The translations under genes were made by a program, and so were the position numbers. From NCBI GenBank assembly GCA_902806055.1, contig CADCVD010000043.1, forward strand, positions 1 to 45,862: a stretch of DNA of 45,862 bases. The letters run 5' to 3'. Origin of the DNA: an uncultured Rubrobacteraceae bacterium (GTDB lineage Bacteria > Actinomycetota > Rubrobacteria > Rubrobacterales > Rubrobacteraceae). How positions within the stretch are numbered: the first letter of the stretch is position 1; each line of letters starts with the position of its first letter. Below the pieces are notes generated by a model. That model was given only the letters and a program-made list of their open reading frames with translations. It had not been told where the DNA came from and did no database searches. This document shows positions 1 through 45,862 of the stretch, one piece after another.

Positions 1-1015
1 GCCTGGCGAGCTCCGGGTCCTTCAGGTCGAGACCGAGCAGGAGGCCCTTGCCGCGCACCTCCGAGCCTGGAACGCGGTCGGCGATCAAGGCTAGCGCGTT
101 CTTGAGAATCCTACCCTTGAACCTCACCTCTTCGAGGAACGCGGGATCGTTGACCACCTCTAGTACCGCCTTGACGGCCGCCATCGCGAGCGGGTTGCCG
201 CCGAAGGTTGAGCCGTGGTTGCCGGCGGTGAGGGCAGCGTACTCCTCCTTCGCCATCACCGCGCCGACCGGTATACCGCCGCCGAGACCCTTGGCGCTCG
301 TAAGTACATCCGGGACCACGCCTATGCCCTGGTAAGCGTACAGATGGCCGGTGCGGCCCGCGCCGGTCTGGACCTCATCGAAGATAAGAACCGCTCCGTA
401 CTCGTCGCAGAGGTCGCGCAGTCCTTGCAAAAAGCCTTCGGATGCCGCGTTGATGCCGCCCTCGCCCTGGATAGGTTCTATCAGCACCGCCGCCGTGTGT
501 GGGCCGATCATCTCCTGGGCCGCCTGGAGATCGCCGAAGGGCGCGTAGGCGAAGCCGGGGAGCATCGGGCCGAAGCCTTCGTGGTAGGAGGTCTGGGCGG
601 TGGCGGTGAGCCCGCCATAGGTGCGGCCGTGAAAGGACTTGCTAAAGGCCAGAACCTCGCTCTTCTCCGGGCCATACTCGTTGTACGCGTGCTTGCGGGC
701 GAGCTTTATGGCGGTCTCGACCGCTTCAGTACCGGAGTTGCAGAAGAAGACCTTGTCGAAGTCGGTCGAGGCGGTGAGCATCTCGGCGACCTCAGCCTGC
801 AGGGGGATCTCGTACAGGTTCGAGCAGTGGATCAACTCCGCCGCCTGCTCCTGGATGGCCTTTACGAGCGCCGGGTGAGCGTGACCCAAAGAGTTGGTCG
901 CGATGCCGGCGATGAAGTCCAGGTAACGGTCCCCGTTCTCGTCGAAGAGCCAGCTTCCCTTCCCTTTGGTGGGGGCGATGTTCATCCGCTTGTAAGTCTC
1001 CATTACTGCCTTCAT
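1..1015 (-). CDS. argD: Acetylornithine aminotransferase, 3' part cut off by the window edge
   Basis: PLP-dependent transfer of an amino group to N-acetylglutamate semialdehyde, giving N2-acetylornithine (arginine pathway, cytoplasm). Translating leftward from ATG at 1015 gives an open frame to base 1 with class-III aminotransferase hallmarks: a GSWLFDENGDRYLDF start, FCNSGTEAVETAIKLAR, the SFHGRTYG segment, the cofactor-contacting IFDEVQTGAGRTG and the SAKGLGGGIPVGA region with the Schiff-base lysine. The C-terminus lies outside the window. The ATG overlaps the argB stop by 4 bp (ATGA), so argJ-argB-argD are probably translationally coupled on one message. Confidence 0.93.
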   Translation of the reverse strand, partial: MKAVMETYKRMNIAPTKGKGSWLFDENGDRYLDFIAGIATNSLGHAHPALVKAIQEQAAELIHCSNLYEIPLQAEVAEMLTASTDFDKVFFCNSGTEAVETAIKLARKHAYNEYGPEKSEVLAFSKSFHGRTYGGLTATAQTSYHEGFGPMLPGFAYAPFGDLQAAQEMIGPHTAAVLIEPIQGEGGINAASEGFLQGLRDLCDEYGAVLIFDEVQTGAGRTGHLYAYQGIGVVPDVLTSAKGLGGGIPVGAVMAKEEYAALTAGNHGSTFGGNPLAMAAVKAVLEVVNDPAFLEEVRFKGRILKNALALIADRVPGSEVRGKGLLLGLDLKDPELAR

Positions 1016-1782
1016 GCCGCGACTCCTTCCGATATTAGAGTTCCGATCTCCTCGCCCGCCATTGCTCTTGTGAGCGAACCTCTCTTGTTCCCGTTGATGA
1101 TCCTCGCCGCAACGCCTTCTCTGGCCGCCTCCGCAGCTGCCCGCAGCTTCGGTACCATCCCCCCGACCGCGAGCCCGCTCCTGACGTACCCCTCGCACTC
1201 CTCAGGTCCTAGAGTCGGCACGGCCTCATCGTCATAGAGCAGCCCGTCCACGTCCGTCAGAAAGAACAGGTAACCTGCCCCGAGTCCTGCCGCGAGAGCC
1301 GCCGCCGCCGAGTCGGCGTTGACGTTGTACGCTCCCTCCGGTCCGAGACCGACCGGCGCGATCACCGGCACGAACCCGCCCGACCACAGCGTCTGCACGA
1401 GCTTCGGCTCTACCTTTGCGACGCTCCCCACGCGACCGAGATCCGGCACAGGCTCGACGAGCATCGTCGGTCCATCCGTGCCGGAGATCCCGATCGCCGG
1501 AACGCCCATCGCATACAGTTCCCGGACGAGCGCCTTGTTAACCTCGCCGGCGAAGACCATCTCCGCGACACGCATCGCTGCCTCATCCGTGACCCGCAGA
1601 CCCTCGTGAAATTCGGTCTGGATACCGAGCGCTCCGAGCATCCGGGTGAGTTGCTGTCCTCCGCCGTGCACTAGCGCCACGGGTGTTTCGCTGGCGAGCA
1701 AACCGGGCAGGTCTTCAAGTGCTCCGCCCGCGAGCGCGCCGCCCCCGATCTTTACGACCACCGGCTTCGCCTCGAACTTCAC
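1012..1782 (-). CDS. argB: Acetylglutamate kinase
   Basis: Phosphorylates N-acetylglutamate, the second step of arginine synthesis and often the feedback-controlled one. The 256-residue product has the amino-acid-kinase fold signatures: VVVKIGGGAL at the N-terminus (phosphate-binding loop), LVHGGGQQLTRML, a central VNADSAAAALAAGLGA stretch that binds the substrate, FLTDVDGLL, and GGMVPKLRAA near the C-terminus. At 256 residues it is of the short form, without the long N-terminal helix of arginine-sensitive hexameric kinases, so feedback inhibition by arginine is less likely (inference). The start is GTG, overlapping the argJ stop by 4 bp (GTGA). It lies between argJ and argD. Confidence 0.95.
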   Translation of the reverse strand: MKFEAKPVVVKIGGGALAGGALEDLPGLLASETPVALVHGGGQQLTRMLGALGIQTEFHEGLRVTDEAAMRVAEMVFAGEVNKALVRELYAMGVPAIGISGTDGPTMLVEPVPDLGRVGSVAKVEPKLVQTLWSGGFVPVIAPVGLGPEGAYNVNADSAAAALAAGLGAGYLFFLTDVDGLLYDDEAVPTLGPEECEGYVRSGLAVGGMVPKLRAAAEAAREGVAARIINGNKRGSLTRAMAGEEIGTLISEGVAA

Positions 1783-3005
1783 GTGCGGTAGCTCCCGTTT
1801 ATCCTGACGTACTCTTCGGTCAGGTCGCAGCCCCAGACCGTCGCAGACCCCTCACCCTCCTTGAGCCTCGCCGTGACCGTGACTTCGTCTCCAGCGAGCG
1901 TCGCGTTTGCCTCCTCCGCGTCGTGCTCCACGGGCTCCCCATCGGCGAAGACCTTGATCGGTCCGAAGTAGAGCTCCACTTCCTCGGGTACGAACGACGC
2001 CCCCGAGTAGCCCATCGCGTTGAGCACCCGCCCCCAGTTGGCATCCTCGCCGTAGACGGCGGCCTTGACGAGGCTGCTACCGACGACGGCCCTGGCGAGC
2101 GTCGCGGCCTTCTCTTCACTCTCCGCGCCTTCGACGGTAACCTCGATAAGCTTCGTTGCTCCCTCGCCGTCCCGCGCGATCTCCTTCGCCAGCTCTCGCA
2201 TCACGGCCTCCACGGCACCCTCGAACGCCGCGAGATCTCCGGAACTTTGCGTAAGCGTTTCGTTCCCCGCTGCGCCGTTGGCCATAAGTAAGACCATGTC
2301 GTTGGGAGAGGTGTCGCCGTCCACGCTGACACGGTTGAAGGTCCTGGCCGTGACTTCTGCCAAAACGCTTTGTAGACAATGCTTCTCCACGGCGGCGTCG
2401 GTAGTTAAGAAGGCGAGCATCGTCGCCATGTTCGGATGGATCATGCCGCTCCCCTTGGCGACGCCGCCGACGGTAACGATCTCTCCCCCGATCTCTACCG
2501 CCGCAACGGCCTCCTTGGTACGGGTGTCGGTAGTCAAGATAGCCTCGGCGAAAGCGCCACCGTCGCGGCTTAGAGAGGCCGCGGCGTCCCTGATACCCGC
2601 CTCTACGTGGCCCATCGGGAGCTGCTCTCCGATCACCCCGGTCGAAGCGACCGCAACCTCGCCCGGCTCTAACCCGAGCGTCTCAGCTGCGAGAGCCTGC
2701 ATCCGGTACGCATCCTCGACGCCCTGCCTGCCAGTCGCCGCGTTCGCGATGCCGCTGTTCACGACCAGCGCTCGCACGTCTCCGGTCTCGAGCGTCTCCT
2801 TGGTCACAAGCAGCGGCGCCGACTTGAACACGTTCGTGGTCACGACCACCGCCGACGCGCCCCCGCCAACCCCCGAGAACAGGAGCCCAACGTCCCGGCG
2901 ATCCTCGTATCTCAACCCGCCAGAGACCCCGGCAGCCACGAATCCCGCCGCCGCCGTTGCGCCATGTGTTGCAGGTTTTATTCTGATCTGTGGATTTTTA
3001 TTCAT
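1779..3005 (-). CDS. argJ: Bifunctional glutamate N-acetyltransferase / ornithine acetyltransferase
   Basis: Recycles the acetyl group from acetylornithine to glutamate (cyclic arginine pathway). The product of about 408 residues shows ArgJ features: GFVAAGVSGGL near the N-terminus, ALVVNSGIANAATG, and the autocleavage/nucleophile region GGVAKGSGMIHPNMATMLAF, where the threonine after MA is the expected nucleophile, followed by NRVSVDGDTSPNDM. I chose ATG at 3005 rather than an upstream in-frame ATG at 3026, because a promoter-like -10 (3022..3017) would otherwise lie in the coding sequence. The leader would then be only a few bases long. An ArgR-box-like operator overlaps this start. First gene of argJBD. 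Confidence 0.93.
   Translation of the reverse strand: MNKNPQIRIKPATHGATAAAGFVAAGVSGGLRYEDRRDVGLLFSGVGGGASAVVVTTNVFKSAPLLVTKETLETGDVRALVVNSGIANAATGRQGVEDAYRMQALAAETLGLEPGEVAVASTGVIGEQLPMGHVEAGIRDAAASLSRDGGAFAEAILTTDTRTKEAVAAVEIGGEIVTVGGVAKGSGMIHPNMATMLAFLTTDAAVEKHCLQSVLAEVTARTFNRVSVDGDTSPNDMVLLMANGAAGNETLTQSSGDLAAFEGAVEAVMRELAKEIARDGEGATKLIEVTVEGAESEEKAATLARAVVGSSLVKAAVYGEDANWGRVLNAMGYSGASFVPEEVELYFGPIKVFADGEPVEHDAEEANATLAGDEVTVTARLKEGEGSATVWGCDLTEEYVRINGSYRT
2991..3004. promoter_or_regulatory. Strong ArgR box candidate at the argJ start
   Basis: TGGATTTTTATTCA matches the enterobacterial/bacillar ARG-box core TGAAT-wwww-ATTCA at all but one of the fixed positions. It overlaps the argJ start codon, where bound ArgR would block transcription or early elongation. 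The argR gene is about 1.1 kb away. The match is direct sequence evidence; binding is inferred. Confidence 0.6.
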
Positions 3006-3016
3006 CAATAGCCGTG

Positions 3017-3045
3017 AGTATCGCACGCGTACGCGTAGCGGTCAA
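3017..3045 (-). promoter_or_regulatory. Putative argJBD promoter
   Basis: On the minus strand TTGACC (3045..3040) is followed after 17 bp by GATACT (3022..3017), a good -35/-10 pair. Transcription would begin near 3010, only about five bases before the argJ ATG and directly next to the ArgR-box-like operator. Confidence 0.5.
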
Positions 3046-3052
3046 CCGTTGT

Positions 3053-3077
3053 ATTCAAAAACTTGAATAAATATCCG
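3053..3077. promoter_or_regulatory. Second ArgR-type site and palindrome upstream of argC
   Basis: A perfect inverted repeat ATTCAA-aaac-TTGAAT occupies 3053-3068. Its right half begins a second ARG-like box, TGAAT AAAT ATCCG (3064-3077), with a full left half, an AT spacer and a weaker right half. Its start is 73 bp from the first box, about seven helical turns. Confidence 0.45.
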
Positions 3078-3089
3078 ATGGGTGGTGTA

Positions 3090-4124
3090 ATGGGGCGCAT
3101 GGGATTACGCGTTGGGATCTTCGGCGGCAGCGGATATGCGGGGTCGGAGTTGGTGCGTCTGCTCTCCGGGCATCCGGAGGTGGGGGGGATGGAGGTTTCT
3201 TCTCGCTCGCACGCCGGACGGTCTATCACCGATGTTTACCCGCATCTCACGGTGAGAGAGAAGTTTGTGGAGCCAGGTCAAGTGGAGGTTTCGGCGCTCG
3301 ACGTGGCGTTCGTCGCCTACCCGCACATGGAGAGCGCCGGAGTGGTACGGGACCTGTTGGAGGCTGGCACGAGGCTCGTCGTGGACCTCTCGGCGGACTT
3401 CCGACTCAAGGAGGTCGCCCTGTACAACGAGTGGTACGGGGAGCATCCCGTACCGGAGTTGCTGCAAGAAGCCCATTACGGTCTGCCGGAGGTTTTCGGA
3501 GCTTCCGAGGGGCGCCTCATAGCGAACCCTGGATGCTACCCGACGGCTGCGGTGCTCGCGCTCGCGCCGGTGGTAAAGAGGCTGAAGGTTTCGTCGGTGG
3601 CGATCAACGCTCTGAGTGGGGTAAGCGGGGCGGGGGCGAAGCCGACGATGAAGACACACTTTGTCTCGGCCAACGAGAACGTTTCGCCCTATGGGCTCGC
3701 GGAGGGCTCCCCGCGCCACCGGCATACCCCAGAGATAGAGGCGGTGCTGCGCCAGGTTGGGGAGACGCCGGAGGTCACGTTCATCCCGCACCTGTTGCCC
3801 ATAAGCCGCGGCGAGTTTGAGACGATCTACGTGGATCTTGAAGAGGGGCAGGAGTTACCGGAGGCCGGAGATATACTCGGGTGGTACGGGGAGGATTACG
3901 AGGGATGGACGTTCGTGGAGGCGAGGGAGGAGCCGCCCCACATCTCTCACGTAGCCAATACCAACCGGGCGAGGTTGTCTGCCGCCGTAGATAAGAGGGC
4001 CGGGAGGCTCGTGCTCTTCGCGGCGCTCGACAACTTGCTTAAGGGCGCATCCGGGGCGGCGGTCCAGAACATGAACCTGGCGCTCGGCTATCCCGAGGAC
4101 GCCGGACTAGAGCACCTGAAGTAG
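3090..4124 (+). CDS. argC: N-acetyl-gamma-glutamyl-phosphate reductase
   Basis: NADPH-dependent reduction of acetylglutamyl phosphate to the semialdehyde (arginine step 3). The N-terminal Rossmann motif VGIFGGSGYAGSELVRLL is clear. Further on are FVAYPHMESAG, VDLSADFRL, the catalytic-cysteine loop NPGCYPTAAVLALAP (about residue 150) and HRHTPEIEAVL. Length is usual for the family. Several in-frame starts exist (3078, 3090, 3099); 3090 is preferred because GGTGGTG sits just upstream, but 3099 is also possible. It runs divergently from argJ, unlike the common argCJBD order, and is followed after 10 bp by argR. Confidence 0.94.
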   Translation: MGRMGLRVGIFGGSGYAGSELVRLLSGHPEVGGMEVSSRSHAGRSITDVYPHLTVREKFVEPGQVEVSALDVAFVAYPHMESAGVVRDLLEAGTRLVVDLSADFRLKEVALYNEWYGEHPVPELLQEAHYGLPEVFGASEGRLIANPGCYPTAAVLALAPVVKRLKVSSVAINALSGVSGAGAKPTMKTHFVSANENVSPYGLAEGSPRHRHTPEIEAVLRQVGETPEVTFIPHLLPISRGEFETIYVDLEEGQELPEAGDILGWYGEDYEGWTFVEAREEPPHISHVANTNRARLSAAVDKRAGRLVLFAALDNLLKGASGAAVQNMNLALGYPEDAGLEHLK

Positions 4125-4134
4125 GAGGCAAAGG

Positions 4135-4614
4135 ATGGGGAAGACGCTCTCTAACGTGGACAAGGGAACCAGACAGGACCTGATACTGAGGCTCATCTCC
4201 GAGCAGTCTTTGGGGACCCAGGGGGACGTCGTCGCGGCGCTCTCAGGCATAGGGGTCGAGGTGGCCCAGGCTACCGTGAGCCGAGACCTCGCCGAGCTCG
4301 GGGTCCTCAAGGTCGGCAGTCGCTACCTGGCGCTGCCGCACGAGCCAGGCGCGGCCGGGATAGAGGTGCTGCCGAGCTTCGTGTTGGACATAACCTCGGC
4401 GCAGCATACGCTCGTCATCCACACTCGTGACGGGACCGCCGGCGCGGTCGCCAACGTGCTCGACAGGGTCCAGGGGCTCAAGGTCCTCGGCACCATCGCC
4501 GGGCAGGATACGGTCTTCGTGGTCACGCCTGACAAGGAGGCGGCCGACGAGGTCGCCGGCCTCGTCGCTGACGTCTGTCGGGCCAGGACGCGCCCCGCCG
4601 GCAACATCGAGTAG
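4135..4614 (+). CDS. argR: Arginine repressor
   Basis: Hexameric arginine-sensing DNA-binding protein that controls arginine genes. The 159-residue product has an N-terminal winged helix (roughly residues 8-70; RQDLILRLISEQSLGTQGDVV, then VAQATVSRDLAELGVLKV as the recognition helix). The C-terminal oligomerisation/arginine-binding domain contains HTLVIHTRDGTAGAVANVLD and GTIAGQDTVFVV, the GxxxGxDTxF-type motif of the effector site. An AGGAGG ribosome site lies 6-7 bp before the ATG. It is downstream of argC and probably acts on the divergent argJ/argC region, which carries two ArgR-like boxes. Confidence 0.95.
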   Translation: MGKTLSNVDKGTRQDLILRLISEQSLGTQGDVVAALSGIGVEVAQATVSRDLAELGVLKVGSRYLALPHEPGAAGIEVLPSFVLDITSAQHTLVIHTRDGTAGAVANVLDRVQGLKVLGTIAGQDTVFVVTPDKEAADEVAGLVADVCRARTRPAGNIE

Positions 4615-4622
4615 GTTCGCGC

Positions 4623-5117
4623 TTGACCGCCCGGAAGCCTCATCCGGTGCGGCCGGGCGAACCGGATGACCTGGAGTTCATGTGGGAGATGCTTTATGAA
4701 GCCGCCCATCACCGCCCTCTGTCCGATCCGCTCATTTCGCGCTACCTCGATGGTTGGGGCAGGACAGGCGATGCCGCCGTAATATCCCTAGACCCTGACG
4801 GCGGCAGCAAGAGGGGCGCCGCCTGGTACCGTCTCATGCCGGTCGAAGGCCCCGGCTATGGCTTTGTGGACGCCTCGACGCCCGAGGTCGTTATCGCCGT
4901 CGTGCCGGATCAGCGCGGGACCGGCGTGGGCGGAACACTGCTGCGGGGGCTCTTGGAGACGGCGAGGTCGCAGGGCTTCGACGCGTTGAGCCTGAGCGTA
5001 CGTGACGACAACCATGCCGCCGTCCGGTTATACGAGCGGTGCGGTTTCGTAAAGCTCTCCTCTGGCGAAGGCTTGTGGACGATGAAGGCGGATCTCACCG
5101 TCCCCGGCGGGGAGTAG
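4623..5117 (+). CDS. GNAT-family N-acetyltransferase
   Basis: The 164-residue product has the acetyl-CoA-binding motif A of GNAT enzymes, VVPDQRGTGVGGTLLRGLLETA (R/Q-x-x-G-x-G/A type), followed by LSVRDDNHAAVRLYERCGFVKL, the typical motif B. The N-terminus (RPGEPDDLEFMWEML) matches the start of many small-molecule acetyltransferases. The start is TTG at 4623, 8 bp after the argR stop; no better in-frame start is visible. The substrate cannot be read from the sequence. Its position between argR and argG could suggest an amino-acid or polyamine substrate, but that is only context; it is not a recognisable glutamate acetyltransferase (ArgA/ArgO). Confidence 0.85.
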   Translation: MTARKPHPVRPGEPDDLEFMWEMLYEAAHHRPLSDPLISRYLDGWGRTGDAAVISLDPDGGSKRGAAWYRLMPVEGPGYGFVDASTPEVVIAVVPDQRGTGVGGTLLRGLLETARSQGFDALSLSVRDDNHAAVRLYERCGFVKLSSGEGLWTMKADLTVPGGE

Positions 5118-5121
5118 GAGT

Positions 5122-5535
5122 ATGCGGCTGGCGCTAGTCGAAGACGGCCGGGAGAGGTCTCTCGTCCTATTCGGCGCTCGGGGAGCGGTTGGCGGTGGGC
5201 CGGTTGGAGGCAGGAGAGGAGATGCCTGTGTGGGCTACGAGGACATCATTCTGCTCTGTAACCCGTACGCCGGACGAGCTATCCATCGTCTGCCCGGAGG
5301 TAGAGGTCCCCGGCGGGGTGAGATTCGGGAGAGGCGGGCGGGCGCTGAAGCTCGAAGGGCTGTTCGACCTCTCGTTGACCGGGATCTGGTCTCGGTGGCG
5401 GAGTCGCTGGCAGAGATCGAGGTCAGCATCTTCGCCATAGCGACCTACGACACTGACTACGGGCTGGTGAAGGAAGAATGGTTGGAACTGGCAGCGTCGA
5501 CGCTGGCGGAACGGGGATATGTTGTCAGGCGGTAG
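5122..5535 (+). pseudogene. ACT-domain protein, split by two compensating frameshifts
   Basis: The reading frame from ATG 5122 gives MRLALVEDGRERS, then loses homology. The +1 frame supplies RLAVGRLEAGEEMPVWATR and SVTRTPDELSIVCPE through SLTGIW (about 5170-5390). The original frame then resumes with VSVAESLAEIEVSIFAIATYDTDY to the stop at 5535. Joined together these three pieces make one small ACT-domain protein of the family often encoded beside amino-acid genes (PDELSIVCPE and SIFAISTYDTDY are its recurrent motifs). Two opposite shifts restore the frame. It is either a pseudogene, a gene with a scrambled middle, or a pair of sequencing errors. It lies 4 bp after the GNAT gene and 45 bp before argG. 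Confidence 0.75.
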
Positions 5536-5580
5536 GCGCGGAATGAGTACAGATCAGATATACGAAACGCGGGAGGAAGT

Positions 5581-6801
5581 ATGCTAGAAGGAAAGAAAGT
5601 AGTGCTCGCGTACTCCGGGGGGCTGGATACCTCGGTGTGCCTGAAGTGGTTCGAGCAGCAGGGCGCGGAGCCGTATGCGCTGTACCTGGACCTCGGACAG
5701 GGAGAGCCTGCCGAGGACGTTAGGGCGAAGGCCCTGAAGATAGGGGCCGTGAACGCGTTCGTAAAGGACGCGAGGGCCGAGTTCGTCGAGGAGTACGTCG
5801 CGCCCGCGATCAAGGCGAACGCACTCTACGGCGGGAAGTATCCGCTCTTTACGGCGCTCGGGCGACCGCTCATAGCGAAGAAGCTCGTCGAGGTGGCGCG
5901 CGAGGTGGGGGCGACGCACATCGCGCACGGGTCGACGGGGAAGGGCAACGACCAGGTCCGCTTCGACGTCACGACTGCCTCTATCGCTCCGGACCTGACC
6001 GTGGTCGCCCCGGTGCGCGACTGGAACATGAGCCGTCCGGAGGAGATAGCCTACGCCGAGGAGCACGGCATCCCCGTCTCCGTCACCAAGAAGTCTCCCT
6101 ACAGCGTGGACGAGAACCTCTTCGGCCGCTCCATCGAGGCCGGTCCTCTGGAGGACCCCGATCACGAGCCGACAGAGGACGTCTTCGCCCTCACCGCCGC
6201 CCCCGAAGATGCTCCGAATGAGCCAGAGTACGTGACGGTAAGCTTCGTCGAAGGGCTGCCTACCAGCCTGAACGGCGAGGAGTTACCGCTCGTAGAACTT
6301 ATAGTTGAGCTGGATCGCATAGCTGGAACACACGGGGTCGGGCGTATTGACATGATCGAGGACAGGCTAGTGGGCATCAAGAGCCGTGAGATCTACGAGT
6401 GCCCCGCCGCCCTCGCTATTATTCAGGCCCACAAAGAGCTTGAGACTATGACCCTCACCAAAGACGTCCTGCGCTTCAAGGCCGCCGTCGAGCAGCGCTA
6501 CGCAGAGCTCACCTACGACGGTCTCTGGTTCACGCCCCTCAAGCGCGCCCTCGACGCCTTCGTCGCCGAGACCCAAAGGACCGTTACAGGATCTGTTCGC
6601 CTGAAGCTGTACAAGGGGACGAGCACGGTCGTCGGGCGTACGGCTCCGCAGGCGCTCTACAGTAAGGAGCTCGCCACCTACGACCCGAACAGCACCTTCG
6701 ACGAGGCGGCCGCCGCCGGCTTTATAGCCCTCTGGGGTCTACCGGCGCGCCAGTGGGCCGGGGTCAACGGCGGCGTCGAGACCCATCCGGCGGCGAAGTA
6801 G
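5581..6801 (+). CDS. argG: Argininosuccinate synthase
   Basis: ATP-dependent condensation of citrulline and aspartate, the penultimate arginine step. The 406-residue product is of normal length. Visible signatures are the PP-loop VVLAYSGGLDTSVCLKW at the N-terminus, HIAHGSTGKGNDQVRFD (aspartate/citrulline binding), VTKKSPYSVDENLFGRSIE, and GVGRIDMIEDRLVGIKSREIYE. A GGGAGG ribosome site precedes the ATG by 5 bp. No ArgR-like box was found in the 45 bp upstream, so it is probably read from the argC/argR promoter. The final gene argH is not in the window. Confidence 0.96.
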   Translation: MLEGKKVVLAYSGGLDTSVCLKWFEQQGAEPYALYLDLGQGEPAEDVRAKALKIGAVNAFVKDARAEFVEEYVAPAIKANALYGGKYPLFTALGRPLIAKKLVEVAREVGATHIAHGSTGKGNDQVRFDVTTASIAPDLTVVAPVRDWNMSRPEEIAYAEEHGIPVSVTKKSPYSVDENLFGRSIEAGPLEDPDHEPTEDVFALTAAPEDAPNEPEYVTVSFVEGLPTSLNGEELPLVELIVELDRIAGTHGVGRIDMIEDRLVGIKSREIYECPAALAIIQAHKELETMTLTKDVLRFKAAVEQRYAELTYDGLWFTPLKRALDAFVAETQRTVTGSVRLKLYKGTSTVVGRTAPQALYSKELATYDPNSTFDEAAAAGFIALWGLPARQWAGVNGGVETHPAAK

Positions 6802-6822
6802 CCGGGGCGTAAGGCCGGAGAG

Positions 6823-7377
6823 ATGCAGACTGTTACCGTCGGCGGCGCGAGCCTGGAACTGGTGCAGGGCGACATCACCGAGCAGGATACCGATGCGATC
6901 GTCAACGCGGCCAACAGCGGGTTGTCAGGCGGAGGAGGGGTGGACGGAGCGATCCACCGGGCCGGAGGTCCTCGGATCATGGAGGAATGTCGGCGAATAG
7001 GCGGCTGCCCGACCGGGGAGGCGCGCGTTACCTCGGGCGGCGACCTTACGGCCCGTTACGTGATCCACGCTGTCGGCCCGGTCTATAACGATGGCGCCTC
7101 CGGCGAAGATCGACTGCTCGCGAACGCCTACCGCAACAGCCTTCGCCTCGCCGTCGAAACAGGTCTTAAGAGCATCGCGTTCCCCTCGCTCTCGACCGGG
7201 GCCTACGGCTATCCCTTGCGCGAAGCCGCTAGCATCGCCCTGGAGACCGTTGGGGAGTTCTTGAAGACCGGGCGGCACGACCTGGAGCTGGTGCGCTTCG
7301 TTCTCTTCGACCAGCGTACCCTCGAAGAGTTCGAGCAGGCGCTCGGCCGCGTAACGTCCGGGCGCGAGGGAGCATGA
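6823..7377 (+). CDS. Macro-domain protein, O-acetyl-ADP-ribose deacetylase type
   Basis: Macro domains bind ADP-ribose. This one resembles the MacroD/YmdB class, which removes acetyl groups from O-acetyl-ADP-ribose and mono-ADP-ribose from acidic residues (family knowledge). The 184-residue protein reads VQGDITEQDTDAIVNAANSGL with the catalytic-loop SGGGGVDGAIHRAGG, then CPTGEARVTSGGDL, YVIHAVGPVY, and the second phosphate loop FPSLSTGAYGYP. All key loops are intact. It starts 21 bp after argG and overlaps the next gene by 4 bp (ATGA), so it is translationally coupled to the phosphatase/arsenate-reductase-like gene. Confidence 0.92.
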   Translation: MQTVTVGGASLELVQGDITEQDTDAIVNAANSGLSGGGGVDGAIHRAGGPRIMEECRRIGGCPTGEARVTSGGDLTARYVIHAVGPVYNDGASGEDRLLANAYRNSLRLAVETGLKSIAFPSLSTGAYGYPLREAASIALETVGEFLKTGRHDLELVRFVLFDQRTLEEFEQALGRVTSGREGA

Positions 7378-7823
7378 GCGTCCAGGGGACGGGCGAGGTG
7401 GAGGCAAGGCCGAGGGTACTCTTCTTGTGCACCCACAACTCGGCCCGCTCGCAGATGGCCGAAGGGCTCTTGCGATATCTCGCCGGAGACCGGTTCGAGG
7501 CAAATAGCGCAGGGACGGAGGCTACCCACGTCCGGCCGCTGGCGGTACGGGCGATGGGCGAGATAGGGGTTGACGTCTCGGGTCAGGAGTCGAAGACGCT
7601 CGATCGTTACCTGGGAGAGCCCTTTGAGTACGTCGTCACCGTCTGCGACGCCGCCAACGAGGCCTGCCCGGTCTTCCCCGGGGCGAAGAACCGTCTGCAT
7701 TGGTCTTTCGAGGACCCCGCGCAGGCTACCGGCACGGAAGAGGAGCGCATGGAGGTGTTCAGGAAGGTGCGCGACGAGATTCGGGAACGCATCGAGAGAG
7801 AGTTGTTGACGAGGAGAGGCTGA
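7374..7823 (+). CDS. Arsenate reductase / low-molecular-weight phosphatase-like protein
   Basis: The N-terminal LFLCTHNSARSQMAEGLLR holds the C-x5-R phosphate loop (Cys19, Arg25) of LMW tyrosine phosphatases and thioredoxin-coupled arsenate reductases. Two more cysteines in VTVCDAANEACPVFPG (about 89 and 96) with the following WSFEDPAQATG match the ArsC redox relay, so arsenate reductase is the better guess. There is no arsR, acr3 or arsB nearby, so the arsenic role is unproven. Starts within the macro-domain gene (4 bp overlap). Its 3' end overlaps, tail to tail, the decayed transglutaminase gene on the other strand. Confidence 0.87.
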   Translation: MSVQGTGEVEARPRVLFLCTHNSARSQMAEGLLRYLAGDRFEANSAGTEATHVRPLAVRAMGEIGVDVSGQESKTLDRYLGEPFEYVVTVCDAANEACPVFPGAKNRLHWSFEDPAQATGTEEERMEVFRKVRDEIRERIERELLTRRG

Positions 7824-9925
7824 GAGAGCCGAAGCCCTCGACCAACGCGGCCGGAACGGCGTTGCGGAAGCGGGCGTACAGGTAGATCTCCCCGAGCCGC
7901 GCCACTCCCGGCTCCCCTAGCTCCTCCGCCGCCTGCCGCGCGTATTCCTCCGGCGTCTCGTCCTCCGCGCGGACGACTCCCGCCTTCTCGAAGGCCGCGG
8001 TAACCGACTTGTAGCGGCTGTAGAGCCGGGCGTCGGAGACCTTTACGGAGCGCATGGGGTTCGGCCGGCGCCGCTTCTTTGCCACATACTTTCGTCCGTA
8101 GACCAAGAGTAGGGACGCGCCGCTTAGCAGCAAGCCGGCGACTACGATGCTGACCGGGTCGAGGCTTGCGACACCGCGCATCAGGGAACCGATGGTTTTG
8201 AGGGCGGGGCCAAGGGCCTCACCGGCTTTGCTCGCCACGAAGCCCAAGGACTTGCTGCCCTGCATGCTGCTCTGCTCGTGGTACGCTCACGGCGTCTGGT
8301 CGTATACGGGGGTGGGATCGAAGGTGGACCAGCCGTATCCGGGGAAGTATGCCTCGACCTAGGCGTGGGCGTCGGAGGCCTTGACCTCGTGGAGTCCGGT
8401 GAACGGGTTGTACTCGCCGGAGGTGTAGCCGGTCGCGATGCGCGTCGGGATACCTAATGATCTGGCCATGACGGCTAGCGAGGAGCCGAACTGCTCGCAG
8501 TACCCGCGCTGCTCCTCGAAGAGGAAGTACTCCACGGCGTCCATGTTCTTCTGCTGCGGCGGGATGGAGAGATCGTAAGGGTAGCTGTTCTGAAGGTGCT
8601 GCGTGAGCGCGAGCACCGCGTCGTACGGGTTCGTGGCGTCTTTCGTGAGTTCCTTCGCTAAAGTCCTGGTCTGTTTCTGGCCGCTGGCGGGGAGCCCGAG
8701 GTACTGTTCCTCTATCTCCCGCGGATAGGTCTCGCCCGCACCTCTGAGCTGTTCGGGGGAGGCGTTGGGGAGCTGGGAGATGACGGAGTAGGTGTTGCCT
8801 TCGGAGATCTCGTTCGGCGAGCGCAGGGAGCTGAACCGGTCTATCTTGATGCTGCTCGTTGGGAAGAACAGAGTTTCGGGCTTGAAGGCACCGAAGATGA
8901 CGTTCGGCTGGTCCTGTTCTATATAGAAAACCTGGGCTACCTGTCGCGACTGGCCCTGGGTGGGCTCAGTATTACGAGCCGTGTTTAGCTCGTAGCGGGA
9001 CTGTCGGACCGAAGCTCCTCCTGCTCGTCGTCACCCGTAGAGACCTCCCACCCCTTGCCGTTGTGCTCGTCGAAGACAACGCCCCGGTACGGCACGGGCT
9101 CCTGGCTCCTGACCTTCATGACGACCTCGTCGGAGAGCCGGCCTCGGCTGCGGAGGTCCATGTACGGGTTGAAGCCGTGGTAAGAGTCGGGCGAGATATT
9201 GGTGGGGGGCTGCGAGAAAGGGTCGCCCTGCTGCTCGTAGTACGGGTTCTGGACGCTCCCGGAGGTTCTTGAAGAAGCTCGTCGGCATCATCGTCATGTT
9301 CATACCCTGCTTCTGCGGCAGCAGCGAGAAGCATAAGAAGCCGAGCGCCACCACCGCCAGAGCGCTCGGCACGATGACGCCCCTGACGAGGCCCCGGCTC
9401 CCGGTCGTCGAGTCGCCGGACCTCTCCCGGGCCTCGGAGAGGCGTATCTGCGAGAGAGCTCCGAGGGCGCACACGAGGAAGGCGAGCACGAAGATGCAGT
9501 ACCACAGGTTGATCGAGAGCACAGCGCCTACGGCGATCAGGATCAGCCCGCTAAGGAGCGAGTACGCGAGATCCTTGCGCGCGGGCAGATCGAAGGCGTG
9601 TATCACCTGTATCCACAAAAATAGCCTCGCGAGCGGAACCCGCGTGTCGTAAAGTGACCTCCAACGCTTCCCGGAAGAAGACCGCGAGCGTAGCCTTTAT
9701 GAGGTAGTTCTTCTCCCGCCGCCTGTAATGGCTGACCGTAAAGGCGACCACGGTGAGGAGCGGCACGAGTATGCCGGTCACGACGTCGAAGTAGCCGCTA
9801 GTTAGGACCGCAACCTCCCCGACGAGGATCGCCGCCAGCACCCATGCCCGCAACGCTATCGAGTCCTCCGGCGGCCGCTTGCGCCCTCTCAGGAGACCGG
9901 AGGGTAGCTTTAGCTCCAGCCTCAT
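7759..9925 (-). pseudogene. TgpA-type transmembrane transglutaminase, heavily decayed
   Basis: A membrane transglutaminase-like gene read from ATG 9925, overlapping the DUF58 stop by 4 bp. N-terminal DUF3488-like membrane helices (ALRAWVLAAILVGEVAVL, AYSLLSGLILIAVGAVL) are followed by a long extracytoplasmic part, the transglutaminase core (RGYCEQFGSSLAVMARSLGIPTR with the catalytic Cys, ASDAHA with His, STFDPTP with Asp) and a C-terminal helix plus DUF4129-like tail (DARLYSRYKSVTAAF). Homology changes frame near 9660, 9255 and 9005. Two in-frame stops follow: TAG at 8361..8359, where the family has Trp after DAHA, and TGA at 8289..8287. The last frame overruns into arsC. Five lesions make a pseudogene very likely. 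Confidence 0.85.
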
Positions 9926-11103
9926 CCGATCCTCCACGGCTCTTCGACCACGGCCCCCAGCCCTACTATCCGGCGGCCGTTTGCCTCGGTCCTACTCAGG
10001 AACTCCCGTTCCTCATCCGGTGACATCCATTCCCCCGGCCCTGCGAACTCATAGCATGAGACTAGAACGATCGCCTGCGCCTCAGAGGCCCCGGGACGTT
10101 CTAAGAGGTCCGGGTTGCGGGCTGCGTTAACGACCCTTTTAGTAGAAAGCCGTATCTCCACGCTCGTCCCCTCGGGGTCCGGCGGCCTGCTGGCCTGAAG
10201 CGCGGCGCACCACGTTAGTAAGCCGTCGGGAGTCAACTCCTCGGGGAAAGGCGTCCGTTGAGGTCCCGCGCTCGCCCGCACCTCCCGGCCCTCTTTGAGG
10301 CCATACAGGAGCAGCGAGGCGCCCGCGGAGACGACCATCTCCCGGGCCTCCAACAGCGCGCGGGGGTCGAGGTTCAGCGCTACTACCAGTGGCGGGTGCG
10401 TCTCTTGGGCGAGTTCCACGACGGCGAGCTTCCCGGCCGGCATGCTCCGGGCGCTTCTCTTCCAGGCTACGAGCTGCGCCGAGTCTCCGGAACGGTACTC
10501 CCTCACCCCCCAGAACTCCCCCCCGTACCCTCGGTGCAACGTCGCTGACTCCGCCCTGTCTCCTCTCTCGGCGTCCGTAGTGGCCGACGGCAGGAGCTCC
10601 GCTACCTTAAAGGTCCTCGGATAAACCACTATCTCCGAATTCACCCGAGTCCGGCTTCGCTTGAAGAACAGCCCGAACGGCGCGCCCGTCTCGACGGTTA
10701 CGTCCCCGCCGGCATAGATGTCTCTCCTCGGATTCTCTACCGTGTACTTCAAGAGGACGGGTTTGTCGCGTCGCACGCGTGTCACTACCGCTCTTCCCGT
10801 ATCTCCCGCGAAGTGGTCTTTGATCTCCAGCAGATGCCGGGCGAGGCGGCCTTTGCTCTTCACCTCCAGCGTGCACTCGAACGGCTCGCACGCCATCGCA
10901 AGGACCGGGGCATGTCTGATGACCTCTATACCGCGAACGTTCCACCACGGTGCCAGCGCCGAGACAATGACGGTAGGCCCGAGCCCCGCCGACACCACGT
11001 ACAGCCACCCCGCCCCGGAGTTCGCGGCGATGAGGTACAGGATCACCCCTAGAACGACGACGAAGACCGGTTTCCTCAACCTCTTGGAACGCGCAAGCCT
11101 CAT
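9922..11103 (-). CDS. DUF58-domain membrane protein
   Basis: 393 residues. Two N-terminal transmembrane helices (VFVVVLGVILYLIAA; LYVVSAGLGPTVIVSALA) are followed by a beta-rich region and the DUF58 signature GEFWGVREYRSGDSAQLVAWKRSAR, then a vWA-like segment (HPPLVVALNLDP). DUF58 proteins are usually encoded between a MoxR AAA ATPase and a transmembrane transglutaminase, as here, and are thought to act in envelope or periplasmic protein maturation (family knowledge). Start ATG 11103 is 4 bp after the rebuilt moxR stop, and the stop overlaps the transglutaminase ATG. It is the only open gene of the three; both partners are broken, so it may be on its way to loss. Confidence 0.88.
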   Translation of the reverse strand: MRLARSKRLRKPVFVVVLGVILYLIAANSGAGWLYVVSAGLGPTVIVSALAPWWNVRGIEVIRHAPVLAMACEPFECTLEVKSKGRLARHLLEIKDHFAGDTGRAVVTRVRRDKPVLLKYTVENPRRDIYAGGDVTVETGAPFGLFFKRSRTRVNSEIVVYPRTFKVAELLPSATTDAERGDRAESATLHRGYGGEFWGVREYRSGDSAQLVAWKRSARSMPAGKLAVVELAQETHPPLVVALNLDPRALLEAREMVVSAGASLLLYGLKEGREVRASAGPQRTPFPEELTPDGLLTWCAALQASRPPDPEGTSVEIRLSTKRVVNAARNPDLLERPGASEAQAIVLVSCYEFAGPGEWMSPDEEREFLSRTEANGRRIVGLGAVVEEPWRIG

Positions 11104-11107
11104 CCAT

Positions 11108-12069
11108 CTATGCCGGCGACGACACTGACTTGAGGATCTTCATGACCACGCTCGCCGCCGTCGCCTCCGAGACTCCGCCGCGCACCGAGAGCCTGTGCGG
11201 CAGGGTGTCGGGCGCCAGCTCCTTGACGTCTTGCGGCCCACGAAGTCCCGTCCCTGCGTCGCGGCTCGCGCCTGGGCCGCCCTTATAAGGGCGATAGTCC
11301 CCCGCGGCGAGACACCCAAAGAGACAGCACGGTGTTGGCGCGTCGCCTCGGCCAGAGCCACGGCATAACCCAGAACCTCCTCGTGCACCTGTACCATCCT
11401 CACCATCTCCCGGGCAAGGGCTACCTCCCGGGCCTCCACGACGGGCTCTATCTCCTCGAGCGGTCGACGTTCGACCTGCGCCCGCACTATCCCTAGCTCC
11501 GCCCGGCGGTCCGGGTAGCCCATGGTCGTCGCGACCGTAAAACGATCGAGCTGGCCTTCGGAGAGAGGGTAGGTGCCGTGAAACTGACGCGGGCTCTGGG
11601 TCGCCACGACAAAGAACGGATCCGGCAGGATCCTAGTCTCGTTCTCCACTGTTACCTGCCCCTCCGCCATCGCCTCCAGAAGCGCGCTCTGCGTCCGGGG
11701 CGTGGCCCGGTTGATCTCATCAGCCAGCAAGACCGGCGCGAAGACCGGACCCGGCAGCCAGTTGAAGCTCGCCTCGCGCGAATCGTAGATGCTCGTCCCG
11801 GTAATGTCCGACGGTAACAGGTCGGGCGTAAACTGAATACGCGAGAAGTCCGCCGAGATCGAGGAAGATATAGCCTTCGCGAGCGTCATCTTGCCTACCC
11901 TCGGGATGTCCGTTAGAAGGACATGACCGCCGGCGAGAAGCGAGATCAAACACAGGTCCACGATCCGATCCTTACCCACCAAAACCTTGCGGACCGACTC
12001 GCGCAGACGTTCGTAGACCCCACGAACTTCAACCATGCCCTCGACCCTAATACTCTGCACGATCTCCAA
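11108..12069 (-). pseudogene. MoxR-type AAA+ ATPase, frameshifted and with altered Walker A
   Basis: MoxR AAA ATPases act with DUF58 and vWA partners as chaperones. Seen here: GGHVLLTDIPRVGKMTLAKA, where the family has PGVGKT, so Gly57 is Arg and Thr61 is Met in the nucleotide loop; Walker B LLADEINRATPRTQSALLEAM; and the sensor stretch VVATQSPRQFHGTYPLSEGQLDRF (family NP here SP). Near 11235 the frame shifts. The alternate frame gives QDVKELAPDTLPHRLSVR and ends SVSSPA at TAG 11110..11108, four bases before the DUF58 ATG, which is the true family C-terminus. The open frame without the shift ends at 11140 with an arginine-rich tail. The start could also be ATG 12036. Confidence 0.8.
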
Positions 12070-12144
12070 TCAAGAACATATCGGCCCTCGTGCCTCCGTC
12101 TGATCCGGACGCGCTGCTTGCCTCCATTCTGTACACGGCCCTGA

Positions 12145-12150
12145 TATTAT
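12145..12150 (+). promoter_or_regulatory. -10 element for a leaderless tadA transcript
   Basis: TATTAT lies exactly 6 bp before the GTG start at 12157. This is the spacing expected when transcription starts at the first base of the start codon, and no ribosome-binding site is visible. A -35 hexamer is not clear (TTGCCT at about 12118 is too far). Confidence 0.5.
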
Positions 12151-12156
12151 CGGCAC

Positions 12157-12687
12157 GTGTCTGAAAAACTTGAATCACACGATGAGTCCGGCGGCCCTGC
12201 TACTCACAACTACGTATCCCCTGAGCAGAGCGTGAGAGACCTCGCCCTGATGCGCCTAGCCCTTAGAGAGGCTGAGAGAGCCGCCGAGATAGGAGAAGTC
12301 CCAGTTGGCGCCGTGATAGTCTGCGGGGATGAGCTGCTCGCCTCCGCCCACAACGAGCGCGAGACCACGGGGGACCCGACCGCCCACGCCGAGCTCCTCG
12401 CCGTCCGCCGCGCCGCCCGTGAGCTGGGAGGTTGGCGTCTCACCGGCTGCACTCTGTACGTCACCCTCGAACCCTGCCCCATGTGCGCCGGCGCCCTCCA
12501 TGCCGCCCGCATAGACCGCCTCGTCTACGCCGCCCCCGATCCCAAAGCAGGCGCCGCTGGTACCCTCTACGACTTCCCTGCAGATCCTCGCCTCAACCAC
12601 ACCTACCCCTGTACCGTCGGTCCCCTTCACACCGAGTCTGCTACACTCCTCCGCGACTTCTTCCGCCAGAGACGTCGCGGCAGTTGA
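12157..12687 (+). CDS. tadA: tRNA-specific adenosine deaminase
   Basis: Deaminates A34 to inosine in tRNA-Arg(ACG). The 176-residue product has the cytidine/deoxycytidylate deaminase fold: EVPVGAVIVCGDELLASAHNERE, the zinc/proton-shuttle motif HAE within DPTAHAELLAVRRAA, and the second zinc motif PCPMCAGALHAARI. The C-terminus is family-like (AGTLYDFPADPRLNH, FFRQRRR). Start GTG 12157 is favoured by the -10 box six bases upstream (leaderless), although the N-terminal 25 residues are longer than usual; GTG 12232 would give a standard length. Divergent from the moxR pseudogene. Confidence 0.92.
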   Translation: MSEKLESHDESGGPATHNYVSPEQSVRDLALMRLALREAERAAEIGEVPVGAVIVCGDELLASAHNERETTGDPTAHAELLAVRRAARELGGWRLTGCTLYVTLEPCPMCAGALHAARIDRLVYAAPDPKAGAAGTLYDFPADPRLNHTYPCTVGPLHTESATLLRDFFRQRRRGS

Positions 12688-12938
12688 CGAGCCTCGTCGG
12701 GCCGCCAGAAGCGCCGGCACGCCTGTGTCGAGAGTAACCGTATACTTTAAGTCTATACTAATAGAAATACTATTCCTACAATAAACTCTTGGTAGAGGTA
12801 GAAAACTAGACCTAAGAGTAAAGGTACGCAGTTTGCTGCGTATTCGCCAAAAAACCGTTTGCGTGAAAAAATTTCTGAAAAATTTTCTGGAGAGGCCGTA
12901 CAAGGCATATGCCGCATTGCAATGGGCGATTCGAGGTA

Positions 12939-12958
12939 TTAGGGTAATATTAACCTAA
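12939..12958. promoter_or_regulatory. 20-bp palindrome, possible operator
   Basis: TTAGG and CCTAA arms surround TAATATTA; only one symmetric pair mismatches. It lies about 24 bp upstream of the putative nrdR -35, a usual place for a transcription-factor site. The factor is unknown. Confidence 0.4.
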
Positions 12959-12987
12959 TGTTAACGGTTATGTAGCTGGTGTTGCGG

Positions 12988-13033
12988 TTAGAAAATGTAG
13001 TGTGCTAGTTTGCTTCGGTACCAGATGTGGTGT
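12988..13033. promoter_or_regulatory. Two candidate NrdR boxes
   Basis: ATGTAGTGT (12995-13003) and ATGTGGTGT (13025-13033) resemble the right half of the NrdR box consensus (acaCwATATATwGtgt) and are spaced 30 bp, about three helical turns, as tandem NrdR boxes usually are. The left halves match poorly (about 10-11 of 16 positions overall). One overlaps the putative nrdR promoter, so autoregulation is plausible but weakly supported. Confidence 0.3.
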
Positions 13034-13054
13034 TGAGGCAACGGGGGTTACGAG

Positions 13055-13516
13055 GTGCAGTGTCCATACTGTGATTTTGAGGATACGAGGGTGATCGACA
13101 GTCGCCTTTCGGAGGGGAAGGATGCGATCCGGCGTCGTCGGGAGTGCCTTTCGTGCGAGAAGCGGTTTACTACTTACGAGCGCCGTGAGCCTCTAAGGTT
13201 GATGGTCTTGAAGCGGGACGGCTCGCGGGAGCCCTTTGACAGGGCCAAGCTGCACGCAGGGTTATCGAAGGCGTGCGCCAAGCGGCGGGTGCCCGAGGAG
13301 GAGATCGAGTTCATCGTGGACGAGATCGAGGCCGAGCTTCGCGACCGCCGGAGGCACGAGGTGACGTCGCGGCGGCTGGGGGATATGTCGCTGGTGCGTC
13401 TGCGCCGGTTGGATATGGTTTCGTATCTCAGGTTCGCCTCGGTATATAGACAGTACACGGACGTGGACCAGTTCCGCAGCGAGCTTGTGAGGCTCGCCGG
13501 CTCCTCGGGCAGGTAG
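13055..13516 (+). CDS. nrdR: Transcriptional repressor NrdR
   Basis: ATP/dATP-sensing repressor of ribonucleotide reductase genes. The 153-residue product has the N-terminal zinc ribbon CPYC...CLSC ([34 protein letters not shown]), then the ATP-cone domain ([18 protein letters not shown], ARGxxRxP-type helix [14 protein letters not shown]) and the C-terminal [15 protein letters not shown]. Start GTG 13055. It directly precedes the class II reductase gene, the same nrdR-nrdJ arrangement known from Streptomyces, and it probably controls it. Confidence 0.96.
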
Positions 13517-13541
13517 AGTCCCGAGACTTCTTTGGAGGAAG

Positions 13542-13566
13542 CGCGCCGGTGGGGGAGACCGGCGCG
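13542..13566. terminator. Stable hairpin between nrdR and nrdJ
   Basis: CGCGCCGGT (13542-13550) pairs perfectly with ACCGGCGCG (13558-13566) around a 7-base loop. No U-run follows, so it is either a weak attenuator or an mRNA-processing/stability element between the two genes rather than a clear terminator. Confidence 0.4.
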
Positions 13567-13641
13567 AAACATCTGGTTGGTATCCGGTACAGCGCCAGTA
13601 AAATTTAGTTAGCGGGTAATCAAGGGAGGAATACTTAGGGT

Positions 13642-15915
13642 ATGGAGATCGGTCGAGACAGGTACACGACGGGCGAAGCGTTGGATCTCTCCGAGAACGC
13701 GGTTGCGGTACTCAAGAAGCGCTACCTCAAGAAAGACGAGCGCGGAGAGGCTATCGAGGAGCCCATCGACATGTTCCGCCGCGTGGCGTCGAACATCGCC
13801 GAGGGCGAGTTCCGCTTCAAGGAGGGCGAGGAGGCCCAGGGGCTCTACGAGGAGGCCAAGGAGAGGTTCCTCAGGCTGATGACGAGCCGCAGGTTCATGC
13901 CCAACTCTCCGACCCTGATGAACGCCGGGCGCGAGCTGCAGCAGCTCTCAGCGTGTTTCGTGCTGCCGGTCGAGGACTCGATCGACGGCATCTACGACAC
14001 CCTCAAGCACCAGGCGATCATCCACAAGAGCGGCGGCGGGACGGGCTTCGGCTTCTCGCGCTTGCGGCCCAAGGGGGACATAGTAAAGAGCACGATGGGG
14101 GTCTCCTCGGGGCCGGTCTCCTTTATGAGCGTCTTCGACTCTTCGACCGAGCACATAAAGCAGGGCGGCACCCGGCGCGGAGCGAACATGGGGATCTTGC
14201 GCGTGGATCACCCGGACATCGAGGAATTCATCACCTGCAAGAATGACAACACGGCGGTAAACAACTTCAACATCTCCGTCGCCGTCACCGACGCCTTTAT
14301 GGAGGCCGTCGAGAACGATACGGACTTTGATTTGACCAACCCGCGTGACGGCGAGGTAGCACGTACCGTACGGGCGAGGGATCTCTTCGAGAAGATAGTG
14401 AAGGGCGCGTGGCTGAACGGCGAGCCGGGCGTGGTGTTTATAGACCGGATCAACGCGGACAACCCGACGCCGCAGTTCCCGATAGAGTCGACGAACCCGT
14501 GCTCGGAGGCACACCTGCCGCCGCACGACTCGTGCAACCTCGGCTCGATCAACCTGGAGCGCTTCTTCGTCGGCGGCGAGGTCGACTGGGACGAGCTGCG
14601 TGAGACGGTCCACACGGCGATACGGTTCCTCGACAACGTGATCGAGATGAACCACTATCCGCTCCCCGAGATCGACGAGATGAGCCGCGGCAACCGCCGC
14701 ATCGGGCTCGGCGTCATGGGCTTCGCCGACCTCCTCATACAGCTCGGCCTCACCTACGACTCCGAAGAGGGCCTCGCCTTCGCCGAGAAGGTGATGAAGT
14801 TCGTTGACGACGAGGCGTGGGAGGCGAGCCGGTCTCTAGCCGAGGAGCGCGGCGTGATGCCCCACTTCGAGGGCTCACGTCACGAGGCCCGGGGCGACCG
14901 CGTGCGCAACGCAACTGTCACGACCATAGCCCCGACCGGCACCATCTCGATCATCGCCGGCTGCTCGGGCGGCATCGAGCCTCTCTTCGCCGTCGCCTTC
15001 ATGCGCCGCCAGGCGGACATGGAACTACCTGACGTGAACCCGGAGTTCGTGAAGCTCGCCAAGGAGCGCGGCTTCTACTCCGAGGCGCTCATGAAGAAAG
15101 TCGCCGAGCACGGCAGTGTGCGAGACATCCCTGAGGTCCCGGAGGACGTGAGGAGCGTGTGGGTAACCTCGCACGACATCACCGCCGAGTGGCACGTTCG
15201 CATGCAGGCGGCGTTCCAGAATCACACCTCGATGGGGATCTCCAAGACCATCAACCTCCCCAACGAGGCGACCACCAAGGACGTCGAGGACGCTTACCGG
15301 TTCGCCTACTCCCTCGGCTGCAAGGCGATGGCGGTCTACCGCGACGGCTCGCGCGACGCCCAGGTACTCTCTACGGGCAAGACCGGGCAGAGCGGTACGC
15401 TGGCCCCGCCGACCCTGCCGGAGGCGCCGCCCGAGACGGTCAAGCACGTCTCTCTGGCCGAGGCGCGCAACGGACGTCCGCGCACCCTCACCGGTGTGAC
15501 GAAGAAGATGCAGACCGGCCACGGCCCGATGTACGTGACGATGAACGACGACGAGTTCGGCCCGCGCGAGTGCTTCATCATCCTCGGCAAGCCCGGCGGT
15601 ACGGCGGCAGCCTTCTCCGACGCTCTGGGACGGATGATCTCTCTAGCCATGACCCACGGCGCCCAGCCCGCCGAGATAGTCCACCAGCTGCGCGGTATCC
15701 AGGACGGGCACCCGGCTGGCGTCGGCCCCAACGCCGTCCTCTCCGTCCCCGACGGCGTCGCCCGCTCCATGGCCGAGCACTACCTCGTCGAAGACGGCCC
15801 CGCCGAAGCGAAGAGCCTCCCCGTTATAGGGGCCTGCCCCGACTGCTCCGGCGGTCTCACCAAGCAGGAAGGCTGCGTCGTCTGTCACTCCTGCGGCTAC
15901 TCCAAGTGCAGCTAA
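13642..15915 (+). CDS. nrdJ: Adenosylcobalamin-dependent (class II) ribonucleoside-diphosphate reductase
   Basis: Oxygen-independent reduction of ribonucleotides with a B12-derived radical. 757 residues. N-terminal RFMPNSPTLMNAGRELQQLSACFVLPV, then IIHKSGGGTGFGFSRLRPKGD, the catalytic NPCSEAHLPPHDSCNLGSINL (Asn-Cys-Glu plus the second loop), RNATVTTIAPTGTISIIAG, and NHTSMGISKTINLPNEAT. The C-terminus carries a C-x2-C...C-x2-C-x4-C zinc/redox tail (CPDC, CHSCGYSKCS) that probably re-reduces the active site. NPCSE with Ser, where NPCGE is common, is a mild variation. A GGGAGG ribosome site precedes ATG 13642. A strong terminator follows. No cobalamin riboswitch was recognised upstream. Confidence 0.95.
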   Translation: MEIGRDRYTTGEALDLSENAVAVLKKRYLKKDERGEAIEEPIDMFRRVASNIAEGEFRFKEGEEAQGLYEEAKERFLRLMTSRRFMPNSPTLMNAGRELQQLSACFVLPVEDSIDGIYDTLKHQAIIHKSGGGTGFGFSRLRPKGDIVKSTMGVSSGPVSFMSVFDSSTEHIKQGGTRRGANMGILRVDHPDIEEFITCKNDNTAVNNFNISVAVTDAFMEAVENDTDFDLTNPRDGEVARTVRARDLFEKIVKGAWLNGEPGVVFIDRINADNPTPQFPIESTNPCSEAHLPPHDSCNLGSINLERFFVGGEVDWDELRETVHTAIRFLDNVIEMNHYPLPEIDEMSRGNRRIGLGVMGFADLLIQLGLTYDSEEGLAFAEKVMKFVDDEAWEASRSLAEERGVMPHFEGSRHEARGDRVRNATVTTIAPTGTISIIAGCSGGIEPLFAVAFMRRQADMELPDVNPEFVKLAKERGFYSEALMKKVAEHGSVRDIPEVPEDVRSVWVTSHDITAEWHVRMQAAFQNHTSMGISKTINLPNEATTKDVEDAYRFAYSLGCKAMAVYRDGSRDAQVLSTGKTGQSGTLAPPTLPEAPPETVKHVSLAEARNGRPRTLTGVTKKMQTGHGPMYVTMNDDEFGPRECFIILGKPGGTAAAFSDALGRMISLAMTHGAQPAEIVHQLRGIQDGHPAGVGPNAVLSVPDGVARSMAEHYLVEDGPAEAKSLPVIGACPDCSGGLTKQEGCVVCHSCGYSKCS

Positions 15916-15933
15916 CCTTTTAGTAGAAGGTTA

Positions 15934-15969
15934 GAAAGGAGCGAGCTCTAGCCCGCTCCTTTCTTTTTT
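15934..15969 (+). terminator. Rho-independent terminator of nrdJ
   Basis: GAAAGGAGCG (15934-15943) pairs with CGCTCCTTTC (15954-15963), 10 bp, followed directly by TTTTTT. A textbook intrinsic terminator 19 bp after the nrdJ stop. Confidence 0.9.
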
Positions 15970-16226
15970 CTTGCCTCGAACCCTGTTCGTAAACTCTTCA
16001 AATACCTGCAAAGCGAAGGATTACTAGAAGATGTTTGCTTGCTCTCAATGACTGTAGCTTCAGTATAGATAATCTTGTACTTGAACAATAAGTACACAAG
16101 ATGGTGTTGAGCATAGCCTCTGAGGCAGATAGATCTCGAAGGGCGGTAGACAGGCGGGGCTCGAAACTGGCAGCGGAACTTTGTCCTGAGTTGAAGGGGT
16201 GGAGGGCGGGCGGTAAACTCTCTCGC
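15970..16226. other. Intergenic region before tRNA-Ser
   Basis: About 257 bp, AT-rich at its left end, with no convincing open frame. It must hold the tRNA promoter; TTGAAT-like and TATAGAT-like stretches occur near 16064-16082, but no clear -35/-10 pair was settled on. Confidence 0.4.
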
Positions 16227-16316
16227 GGAGAGGTGGCAGAGCGGTTGAATGCGGCGGTCTCGAAAACCGTTATGTCGGTAACCCCGGCATCGGGGGTTCG
16301 AATCCCCCCCTCTCCG
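16227..16316 (+). tRNA. tRNA-Ser (anticodon CGA)
   Basis: Acceptor GGAGAGG (16227-16233) pairs with CCTCTCC (16309-16315), followed by discriminator G. D-arm GGTGGCAGAGCGGTTGAATG; anticodon stem GCGGT-CTCGAAA-ACCGT with CGA, reading UCG serine codons; long variable arm typical of tRNA-Ser; T-arm GGGGGTTCGAATCCCCC. CCA is not encoded. The stem could extend by two base pairs (GC/GC) into the flanks. Confidence 0.95.
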
Positions 16317-16325
16317 CAGCGAGTG

Positions 16326-16355
16326 ACCGCCGGGCGATGGGGCGCTGGCGGTTTT
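16326..16355 (+). terminator. Terminator after tRNA-Ser
   Basis: ACCGCC (16326-16331) pairs with GGCGGT (16347-16352), followed by TTTTCTGTTT. Positioned about 10 bp after the mature tRNA end. Confidence 0.6.
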
Positions 16356-16471
16356 CTGTTTCCGTTTCATTGTCTGAAGGTCCAGGCGGGGCCAGCATGT
16401 ATATTGTGCCTCTGCATGGTGAGACGTAGGCCACGCTGTGGAGCGAGTATGCGTAGAGAAAGGGTGGCGAG

Positions 16472-16783
16472 GTGGTCATAGCCGAGGTCAGCATCTTCCC
16501 GCTTGGGACGGGGGAGCCGGGTGTTAGCGAGTACGTGGCGGCGGCCGTCAGGGAGCTCGAGGCGTCCGGCCTCAAGTGTACTCTGGGGCCCATGGGGACG
16601 ACTGTCGAGGCCGAGACCCCCGAGGAGGCCTACGCCGCCATCGCCCGCGCTCAGGCCGCCGTCCTGGAGCTTGGAGTTGGGCGAGCGTATACGGTGGTCA
16701 AGATGGACGAGCGGCTAGATGTCGAGGGCCGGTCCACGGAGGACATGATGCGCTCGGTGCGTGAGAGGTCGGGTGCCCGTTAG
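16472..16783 (+). CDS. MTH1187/YkoF-family thiamine-binding-like protein
   Basis: 103 residues of the small ferredoxin-like-fold family that binds thiamine or a related cationic ligand (MTH1187, YkoF half). Seen: VIAEVSIFPLGTGEPGVSEYVA at the N-terminus, LKCTLGPMGTTVEAE in the middle (GPMGT is the family hallmark) and ERLDVEGRSTEDMMRSV at the C-terminus. Start GTG 16472 with AGGGTGGCGAGG upstream. It stands alone between the tRNA and the glycosyltransferase genes, so the ligand is not supported by context. Confidence 0.82.
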   Translation: MVIAEVSIFPLGTGEPGVSEYVAAAVRELEASGLKCTLGPMGTTVEAETPEEAYAAIARAQAAVLELGVGRAYTVVKMDERLDVEGRSTEDMMRSVRERSGAR

Positions 16784-16803
16784 AGGAGAGGGTCGTCCCG
16801 ACT

Positions 16804-16835
16804 GACCGAGTGGCCCACCGGTCTCTACTGTTTTT
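16804..16835 (+). terminator. Probable terminator
   Basis: GACCG (16804-16808) and CGGTC (16819-16823), extended inward by GTGG/CCAC with very little loop, followed by CTACTGTTTTTAC. Weakly folded but placed about 20 bp after the thiamine-binding-family gene. Confidence 0.45.
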
Positions 16836-17076
16836 ACTTTTCAAGAAGGGCTTATTCGATCGCCCGGTAGGGTATATCGTCGGTCTGAGATTGTAGGGGT
16901 GAGAGCTTGAGTGGAGGCGTATCGAAGGTGGTGTACCAGGATGAGTCGAATCTGGGGCTCGTTTGCCTCTGCGCGTCCGTCCGCGGAGGGCCAGGTTGGG
17001 AGAGACACGGATGATTGCCGGTTCGGGTTACTAGACGAGAGGTGAGCCGCCTGAGCGTGCGCAAGAGATCCTGTTC

Positions 17077-18123
17077 GTGGAGCTTCTGGGGGGGCTGGGG
17101 GATGTTCTGATCTCGCTGGGCGCCATGCAGGCTCTCGCCCGCTCTTACCCGGAGGCTCGCCTCACCATCCTGACCTTCCCGCCCGGCGGTGATCTGCTCG
17201 CACACGACCCGCTCGTAGGCGAGGTGGTACATGCTCCCAAACCTGGGCCGGAACACCCGCACCGTGCCCGGGAGGCGGTGGAGGAGTTGCTGGCGCGGGG
17301 GGACTGGGATCTCGTCGTCTCGGATACGTCCTACGATGGCATAGACGATCTCGTCCGGGGCTGCGGCGCGGCACGCGTGGCGGCGAATCTGTGGCGGTCG
17401 CCGCCTCCCGACGAACACGTTGGCGAGCGGTTCCTGCGAATACTGCTAGATGAGGGCCTGATCGAACCTGGGGCAGTCTCCGCGCCCCGTCTGCGTCTCA
17501 CCCCTGAAGAACGCTCCCTGGCCTCTGCGCAGCTTGCGGGATCTCGTCGTCCCCTCGTCTTCCTCCTCCCGGACGCAGGGATGGAGGTCAAGCGCTGGCC
17601 GGAGGAGAGCTGGGGCGAGTTGGGTCGAACACTAGCCGATTGCTATGGTGCGGAGATCATCGTGCCCGTTGGATCCGACCCCGAGCAGGCCTCGCGAGTC
17701 GCCGGGATTGCCGGGGAGTGCGCGCGCGCATGGCCGCGCGGGACGTTGCGCGAGCTCGCCGCCGCCCTCTCACATGCCGATCTCGCCGTCGGCGCGGACA
17801 CGGGGCCGGCGCGTATTGCCGCTGCTTCGGGTGTGCCGACGATCACGCTCTTCGGTCCCTCCTGGCACGGCCGCTACGGTCAGCCGTCCCCGCACGCTAA
17901 CCTCCAGGGCTACCACTCCTGTCCCCAGCGCGACATCTCTGACTTTACCCGGCAGCCCTGCTGGTACGCCGGAACGTGTACGCTCGAAAACCGGCCCTGG
18001 CACACCTGCCTCGAAGACATCTGTGTCAAGGACGTACTGGCCTCAGCCGTAGCACTGCTGGAGAAACGGTCTGAAACGGAGTTCGGCCCACCCCCGGCCG
18101 GTTACTTTGGAGCCACGGGATGA
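17077..18123 (+). CDS. Glycosyltransferase family 9 (heptosyltransferase-like)
   Basis: GT9 enzymes transfer heptose or related sugars from nucleotide donors at the membrane face. The 348-residue product shows ELLGGLGDVLISLGAMQAL at the N-terminus, VFLLPDAGMEVKRWPEESW in the middle and VGADTGPARIAAASGVPTITLFGPS, the donor-binding signature of the family. A cysteine-rich tail (CPQR, CWYAGTC, HTCLEDIC) is typical. The start is unsettled: the conserved strand EILFVELLGG begins upstream of GTG 17077, where no ATG/GTG is in frame; GTG 17057 is one base out of frame. Overlaps the next gene by 4 bp. Confidence 0.88.
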   Translation: MELLGGLGDVLISLGAMQALARSYPEARLTILTFPPGGDLLAHDPLVGEVVHAPKPGPEHPHRAREAVEELLARGDWDLVVSDTSYDGIDDLVRGCGAARVAANLWRSPPPDEHVGERFLRILLDEGLIEPGAVSAPRLRLTPEERSLASAQLAGSRRPLVFLLPDAGMEVKRWPEESWGELGRTLADCYGAEIIVPVGSDPEQASRVAGIAGECARAWPRGTLRELAAALSHADLAVGADTGPARIAAASGVPTITLFGPSWHGRYGQPSPHANLQGYHSCPQRDISDFTRQPCWYAGTCTLENRPWHTCLEDICVKDVLASAVALLEKRSETEFGPPPAGYFGATG

Positions 18124-19244
18124 GCGGGTCGTTGGCGGGGCAATGGGCTGAGGCGCGGCGGGTGATGGTTATGCGGCTGGACAATATCGGTGACGTGGTG
18201 ATGACGGGGCCGGTCTTGCGGGCGCTCAAGGAGAATCTGCCGGAGGCGAGCATCACGCTGATGGCAAGTCCCGGGGGGAAGGCGGCCGCGCCGCTACTGC
18301 CGTGGGTGGACGAGGTGATCTCGTGGCGTGTGATCTGGCAGGACGTGGGCGGAAAACTCTCCTTCGACCCGGCGCGTGAGTTGGAGATGATAGATACCTT
18401 GAAGAGATGTTCCTACGACGCGGCGATCATCCTGACCTCCTTCAAGCAGACGCCGCACCCTGCCGGCTACGCCTGCTATCTGGCAGGTATCCCTTTGCGG
18501 CTCGGAGAGTCGAAGGAGTTCGGGGGCGGCGTGCTCACGGACGAGGTGCCCCCGGCTCCCGACGGGCTTCACCAGGCGGAGCGGAACCTCCGCGCCATCG
18601 AGCACGCGGGCTTTCGCGTGGACGACCGCTCCCTGAGTGTCAGCCTCTCTGAGGCGGCGCGCGCGGGCGCCGCTGGGCTGCTTGAGGAGCGCGGTATTGT
18701 CCCGGGCTCGCCGTACGTCCTGCTTAACCCGTGGGCGAGTGCCTCGGCCCGTGTTTATCCTCCCGATCGATTCACCCTCGCCGCGCGTCGGATCTCGCAA
18801 GAGACGGGTTGGCCGGTCGTGGTAAGCGGCGCGGACGCGGACCGTGGGCGCAGCGGCAGAGTGCTCGACGCCCTGAGCGCCCGGGGCGTGGACCTTGTCG
18901 GCGCGACCACTCTCCCCGAACTCGCGGCACTCGTCGAGGGCGCTCGGCTCGTACTGACAAACAACACCTCCACGATGCATCTCCTCGACGCCTTGCGCGT
19001 GCCGGGCGTGGTTACATATTCGGGGACGGAGCTAGAGGAGCAGTGGCGCCCGCGCCACGCGCCCCACCGCCTGCTCCGCCGCGAGACGTGGTGCAGCCCG
19101 TGCTACGCCTTCGAGTGCCCATACAACCTGGAGTGTCTGGACATACCTTCCGAGGAGGTGGCGCAAGCAGGACTCTCGCTAATCGCCGAGACGGGCGGCG
19201 AGACCGAACCGGCGTCATTGCAGAGAGAGCCGGGCAAATCGTGA
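18120..19244 (+). CDS. Second glycosyltransferase family 9 protein
   Basis: 374 residues, a distant paralogue of the preceding GT9. RRVMVMRLDNIGDVVMTGPVLRAL (N-terminal donor domain), LLNPWASASARVYPPDRF, then LVLTNNTSTMHLLDALRVPGVVTYSGTELEEQW at the acceptor/donor interface, where the usual D-T-G is replaced by N-T-S. The tail again has clustered cysteines (CSPCYAFECPYNLECLDI). It overlaps its neighbours on both sides (ATGA at 18120; TGATG at 19242-19246), so the three glycosyltransferases are one translation unit. They probably build one surface glycan or glycolipid (inference). Confidence 0.88.
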   Translation: MSGSLAGQWAEARRVMVMRLDNIGDVVMTGPVLRALKENLPEASITLMASPGGKAAAPLLPWVDEVISWRVIWQDVGGKLSFDPARELEMIDTLKRCSYDAAIILTSFKQTPHPAGYACYLAGIPLRLGESKEFGGGVLTDEVPPAPDGLHQAERNLRAIEHAGFRVDDRSLSVSLSEAARAGAAGLLEERGIVPGSPYVLLNPWASASARVYPPDRFTLAARRISQETGWPVVVSGADADRGRSGRVLDALSARGVDLVGATTLPELAALVEGARLVLTNNTSTMHLLDALRVPGVVTYSGTELEEQWRPRHAPHRLLRRETWCSPCYAFECPYNLECLDIPSEEVAQAGLSLIAETGGETEPASLQREPGKS

Positions 19245-20596
19245 TGCGCGTGGCGATGGTGGCCGGCACGTACAGGCCGGAGCACTGTGGCGTGGCGCAC
19301 TACACCGAGCGCCTGCGCGCGGCGCTCGATGCATACGGCATCTCCTCGGTAGTTCTGACTACCCGGGAGGCGGCTCGGGAGGCGGAGGACTACCGGGTCA
19401 GGGGAGTGGTGAGAGGATGGAGGGCGCCGGATCTTCCGCCGCTCGTCAGGGCGGTTGTACGGGCCGAACACGAGGGGGCGGACGTGATCCACATTCAGCA
19501 CGCCGCCGGTACCTACAACTTCAAACGCGCCCTCTTCTTCCTGCCGCCGCTCCTGCGAGCCGCCGGGGTCCGCGCCCCCCTCGTCACGACGGTCCACGAG
19601 TACGGTTGGTGGGAATGGGAGCCGCGCGGCGTACCCTCCAGGGTCACTGAGATGTTGAAAGCATGGGGACAGCGCCGTGGATGGTGGGACCGGGAGGACG
19701 GTTTCCTGCTCACCGGGAGCGACGCCCTGCTCACGACCAATACTCACGCTGAAATTGCCATCGTCGAACGTCTCCCATGGCTGGCCTCCCGCCTGCGCCG
19801 CGTCCCTCTGGCCACCAACTTGGACACCGCCCCGGTAAACGGGAACGAGGCAAGAGAGGAGACGCGTTCCCGCCATGGCTGGCCCCCCGACGCCGAGGTA
19901 CTCGCCTACTTCGGCTTCCTCCATCCCGTCAAGGGCATAGAGACGCTCCTGCAGGCGCACCGGGAGGTGCTCAAGAGCAGGCCCAAAGCTCGTTTGCTCC
20001 TTATCGGCGGCGTGGAGAGCCTGGCCTTGTGCGCGGAGGAGGCGGCATGGTACCGGAACAACCTTCGGACGCTCATCGAGGATCTCGGTCTTGAAGGTTG
20101 CGTGGAGATGACCGGTTACCTGCCGGAAGGGGACGCCTCCCGGCTGCTCTCGGGCGCGGATTTAGGCGTGCTGCCGTTCAACGAGGGCGTTACCCTGAAG
20201 AGCGGAGCCCTGCTCACCCTCTTCGCGCACGGTCTCCCCGTCGTCGCTACCCGCCCAGATCCGCCGGAGCCCGCCCTTGCCGATGGCGGCCAGTTACGAT
20301 TGGTAGACAGGAGAGATGCCCCCGGTCTCGCCGCCACGCTCCTCGGGCTGCTCGACGACGAGCCCGAGCGCGCCCGGCTCGGGGAGGCAGGCCGCGCCTA
20401 CACCCGGAACCTCTCCTGGCCTACAATAGCCGAACGTCACGTAGAGGCATACGAGTCGGTGCTCGCGGGACGGCGGGACGGTCGCAGCTCGGGCTCCGTA
20501 AGGCAGGTAGGCACCCTGCTCGCGAGAGCTTCTCGTAGAGTAGAGAACTCTACTGATTTCGGGACCGGCAGGTTCCCTGACTCGGAGGGCGGGTAA
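19244..20596 (+). CDS. Glycosyltransferase family 4
   Basis: About 450 residues with a GT-B fold. N-terminal MVAGTYRPEHCGVAHYTERLRAAL is typical of GT4 mannosyl/glucosyltransferases. The C-terminal half gives LAYFGFLHPVKGIETLLQAH, ARLLLIGGVESL, VEMTGYLPEGDASRLLSGADLGVLPFNEGVTLKSGALLTLFAHGLPVVATR, the donor-nucleotide site with the E-x7-E-like spacing. An upstream in-frame extension exists but overlaps the GT9 gene by over 500 bp and is a shadow; ATG 19244 (or GTG 19241) fits the family N-terminus. The last 40 residues are low-complexity. Confidence 0.88.
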   Translation: MRVAMVAGTYRPEHCGVAHYTERLRAALDAYGISSVVLTTREAAREAEDYRVRGVVRGWRAPDLPPLVRAVVRAEHEGADVIHIQHAAGTYNFKRALFFLPPLLRAAGVRAPLVTTVHEYGWWEWEPRGVPSRVTEMLKAWGQRRGWWDREDGFLLTGSDALLTTNTHAEIAIVERLPWLASRLRRVPLATNLDTAPVNGNEAREETRSRHGWPPDAEVLAYFGFLHPVKGIETLLQAHREVLKSRPKARLLLIGGVESLALCAEEAAWYRNNLRTLIEDLGLEGCVEMTGYLPEGDASRLLSGADLGVLPFNEGVTLKSGALLTLFAHGLPVVATRPDPPEPALADGGQLRLVDRRDAPGLAATLLGLLDDEPERARLGEAGRAYTRNLSWPTIAERHVEAYESVLAGRRDGRSSGSVRQVGTLLARASRRVENSTDFGTGRFPDSEGG

Positions 20597-20623
20597 GCTC
20601 CCTGGAGAAAGGAAAGGAGGAGT

Positions 20624-21520
20624 ATGGGTAGGACGATCAGCGAACGCATCGTCGACCGGTTGCCCTGGCTAGACGGCCTTGCCGAAAAGACTCAGCCTAA
20701 AGTGCAGGAGGTCATTGACAGGGGAGGTGTTACGCTCCGCAATGCCCTGGACGGCGTCTGGATCGAGGTGCCGTTGCACCCGGTTCTCACGGATGTACCA
20801 GTAGGGTCGTGGACCGCCGCGATTGCCCTCGATGCGGTAGACCTCGTGAGCGGCTCCAAGGCCGCGCGGAACGCCGCCGACGGAGCGCTCGCGGTAGGGG
20901 TCGTGGGAGGCTTCGCCGCAGCCGCCGTCGGCATCTCCGACTGGCGTTACTTGGGCGGCGGGGCGCGGCGTATGGGGATAGCCCACGGCCTCCTCAACGC
21001 CGCTGGGCTCGCCCTGAACACTACCTCGCTGGTCCTGAGGGCTACGGGCCGCAGGAACGCCGGGCGGCTTGCTTTTCTGGCGGGGTTTTCGATCAACGGG
21101 ATAGGCGCCCATCTCGGCGGAGAGCTCTCCTACAATTACGGGCTCAGGGTCAACCGAAACGTCTTCGAGCAGGACGGACCCGACGAGTATGTCCCGGTCC
21201 TGGAAGAGAGCGAGCTCTCCGAAACCGAGATGCGCCGGGTCGAGGTAGAGGGCGTTGGGGTTCTCCTCAGCCGCGCTCAGGAAGGCAAGATCTGCGCCAT
21301 AGCTGCTACCTGCAATCACTTCAGCGGCCCGCTCGAAGAGGGCGACCGCGAGGGGGACACCGTCGTCTGTCCCTTGCACAAGTCCCGCTTCGACCTGTGT
21401 ACGGGCCAGGCGATAGACGGCCCGGCCGTCTTCCCTCAGTCGCGCTACCACACCAGGGTGCGTGACGGGAACATCGAGATTATGGCCACCACCGAGAACG
21501 TCCAGAAGAGGGTAACTTAG
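20624..21520 (+). CDS. DUF2231 membrane domain fused to a Rieske [2Fe-2S] domain
   Basis: 298 residues. N-terminal half (about 1-185) is DUF2231-like: LHPVLTDVPVGSWTAAIALDAVDL, then membrane helices AVGVVGGFAAAAVGI, GLLNAAGLALNTTSLVLRA and AFLAGFSINGIGAHLGGEL. The C-terminal half (about 205-290) is a Rieske domain with CNHFSGPLEEGDREGDTVVCPLHKSRFDL; the two Cys-x-His pairs are C-x-H and C-x2-H as expected. It probably anchors a ferredoxin-like electron carrier at the membrane; the partner is unknown. An AGGAGG site precedes the ATG. It runs toward the TPR genes on the other strand. Confidence 0.9.
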   Translation: MGRTISERIVDRLPWLDGLAEKTQPKVQEVIDRGGVTLRNALDGVWIEVPLHPVLTDVPVGSWTAAIALDAVDLVSGSKAARNAADGALAVGVVGGFAAAAVGISDWRYLGGGARRMGIAHGLLNAAGLALNTTSLVLRATGRRNAGRLAFLAGFSINGIGAHLGGELSYNYGLRVNRNVFEQDGPDEYVPVLEESELSETEMRRVEVEGVGVLLSRAQEGKICAIAATCNHFSGPLEEGDREGDTVVCPLHKSRFDLCTGQAIDGPAVFPQSRYHTRVRDGNIEIMATTENVQKRVT

Positions 21521-21600
21521 AATCTCGATGTGCATCCAAAGGCAAGGCTCTACGTAAAAGTCTTGCTAACTGCGCGACAGGACCTTGCAGATTTTCGTAG

Positions 21601-22218
21601 TCAGCTGTTGCTTTTCAAACTCTCTAGGGCTTCTTCGGCGGCGCGCCTTAGGCGACGGTTGGAGTCGACGGTGAAGATAGTGTGCAGGTCGTCGCGGGCC
21701 TGCGAGTATTCTCCCAGTGCCGCGCGCGCGGAGGCGCGGTTGTAGTAGGCGATGCCGAGCTTCGGGTCGAGCTTTATGGCAGTGTCCGCGGCTTCCAGGG
21801 CTGCATACGGGTCTCCGGCGGCGTCGAGGCACGCGCCCAGGGCTGAGTAGTAGCGGGGGAGAGGGCGGCGGGCGATGAGCTGTTCGTAGATCTCGGCGGC
21901 GCCCTCGTACTCCTCGCGCCTGAAGAGCACCCCCGCGCGCCGCTCCTCGGGGATGGCAAGGTGTGCCATGATGAACGTCAGCACAGCCGCACCGCCGAGA
22001 TAAACGAGCAGCACTGGCATAGCGTTCTCGACGGGCGCCAGGTCCACGACGAAGGGCAGACCGAGGATCAAGACCGCCGTCGAGAGCAACGGCAGGAGAC
22101 GCACTAGAAACTCCCCATATGCCCGAGCGCGCAGAAGGTCACGATTCTGGAGGCCGATAAAGAAGAGGAAACCGGCGAGTATCGCCAGGGCGCCGAGCGT
22201 GGGGTAGAAGAAGCTCAT
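21601..22218 (-). CDS. Membrane protein with C-terminal TPR repeats (paralogue 2)
   Basis: 205 residues: an N-terminal helix (LGALAILAGFLFFIGL), two more helices (LLSTAVLILGLPFVV, LLVYLGGAAVLTFIMA) and then about three tetratricopeptide units (REEYEGAAEIYEQLIA; YYSALGACLDAAGDPYAALEAADTAI; GIAYYNRASARAALGEYSQARDDL). It starts with a 4-bp overlap of its tandem paralogue upstream, whose architecture it repeats. It probably presents a cytoplasmic protein-binding TPR platform at the membrane. Function unknown. Confidence 0.8.
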   Translation of the reverse strand: MSFFYPTLGALAILAGFLFFIGLQNRDLLRARAYGEFLVRLLPLLSTAVLILGLPFVVDLAPVENAMPVLLVYLGGAAVLTFIMAHLAIPEERRAGVLFRREEYEGAAEIYEQLIARRPLPRYYSALGACLDAAGDPYAALEAADTAIKLDPKLGIAYYNRASARAALGEYSQARDDLHTIFTVDSNRRLRRAAEEALESLKSNS

Positions 22219-22823
22219 CGCTTAGAGAGTTCTTCGAGGAGGGTGTTCGCCGCCTTCCTGAAGCGGCGAGGCAGGTCCGACTCAAGCGCCTTCTTCAGGT
22301 CCTTCGTCGCCCGGCTCTTACGGCCGAGCCTGCGCAAGACCAGGGCGCGGTTGTAGTAGGCGAGCCCGTACTCGGCGTCCAACTCGGCCGCCTTCGTCGA
22401 GGCCTCCAGGGATTCCTCGGGCTGCTCTCCGGCCCCCAGAGCCGCCCCGAGAAAGGCCCAGTATCGGGCCAGGGAATGTTTCTGGGCGAGCTTCCGGTAC
22501 AGGGCCGCAGCGGCTGCGTAGTCCTCGTTACGGAAGGCCCTGCTCGCCCGCCGCTCGCCGTTCGGCATCGAGAGGAAGTTGGCGAGGACCAGGACGGCGG
22601 CGAACCCGACCACCCAGACGAGGGGTATCCAGCTACCCCGTGCGCCCTGGACGAGCGGCAGGCTGCCGGCCATTGCGGTGATCGCCGCGAACGGCAAAGC
22701 CCGCCGCATCAGCTCCCCCCAGGCGCGGGCGCGTACCAGGTCCTTGTTGAAAGAAAAGACCACCCGCCAGGCGAAGACCACCAGTAAGATGGTCAGGACT
22801 ATGGGTATCGCGCCGGCGCCCAA
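22215..22823 (-). CDS. Membrane protein with C-terminal TPR repeats (paralogue 1)
   Basis: 202 residues with the same plan as the next gene: helix IPIVLTILLVVFAWRVVF, two further helices (LPFAAITAMAGSLPLV; IPLVWVVGFAAVLVLANFL), then TPR units (NEDYAAAAALYRKLAQ; ARYWAFLGAALGAGEQPEESLEASTKA; YGLAYYNRALVLRRLGRKSRATKDL). The shared DLVRARAWGE / DLLRARAYGE motif after helix 1 and AYYNRA in the last repeat show a tandem duplication. Overlap with the next gene is ATGA, so they are coupled and may form a heteromer (inference). Confidence 0.8.
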   Translation of the reverse strand: MGAGAIPIVLTILLVVFAWRVVFSFNKDLVRARAWGELMRRALPFAAITAMAGSLPLVQGARGSWIPLVWVVGFAAVLVLANFLSMPNGERRASRAFRNEDYAAAAALYRKLAQKHSLARYWAFLGAALGAGEQPEESLEASTKAAELDAEYGLAYYNRALVLRRLGRKSRATKDLKKALESDLPRRFRKAANTLLEELSKR

Positions 22824-22836
22824 GAACAGCCCCTGC

Positions 22837-23451
22837 CTAGGAGCCCACAGGCGCAGGTGAGAGACCTCTAAGCGCGCCGAGGGCCGGTCGGATCAAGTCC
22901 TCAAAGGAGCCGTCGTCGAGGGTGGGGCGGGCGTCGGTAGTCGATACGTTCTCAGACAGCTCGATCCAACTCTTGCACCCCCCGTACTCGGCCCGGTACT
23001 CGAACTCCACCAGCTCCGGTAGGAGGTAGGTCCGAAGTACGAGCACCGTGAGCGGCTTCTTCGGGCGCCACTTCAGGCGGCTCTCCGCGTACTCGGGTGC
23101 CCAGATGTGATACGGGTCGAGAGCTTCTAGCTCTTCGGACTCGGAGATCTCGTATGTCGCGTGAACCTCGGCGAAGGACGTAAAGACCACCGGACCGTCA
23201 TCCTTCAGCTTCGGGATGGAGAAGAGGAGGTCGTGGTAGGCAGGCTTAAGCTGCTCTTCTTTCTGGTGCTCGTAGCCCTTGAAGAGGAGGAAGCGGGCCT
23301 TCGGGACGGCGAACGCCTTCTCGCGGATGCCGCCCTTTCGTACCACGAGCGCCGTCTCGCCGCGCTCTAATGCTTCTACGGCGACCGCCCACTCCTTTAG
23401 CGCGTGGTTTAGAGACTCCAAAACATCACCTCTCGTATAATGCTCGTCCAT
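22837..23451 (-). CDS. DUF1802 family protein
   Basis: 204 residues. The signature ALKEWAVAVEALERGETALVVRKGGIREKAF followed by FLLFKGYEHQKEEQLKP identifies DUF1802, a family of unknown function common in cyanobacteria and actinobacteria. No membrane segment or catalytic motif stands out. It is divergent from fumC, with about 50 bp between the two starts, and ends 13 bp before the TPR pair on the same strand. Confidence 0.8.
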   Translation of the reverse strand: MDEHYTRGDVLESLNHALKEWAVAVEALERGETALVVRKGGIREKAFAVPKARFLLFKGYEHQKEEQLKPAYHDLLFSIPKLKDDGPVVFTSFAEVHATYEISESEELEALDPYHIWAPEYAESRLKWRPKKPLTVLVLRTYLLPELVEFEYRAEYGGCKSWIELSENVSTTDARPTLDDGSFEDLIRPALGALRGLSPAPVGS

Positions 23452-23502
23452 TAGGGGAATTATATGACGCGACCGCAGACGCTTTCGATAGGAGGCTCAC
23501 AC

Positions 23503-24900
<1,398 letters not shown>

Positions 24901-25077
24901 CAGGCGCGCTAGAACGGGCTTTGAGCTATCAAGGAGGGAGCTACAGCACTGGTCTGGCGGACGTCCTGAGCGCCGCGATTATAGAAATTGGTGCAGATCT
25001 CGAAGCCTTCGACCGATGCCACCTCCCTACTGGGATAGTCTGGTACTGAGAACGGCGAAAGGGTAGGGAGGAACTGT
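24901..25077. other. Intergenic region fumC-DoxX
   Basis: 177 bp with no gene seen. GGTAGGGAGGAACT just before ATG 25078 is a good ribosome-binding site. Confidence 0.5.
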
Positions 25078-25455
25078 ATGGACGCGGGCCCCTCGTTCTC
25101 TCGCATGTTGTTGGGGCTGCTCTTCGTCGTGGCTGGAGCGCTGCATTTCCGTGCCCCCGCTGCCTATGAGCAGATCATGCCCCCGTACCTGCCGCTGCAC
25201 CGCGAGTTGGTCTATCTGAGCGGTGCGCTGGAGATCGCGGGCGGGCTTGGACTCTTCACAGAGCGAACCCGCCGGGGTGCGGGGATCGGCCTTATCCTGC
25301 TGCTCTTTGCGGTGTGGCCGGCCAACGTGCAGATGCTGCTCGATGCGCGCGCGGCCGAGAAACCCGTATGGTGGGTAGCGCTTCTTTGGGCGCGCCTGCC
25401 GCTGCAACTCGTGCTGATCGCCTGGGTCTGGCGCATCTCTCGCCCTCGCTCCTGA
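25078..25455 (+). CDS. DoxX-like small membrane protein
   Basis: 125 residues with four predicted helices: MLLGLLFVVAGALHF, LVYLSGALEIAGGLGLF, AGIGLILLLFAVWPANVQML and WARLPLQLVLIAWVWRI. LLFVVAGALHF...YLSGALEIAGGLGL...P.N is the pattern of the DoxX/DoxD-like membrane family, usually linked to redox or thiol stress. A strong ribosome site precedes the ATG. It stands alone. Confidence 0.82.
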   Translation: MDAGPSFSRMLLGLLFVVAGALHFRAPAAYEQIMPPYLPLHRELVYLSGALEIAGGLGLFTERTRRGAGIGLILLLFAVWPANVQMLLDARAAEKPVWWVALLWARLPLQLVLIAWVWRISRPRS

Positions 25456-25518
25456 ATCTATATCCCAATCGACGCTGCGATGTTGATAAGCGGAGATGGT
25501 TAAGTCCTAGTTGCCGCG

Positions 25519-25731
25519 CTATCCTTCTTCGCGTTCGAGGGTTCCGAGCATCTCGGCTACGAGGGTAGGGGAGGGCTCTCTTTCGAGGTAGCCGCCCCCG
25601 GCGAGGTCGCGGGAGACTTCTTCGGGCGAACGTTCTCGGAGGCCGGGGTCTTCGCGGGTCGCTCTCTTGAGGGCCTCGAGGATGTCGTCGGGGTCCGGCT
25701 CGCCGGACGGGGGTATATAGCCGCTGGTCAT
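25519..25731 (-). CDS. Small hypothetical protein, 70 residues
   Basis: An acidic small protein beginning TSGYIPPSGEPDPDDILEALKRATREDP. There is no membrane segment and no known motif. The mark of a real gene is the strong ribosome site GGGAGGAG 6 bp before ATG 25731 on the minus strand, together with normal high-GC codon use. The C-terminal half (SPTLVAEMLGTLEREEG) could form a helix. Function unknown. Confidence 0.55.
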   Translation of the reverse strand: MTSGYIPPSGEPDPDDILEALKRATREDPGLRERSPEEVSRDLAGGGYLEREPSPTLVAEMLGTLEREEG

Positions 25732-25844
25732 GGGTCTCCTCCCGGTAGTTGTCCGGCGGGTAGCTTAACATCGTGATTGGGAGAGGGCGGGTTCCGGGTA
25801 GACTCGCCGGTATGCAGAGTAAAGAGAAAGAGAGGCGTCTCTAG

Positions 25845-26282
25845 GTGCCGCGACGTTGGGTGATCTGGCTGATCGTGTTCTGCACGCTCCTTAACGGGGC
25901 GGGCTTTCTGTGGGACATCTTCGAGCCGATACCGCTCTACGACGAGATCGCGCACGTCGTCACGCCATTCGTGCTCGTGGCGATAGTGGCGGAGATCGTC
26001 TACCGGATGGGCGGCGACGACGAGTTCTTCAATACGCCCCGACACGCGATGATGACGGGGGCCGCGATCGGGCTCGTGGGCGCGGTCGCCTGGGAGGGCG
26101 TCGAGATACTGCTCGACCTCCTCTTCCCGAACGCCAGCATAGATCATGCCCTCCCCGACACCATATTCGATATCGTGCTCGGCGTTATGGGGGGCGTCGC
26201 CGGTGCTTACGTGGCCGACCACTACCTCGACCGCCTCTTCAAGCGTTCGCGCATGAACTCACGCCGACGCCAACTCCGCTAA
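25845..26282 (+). CDS. Small integral membrane protein
   Basis: 145 residues with about four helices: WVIWLIVFCTLLNGAGFLWDIF, VVTPFVLVAIVAEIVYRM, AAIGLVGAVAWEGVEILLDLLF and TIFDIVLGVMGGVAGAYVADHY. LYDEIAHVVTPF and DTIFDIVLGVMGG resemble the DUF2238/YjdF-like membrane proteins. Start GTG 25845 follows an in-frame TAG immediately; the same frame upstream begins at ATG 25812 (MQSKEKERRL, then TAG), so the N-terminus may once have been longer. GAGAGG about 10 bp upstream could serve the GTG start. Confidence 0.7.
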   Translation: MPRRWVIWLIVFCTLLNGAGFLWDIFEPIPLYDEIAHVVTPFVLVAIVAEIVYRMGGDDEFFNTPRHAMMTGAAIGLVGAVAWEGVEILLDLLFPNASIDHALPDTIFDIVLGVMGGVAGAYVADHYLDRLFKRSRMNSRRRQLR

Positions 26283-26385
26283 CCCGTCCGCCCCTATGGC
26301 TCCCGTCGCTGCGTTTGGAGGCGTGGAGCGGTCCCGTTCAGTAAGATGAACTAGGTCGTGTGACGAGAGAGTGCGGAGGTAAGAG

Positions 26386-26886
26386 ATGGCGCGTTTCGAC
26401 GAGTTCAAGAGTGCCAACGAGCAGTACGCGGCGTCCTTCGATAAGAAAGACTTGCCGACGCCGCCGGCCCGCAACGTTGCGGTGGTGACGTGTATGGACG
26501 CGAGGCTGCATCCCGAGACGTTTCTCGGGCTGGAGATGGGCGACGCGCACGTTATCCGCAACGCTGGCGGGCGCGTGAGCGAGGATGCTATCCGCTCTCT
26601 GGTCATCTCCGAGCGTCTGCTCGGGACGAACGAGATCGTAGTGATCCACCACACCGATTGCGGGATGCTCACCTTCAAGAACGAGGACCTCGTCGCGAAG
26701 ATAAAGGAGGACCTCGGCGCGGACGCCTCAGGGTGGGACTTCCTCACCTTTGCGGACCTTGAGCAGAGCGTGCGCGACGACGTGGAGACCCTGCGCGCCT
26801 CTGACCTGATCCCCGACGACGTCTTGATAGCGGGCTCTATCTACGACGTCGAGACAGGCGAGCTGCGCGAGGTCGTTCGCAGCTAG
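26386..26886 (+). CDS. Beta-class carbonic anhydrase
   Basis: Zinc enzyme for CO2/bicarbonate interconversion. 166 residues, of the short beta type. Zinc ligands and the Asp/Arg dyad are visible: VVTCMDARLHPE gives Cys36, Asp38 and Arg40; VIHHTDCGML gives His89 and Cys92. IRNAGGRVSEDAIRSLVIS is the conserved loop between them. GGAGG precedes the ATG. It stands alone between a membrane protein and a membrane-anchored protein. Confidence 0.94.
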   Translation: MARFDEFKSANEQYAASFDKKDLPTPPARNVAVVTCMDARLHPETFLGLEMGDAHVIRNAGGRVSEDAIRSLVISERLLGTNEIVVIHHTDCGMLTFKNEDLVAKIKEDLGADASGWDFLTFADLEQSVRDDVETLRASDLIPDDVLIAGSIYDVETGELREVVRS

Positions 26887-26973
26887 AGGCTCCACGTGTT
26901 CCAGACCCTCACGTTACTTGGGTAGCATTACTGGGAAAGAAGCTGCCTGACACAGCTAACGGGAGGAGAGTGG

Positions 26974-27561
26974 ATGGACAATACGACGCTGGGGATACTC
27001 ATCGCGGTGGCGGTTGTCGTGGTGATCTTGCTGATAGTGCTCTACCTGATCTCACGCCGCAGCCGCGCTCGGCGCCAGGAGGAACGACGGGAGCGGACGC
27101 GTGAGGAGTTCGGTCCCGAGTACGAGCGGACCGCCCAGGAGCGAGGCTCCGAGGAGGAGGCCGAGAGGGAGCTGAGGCGGCGGCGCGGCCGGGTAGAGCG
27201 GCAGATCGAGCCGCTCTCCGACGAGAGCCGCCAGCGCTACCAGGAGCGGTGGGGGGAGGTCGAGCGCGTCTTCGTGGACAACCCCGAGCGCTCCATCGAG
27301 ATGGCCGACCGAACCGTCTCGGACCTGCTGGAGGAACGCAACTTCGTCTCCGACCCTGCCCAGAGCGACGAGGAGACCGAGAGAAGCCTTGCTGCCATAC
27401 ATCCGGAGGTCGCCGACGACTACCGCGAGGCCCGGCGCTTTCGAGCGGGCATCGTCGGGCGCTCCACCGAAAACGAGAGCGGCGACGACAACACGACCGA
27501 GGATATGCGTCAGTCCCTCAGACGCTACCGGTCGGTCTACGAACGGCTGTTGGAGGGCTAG
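26974..27561 (+). CDS. Membrane-anchored protein of a common actinobacterial family
   Basis: 195 residues. One N-terminal helix (ILIAVAVVVVILLIVLYLI) followed by a strongly charged, helical region: RREEFGPEYERT-type motif EEFGPEYERTAQERGSEEEAERELRRR, then LSDESRQRYQERWGEVERVFVDNPERSIEMADRTV and HPEVADDYREARRF. This layout is recurrent in actinobacteria and annotated as membrane or secreted protein of unknown function. GGGAGGAG lies before the ATG. The TAGCAT stretch near 26923 may be a -10. Confidence 0.72.
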   Translation: MDNTTLGILIAVAVVVVILLIVLYLISRRSRARRQEERRERTREEFGPEYERTAQERGSEEEAERELRRRRGRVERQIEPLSDESRQRYQERWGEVERVFVDNPERSIEMADRTVSDLLEERNFVSDPAQSDEETERSLAAIHPEVADDYREARRFRAGIVGRSTENESGDDNTTEDMRQSLRRYRSVYERLLEG

Positions 27562-27589
27562 AAGCGTAGCGTGGAGGCCCTGGCCCGCG

Positions 27590-27783
27590 TTCCTCAACTA
27601 CTTCTTTCTGGCGAGGCTTCTGGGAACCTGATCGCCGCTGTTCAGGCCTTCGCCGCCGGAGTTATCCTGGCGATGCTGGCGAGCACCATGATGCCCAAGG
27701 CTTAGGAGGAGGGCGGCGAGATCATGAGCCTTATCACCTCCGCCGGGTTCCTGATCGCCTTCATATTGAACAGGCTGAAGTAG
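27590..27783 (+). pseudogene. C-terminal remnant of a ZIP-family metal transporter
   Basis: Reading from about 27605 gives SGEASGNLIAAVQAFAAG, VILAMLASTMMPKA, a TAG at 27703-27705, then EEGGEIMSLITSAGFLIAF and LNRLK with TAG at 27781-27783. This is the C-terminus of ZIP zinc transporters, where ...AGAILAMLxxTMMPEAYEEGG is usual; the amber replaces the Tyr. The remainder of the gene is absent; upstream sequence is the preceding membrane-anchored gene. Truncation plus nonsense means a dead fragment. Confidence 0.75.
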
Positions 27784-27880
27784 GGTGCGCCGCAACGTGC
27801 CGCAAATTTTCCGGTGTGTAAGAATGGAATTCTGGGAACGTAGAGACCGAAAGGGAAAACACGCGAAGGGGTGAGGTGTT

Positions 27881-29899
27881 ATGGCCGATAATTTGGTCAC
27901 CAAGATTTTAAAGGACCACATGGAGAATGGTAGCGTTGAGCCAGGCGAGGAGGTAAGCCTGAGCATAGACCAAGCCCTGCTCCAGGACGCTACCGGTACG
28001 ATGGCGTCCTTGCAATTCGAGCAGATGGGGCGGGACAGGGTTCAGGTTCCCTTGGCTGTTCAGTACATAGATCACAACGTCATTCAACTCGACCACAAGA
28101 ACCCAGACGACCATCTCTTTCTGCAAGGGGTTGCCGCCAAGTATGGTATGTACTACTCCAAGCCCGGCAACGGCATCTGCCACTACTTGCATGTAGAGAG
28201 GTTCGCCAAACCCGGCGCGACCATGGTCGGGGCCGACTCCCACACGACCTCCTCGGGTGCAGTGGGATCCATCGCTATCGGGGTTGGAGGCCTGGACGTA
28301 GCGCTCGTTCTGGGGGGGCAACCTTTCAGCACCGGTTTCCCTACGGTAATCGGCGTAGAGTTGACGGGCGAGCTGCAGGATTGGGTTACGCCGAAGGACG
28401 TTATCCTGGAGCTTCTTAGGCGTCGTGGCGTCGCCGGCGCGACCAACAGCATCTTCGAGTTCTATGGGCCGGGGGTGGCGACCATACCCGTGACGGGACG
28501 CACCACGATCTGCAACATGAGCATCGAGACCGGCGCTACCACCGCCATATTCCCTTCCGATGACCGGACGCGCGAGTGGCTCGAAGCCCAGCAGCGCCCC
28601 GACGACTTTGTAGAGCTCGGCGCCGACGAGGGGGCGGAATACGACGAGTACGAGCACATAGCGCTCGACGAGCTTGAGCCCCTTATCGCCCAGCCTCACT
28701 CGCCCGGTAACGTCGTCCCTGTTAGCGAGGTCGCCGGCACCAAGGTGTCCCAGGTTTGCATCGGAAGCTCAGTCAACTCGGGCTTCGAGGACCTGGCGGT
28801 CGCGGCGGCGGTCCTCAAGGACAAGTCGGTGGCCACGGACCTCGTGATGACCGTGACACCGGGGAGCCGTCAGATCCTAAACTCGATCGCCGAGTCTGGT
28901 GTGTACGCGGACCTCGTGCGGGCTGGAGCCCGGATGCTCGAGCCGATATGCGGACCGTGTGTGGGGATGGGCTATGCGCCGCCCTCGGATGCGGTAAGCG
29001 TGAGGACGTTCAACAGGAACTTCCCTGGCAGGTCCGGGACGCAGTCAGATCAGGTGTACCTGACGAGCCCGACCGTCGCTGCGGCGACGGCTTTGTACGG
29101 TGTGATCACCGACCCGCGCGAGCTCGGCGAGTATCCGGAGCTCCCTGAGGCACCGATGTATCCTGCGGTAGACGACGGTCAGATTCTTGCGCCGGCCCCT
29201 GAGGGCGACGAGGCAGACAAAATCGAGATACATCGCGGGCCGAACATCCACGAGCCGCCCGAGGCCGATGAGTTGCCCGAAGAGTTTACCGGTACGGTAG
29301 TCATAGTCCTTCCCGACGACATCTCGACCGGAGACCTCACGCCCGACGGGGTCGAGGTGATGGCCTTCCGCTCGAACGTCCCGGAGCTTGCCAAGTACAC
29401 GTTGCGGCGCTTCGACTCGGAGTTCCCTGAAAAGGCTCAGAAGATGGCGCCGGGCATCATCGTCGGGGGCGACAACTACGGGCAGGGATCGAGCCGGGAG
29501 CATGCCGCGCTCGCGCCTCTACACCTCGGGATTAGAGCCGTTATCGCCAAGAGCTTCGCACGCATCCACCGGCGGAACCTTATCTCCCAGGGCATTTTGG
29601 CCTTGCTCTTCAAGAACGAAGAAGACTACGACAAGTTTGAGGAGGGCCAGGAGTTGACGCTGCCGGATATCCGGCAGCACCTGGAGAACGGGGACACAGA
29701 GATACCGGCCCAGCTGGACGGCACGGAGATTATGCTTCTAGCAGAATTTTCGCAGCGGGAGCGGGACATGGCCCTCTCCGGCGGCTTCAGGCGCCAGCTT
29801 CGCCAGCAGCAGGAGGAAAGCGCCCCCGAGGGGGGGGAGTTCAGGCATTCCGACTCCGCGTCCGAGCAGGACGCTCAACAAGGCGGTGGAATGTCGTAG
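27881..29899 (+). CDS. Aconitate hydratase (Aquifex-type monomeric aconitase)
   Basis: Interconverts citrate and isocitrate in the TCA cycle using a [4Fe-4S] cluster. 672 residues. DHVENG-like start (KDHMENGSVEPGEEV), GICHYLHVERFAKPGATMVGADSHTTSSGAVG, a first cluster Cys in SQVCIGSSVNSGFEDL, the other two in CGPCVGMGYAPPS, and the C-terminal swivel domain with VLPDDISTGDLTPDG and GGDNYGQGSSREHAALAPLHLGIRAVIAKSFARIHRRNLI. The length and the CIGSS form fit the Aquifex-type subfamily rather than AcnA or AcnB. The last 40 residues are a low-complexity tail. ATG 27881 has an AGGTG site. Confidence 0.93.
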   Translation: MADNLVTKILKDHMENGSVEPGEEVSLSIDQALLQDATGTMASLQFEQMGRDRVQVPLAVQYIDHNVIQLDHKNPDDHLFLQGVAAKYGMYYSKPGNGICHYLHVERFAKPGATMVGADSHTTSSGAVGSIAIGVGGLDVALVLGGQPFSTGFPTVIGVELTGELQDWVTPKDVILELLRRRGVAGATNSIFEFYGPGVATIPVTGRTTICNMSIETGATTAIFPSDDRTREWLEAQQRPDDFVELGADEGAEYDEYEHIALDELEPLIAQPHSPGNVVPVSEVAGTKVSQVCIGSSVNSGFEDLAVAAAVLKDKSVATDLVMTVTPGSRQILNSIAESGVYADLVRAGARMLEPICGPCVGMGYAPPSDAVSVRTFNRNFPGRSGTQSDQVYLTSPTVAAATALYGVITDPRELGEYPELPEAPMYPAVDDGQILAPAPEGDEADKIEIHRGPNIHEPPEADELPEEFTGTVVIVLPDDISTGDLTPDGVEVMAFRSNVPELAKYTLRRFDSEFPEKAQKMAPGIIVGGDNYGQGSSREHAALAPLHLGIRAVIAKSFARIHRRNLISQGILALLFKNEEDYDKFEEGQELTLPDIRQHLENGDTEIPAQLDGTEIMLLAEFSQRERDMALSGGFRRQLRQQQEESAPEGGEFRHSDSASEQDAQQGGGMS

Positions 29900-29951
29900 A
29901 CCAGGGCCTGAAAAACGTTTCCGCATAGTTGAGGGTGGCCTTTTCGGCCGG

Positions 29952-29984
29952 CGGTCGCCAGCGGCTGTTTGCCGCTGGCGACCG
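29952..29984. terminator. Very stable 14-bp hairpin after aconitase
   Basis: CGGTCGCCAGCGGC (29952-29965), loop TGTTT, GCCGCTGGCGACCG (29971-29984), perfectly paired, 52 bp after the aconitase stop. No U-run follows, so it is either a terminator of poor type or an mRNA 3'-end protection element. Confidence 0.6.
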
Positions 29985-30028
29985 GACTCTAACCACGATT
30001 CTCGTCATTCAAGGGACAGGGGGAAATA

Positions 30029-30334
30029 ATGATCAAGTTCTCCGTGCTCTACGGTCATCCAGAAGACCCGGACGCGTTTGAGGAGTACTACGCGAACACC
30101 CACATGCCGTTCGTCGACAAGATACCGAACGTACCGCGCTTCGAGTCAGGCAGGGGCGTGGCCACGCCCGACGGGAGCTAGACACCGTACCACCGAATCG
30201 CAGAGTTCTGGTTTGAGGATGAGGAGAAGATGCAGAGCAGCCTGAACTCCGAGGAGGGACAGGCTGCGGTGAACGACCTCCCGAATTTCGACACGGGCGG
30301 GGTGACGAATTTTATATCGGAGGTCGAAGCCTAG
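30029..30334 (+). pseudogene. EthD-family protein interrupted by an amber codon
   Basis: ATG 30029 gives IKFSVLYGHPEDPDAFEEYY, NTHMPFVDKIPNVPRFES, then TAG at codon 51 (30179-30181), then TPYHRIAEFWFEDEEKMQ and on to TAG 30332-30334 (101 codons). Both halves are in one frame and together match EthD-like dimeric alpha-beta barrel proteins (FYxxHxPlvxxipg ... YhriAEl.F). A GGGGGAAA ribosome site remains. A single nonsense change separates the halves. It is therefore a recent pseudogene, or a readthrough case, which is less likely. Confidence 0.82.
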
Positions 30335-30341
30335 AGAACGG

Positions 30342-30815
30342 CTACCGTTTACCGGCTGGCCGGAGCGTGGCGAGGAGCAGTAGCACAACACCGAGAACGA
30401 TGGCGATGTCCGCAGCGTTGAAGACGGGCCACCACTGTAGGGGCCAGAACTGAAGATCCAGAAAGTCTGTGACCCGGCCTTCGGCGATCCGGTCGAGTAG
30501 ATTGCCCGCGGCGCCGCCGAGCACTAAGCCGCACCCCGCGACGGTGAGACGGGTAGGTAGACCGGCGAACAAGACCCAGAGGACGAACACTATCGCGACG
30601 GCGCTCCCGGCTAGCAGCACGGCGATCTGGCCGCCCAGTATGCCGAAGGCGCCGCCCGAGTTCTTTACGTAAGTGAGGTAGAGGACGTCCTGGATAACGG
30701 GGATACTCTGCCCGGTCCTCATCGAGCCCTCTACGAGCCTTTTCAGGAATTGGTCCGCGAAAAAGACCGTGAGGGCGAGCGCGAGGGCGAGTCCTGCTCC
30801 GGCGGCGCGGCTCAT
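30342..30815 (-). CDS. lspA: Lipoprotein signal peptidase (signal peptidase II)
   Basis: Aspartic membrane protease that cleaves prolipoprotein signal peptides before the lipid-modified cysteine. 157 residues with four helices. Conserved: FFADQFLKRLV, VKNSGGAFGIL, GGAAGNLLDRIAEGRVTDFLDL (first catalytic Asp) and WPVFNAADIAIVLGVVLL (second catalytic Asp). Candidate substrates in this window are the HtrA-like protease (lipobox LTGC) and the 48-residue Tat lipoprotein (LSAC). It faces the EthD pseudogene, with only 7 bp between the ends. Confidence 0.95.
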   Translation of the reverse strand: MSRAAGAGLALALALTVFFADQFLKRLVEGSMRTGQSIPVIQDVLYLTYVKNSGGAFGILGGQIAVLLAGSAVAIVFVLWVLFAGLPTRLTVAGCGLVLGGAAGNLLDRIAEGRVTDFLDLQFWPLQWWPVFNAADIAIVLGVVLLLLATLRPAGKR

Positions 30816-30850
30816 CGTGTTATTAGTGGCAGGCGAGGGTTCCGGCCCTC

Positions 30851-31609
30851 TCAGTCGCCACCGTGAGGGCCTTCGCCGTGGGGCGAGGAGCTGCTCTCGA
30901 CGGTGACGCCCCGTATGTTGAGCATGCCCTGCATCATCTCGATCTCGGCCTGCTGCGAGGCGGCTATGGCGCTAGCGAGGCGGTTGACTTCCTCTTGGTC
31001 GGTCTCTTCGATAATAGCGTTGGCCATAGGCACCGCGGCTTCGTGGTGCGGGATCATGAGCTGCAAAAAGAGCTTGTCAGCCTCCTCGGGGGACGCGTTC
31101 TGCAGCTCGTCTATCTCCGCAGGCGAGGCCATACCAGGCATCCGGTCCTCCGTCGGCATCCTCATCCAGCTCATCGCTGGCTCTTCTCCGGTGGCCGGGA
31201 GGTTCCAAACGTCGAGCCAACCGTGCATCTGCCCGATCTGGGCCTGCTGGGTCAGGGCGATGTCGGCGGCGAGCATCCTTATCTCCTCGCTCTCCGTCTT
31301 GTCCCGTACGATCTCGGCCATCTCGACGGCCTGGGCGTGGTGTATGGTCATATCTCTAACGAAACCGGCCTCCGCAGAGCCTTCCTCCGGCATCCCGGTC
31401 CCTATCTCCAGCGCCGGCCCTTCATCCCCCGGCCCATCGTCGCCGCCAACGAAGAGCGACGCAAGGGCCGCTCCCGCCGCGAGACCGAGCACGATAGCCC
31501 CCAAGGAGAGAACCACTGAGAGGATTCGGCTCCGGGAGAGCCAACCGCGCCCGGATGGAACCTCCTCCTGGGGGCGTTCGGCGGGACTCTGTTGCGCCGT
31601 CTCTCTCAT
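30851..31609 (-). CDS. DUF305 family protein, membrane-anchored
   Basis: 252 residues. After a charged cytoplasmic N-terminus comes one helix (ILSVVLSLGAIVLGLAAGAALASLF), then two copies of the DUF305/CopM-like four-helix unit. The first has FVRDMTIHHAQAVEMAEIV and QQAQIGQMHGWLDVW; the second has FLQLMIPHHEAAVPMANAI and QQAEIEMMQGML. The HH/HxxM repeats are the hallmark and suggest metal (copper) binding at the extracytoplasmic face. A His-rich tail ends SSPHGEGPHGGD. It begins right after the DUF3105 stop, with no gap, so both are one transcript. Confidence 0.9.
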   Translation of the reverse strand: MRETAQQSPAERPQEEVPSGRGWLSRSRILSVVLSLGAIVLGLAAGAALASLFVGGDDGPGDEGPALEIGTGMPEEGSAEAGFVRDMTIHHAQAVEMAEIVRDKTESEEIRMLAADIALTQQAQIGQMHGWLDVWNLPATGEEPAMSWMRMPTEDRMPGMASPAEIDELQNASPEEADKLFLQLMIPHHEAAVPMANAIIEETDQEEVNRLASAIAASQQAEIEMMQGMLNIRGVTVESSSSPHGEGPHGGD

Positions 31610-32263
31610 CTACGCTGTGCTGCCGATGCCGCCGGTGCAGGCGGCGCCCTTCTCAGGAGTCTGAGGACCCTGCCGGAAGGCGGTAATGAACTGGTCGAGC
31701 CTGGGGTCGTCGACACCGTCCAGCTGGATCTGACGGTTCCAGGCCGACGCGACGACCGGCGTGCCGGCGGGCAGGTCTTCGTAGGGGCTAGCCATGAGAC
31801 AGTTCTTGCCCTCGACGACCTCCTCCAACTCGTCCCTCTCCTCCTGCGAGAGGTCGGGGGAGTAGGCGATCCAGACCGCCCCGTGCTCCAGGAGATGCAC
31901 GGCGAGCTCGTTTCTTACAGGGTCGTCGTAGAAGCCCTGGTTCTGCCACGCGGGGTTGTGCTCACCGCCGACCGGGGGGCTCTGCTCGTAGTCTACGGTG
32001 CCCTGGGTGTGCTGGCCCGCGCCGCCGTAGTCGAACTCCTCGACCCCTTCGGGAGGGTCCCCGGAACCGTCCGCCCGCTGTTGGCTGTCGAAGTATATAA
32101 GGGAGCCAAAACCTATCACAAAGGCCGCGACGACCAGGCCGACTATCAGCCAAGTCTTGTTAATGCCCCCCGCTGATGGCCTCTTCGCTACGCCCCTGCT
32201 CTTGCCCAACTCCGTACCTTTCTCTATAGTCTTAGGTTCCGCCGCGTGCAAATCGTAGCACAC
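31610..32263 (-). CDS. DUF3105 family membrane protein
   Basis: 217 residues. One helix (TWLIVGLVVAAFVIGFGSLIYF) precedes an extracytoplasmic domain. The DUF3105 motif is clear: GTVDYEQSPPVGGEHNPAWQNQGFYDDPVRNELAVHLLEHGAVWIAYSP. The invariant His residues (HN, H of AVHLLEHG) point to a metal site. Such genes are usually beside DUF305, as here. The start is uncertain: GTG 32263 gives an odd CYDLHAAEP N-terminus, while a TTG near 32209 with AAAGG upstream would start at GKSRG. The two proteins may work together on copper (inference). Confidence 0.88.
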   Translation of the reverse strand: MCYDLHAAEPKTIEKGTELGKSRGVAKRPSAGGINKTWLIVGLVVAAFVIGFGSLIYFDSQQRADGSGDPPEGVEEFDYGGAGQHTQGTVDYEQSPPVGGEHNPAWQNQGFYDDPVRNELAVHLLEHGAVWIAYSPDLSQEERDELEEVVEGKNCLMASPYEDLPAGTPVVASAWNRQIQLDGVDDPRLDQFITAFRQGPQTPEKGAACTGGIGSTA

Positions 32264-32292
32264 GCACGGGATCTCTCAGAAGGTCTTGATCT

Positions 32293-32664
32293 CTACCATC
32301 GCGTCATCGCAAGTGTGGCCGGGGCGGCCCACACAAAGATCACGGCCACAGCCGCCGTCCGGTTGACCGGTCTGCCTGCGAGCGTTTGGGTTCTCTCGTG
32401 GCATTCGGCTAGGACGGGCCGCGGGATCGTGCGTGTCACGATCGCTATCCCCAGCGGAACCAGCAACAGGTCGTCCAGGTAGCCGAGGATGGAGATAGGG
32501 TCGGGGACCAGATCTATCGGGCTGAACGCGTACCCGACCACGATGGTGGCAAAGACCTTCGCGTGTAGCGGTACCCGCGGGTCCTTGTACGCGAGGTAGA
32601 GCGCGTAGAGCTCCGATTTGAGCCTCCTTGCCCACCGTTTCAGACGCTCGATGGTCTTATCCAT
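32293..32664 (-). CDS. DUF1232 (YkvA-type) membrane protein
   Basis: 123 residues. The DUF1232 motif is plain: YLAYKDPRVPLHAKVFATIVVGYAFSPIDLVPDPISILGYLDDLLLVPLGI. Family proteins carry one or two helices and have no proven function. Its ATG overlaps the stop of the CDF exporter upstream by one base, which suggests a shared transcript. The last helix segment is VAVIFVWAAPATLAM. Confidence 0.88.
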   Translation of the reverse strand: MDKTIERLKRWARRLKSELYALYLAYKDPRVPLHAKVFATIVVGYAFSPIDLVPDPISILGYLDDLLLVPLGIAIVTRTIPRPVLAECHERTQTLAGRPVNRTAAVAVIFVWAAPATLAMTRW

Positions 32665-33605
32665 TATTCGCGGCGAGAGCGGAAGCGCAGGGGCTGGAGC
32701 GGGGCCTGGTGGTCACCTGCGTGGTCTACCTGGAGGGTGGTGTGCTCGATGCCGTACTCTTGCTTTAGCAGGTCTTCGAGTTCGCGCCGGCGGTCGTGAC
32801 AGTTTTCGTCGCGGCCGACGAGCACGTGGGCGGCGAGCGCCGGGAAGCCGGAGGTGATGGTCCAGATGTGCAGGTCGTGGACCTCCTGAACGCCCGGTGC
32901 GCCGGCCATCTTTCTACCGACCTCCTCGGCGTCAACGCCTCGGGGCGTGCCTTCGAGGAGGATATTGGTGGACTCGCGCAGGAGGCGCCAGGAGCTCCCC
33001 AGGACCAGCAGGCCGATCAGGACGCTGATGAGCGGGTCCGCGTAGCGCCATCCGGTGGCGAGGATCACGATCGCGGCGGCTATCGCGCCGACCGAGCCGA
33101 GTATGTCGGCCACGACATGCCGCAAGGCGCCCTGGAGGTTCAGGCTCTCGCCGCCCGATCGCGAGAGGATCAGGGCGCCCGCGACGTTTACCAGGAGACC
33201 CAGGATCGCCACCGCCAGCATCCAGCCGCCCAGGATCTCGGGCGGCTCCCACAGGCGCCGGTAGGCCTCCACAAAGATCCAGATAGAGATGGCGACGAGC
33301 GTCGCCCCGTTGACGAGGGCGGCCAGGATCTCGGCGCGTTTGTAGCCGAAGGACCGGTTCGGGGTCGCCGGCCTCCCCGCCAGCCATACGGCGAAGAGCG
33401 CCAGCCCCAGAGAGAATGAATCCGAGAGCATGTGCCCGGCATCCGCGAGCAGCGCGAGAGACCCCGTAACGAGCCCGCCGGCGACCTCGATCGCCATGAA
33501 CGCGGTAGTGAGGACGAAGACAACCGCGAGCGCGCGCCGGTCTGCGCCGCGTCCGTGGTCGTGCTCTCCGTGCGCGCCCTCTCCGTGAGAGTGGGAATGG
33601 GCCAA
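32664..33605 (-). CDS. CDF-family cation efflux protein (CzcD/ZitB type)
   Basis: Proton-coupled export of Zn2+ or related metals. 313 residues. It starts with a His-rich segment (HSHSHGEGAHGEHDHGRG), then six helices. Zinc-site residues lie in LLADAGHMLSDSFSLGLALF (helix 2: H-x3-D) and LRHVVADILGSVGAIAAAIVI (helix 5: H-x3-D). The C-terminal cytoplasmic domain shows VHDLHIWTITSGFPALAAHVLV. Next to DUF1232 and a small membrane protein. No MerR- or ArsR-type regulator is beside it. Confidence 0.94.
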   Translation of the reverse strand: MAHSHSHGEGAHGEHDHGRGADRRALAVVFVLTTAFMAIEVAGGLVTGSLALLADAGHMLSDSFSLGLALFAVWLAGRPATPNRSFGYKRAEILAALVNGATLVAISIWIFVEAYRRLWEPPEILGGWMLAVAILGLLVNVAGALILSRSGGESLNLQGALRHVVADILGSVGAIAAAIVILATGWRYADPLISVLIGLLVLGSSWRLLRESTNILLEGTPRGVDAEEVGRKMAGAPGVQEVHDLHIWTITSGFPALAAHVLVGRDENCHDRRRELEDLLKQEYGIEHTTLQVDHAGDHQAPLQPLRFRSRRE

Positions 33606-33606
33606 G

Positions 33607-33834
33607 CTAATCCTCTCGGTACTGCCTCAAGGCGTACCAAGCGCCGAAGGCTATCTGGGTCGCGCCGATGATCCGCAGGTAGCTCGGGTTTTCGGCGAAG
33701 AAGCGGACCAGCTTGCGCACGCTCTCGGGTCCGGTCTCCCAGAGCAGGGAGTGTTCTCTAGGGGCGAGGAGCGCGATGACCCCGTCGCCGACGGTTAGTA
33801 TGGCGGCGGTCTCTTTGAGTCTCTTGGCCCACAT
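33607..33834 (-). CDS. Small protein with one or two hydrophobic segments
   Basis: 75 residues: ETAAILTVGDGVIALLAP, then PESVRKLVRFFAENPSYLRIIGATQIAFGAWYALRQYRED. The C-terminal helix may span the membrane. It ends one base before the CDF gene's start, and AGAGGAGC about 9 bp before the ATG acts as ribosome site. A similar short protein beside CDF exporters is plausible, but I do not recognise the family. Probably real because of the tight spacing. Confidence 0.6.
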   Translation of the reverse strand: MWAKRLKETAAILTVGDGVIALLAPREHSLLWETGPESVRKLVRFFAENPSYLRIIGATQIAFGAWYALRQYRED

Positions 33835-33856
33835 GTTCGTGCTCCTCTCGTCTTCG

Positions 33857-34945
33857 TTAGCCGCGCTCGCCGAGCTCGACCGTTATCTCCTGCTCTTCGC
33901 CGCTCCGGACGACGGTGAGCTCCACGCTGTCGCCGGGCCGGTAGTCGCGCAGTACGCCCAGCAAATCGCCCGAGTCCTGTATCTCCGTGGAGCCTGCGGC
34001 GACGATCACGTCCTCCACCTCGACTCCTGCCTCGTCCGATGGCCCGCCTGACTCGACGTTGGTGACGAGAGCGCCGGATTCGACCGAGAGGTCGAACTGC
34101 TGAGCCGTCTCCGCTTCGAGGGTCGCCAGCCCCACCCCTAGGAACGGTTGGGTCGCCTCGCCGTCCTCGATAAGCTGGTCGGCGACGGAGATCGCCGTGT
34201 CCGTGGGAATGGCGAAACCGATGTTCTCGGCCCCGGTCTGCTGAGGGGGGAGGTAGGCGACGTTAATGCCGACGACCTCCCCCGAGCGGTCGGCCAGAGC
34301 CCCGCCGGAGTTGCCGGGAGAGATGGCCGCGTCCGTCTGGATCAGATCCACCAGGGAAGTGTCGCCCCTGCTGAGCTCGGGCGGTATCTCCCTGTTGAGC
34401 CCGCTGATTACACCGGAGGTGACGGTAGACTCGAAGCCGGCGGGACTGCCGATAGCGACGGCGAGTTGGCCCGGGACGAGGTCTGCGTTCTCGGCGAACT
34501 TCGCCGCCGGCAGGTCTTCGCGGTCCACCTTGATCACAGCGAGGTCGGTGTATGGGTCGGTTCCGACGATCTCGCCGCTCTCGGTGGTGCCGTCGGCGAA
34601 GGCTATGTTGACTTCGTTGGCTCCCTGAATAACGTGATTGTTGGTGACGATGTAGCCGTCGCGGCGGTAGATCACGCCGCTCCCCAACCCCCGGGCCTCC
34701 TGGGCACCGCCGAACTGGTTCCTCTGTACCGCCTCGACGTTGACCTGCACGACCGAGGGGCTCACCTGAGCCGCGACTTGTGCCACGGGTTCGTCCTCCG
34801 GGATATCGCCGGATACACCCGGAGCGGTCTGCGCGATGTTCTGGGCCTTCTGCCCATCCTGCAAGAGCGAGCAGCCTGTAAGCACCGCCGTCATCAGCGC
34901 GAAGACTATCATTGCCAGGACCGCTTCTCTTCTCAACTCTTGCAA
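33857..34945 (-). CDS. HtrA/DegP-like serine protease, lipoprotein form
   Basis: 362 residues. Signal peptide with a lipobox: AVLTGC, Cys25 lipidated. The S1C trypsin-like domain has the triad: TNNHVI (His), DPYTDLAVIKVDR (Asp) and DAAISPGNSGGAL (Ser). One PDZ domain follows at the C-terminus (FLGVGLATLEAETAQQFDL, GGPSDEAGVEVEDVIVAAG). Typical for quality control of extracytoplasmic proteins. Cleavage by the LspA encoded 3 kb away is expected. A GGAGG site precedes the ATG. Confidence 0.95.
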   Translation of the reverse strand: MQELRREAVLAMIVFALMTAVLTGCSLLQDGQKAQNIAQTAPGVSGDIPEDEPVAQVAAQVSPSVVQVNVEAVQRNQFGGAQEARGLGSGVIYRRDGYIVTNNHVIQGANEVNIAFADGTTESGEIVGTDPYTDLAVIKVDREDLPAAKFAENADLVPGQLAVAIGSPAGFESTVTSGVISGLNREIPPELSRGDTSLVDLIQTDAAISPGNSGGALADRSGEVVGINVAYLPPQQTGAENIGFAIPTDTAISVADQLIEDGEATQPFLGVGLATLEAETAQQFDLSVESGALVTNVESGGPSDEAGVEVEDVIVAAGSTEIQDSGDLLGVLRDYRPGDSVELTVVRSGEEQEITVELGERG

Positions 34946-35072
34946 ACCTCCTGTCGCTCGTCGTCCGTTGAACTTATACGGTTGCCCTTCGATTGGGTTT
35001 CCGAGCGTGTGAGTTACACCGTGAGTATAGCAAGGCGCGCGAGAGCCTCCGCCGGTGTACCCTTACGTCCTT

Positions 35073-35420
35073 ATGGGCGCCAAGCAGCACAGAAGAGAGT
35101 TCTCGGCGGAGCTCGCCCACGCCGGAGAGGCGCGCCACTTCATCGCCTGGACGGGCGCCGCCGCCGGACTGCGCGGCGGTTCCTTGAGCGACCTCGCCGT
35201 CGCCGCAGAGGCTCTGCTCACCGACATCTTTCTCTCCGTCGAGATAGGCGAGACGCTCGTGGTCGAGTCCGAGGCGACCGAAGATACGGTGAGGACAATA
35301 GTCCGCCACCCCGAGCTACGCGAACGCCGCATGTCGGGGCTCGAAACCATCATGGAGCAGTTTCTCGACGGGTATGAGATCTCTCCCGACAAGGCCGTAA
35401 TGATCAAACGTCTGGGCTGA
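35073..35420 (+). CDS. Degenerate RsbW-like (HATPase-fold) protein
   Basis: 115 residues from ATG 35073 (GTG 35055 is another possible start). The first half (RREFSAELAHAGEARHFIAWTGAAAGL, SDLAVAAEALLTDIFLSVE) looks like the N-terminus and N-box helix of anti-sigma kinases of the RsbW/SpoIIAB type, where EALLTN is expected; here Asn is Asp. The D-x-G-x-G and G2 loops for ATP are absent. The remainder (ATEDTVRTIVRHPELRERRMSG) does not match. It may be a former regulator that lost ATP binding. Assignment is tentative. Confidence 0.4.
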   Translation: MGAKQHRREFSAELAHAGEARHFIAWTGAAAGLRGGSLSDLAVAAEALLTDIFLSVEIGETLVVESEATEDTVRTIVRHPELRERRMSGLETIMEQFLDGYEISPDKAVMIKRLG

Positions 35421-35499
35421 GAATGGTGCCCGATGTTCTGTGAGATAATCCGTACAAGACGCAGATAAGCTAGGGGAGACCTCGAAGGAGGGGGCACGC

Positions 35500-35646
35500 A
35501 TGCAGGATACAGAGACCCGACAGGAGATGAGCCGCCGCGGCTTTCTCGAACTCGGCCTGGCGAGCATCTCCGGGACGGCGCTGCTCTTCCTCTCGGCGTG
35601 CGGCGGCGAGCAGGATGACGACGACGAAGGCGATGACGACGACTAA
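35500..35646 (+). CDS. 48-residue Tat-signal lipoprotein with an all-acidic tail
   Basis: From ATG 35500 (GAAGGAGGGGG ribosome site 5-6 bp upstream): a twin-arginine motif SRRGFLE (11-17), a hydrophobic stretch LGLASISGTALLFL, and a lipobox LSAC with Cys34. The predicted mature protein is only 15 residues, C-G-G-E-Q followed by four Asp, Glu, Gly and four Asp. A -10-like GATAAT lies near 35443. Its stop overlaps, end to end, the stop of the opposite gene by 2-3 bases. It could be a metal-binding or charged surface peptide; no family is recognised. It could also be the 5' remnant of a longer Tat protein. Confidence 0.6.
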   Translation: MQDTETRQEMSRRGFLELGLASISGTALLFLSACGGEQDDDDEGDDDD

Positions 35647-35936
35647 GCCCCCGGCTCAACTCGCTGCCGAAGCCTCTCCTTGACTCGTTCCTCCTCGTCT
35701 TTGAGGTAGAGAAAGACGTCTTGAGCGAAGCGAAGCGCGTGCTCCTCGGGCAGGTTGACTCGCCGGTTGGATATAACTGACTCGAGTTCCTTTACGGCCG
35801 CGTCCACCATCCCGACCATCATCTCGGCCTGGCGCAGCACCTCCTCACGCTCGATATCCGGTAGAGCATCCGGGCTCTCGGCCTTCTCCCGGTGTTCTCG
35901 GAGGTACTGGATAAAGTCCCTTATGCCCAAGATCAT
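35643..35936 (-). CDS. Hypothetical alpha-helical protein, 97 residues
   Basis: Starts ILGIRDFIQYLREHREKAES and continues as an alternating charged helix (EREEVLRQAEMMVGMVDAAVKELESVISNRR, AQDVFLYLKDEEERVKERLRQ). No transmembrane segment; a coiled-coil or helical bundle is likely. GAAGGAG lies just before the ATG. It converges on the small lipoprotein gene, with stops overlapping (TAG on one strand within TAA of the other). Function not recognised. Confidence 0.6.
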   Translation of the reverse strand: MILGIRDFIQYLREHREKAESPDALPDIEREEVLRQAEMMVGMVDAAVKELESVISNRRVNLPEEHALRFAQDVFLYLKDEEERVKERLRQRVEPGA

Positions 35937-36114
35937 GCTCCTTCTGAAACGTCGTACGACGGCTGCCAGGATACTACCTGCAGACGAATCTTTCGCGAGC
36001 GTGAGGCCCGGCTACGAGTAACCGGGGCCGCCGCCTCTCACGCCTCGTCGGCGTTTAGCGCGCGCCGCCTCCAGACGTAAGAATGCTCGGGTTAGTTGTT
36101 TGCTGTCCCGGTTC

Positions 36115-37560
36115 TTAGGAGCGGGACTCTTCCAAGATCTTCGGCGTGACCCTGGCTGAGCCTACAGCCCGGGCGTGTTCCTCGGCGAGCCTGCGCGCCC
36201 GCCCTCTTAGAAAGGCTGGCACTTCCTCAAGCTCCGCGAGCGCCTCCTCGGTCCAGGCGGGACCCTGCGGCGAGACCTCGGGCTCTGTCGCGGGGCTTCG
36301 GGGCTCGCGCAGGGCGTGATCCAGGATGTCGGCCAGCTCACTAGAGCCTGCGTAGCCCATGAGCGGACGCTCAACGAAACGAGGCTCCGAAACCGGGGGA
36401 CACAAGGGTAGGAATGGAATGCCTAAAGAGTCTGCTACCTCTATCTCCAAGCGTGTTCCGACGAGGAGATCGGGGTTAGTCGCCTCCACGCGGGCCGCGA
36501 CCGTCTCCGGGTCGTCGGCGACGAACGCTTCGTCGGTAAAGGTGTCGGCCCGGAAGAGGAAGTCCTTCTCCAGATGAGTCAGGTAGGTGCCCGCCCATGC
36601 TACCTCCAGGCCGACCTCACGGGCGAGGGTGTAGCCGAGGCCGGTCGTGTAGGTCAGGTCGCCAAAGAGGGCCACGCGGCGTCCCCGAAAGGTTTCAGGC
36701 GCAGCCAGCCGGGCGTACCAAGAGAGCTTCGCCGTCCGGGCTAGCTCTGCCCACGCAGTCCTCCGCACTCGCTTGGGGTCAAGAGAGCACAGCTCGGCCG
36801 CTGCCCGCAGGACCGCTCCGGTGCCGACGGAGCCGAACGGGGGCGTGGTTATCCTTGGCATCCCGAACTCGTCCTGAAGATACAGCGACGCGGACTCGGT
36901 CGTCTCCCGGTAGAGGACGACGTTCGCCCAGGCCCGCGGCAGGCGGCACAGATCCTCGACCGTGGCCCCGAGCGGCGCTCGGACGTTTACTCTTATCCCC
37001 ACGAGCCCCAGTACGCGCTCCACCTCCGCGACCTCTGCCTCCACGTTCGGCCCGAGCACGGGCGAACCGAAGATGTTGACGGTGGGCCCCGGGCTCTTCG
37101 ACTGCGCCTGAGCGTGAGCCTTGACGAGCTCCAGAAAGACTTTGTCCGCCGCCTCTACCTCCCGCATGCCCGGAGACTCCCACTCACAGGTCACGAGCTT
37201 TGGGGAGCGGCCGGTCTCGGGGCTCTCGGGGAGGGCGGTGATGGGCGTACCCTCGCCCGCGAGGAGAGCCGTCTCCGAGCGCGCGAGGAGCAAGGTCTCC
37301 GCCTCCGGGCGGCGTCGCGCCATGCCGGAGAGGTCCCGAGCTACGTCCCCGGCCCCCCAAGATCCGCCTGCGTGCTCCCGGACGGGGCTAAGGGAGAAGG
37401 CGGGAAGATCTCCAGTCCGCATCCGGGATCCGTACAGAGCCGGGAAGCCGCCCTCGCTTGGGTACGCTCGCAACACCGCGTGCACCCCTCCAATGCTCGC
37501 CGCTGTCCGGAGGATGCCGTGACTCCCCGGACCCTCGTAAACGTCGCGCAACACCTTCAA
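36115..37560 (-). CDS. BchB/ChlB-like nitrogenase-family subunit
   Basis: 481 residues. The N-terminus VYEGPGSHGILRTAASIGGVHAVLRAYP aligns with BchB (MYEGPAHIGTLRVASS..VHAIMHAPLGDD), and the C-terminus WTEEALAELEEVPAFLRGRARRLAEEHARA is the PCP_red domain that closes authentic BchB. The middle has FGSPVLGPN, GRRVALFGDLTYTTGLGYTLAREVGL and PDLLVGTRLEIEVADSLGIPFLPL. In BchB, Asp36 is a ligand of the [4Fe-4S] cluster; by ungapped alignment Glu36 (in PSEGG) takes its place. Start TTG 37560 matches BchB Met1. It follows the BchN-like gene after 7 bp. Whether it reduces protochlorophyllide is not known; no BchL is in the window. Confidence 0.85.
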   Translation of the reverse strand: MKVLRDVYEGPGSHGILRTAASIGGVHAVLRAYPSEGGFPALYGSRMRTGDLPAFSLSPVREHAGGSWGAGDVARDLSGMARRRPEAETLLLARSETALLAGEGTPITALPESPETGRSPKLVTCEWESPGMREVEAADKVFLELVKAHAQAQSKSPGPTVNIFGSPVLGPNVEAEVAEVERVLGLVGIRVNVRAPLGATVEDLCRLPRAWANVVLYRETTESASLYLQDEFGMPRITTPPFGSVGTGAVLRAAAELCSLDPKRVRRTAWAELARTAKLSWYARLAAPETFRGRRVALFGDLTYTTGLGYTLAREVGLEVAWAGTYLTHLEKDFLFRADTFTDEAFVADDPETVAARVEATNPDLLVGTRLEIEVADSLGIPFLPLCPPVSEPRFVERPLMGYAGSSELADILDHALREPRSPATEPEVSPQGPAWTEEALAELEEVPAFLRGRARRLAEEHARAVGSARVTPKILEESRS

Positions 37561-37567
37561 GAGCGCC

Positions 37568-38962
37568 TCAAAGGTCGAGGGCGTCGAGAGCCTCGGCCCG
37601 TTCGAAGGTCCGGGCGAAGAGTTCCAGAATCCGGCGCGCTCCCCCGTAACCGTGAATCCCTAGGGAGAGGAGGCCCAACGAGGAGCAGCACAGGTGTCCG
37701 CGCGCCACGAGCGGGGCGTAGAGTCCCGGGCTCGCTACCACCACGTCGGGATGGGTGGAGTCTATACGCTCCAGTTGTGCCCGCCAGTCCGGAGCCTCGA
37801 CTACGTCTACGTCCTCCCCGAGGGCAGAGAGCTCCGCCGCGAGAAAGCGCTTCTCTAGCCGCGGCGTGCCCACCTCGACGACGACTGCCCCCGCTCCGGC
37901 CAGGAAACGGGCGAGCGGCACCTCGAGGCCCGTATCACCAGTAAAGAAGATACGTTTGCCCCGTATGCGGTTCCGCAAGGGCTCCAACTCCCGCCATACC
38001 TCGCGGGCCCGGCCTCCCTCGCTCGTAGATCGCCCTGCCAGAGCGACGACGTCTTGAACGAAGCGGGCCGTACCGTCTACTCCTATAGGAAACAGAGTTC
38101 TCACCACCGCCGCTCCACGATCCTCGGCCGCTCGGCTGCTTCCTGCGAGGTAAGGGTCCATCGACGCCACAACTGTTCCCTCGCCGACGGCCGGGAGTTG
38201 GCCGGACATCGTATCCGGAAAAGCGCCGGAGACCTCGACCCCGGCGCGTAAAAGCTCGGCAGAGAGCTCCTCTCGCTGTCCGGGCAACCCGCCGAGCAAG
38301 ACTACCGGACGCCGCGCTCCACGCTCGCTCGCGCCCCGTCTCCCGGCGCGTCCTCCCAGCGGAAGCCTGCCCAAGAGGCCTCCCTTGGAGTAAGATCGTG
38401 ACTCCTCCGGCTCAAGGAGGAGACCCTCTTGGGGCGAGAGCTCGACGAGGGCTCGAACCGCTGCATCTTCGAGGTCCGTGTTCAAAACACCCAGACTACC
38501 GTCGTCAGGGGCGATAGCCCGAACCGGCAGCCCCAGGCGTCGGCCGGCGACTTCAGCCTCGAAGGACGCGTCGACGCCCAGCAGGGCTGTAGACCGGCAC
38601 GCGACGAGCAGCACCACGCCTGTGTGCTGGGACCCTGCCGCAGCCTCGATCACGCGTGATGCTAAGGCGCCCTCCGGCGGCTGCTCGTCCGGCTCCAGGA
38701 CCACGAACGTTACACGGGGGTGCAGGCCCGCGTCCTGACCGGCACGACTTACTGGGAGGCCGGGGAGAGGTACAGCGAGAGACCGGGCAAGGTGTACGTC
38801 CGCCCGGGTCCCCGCCACGACCAGGAGGGCGTCCGGTAGCTTCTCGGCAAGGGAAGGGAGGCCGCGCAGGGGGGAGACTACGTCCGGCACTCCTGACTCG
38901 TTGAGTATAGTCAATCTCTCTCCCGCAATCTCTCGTTGGTCCTGCTCTGAACGTCCCGGCAA
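37568..38962 (-). CDS. BchN/ChlN-like nitrogenase-family subunit
   Basis: 464 residues. The C-terminal half is clearly BchN-like: FPIGVDGTARFVQDVVALAG, VWRELEPLRNRIRGKRIFFTGDTGLEVPLARFLAGAGAVVVEVG, PDVVVASPGLYAPLVARG and LGIHGYGGARRILELFARTFERAEAL. In the N-terminal half the positions of the three cluster Cys of BchN (26, 51, 112) hold Ser30 (VVSPLRG), Asp55 (GTRADVHL where BchN has GTRTCAHL) and Cys122 (LVACRST); only one Cys stays. So the usual 3 Cys + Asp cluster of the NB complex cannot form as known. Upstream are two nucleoside phosphorylases on the same strand, 37 bp away. Confidence 0.8.
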   Translation of the reverse strand: MPGRSEQDQREIAGERLTILNESGVPDVVSPLRGLPSLAEKLPDALLVVAGTRADVHLARSLAVPLPGLPVSRAGQDAGLHPRVTFVVLEPDEQPPEGALASRVIEAAAGSQHTGVVLLVACRSTALLGVDASFEAEVAGRRLGLPVRAIAPDDGSLGVLNTDLEDAAVRALVELSPQEGLLLEPEESRSYSKGGLLGRLPLGGRAGRRGASERGARRPVVLLGGLPGQREELSAELLRAGVEVSGAFPDTMSGQLPAVGEGTVVASMDPYLAGSSRAAEDRGAAVVRTLFPIGVDGTARFVQDVVALAGRSTSEGGRAREVWRELEPLRNRIRGKRIFFTGDTGLEVPLARFLAGAGAVVVEVGTPRLEKRFLAAELSALGEDVDVVEAPDWRAQLERIDSTHPDVVVASPGLYAPLVARGHLCCSSLGLLSLGIHGYGGARRILELFARTFERAEALDALDL

Positions 38963-38999
38963 CTTTCGCCGGGTCTCAGCCCCTCCCCCGAGAGCTCCA

Positions 39000-39740
39000 T
39001 CAGTTTAAGGCGTCAAGGGCCTCAAGCGCCAGTATCACCATCTCATCAACCGCGCCCGCGAGGACGCTGTCCTCTATTCGTTCGACTCCAGCCGCGCTTA
39101 TAGCGTCCGAGACCGTTAGAACGCAGCCGGCTCGCACCCTGCGCATCGCCGCCAGCGTAAAGATCGCCGACGCCTCCATCTCGACCGCGAGCACCCCCAA
39201 AGAATGCCAGAGCGCCTGCGGTTCCTCCTCCGAGTCATAGAACAGGTCCGAACTGACTATAGAGCCGACGAACGGCTCGCGCCCCAGATCCTTAGCCGCG
39301 TGGTACGCTGCGTGCACCAGGTCGAAGTGGGCGGCGGGCGCGTAGGGGACACCGCGCGTGATCGTGGAGACCGTCCCGTCGGCGGGGGTAGCGGCGGTGG
39401 CGATGACGAGATCGCCGAGCTTCATCTCCGGGTGGTACCCTCCGCAGGTCCCGACCCGCAACAGGTTCTTCGCACCGAGGCGTATTAGCTCCTCTGTCAC
39501 GATGGCGGCGCTCGGACAGCCCATCCCCGTAGTCTGTACTGAGACCGGCCTCCCCCTGTAGACGCCGGTGTAGCCGAGCATCCCGCGCTCCTCGGTCACG
39601 AGCCTCGCATCCTCGAAGAAGTTCTCGGCGATGTACCGCGCCCGCCGTGGGTCGCCCGGCAGCAGCACGTTCTCAGCGATCTCCCCCGGCTCCGCTCTAA
39701 CGTGTACGGGACTGATGGGCTGGCTCCTTCCGGTCGGCAC
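39000..39740 (-). CDS. Nucleoside phosphorylase (DeoD/Udp family)
   Basis: Reversible phosphorolysis of nucleosides. 246 residues. NP-I family signature: VLLPGDPRRARYIAENFFEDARLVTEERGMLGYTGVYRGRPVSV, TTGMGCPSAAIVTEELI, LLRVGTCGGYHPEMKLGDLVIATAA, then AVEMEASAIFTLAAM and VLTVSDAIS (catalytic Asp). The hexameric DeoD type is the closest; purine versus uridine specificity cannot be decided by eye. GTG start. It lies between pyrimidine-nucleoside phosphorylase and the BchN-like gene, all leftward. Confidence 0.9.
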   Translation of the reverse strand: MPTGRSQPISPVHVRAEPGEIAENVLLPGDPRRARYIAENFFEDARLVTEERGMLGYTGVYRGRPVSVQTTGMGCPSAAIVTEELIRLGAKNLLRVGTCGGYHPEMKLGDLVIATAATPADGTVSTITRGVPYAPAAHFDLVHAAYHAAKDLGREPFVGSIVSSDLFYDSEEEPQALWHSLGVLAVEMEASAIFTLAAMRRVRAGCVLTVSDAISAAGVERIEDSVLAGAVDEMVILALEALDALN

Positions 39741-39766
39741 CGGTTAACTCTCGCTGGCCTCTCTAC

Positions 39767-41041
39767 TCACAGGCTCTCAAGGATAACAGGAGCTCGCCCG
39801 GCGGCTGTGTCTGAGATCTCCAGCGCCTCCAGAGCAAGCTCCTCGGCCCTCTTTACGTTCCTCTCTCCGTATATTCGTGCGACCGGCTGGCTCTCTTCCA
39901 CCTCGTCTCCGGCTTTGACGAGGACCTCAACGCCCGCGCCCGGGTCTATCTCATCCCCCTTCCGCGTGCGGCCCGCTCCCAGGAGGAGGGCCGCGCGTCC
40001 AACGTTTAGGGCGCCGAAGCAAACCACGCGTCCCGCTCGTGGGGAGAGAACTTCATGCACCTGTTTCGAGATCGGTAGGCTGTACAGGGCGTCAGGGTCG
40101 CCGCCCTGCGCCGCGACGAAACTTGTGAACTTATCGTAGGCAGCGCCGGTGGAGATCGCTCTCTCGACCGCGTCTTCAGGGGTAGGAACGCCTTTGAGGG
40201 CGAGGAGGCGTGCCGCGACGGAGCGGGACATCTCTGAGAGGTCCGAAGAGGAGGGATCGCCGCTCAGGAGGCGCACGCTCTCGCGGACTTCGAGGGCGTT
40301 GCCTACAGCCTTGCCCAGAGGTTCGTCCATGCTCGTGATGAGGGCAGAGGCCTCGATGCCCAGGGATCTGCTCAGGCGGACGAGGAGCCCGGCGAGGGCT
40401 CGGGCCTCTTCCGGCGTCTTCACGAACGCGCCGGAGCCGGACTTCACGTCGTACAGAAGGTGATCCGCACCGGTCGCGACCTTTTTGGAGACTATCGAGG
40501 AACCGATAAGGGAGAGAGAATCCACCGTGCCGGTCGCATCGCGCAGGGCGTAGATAGCCTTATCTGCCGGGGCGAGGTCTCCCGCTTCGGCGATGGCTAG
40601 CCCGATCTCCTCTACCTGTTTCCTCATCCTAGTCTCCGGGAGGGCAGACGAGAAGCCGGGGATGGACTCCAGCTTGTCGATCGTGCCGCCGGTCGTGCCG
40701 AGGCCGCGGCCCGAGAGCTTGGCTACCGGCGCGCCGCAGGCAGCGACGATCGGTAGGGAAGTCAGGCTGATCTTGTCTCCCACCCCGCCCGTCGAGTGCT
40801 TGTCCACACACCCGGGGAAGGAGTACCGCGCCCCACTCTCCGCCATCGCACCCGTCAGCGCGAGAGTCTCCTCGTACTCCATCCCCTGAATGAAGATCGC
40901 CATCAGGAGCGCCGACATCTGATAATCGTGCACCGAGCCGCCAGCATAACCTTCTACCACCTGCCGGATGACGCTCTCCGGCAACGTCCCTCCGCGCTTC
41001 TTCGTCTCTATGGCGTCCAGGACCGCACTTTCGAACGACAA
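39767..41041 (-). CDS. Pyrimidine-nucleoside / thymidine phosphorylase
   Basis: 424 residues. NP-II family: KKRGGTLPESVIRQVVEGYAGGSVHDYQMSALLMAIFIQGM, the signature VDKHSTGGVGDKISLTSLPIVAACG, then KLSGRGLGTTGGTIDKLESIPGF and YDVKSGSGAFVKT. The C-terminal domain (ELALEALEISDTA) is present and length is normal. Start appears to be TTG 41041, with GAGGA about 8 bp upstream; no ATG aligns with the family N-terminus. That start lies within the 3' end of a truncated serine recombinase, so the original promoter and leader may have been replaced. First gene of the pdp-deoD-bchN-bchB-like run. Confidence 0.93.
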   Translation of the reverse strand: MSFESAVLDAIETKKRGGTLPESVIRQVVEGYAGGSVHDYQMSALLMAIFIQGMEYEETLALTGAMAESGARYSFPGCVDKHSTGGVGDKISLTSLPIVAACGAPVAKLSGRGLGTTGGTIDKLESIPGFSSALPETRMRKQVEEIGLAIAEAGDLAPADKAIYALRDATGTVDSLSLIGSSIVSKKVATGADHLLYDVKSGSGAFVKTPEEARALAGLLVRLSRSLGIEASALITSMDEPLGKAVGNALEVRESVRLLSGDPSSSDLSEMSRSVAARLLALKGVPTPEDAVERAISTGAAYDKFTSFVAAQGGDPDALYSLPISKQVHEVLSPRAGRVVCFGALNVGRAALLLGAGRTRKGDEIDPGAGVEVLVKAGDEVEESQPVARIYGERNVKRAEELALEALEISDTAAGRAPVILESL

Positions 41042-42501
41042 AACGCTTCCTCTTCTCCGAACATTCCGCTGACCTCTAAAGCGCCGCCAATTCTAACGTC
41101 TGCCCGCAACCTCAGCATTCGGTATACTTGATGGCGCTCGTCGGGGGCGAGTTCCTCAAGGGCTTCGGGTACCATACTGGCGTAGCTCTCTAGAAGCGCA
41201 TCACGGTCCTTTTCCATCTCTTCTATACGCTCTTGACGGTTGCGGATAGCTTCCAGCCTCTCTACGGCGAATGTGCGAGTCTCTTCTAGCTCTGAAAGCT
41301 TCGCCCCCAACTCGTCGAAGGTAATATAGCCCTCGGCGGCCATGTCTTGAAAGCGGCTTCTCTTGCTCTCTACCTGAGCAAGCTTGCTCAGCCACGGCTT
41401 CGCCTCTTGTTCGGGTTCGTCGTGCATACCTTGACGCTCTTCCTCGATCATCGCGTCCAGATCGGCGCGTAGCTGGCCAGGGTCGGTGAGTAGGCCGGAG
41501 ACGAACTCCCAAACCCGGTGCTCCACGCCGGCGGCGGGATACATCTTCTTGTGCAGACACGCCTCGTCGCCCTTCTCCGCTCGCCTGGCGCATCGGTAGT
41601 AGAAGTACCATACATCTGGGGCCCTGCTGCCCAGCGTGGTGTAATTCCTCATATTGGCATCGCAGTGCCCGCAGCGCAGCAGCCCGCCCGATAGCTCCCA
41701 GAACCTCCTGCTGGTCGAAGGAGACCTGTGGTTATCCTTGATCACTTCCCGCGCTGCGTCCACCCATTCTCGGGGTATTCCCGAGTCGGGTACGGGTACG
41801 GCTATCCACTCTTCTCTTGGCTTGGGCGTGACTCTTCTTTTCTTGCGGTAGGTTTTTCCGTTAAAGCTGGTCTCAGATACCTGCTTGTAAGTATTACGCT
41901 TGGTGTTATGCCAAAAGATACCGTAGCGCTGGTCTGGATCGAGCTGAGCTGATACCTCCACTGTCACCAGCGTTTCTATCTCTTCGTAAGCGTAAGGGCA
42001 GTACACCTCGTCGAGGATCGCCGAGCGTACGAACACCTGTGTCCAGTAGCGTGCTCCGCCCGGTGTTGGCACTCCTTCCGCTTCCAATGTTTTCCTTACC
42101 GCTCGAAGGCTTCTACCCTCTGCGCCGACCATGGAGAAGATGCGTCGGACTACGCTCATCTCCTCAAGATCGACGATGTAATTATCCTTGGTAGCGTTGT
42201 ACTTGAAGCCGTAGTGTGGCCGGTGGCCTGCGACGATCTTGCCCTGCTGGGCCTTACGAAGTTTGCCTCTCCTAGTCCGCTCCCGTGTCTTGGCGCGCTC
42301 GAACTTAGCTAGTTGGTCGAGAATTCCATCGGTAAGTTCTCCCTCAGGCGAGTCATCGCCCTAATCGTTGAGGGCCTTCAGCTTGCAGCCATGCTCCTTA
42401 AACTCCTCCCGTAGCAGGTAGTGGTGGGCTGGCTCACGAGCGTAGCGGTCACGATCTTGGGCCAGCACGATCAAAACCTCCCCGGTGCCGTAAGCCTGGC
42501 G
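41008..42501 (-). pseudogene. Large serine recombinase (phage integrase type), N-terminally truncated
   Basis: Read leftward from about 42501: EVLIVLAQDRDRYAREPAHHYLLREEFKEHGC, then TAG at 42363..42361, then GDDSPEGELTDGILDQLAKFERAKTRERTRRGKLRKAQQGKIVAGHRPHYGFKYN, the recombinase domain, the zinc ribbon (LLRCGHCDAN, YRCARR, ACLHKKMYP) and a long coiled coil (LSKLAQVESKRSRFQDMAAEG, LEETRTFAVERLEAIRNRQERIEEMEKDRDAL). The resolvase catalytic domain with its nucleophilic Ser is missing upstream of 42501, and an in-frame amber breaks the rest. Its last codons run into pyrimidine-nucleoside phosphorylase. Dead relic of an integrated element. Confidence 0.85.
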
Positions 42502-42560
42502 TCAGACCACCGCTCGTGGCATCCTTCCGCCCTCGCGGCACGAGATATGGGGGGAACGAT

Positions 42561-42640
42561 GATGAGCGGAACGAGGCGGAGAAGGGTAGACCCGACCGAC
42601 GAATGGGAGCAGCTGGCGCTCCTGTGCCGCTGGCCCGCGG
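42561..42640 (+). mobile_element. Possible N-terminal fragment of a transposase
   Basis: Bases 42558-42640 encode MMSGTRRRRVDPTDEWEQLALL then CRWP. The pattern RRRVxPTDxWEQLxxLxxWPEQ is, from memory, the start of actinobacterial HTH transposases/integrases of an IS481-like group. Sequence after CRWP does not continue it; the PEP-mutase-family gene starts within 15 bp. So it would be an IS stub at the junction with the recombinase relic. Confidence 0.3.
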
Positions 42641-42653
42641 TAGGGGGAACGGC

Positions 42654-43562
42654 GTGAGCGCCGGGACGCGAAGGTCCAAGGCGGAGCGCCTGCGCCGGCT
42701 GCATCAAGGAGAGGCTGTGCTCGTCCTGCCCAACGCCTGGGACGCTTCGAACGCGCGGGTCTTCGAGGGGTGCGGCTTCTCGGCGGTCGCCACGACCAGC
42801 GCCGGGATCGCCTGGGCACTGGGTTACCCAGACGGGGAGCGGCTCGGCCGCGACGAGATGGCCGAGGTCACGGCGCGCGTGGCGGCGGCGGTGTCGGTCC
42901 CGGTCACCGCCGACGTCGAGGCCGGCTACGGGGCCACCCCCGAGGCCGCCGCCGAGACGGCCCGCGCCGTGATCGGGGTGGGGGCGGTCGGCCTGAACCT
43001 CGAGGACTCGGTGGATCCCACTCCTCCGGGACCCGCGGCTCCGTCCGGCGGAGGAAACGGTCCGTCCCCGCTGCTCGAGTTGGGGGCGCAGCTGGAGAAG
43101 ATCCGGGCGGTCGTCGAGGCAGGGCGTAAGGCCGGAGTGCCGCTGGTGGTAAACGCCAGGACCGACCTCTACTGGAGGTCCGTGGGCGAGCCGGGTAGGC
43201 GCTTCGGAGAGGCGGTCCGGAGGGCGAACGCCTTTTTGGAGACGGGGGCCGATTGCGTTTTCGTTCCGGGCGTCAGGGACCCGGGCACGATCGCCGCGCT
43301 CGCCCGGGAGATCGCGGGACCCCTGAACGTGCTCGCGGGGCCCGGCGTCCCGCCGGTCGCCGAGCTCGCGGGGTTGGGGGTTAAGCGCGTGAGCGTGGGC
43401 TCGGGGCCGGCGCGGGCGGTCATGGGCCTCCTCGGTCGGATCGGTCGGGAACTCGTCGAGGAGGGGACCTACTCCGAGATATCCCACAACGCTGTTCCCT
43501 ACCCGGAGGCCAACGCCCTCTTCGCTCGTGCTCCCGAAGGCGACGAGCGCCGCGGCGGGTAG
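42654..43562 (+). CDS. Isocitrate lyase / phosphoenolpyruvate mutase family protein
   Basis: 302 residues from GTG 42654, which has AGGGGGA 5 bp upstream. Motifs: LPNAWDASNARVFEGCGFSAVATTSAGIAWALGYPDGE (N-terminal, the PNAWDA...ATTSAG pattern of the family), VPVTADVEAGYG (metal-binding Asp-x-Glu-x-GYG), VGLNLEDS, VVNARTDLYW and AGADCVFVPGVRDP-like TGADCVFVPGVRD. Members act as PEP mutases, 2-methylisocitrate lyase-like or oxaloacetate-decarboxylase-like enzymes; which one is open. The upstream in-frame ORF to 42516 is a shadow. No phosphonate genes nearby. Confidence 0.88.
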   Translation: MSAGTRRSKAERLRRLHQGEAVLVLPNAWDASNARVFEGCGFSAVATTSAGIAWALGYPDGERLGRDEMAEVTARVAAAVSVPVTADVEAGYGATPEAAAETARAVIGVGAVGLNLEDSVDPTPPGPAAPSGGGNGPSPLLELGAQLEKIRAVVEAGRKAGVPLVVNARTDLYWRSVGEPGRRFGEAVRRANAFLETGADCVFVPGVRDPGTIAALAREIAGPLNVLAGPGVPPVAELAGLGVKRVSVGSGPARAVMGLLGRIGRELVEEGTYSEISHNAVPYPEANALFARAPEGDERRGG

Positions 43563-43618
43563 CGGCGTCCCTAGAGCAAACGGAAGATGTCCGTAGTGTT
43601 CCTTTACGATGTTCTCAA

Positions 43619-43697
43619 GGAAACCTATTCACCGGATTGCCGCTAAGACGTTTTCTCGGAAACCTAGCTTCCGATGACAAGATTTTTCGGAAACCTA
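43619..43697. repeat. Three interspersed GGAAACCTA repeats
   Basis: GGAAACCTA occurs at 43619-43627, 43658-43666 and 43689-43697, each preceded by a similar T/C-rich half (GTTCTCAA, GTTTTCTC, ATTTTTC), so the repeating unit is about 20 bp with spacers of 19 and about 11 bp. The unit tends to the palindrome TTTCC-n-GGAAA. A fourth copy is at 45322-45330. Confidence 0.7.
43626..43667 (+). repeat. 42-bp direct repeat, copy A
   Basis: Bases 43626-43667 match 45290-45331 with only two mismatches. Same orientation, about 1.66 kb apart, bracketing the DUF2382 and DUF2795 genes. Starts TATTCACC and ends GGAAACCTAG. Confidence 0.85.
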
Positions 43698-43712
43698 CGG
43701 GTGCTGAGGCAT

Positions 43713-43757
43713 AAGAAGAGCCGGGGCTACGGCTTTGTGGCCCCGGCCCTTTCTTCG
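43713..43757. terminator. Bidirectional terminator
   Basis: GCCGGGGC (43720-43727) pairs with GCCCCGGC (43740-43747); AAGAAGA precedes and CCTTTCTT follows, giving T-rich tails on both strands. It serves the convergent PEP-mutase-family gene and DUF2382 gene. Confidence 0.75.
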
Positions 43758-43782
43758 GAGTAGCTTAGGAGTTGCGGTACCG

Positions 43783-44145
43783 TTATTGACCCTCCAACTT
43801 CCTCTTCGCCTTGTCTATGAAGCCTTCGCTCCCAGGTTCGTCTCTCCCCCTCTGCTCTTCCTCCGGCCGCCTTTCTGAGCGGTCGGCTCGGGCCGTATCC
43901 TCTTCCCGCTGCCTACGGGTGGTGGTGGCGTCCTCTACGTCTATCTCTTCCTTGCGAACGTCCTCCTCGACGACCTCCTCGTCCTCGACGACGTCCTTGC
44001 GGATCCGGATCTCTTCCTTGACCACCGGCTGCTTGTCGACCACCACCTCATCCTCAACCACCGGCACCGAGACCTCGTCCTCGCCGATCTCCGCCCCGGT
44101 GCGTTCCTCATCCACCGGTACTCGATCAACACTGACTTCCGGCAT
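43783..44145 (-). CDS. DUF2382 (YsnF/AvaK-type) stress protein
   Basis: 120 residues. The DUF2382 repeats are clear: EVSVPVVEDEVVVDKQPVVKEEIRIRKDVVEDEEVVEEDVRKEEIDVED. The C-terminus is a charged, low-complexity tail (TRRQREEDTARADRSERRPEEEQRGRD) ending in FIDKAKRKLEGQ. Many relatives also have an N-terminal PRC-barrel; here it is missing, so the protein is short. Linked to general stress in other bacteria. No clear ribosome site is seen before the ATG. Confidence 0.85.
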   Translation of the reverse strand: MPEVSVDRVPVDEERTGAEIGEDEVSVPVVEDEVVVDKQPVVKEEIRIRKDVVEDEEVVEEDVRKEEIDVEDATTTRRQREEDTARADRSERRPEEEQRGRDEPGSEGFIDKAKRKLEGQ

Positions 44146-44593
44146 AGAGGTTGGCGACTGTGTATAACCGCCGCTCGCCCGCCTACCTGGGGGCGAGCTC
44201 TGTGCTGAATACCGGCACTAAGACGCGCTGATACCCCGGGCCCTCGAAGCGGTCAAGGGTAGGCCAAGCAGTCGCCAATGTTCCGATGTTTAAGGTTCTC
44301 GTAAACTAAGAAGCTACGAAGGCATTAAAAGAGCCGGGCTGGGCTTTTAGGAGGGGGAAATCTGTGCCAGCCCGGTCTACGTAACATCATAGAGCATCTG
44401 AAGTTACGAATGTGTTTCGTATCTATTACATAATGACCAATACTAGAACTACGCACGAGTGCGTCCCTGTGCTCGGTCTAATCGTTCGTGCGGACGGCAG
44501 AGAAATACTAGCTTGAGAATCTTTTGACCTATGTGAACCACTCACGAGAAGAGGCAGGGGCTACCCCTAGGAAGAACACAGGCCCGACGAAGA
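44146..44593. other. 448-bp gene-free region with inverted repeats
   Basis: No coding sequence seen. Contents: perfect hairpin GCTCGCCC/GGGCGAGC (44173-44180/44191-44198); a 10-bp inverted repeat TTGGCGACTG/CAGTCGCCAA (44151-44160/44269-44278) that encloses 128 bp; a degenerate relative of the GGAAACCTA unit near 44295-44310 (TTCTCGTAAACTAAG); and CCGGGCTGG/CCAGCCCGG (44334-44342/44367-44375) with a 24-base loop. Such a layout could be a small mobile repeat or structured RNA. Confidence 0.5.
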
Positions 44594-45235
44594 TCACCCG
44601 CCGCTACCGCGCAGGCCATCTACCGCAACCGCGACATCTTCGAGGTCTGAGTATTCCCTTATGGTAAGGGTCACGAGGTCCTTGATGAGCTCTTCGGGGG
44701 CGTCGTTGCTCCTGGCGGCCGATACCAAGTCGTCTTTACTGGCCGGGTACTGAACGTCATTTAGGTAGCGTCGTACTTCTTGCTCCGTTTCCGGAGCCAC
44801 ATCGGTTCGTACGCTTTCTTGGCTCTCTTCTCTCGCGGACCCTTCCGAGACTTCTTGCTCCGTTTCTGAAGCCTTATCAGTTCGTTCGATTTCTTGGCTC
44901 TCTGTAGCGGGCCCTCTCGAGATCAGTTGGGCTCGCCGGACTAGTTCTTCTTTTGGAAGGGCAGCAGCCCCCTGGTCCTCTTTTCGGTCCTCCTCAAAGC
45001 GTTCCCCAACCATCTCATTCGGCTCCCCGACGGCGTCTTCAGTCGCAGCACGCCTCCTCATACCAACCACGGTTATGGTCAGAGCCCCTATTCCCAGCGC
45101 CGCCGCCGCGATTGCGCCGAAGATCCACCTTCGCCTGAATCGCTCCCGCACGCTCTTTGCCTCCTCCATCCGCCTTTGCCCTAATCGCTCCCACACGCTC
45201 TTTTGCCTCCTCCTCCTTCGTGTCCCGTCTGTCAC
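44594..45235 (-). CDS. DUF2795 membrane protein
   Basis: 213 residues in the open frame. A charged N-terminus with a 15-residue repeat (EEAKSVWERLGQRR / EEAKSVRERFRRRW), one helix (IFGAIAAAALGIGALTITVVGM), an acidic repeat region (SETEQEVSEGSAREESQESVRTDVAPETEQEV) and a C-terminal DUF2795 domain (RYLNDVQYPASKDDLVSAARSNDAPEELIKDLVTL). The N-terminal part of the family-like protein seems to begin in another frame at ATG 45239 (MRDRRDTKEEEAK); an A-run of four versus three bases shifts the frame, so the annotated GTG 45235 start may be wrong. Function unknown. Confidence 0.7.
   Translation of the reverse strand: MTDGTRRRRRQKSVWERLGQRRMEEAKSVRERFRRRWIFGAIAAAALGIGALTITVVGMRRRAATEDAVGEPNEMVGERFEEDRKEDQGAAALPKEELVRRAQLISRGPATESQEIERTDKASETEQEVSEGSAREESQESVRTDVAPETEQEVRRYLNDVQYPASKDDLVSAARSNDAPEELIKDLVTLTIREYSDLEDVAVAVDGLRGSGG
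45141..45230. repeat. Two 45-bp tandem repeat units in the DUF2795 gene
   Basis: CGCTCCC starts at 45141 and again at 45186, 45 bp apart (15 codons). The first copy has TTT at 45156-45158, the second TTTT at 45201-45204, so one unit is a base longer and alters the reading frame. Confidence 0.75.
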
Positions 45236-45541
45236 GCATTGTACCTACACGCAAAAGGGCCAGAGCCCCGAAGGACCCCGACCGGTCCTTATTCACCAGA
45301 TTGCCGCTAAGACGTTTTCCCGGAAACCTAGAGGTATTAGAGTGGAGAGAAAGAGGGTCGATATCTAAACTCCGGCCCAGTAGCAGTACCGAAAAGCAAT
45401 AGTACAAATGTCCTATAGAAGTACCATATCCAGATGGATTACAGTACTAGGTAGAGTTAAACGGGCTGGCTATGTTCTTCCCCCTCCTAGAAGCCCATCC
45501 CGTTTCTTTCGTACAGGTTGTTTGTAATTGTGTAGTGCGCT
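45236..45541. other. Gene-free region with 42-bp repeat copy B
   Basis: 306 bp, AT-rich to the right of 45340. It contains the second copy of the 42-bp repeat (45290-45331) and the putative promoter region of the DUF2795 gene; no ORF is convincing. Confidence 0.5.
45290..45331 (+). repeat. 42-bp direct repeat, copy B
   Basis: Matches copy A (43626-43667) in 40 of 42 bases. The core TTTCCCGGAAA (about 45316-45326) is a perfect palindrome here, whereas copy A has one mismatch. Confidence 0.85.
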
Positions 45542-45832
45542 GTGGCGAATGTGCGGAAAAAGGAGTTACTCATAGTGACGCTGAGCCTTGCGAGCAGATG
45601 GTCGTTGTCCATTGCGCTGGGGCTATTGGTCCTGGCGTTTGTTTACGGCGGTCAGGCTAGGGGACAAGAGGAAACACGCTCGCCGGAGACCACAATCCAA
45701 GATCAAACCTCTGAGGACACGGCGCAGACCCAGGGCGGCGACCCTTCTGAAGCGCAGGAAAAGCTTGGTCCAGAGGTCGCGCAGATCATGGGATCCTCGT
45801 CCTACGAGTACGGCGAGTGGGGATACCTTTAG
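45542..45832 (+). CDS. Small exported or membrane-anchored protein
   Basis: 96 residues from GTG 45542 (or GTG 45551). Positively charged start (VRKKELL), a long hydrophobic segment SLSIALGLLVLAFVYGG that can be a signal or anchor, then ARGQEETRSPETTIQDQ and an acidic, Gln/Thr-rich tail ending SSSYEYGEWGYL. AQIMGSSSYEYGEWGY suggests an aromatic C-terminus outside the membrane. No family recognised. Stop TAG at 45830-45832. Confidence 0.55.
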   Translation: MANVRKKELLIVTLSLASRWSLSIALGLLVLAFVYGGQARGQEETRSPETTIQDQTSEDTAQTQGGDPSEAQEKLGPEVAQIMGSSSYEYGEWGYL

Positions 45833-45862
45833 GTGGATCCCTCAAACGGTTCGACCGTCCGC

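Follow-up and report, generated by a model that had tools for sequence, protein, structure and literature searches.

The window analyzed here, a stretch of 45,862 nucleotides from an uncultured Rubrobacteraceae bacterium (genome G000; 3.15 Mb in 192 contigs), carries a very short plus-strand gene, here called the micro-gene, between a divergent gene for an HtrA-like serine protease (htrA) and a convergent, conserved 97-aa gene (orf97). The features of the locus are as follows.

30342 to 30815, minus strand: lspA, the only LspA match of the genome, about 5 kb from the micro-gene
30851 to 31609, minus strand: DUF305 protein (domain match)
31610 to 32263, minus strand: DUF3105 protein (domain match)
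32664 to 33605, minus strand: cation efflux (CDF) transporter, in the htrA direction (Cation_efflux, E = 4e-47)
33857 to 34945, minus strand: htrA, with Trypsin_2 and PDZ domains and a lipobox-like LTGC of its own
35055 to 35420, plus strand: 121-aa ORF (orf121), function unassigned, upstream of the micro-gene
35441 to 35449, plus strand: extended -10-like element TGAGATAAT (pattern match), possibly a separate promoter between orf121 and the micro-gene
35486 to 35491, plus strand: Shine-Dalgarno AGGAGG, read in the sequence, 8 nt before the ATG
35500 to 35646, plus strand: micro-gene, 48 aa, with ATG at 35500 and TAA at 35644 to 35646
35530 to 35547, plus strand: twin-arginine motif codons, SRRGFL (residues 11 to 16)
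35590 to 35601, plus strand: lipobox LSAC (residues 31 to 34), with the Cys codon at 35599 to 35601
35599 to 35643, plus strand: mature part CGGEQDDDDEGDDDD
35643 to 35936, minus strand: orf97, function unassigned, whose stop overlaps the end of the micro-gene by a few bases

Translation of the ORF gives MQDTETRQEMSRRGFLELGLASISGTALLFLSACGGEQDDDDEGDDDD, with a hydrophobic core between SRRGFL and LSAC, and the anatomy described in the original prediction (twin-arginine motif, hydrophobic core, lipobox, and a mature part of 15 residues, 10 of them Asp or Glu) was confirmed in full. The reverse strand of 35500 to 35646 is also open in one frame; the plus strand is favored as coding because relatives and codons support it. 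Upstream, 4 of the 10 orthologues described below (G000, G001, G002, and G009) have a similar -10-like element 50 to 60 nt ahead of the start codon; by the same pattern, it is absent from the other 6. Group-wise upstream alignments otherwise gave no clear common motif that might serve as a shared operator, and a promoter scan requiring a -35 box listed no plus-strand site. There was no Rfam match in 33800 to 36200 and no predicted terminator in 34900 to 36000.

The locus is adjoined by BchB- and BchN-like genes of the dark protochlorophyllide reductase type (36115 to 38962, minus strand); genes of this type in Rubrobacter have already been published (Gupta and Khadka 2016, as cited in the available part of PMC4783071). 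The proximity of lspA is probably a coincidence, and we did not count this gene in the system because nine related neighboring stretches contained no LspA match.

Orthologues at a constant but patchily occupied locus

The class sample comprised 39 genomes, all of one family. Searched against these, a profile built from a nine-row alignment of the protein (A1) gave 10 matches at E ≤ 1.4e-15, one per genome (G000, G001, G002, G007, G009, G013, G025, G034, G035, and G037), with scores that are high by construction, since nine of them were the rows of the profile (G002 has the same genus label as G000); the next match among those listed had an E value of 2.9e-10 and was a 510-aa frame. An initial protein search of 99 genomes had returned short relatives amid many long Tat lipoproteins, with eight of the orthologues as the eight best rows, G002 as the ninth, and G037 lower. 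Across 396 genomes of the phylum, the rows at E ≤ 1.4e-15 were the same ten among the matches listed, which outside the family included one short acidic match (E = 1.1e-6), on a short contig of G064 that lacks the locus. That G064 sequence (L048:3601-3723, minus strand; another family of the phylum) is a short Tat lipoprotein whose tail consists solely of Asp and Gly, and it is perhaps of independent origin. A phage or virus origin of the micro-gene was rejected, as none of 22 pattern matches in viral contigs was confirmed as a relative with alignment A1.

Residues M1, R12, F15, L16, the lipobox Cys, G36, and E37 are invariant across the nine A1 rows, and acidity follows. The original prediction had envisaged that the layout might not be conserved at all or that the same start might run on into a larger domain in relatives; what we found instead were ten orthologues of the same layout at the same locus, in three genera (g1, g5, and g12), with stops after the short tail and 0 of 10 continuing into a downstream domain. 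Ten same-locus orthologues together with the mixed codons of the tail (see below) exceed what chance would produce. We regard the micro-gene as very probably a real and complete Rubrobacteraceae gene encoding a predicted lipoprotein (probability of roughly 0.85).

In all ten orthologous loci htrA is the divergent neighbor, with the micro-gene always pointing away from it and 180 to 642 nt separating the two, measured to the edge of the HtrA match, and where both neighbors are on the contig the micro-gene lies between htrA and orf97. The 121-aa ORF accompanies it at only 3 of the 10 loci. Orf97, found in 34 of the 39 genomes, is 3.6 kb away in G013 and 1.9 kb away in G002, with the micro-gene still next to htrA; in G009 the micro-gene is beside htrA on a contig without a 97-aa match. 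Presence is patchy. We examined 36 loci (35 with orf97, plus that of G009), of which 28 had matches to both HtrA and orf97 and 7 had no HtrA match in range. The micro-gene was present at 9 of the 28 two-flank loci, leaving 19 that have htrA but not the micro-gene. On the HtrA tree (28 rows) this distribution needs six changes, of which four are imposed by branches with good support, and on the BchB tree (33 rows) it likewise needs six, of which five are so imposed. Six gains or losses on the HtrA tree mark the micro-gene as dispensable, and constant position combined with patchy presence would fit an old gene lost several times. In G031, the gap contains a start resembling the micro-gene N terminus on the right strand, followed by divergence, which is probably a 5' remnant of the gene at its site. 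No other plausible remnant was seen in the gaps of genomes without the micro-gene; many other gap matches were on the minus strand, where the lipoprotein signal of HtrA itself lies.

Beyond htrA, in the same direction, follow a 75-aa ORF without a Pfam match and genes for CDF, DUF1232, DUF3105, and DUF305 proteins, the last being a domain of the copper-binding protein CopM, according to the portion of PMC4335983 available. The row recurs in G013 (with a weak, out-of-order DUF1232 match), G025, G034, G035, and G037; the stretches from G001, G002, G007, and G009 yielded no more than a part, and in these DUF305 and DUF3105 do not occur together. A CDF gene adjoins htrA at all 10 loci that have the micro-gene versus 8 of the 15 testable loci that lack it (Fisher P value = 0.02, uncorrected for kinship; the 25 loci exclude those with HtrA unmatched or with a stretch ending too soon past HtrA). 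The CDF link and DUF305 lean toward envelope cation handling, and kinship could explain them.

Signal sequence and acidic tail

The sequence carries the marks of a Tat-type lipoprotein: an S/T-R-R-x-F-L motif and a lipobox with an invariant Cys, in a genome in which the genes for TatC, Lgt, and LspA were each found once over the cutoff. Pfam TAT_signal scored 12.6 bits on the 48-aa protein, under its cutoff of 22.7, so that support for Tat comes from the motif and the relatives and not from a curated model. The twin arginines are kept in eight orthologues and replaced by RA in G034 and G035; because these two lack the second Arg, the conserved core would be the lipid anchor and acidic tail and not strict Tat targeting. 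The original prediction held that the Tat pathway makes little sense for so short a tail. We consider this argument weak: Tat-type lipoprotein signals are common on long proteins in these genomes, 2 of the 10 orthologues have RA, and hydrophilic, unstructured passengers of 100 to 120 residues were tolerated by Tat, according to the part of the review PMC6708511 that was available, so that a 15-residue tail as Tat cargo is unremarkable in itself.

In the nine intact copies, the mature part is 7 to 26 residues long with 4 to 12 acidic residues, the usual length being about 7 to 15, with 26 in G001 and only 7 in G037. The consensus of these mature parts is C-[GAL]-G-E-[EQ], followed by Asp, Glu, and Gly and usually ending in DD (eight of nine). 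The Asp and Glu codons of these tails are mixed (42 GAC, 19 GAG, 17 GAA, and 7 GAT). By comparison, the 15 residues after the Cys in 22 long Tat lipoproteins are on average 11% acidic (maximum, 33%), these controls being nonrandom regular-expression picks from loci mostly fetched for likeness to the micro-gene. Pooled pN/pS was 0.25 for the mature part versus 0.60 for the signal (36 pairs from nine sequences), values that are uncorrected for saturation or kinship and that the alignment of a low-complexity tail biases toward low counts; the tails of G000 and G009 compared with each other gave no constraint (pN = 0.27, pS = 0.26). The constraint on the tail concerns charge and not exact sequence.

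The acidic tail is in frame in 9 of the 10 orthologues. The exception is the frameshifted G002 copy, whose own frame loses the acidic tail; PREEQEEEEDDEDED, followed by a stop, is read in another frame. In the G002 stretches (L045 and L089), HtrA, BchN, a nucleoside phosphorylase, and the micro-gene are all split between frames, which suggests indel errors or decay; for the tail these two cannot be told apart, because HtrA in the same record is also frame-split. In G001 (L088), the acidic tail continues in frame into GGRRRRRRRR, the eight Arg residues being encoded by five different codons, and in G007 (L090) the DNA past the micro-gene stop is likewise rich in Arg codons.

Other short lipoproteins occur elsewhere in these genomes. 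Two more of Tat type, with Gly-rich tails ending in Tyr, lie at unrelated loci of G000 (L004 and L006, on contigs C63 and C89). At another locus, G021 (L047:6976-7188) and G029 (L051, near 6998 to 7126) have short Tat-like lipoproteins whose long acidic tails end in GGGLY; their N termini resemble those of the window family (MPDTNE), and they are possibly relocated relatives. In G011 (L046, near 6795 to 6920), again at another locus, a short lipoprotein-like ORF has the acidic tail CGGEEDDDDEEEDD and an altered Tat motif.

Possible roles and known systems

We propose that a Tat-type signal (Tat-like in the two RA relatives) would carry the peptide across the membrane, where Lgt and LspA would lipidate and cleave it at Cys34, yielding a diacylglycerol-anchored acidic peptide on the outer face of the membrane. 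The tail may then work by its charge, as a fixed surface polyanion that holds divalent cations or basic partners, and the peptide would be made beside, and perhaps together with, the envelope protease HtrA and the adjoining cation-efflux gene. Cation binding is suggested because the neighbors of htrA include the cation-efflux transporter and the DUF305 protein; the affinity of such a tail for copper or zinc would be weak, since it offers no His, Met, or Cys ligand besides the lipidated Cys. The metal-binding or surface-charge role put forward originally is compatible with the data and stays putative, the interpretation being partly supported, and we hold a membrane-tethered polyanion acting by a cation or charge mechanism only tentatively, at somewhat less than even odds. 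More speculative, and in our view unlikely, is a dedicated surface polyanion, a micro-lipoprotein family whose Tat-type signal would place an unfolded, charge-only lipopeptide on the outer face of the membrane. There it would buffer divalent cations in concert with the adjacent HtrA and cation-efflux row, a gene product thus taking over part of the role that anionic wall polymers have elsewhere.

The leading rival, which we also consider improbable, is that the peptide serves the divergent HtrA as partner or regulator: a lipid-anchored acidic ligand, ending in -DD, that would engage, on the same face of the membrane, either the PDZ domain or a basic patch. The constancy of htrA as neighbor, the lipobox-like N terminus and PDZ domain of HtrA here, and the near-universal DD terminus all speak for such a partnership. 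Against it, htrA so often stands without the micro-gene, the tail is constrained in charge rather than in exact sequence, and the PDZ domains of HtrA proteases are generally said to favor hydrophobic C termini. Just as doubtful is the reading that the peptide adds general surface charge or serves as filler, with little specific function, as one of several micro-lipoproteins that these genomes freely make and lose. Its patchy presence, the probable remnant in G031, and the other short lipoproteins of Tat type that have Gly or acidic tails and lie at unrelated loci agree with this, whereas the pooled pN/pS of the tail and the persistence of the gene at one locus in three genera do not.

The remaining alternatives are far less probable. 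That the ORF is untranslated and its GAC-rich stretch a simple repeat would accord with the out-of-frame copy in G002, but the ribosome-binding site, the mixed acidic codons, and the nine kept frames make this very unlikely. Lipoprotein signal peptides are the source of the enterococcal pheromones, and the very short mature part could be taken to mean that here, too, the released signal peptide is the active part and the tail only aids export; since the signal ends differently from copy to copy and is more variable than the tail, we regard this as extremely unlikely. As for a truncated stub of a solute-binding protein of which the start survives, many long Tat lipoproteins of the family do share the signal type, yet the long proteins score well below the ten orthologues, and the idea, barely credible, is refuted by the relatives examined, which all end after the short tail. 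If translated, the micro-gene product would rank as a very small lipoprotein of Tat type whose mature part is conserved, and nature would offer in it a way to see whether the Tat pathway takes unfolded cargo as short as about 15 residues. It would, moreover, be an example of selection keeping a lipid anchor and charge alone, in a class of genes that length-limited gene finders could overlook.

Tat lipoproteins and mini-lipoproteins are known kinds that we have not found combined in print: no title listed by our literature search describes a Tat-type mini-lipoprotein with a polyacidic tail. One family of similar build is TIGR02811, the formate dehydrogenase region Tat target. Beyond its Tat signal, this tiny protein has next to no mature part, and it resembles the micro-lipoprotein in size and signal type; it was not among the three NCBIfam families matching the 48-aa protein at E ≤ 1, and no formate dehydrogenase was found among the neighbors scanned by Pfam. 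The Agrobacterium protein Atu8019, an entericidin-type small lipoprotein, is a very small lipid-anchored surface peptide, as the micro-lipoprotein is predicted to be, but it belongs to the Gram-negative outer membrane, as far as the available part of PMC7296081 describes it, whereas the tail considered here is polyacidic; Pfam gave no entericidin match to the 48-aa protein, the only match at E ≤ 1 being TAT_signal. Tat-exported lipoproteins of the same genomes, such as solute-binding proteins, have the same SRR-x-FLK motif, hydrophobic core, and lipobox but carry domains of hundreds of residues in place of a short acidic tail. Exported metal-binding proteins of the CopM/DUF305 type, finally, act in extracytoplasmic metal handling and have a DUF305 counterpart in the gene row of the micro-lipoprotein; in the portion of PMC4335983 consulted, CopM is rich in His and Met and has HH motifs, whereas the tail of the micro-lipoprotein offers Asp and Glu only.
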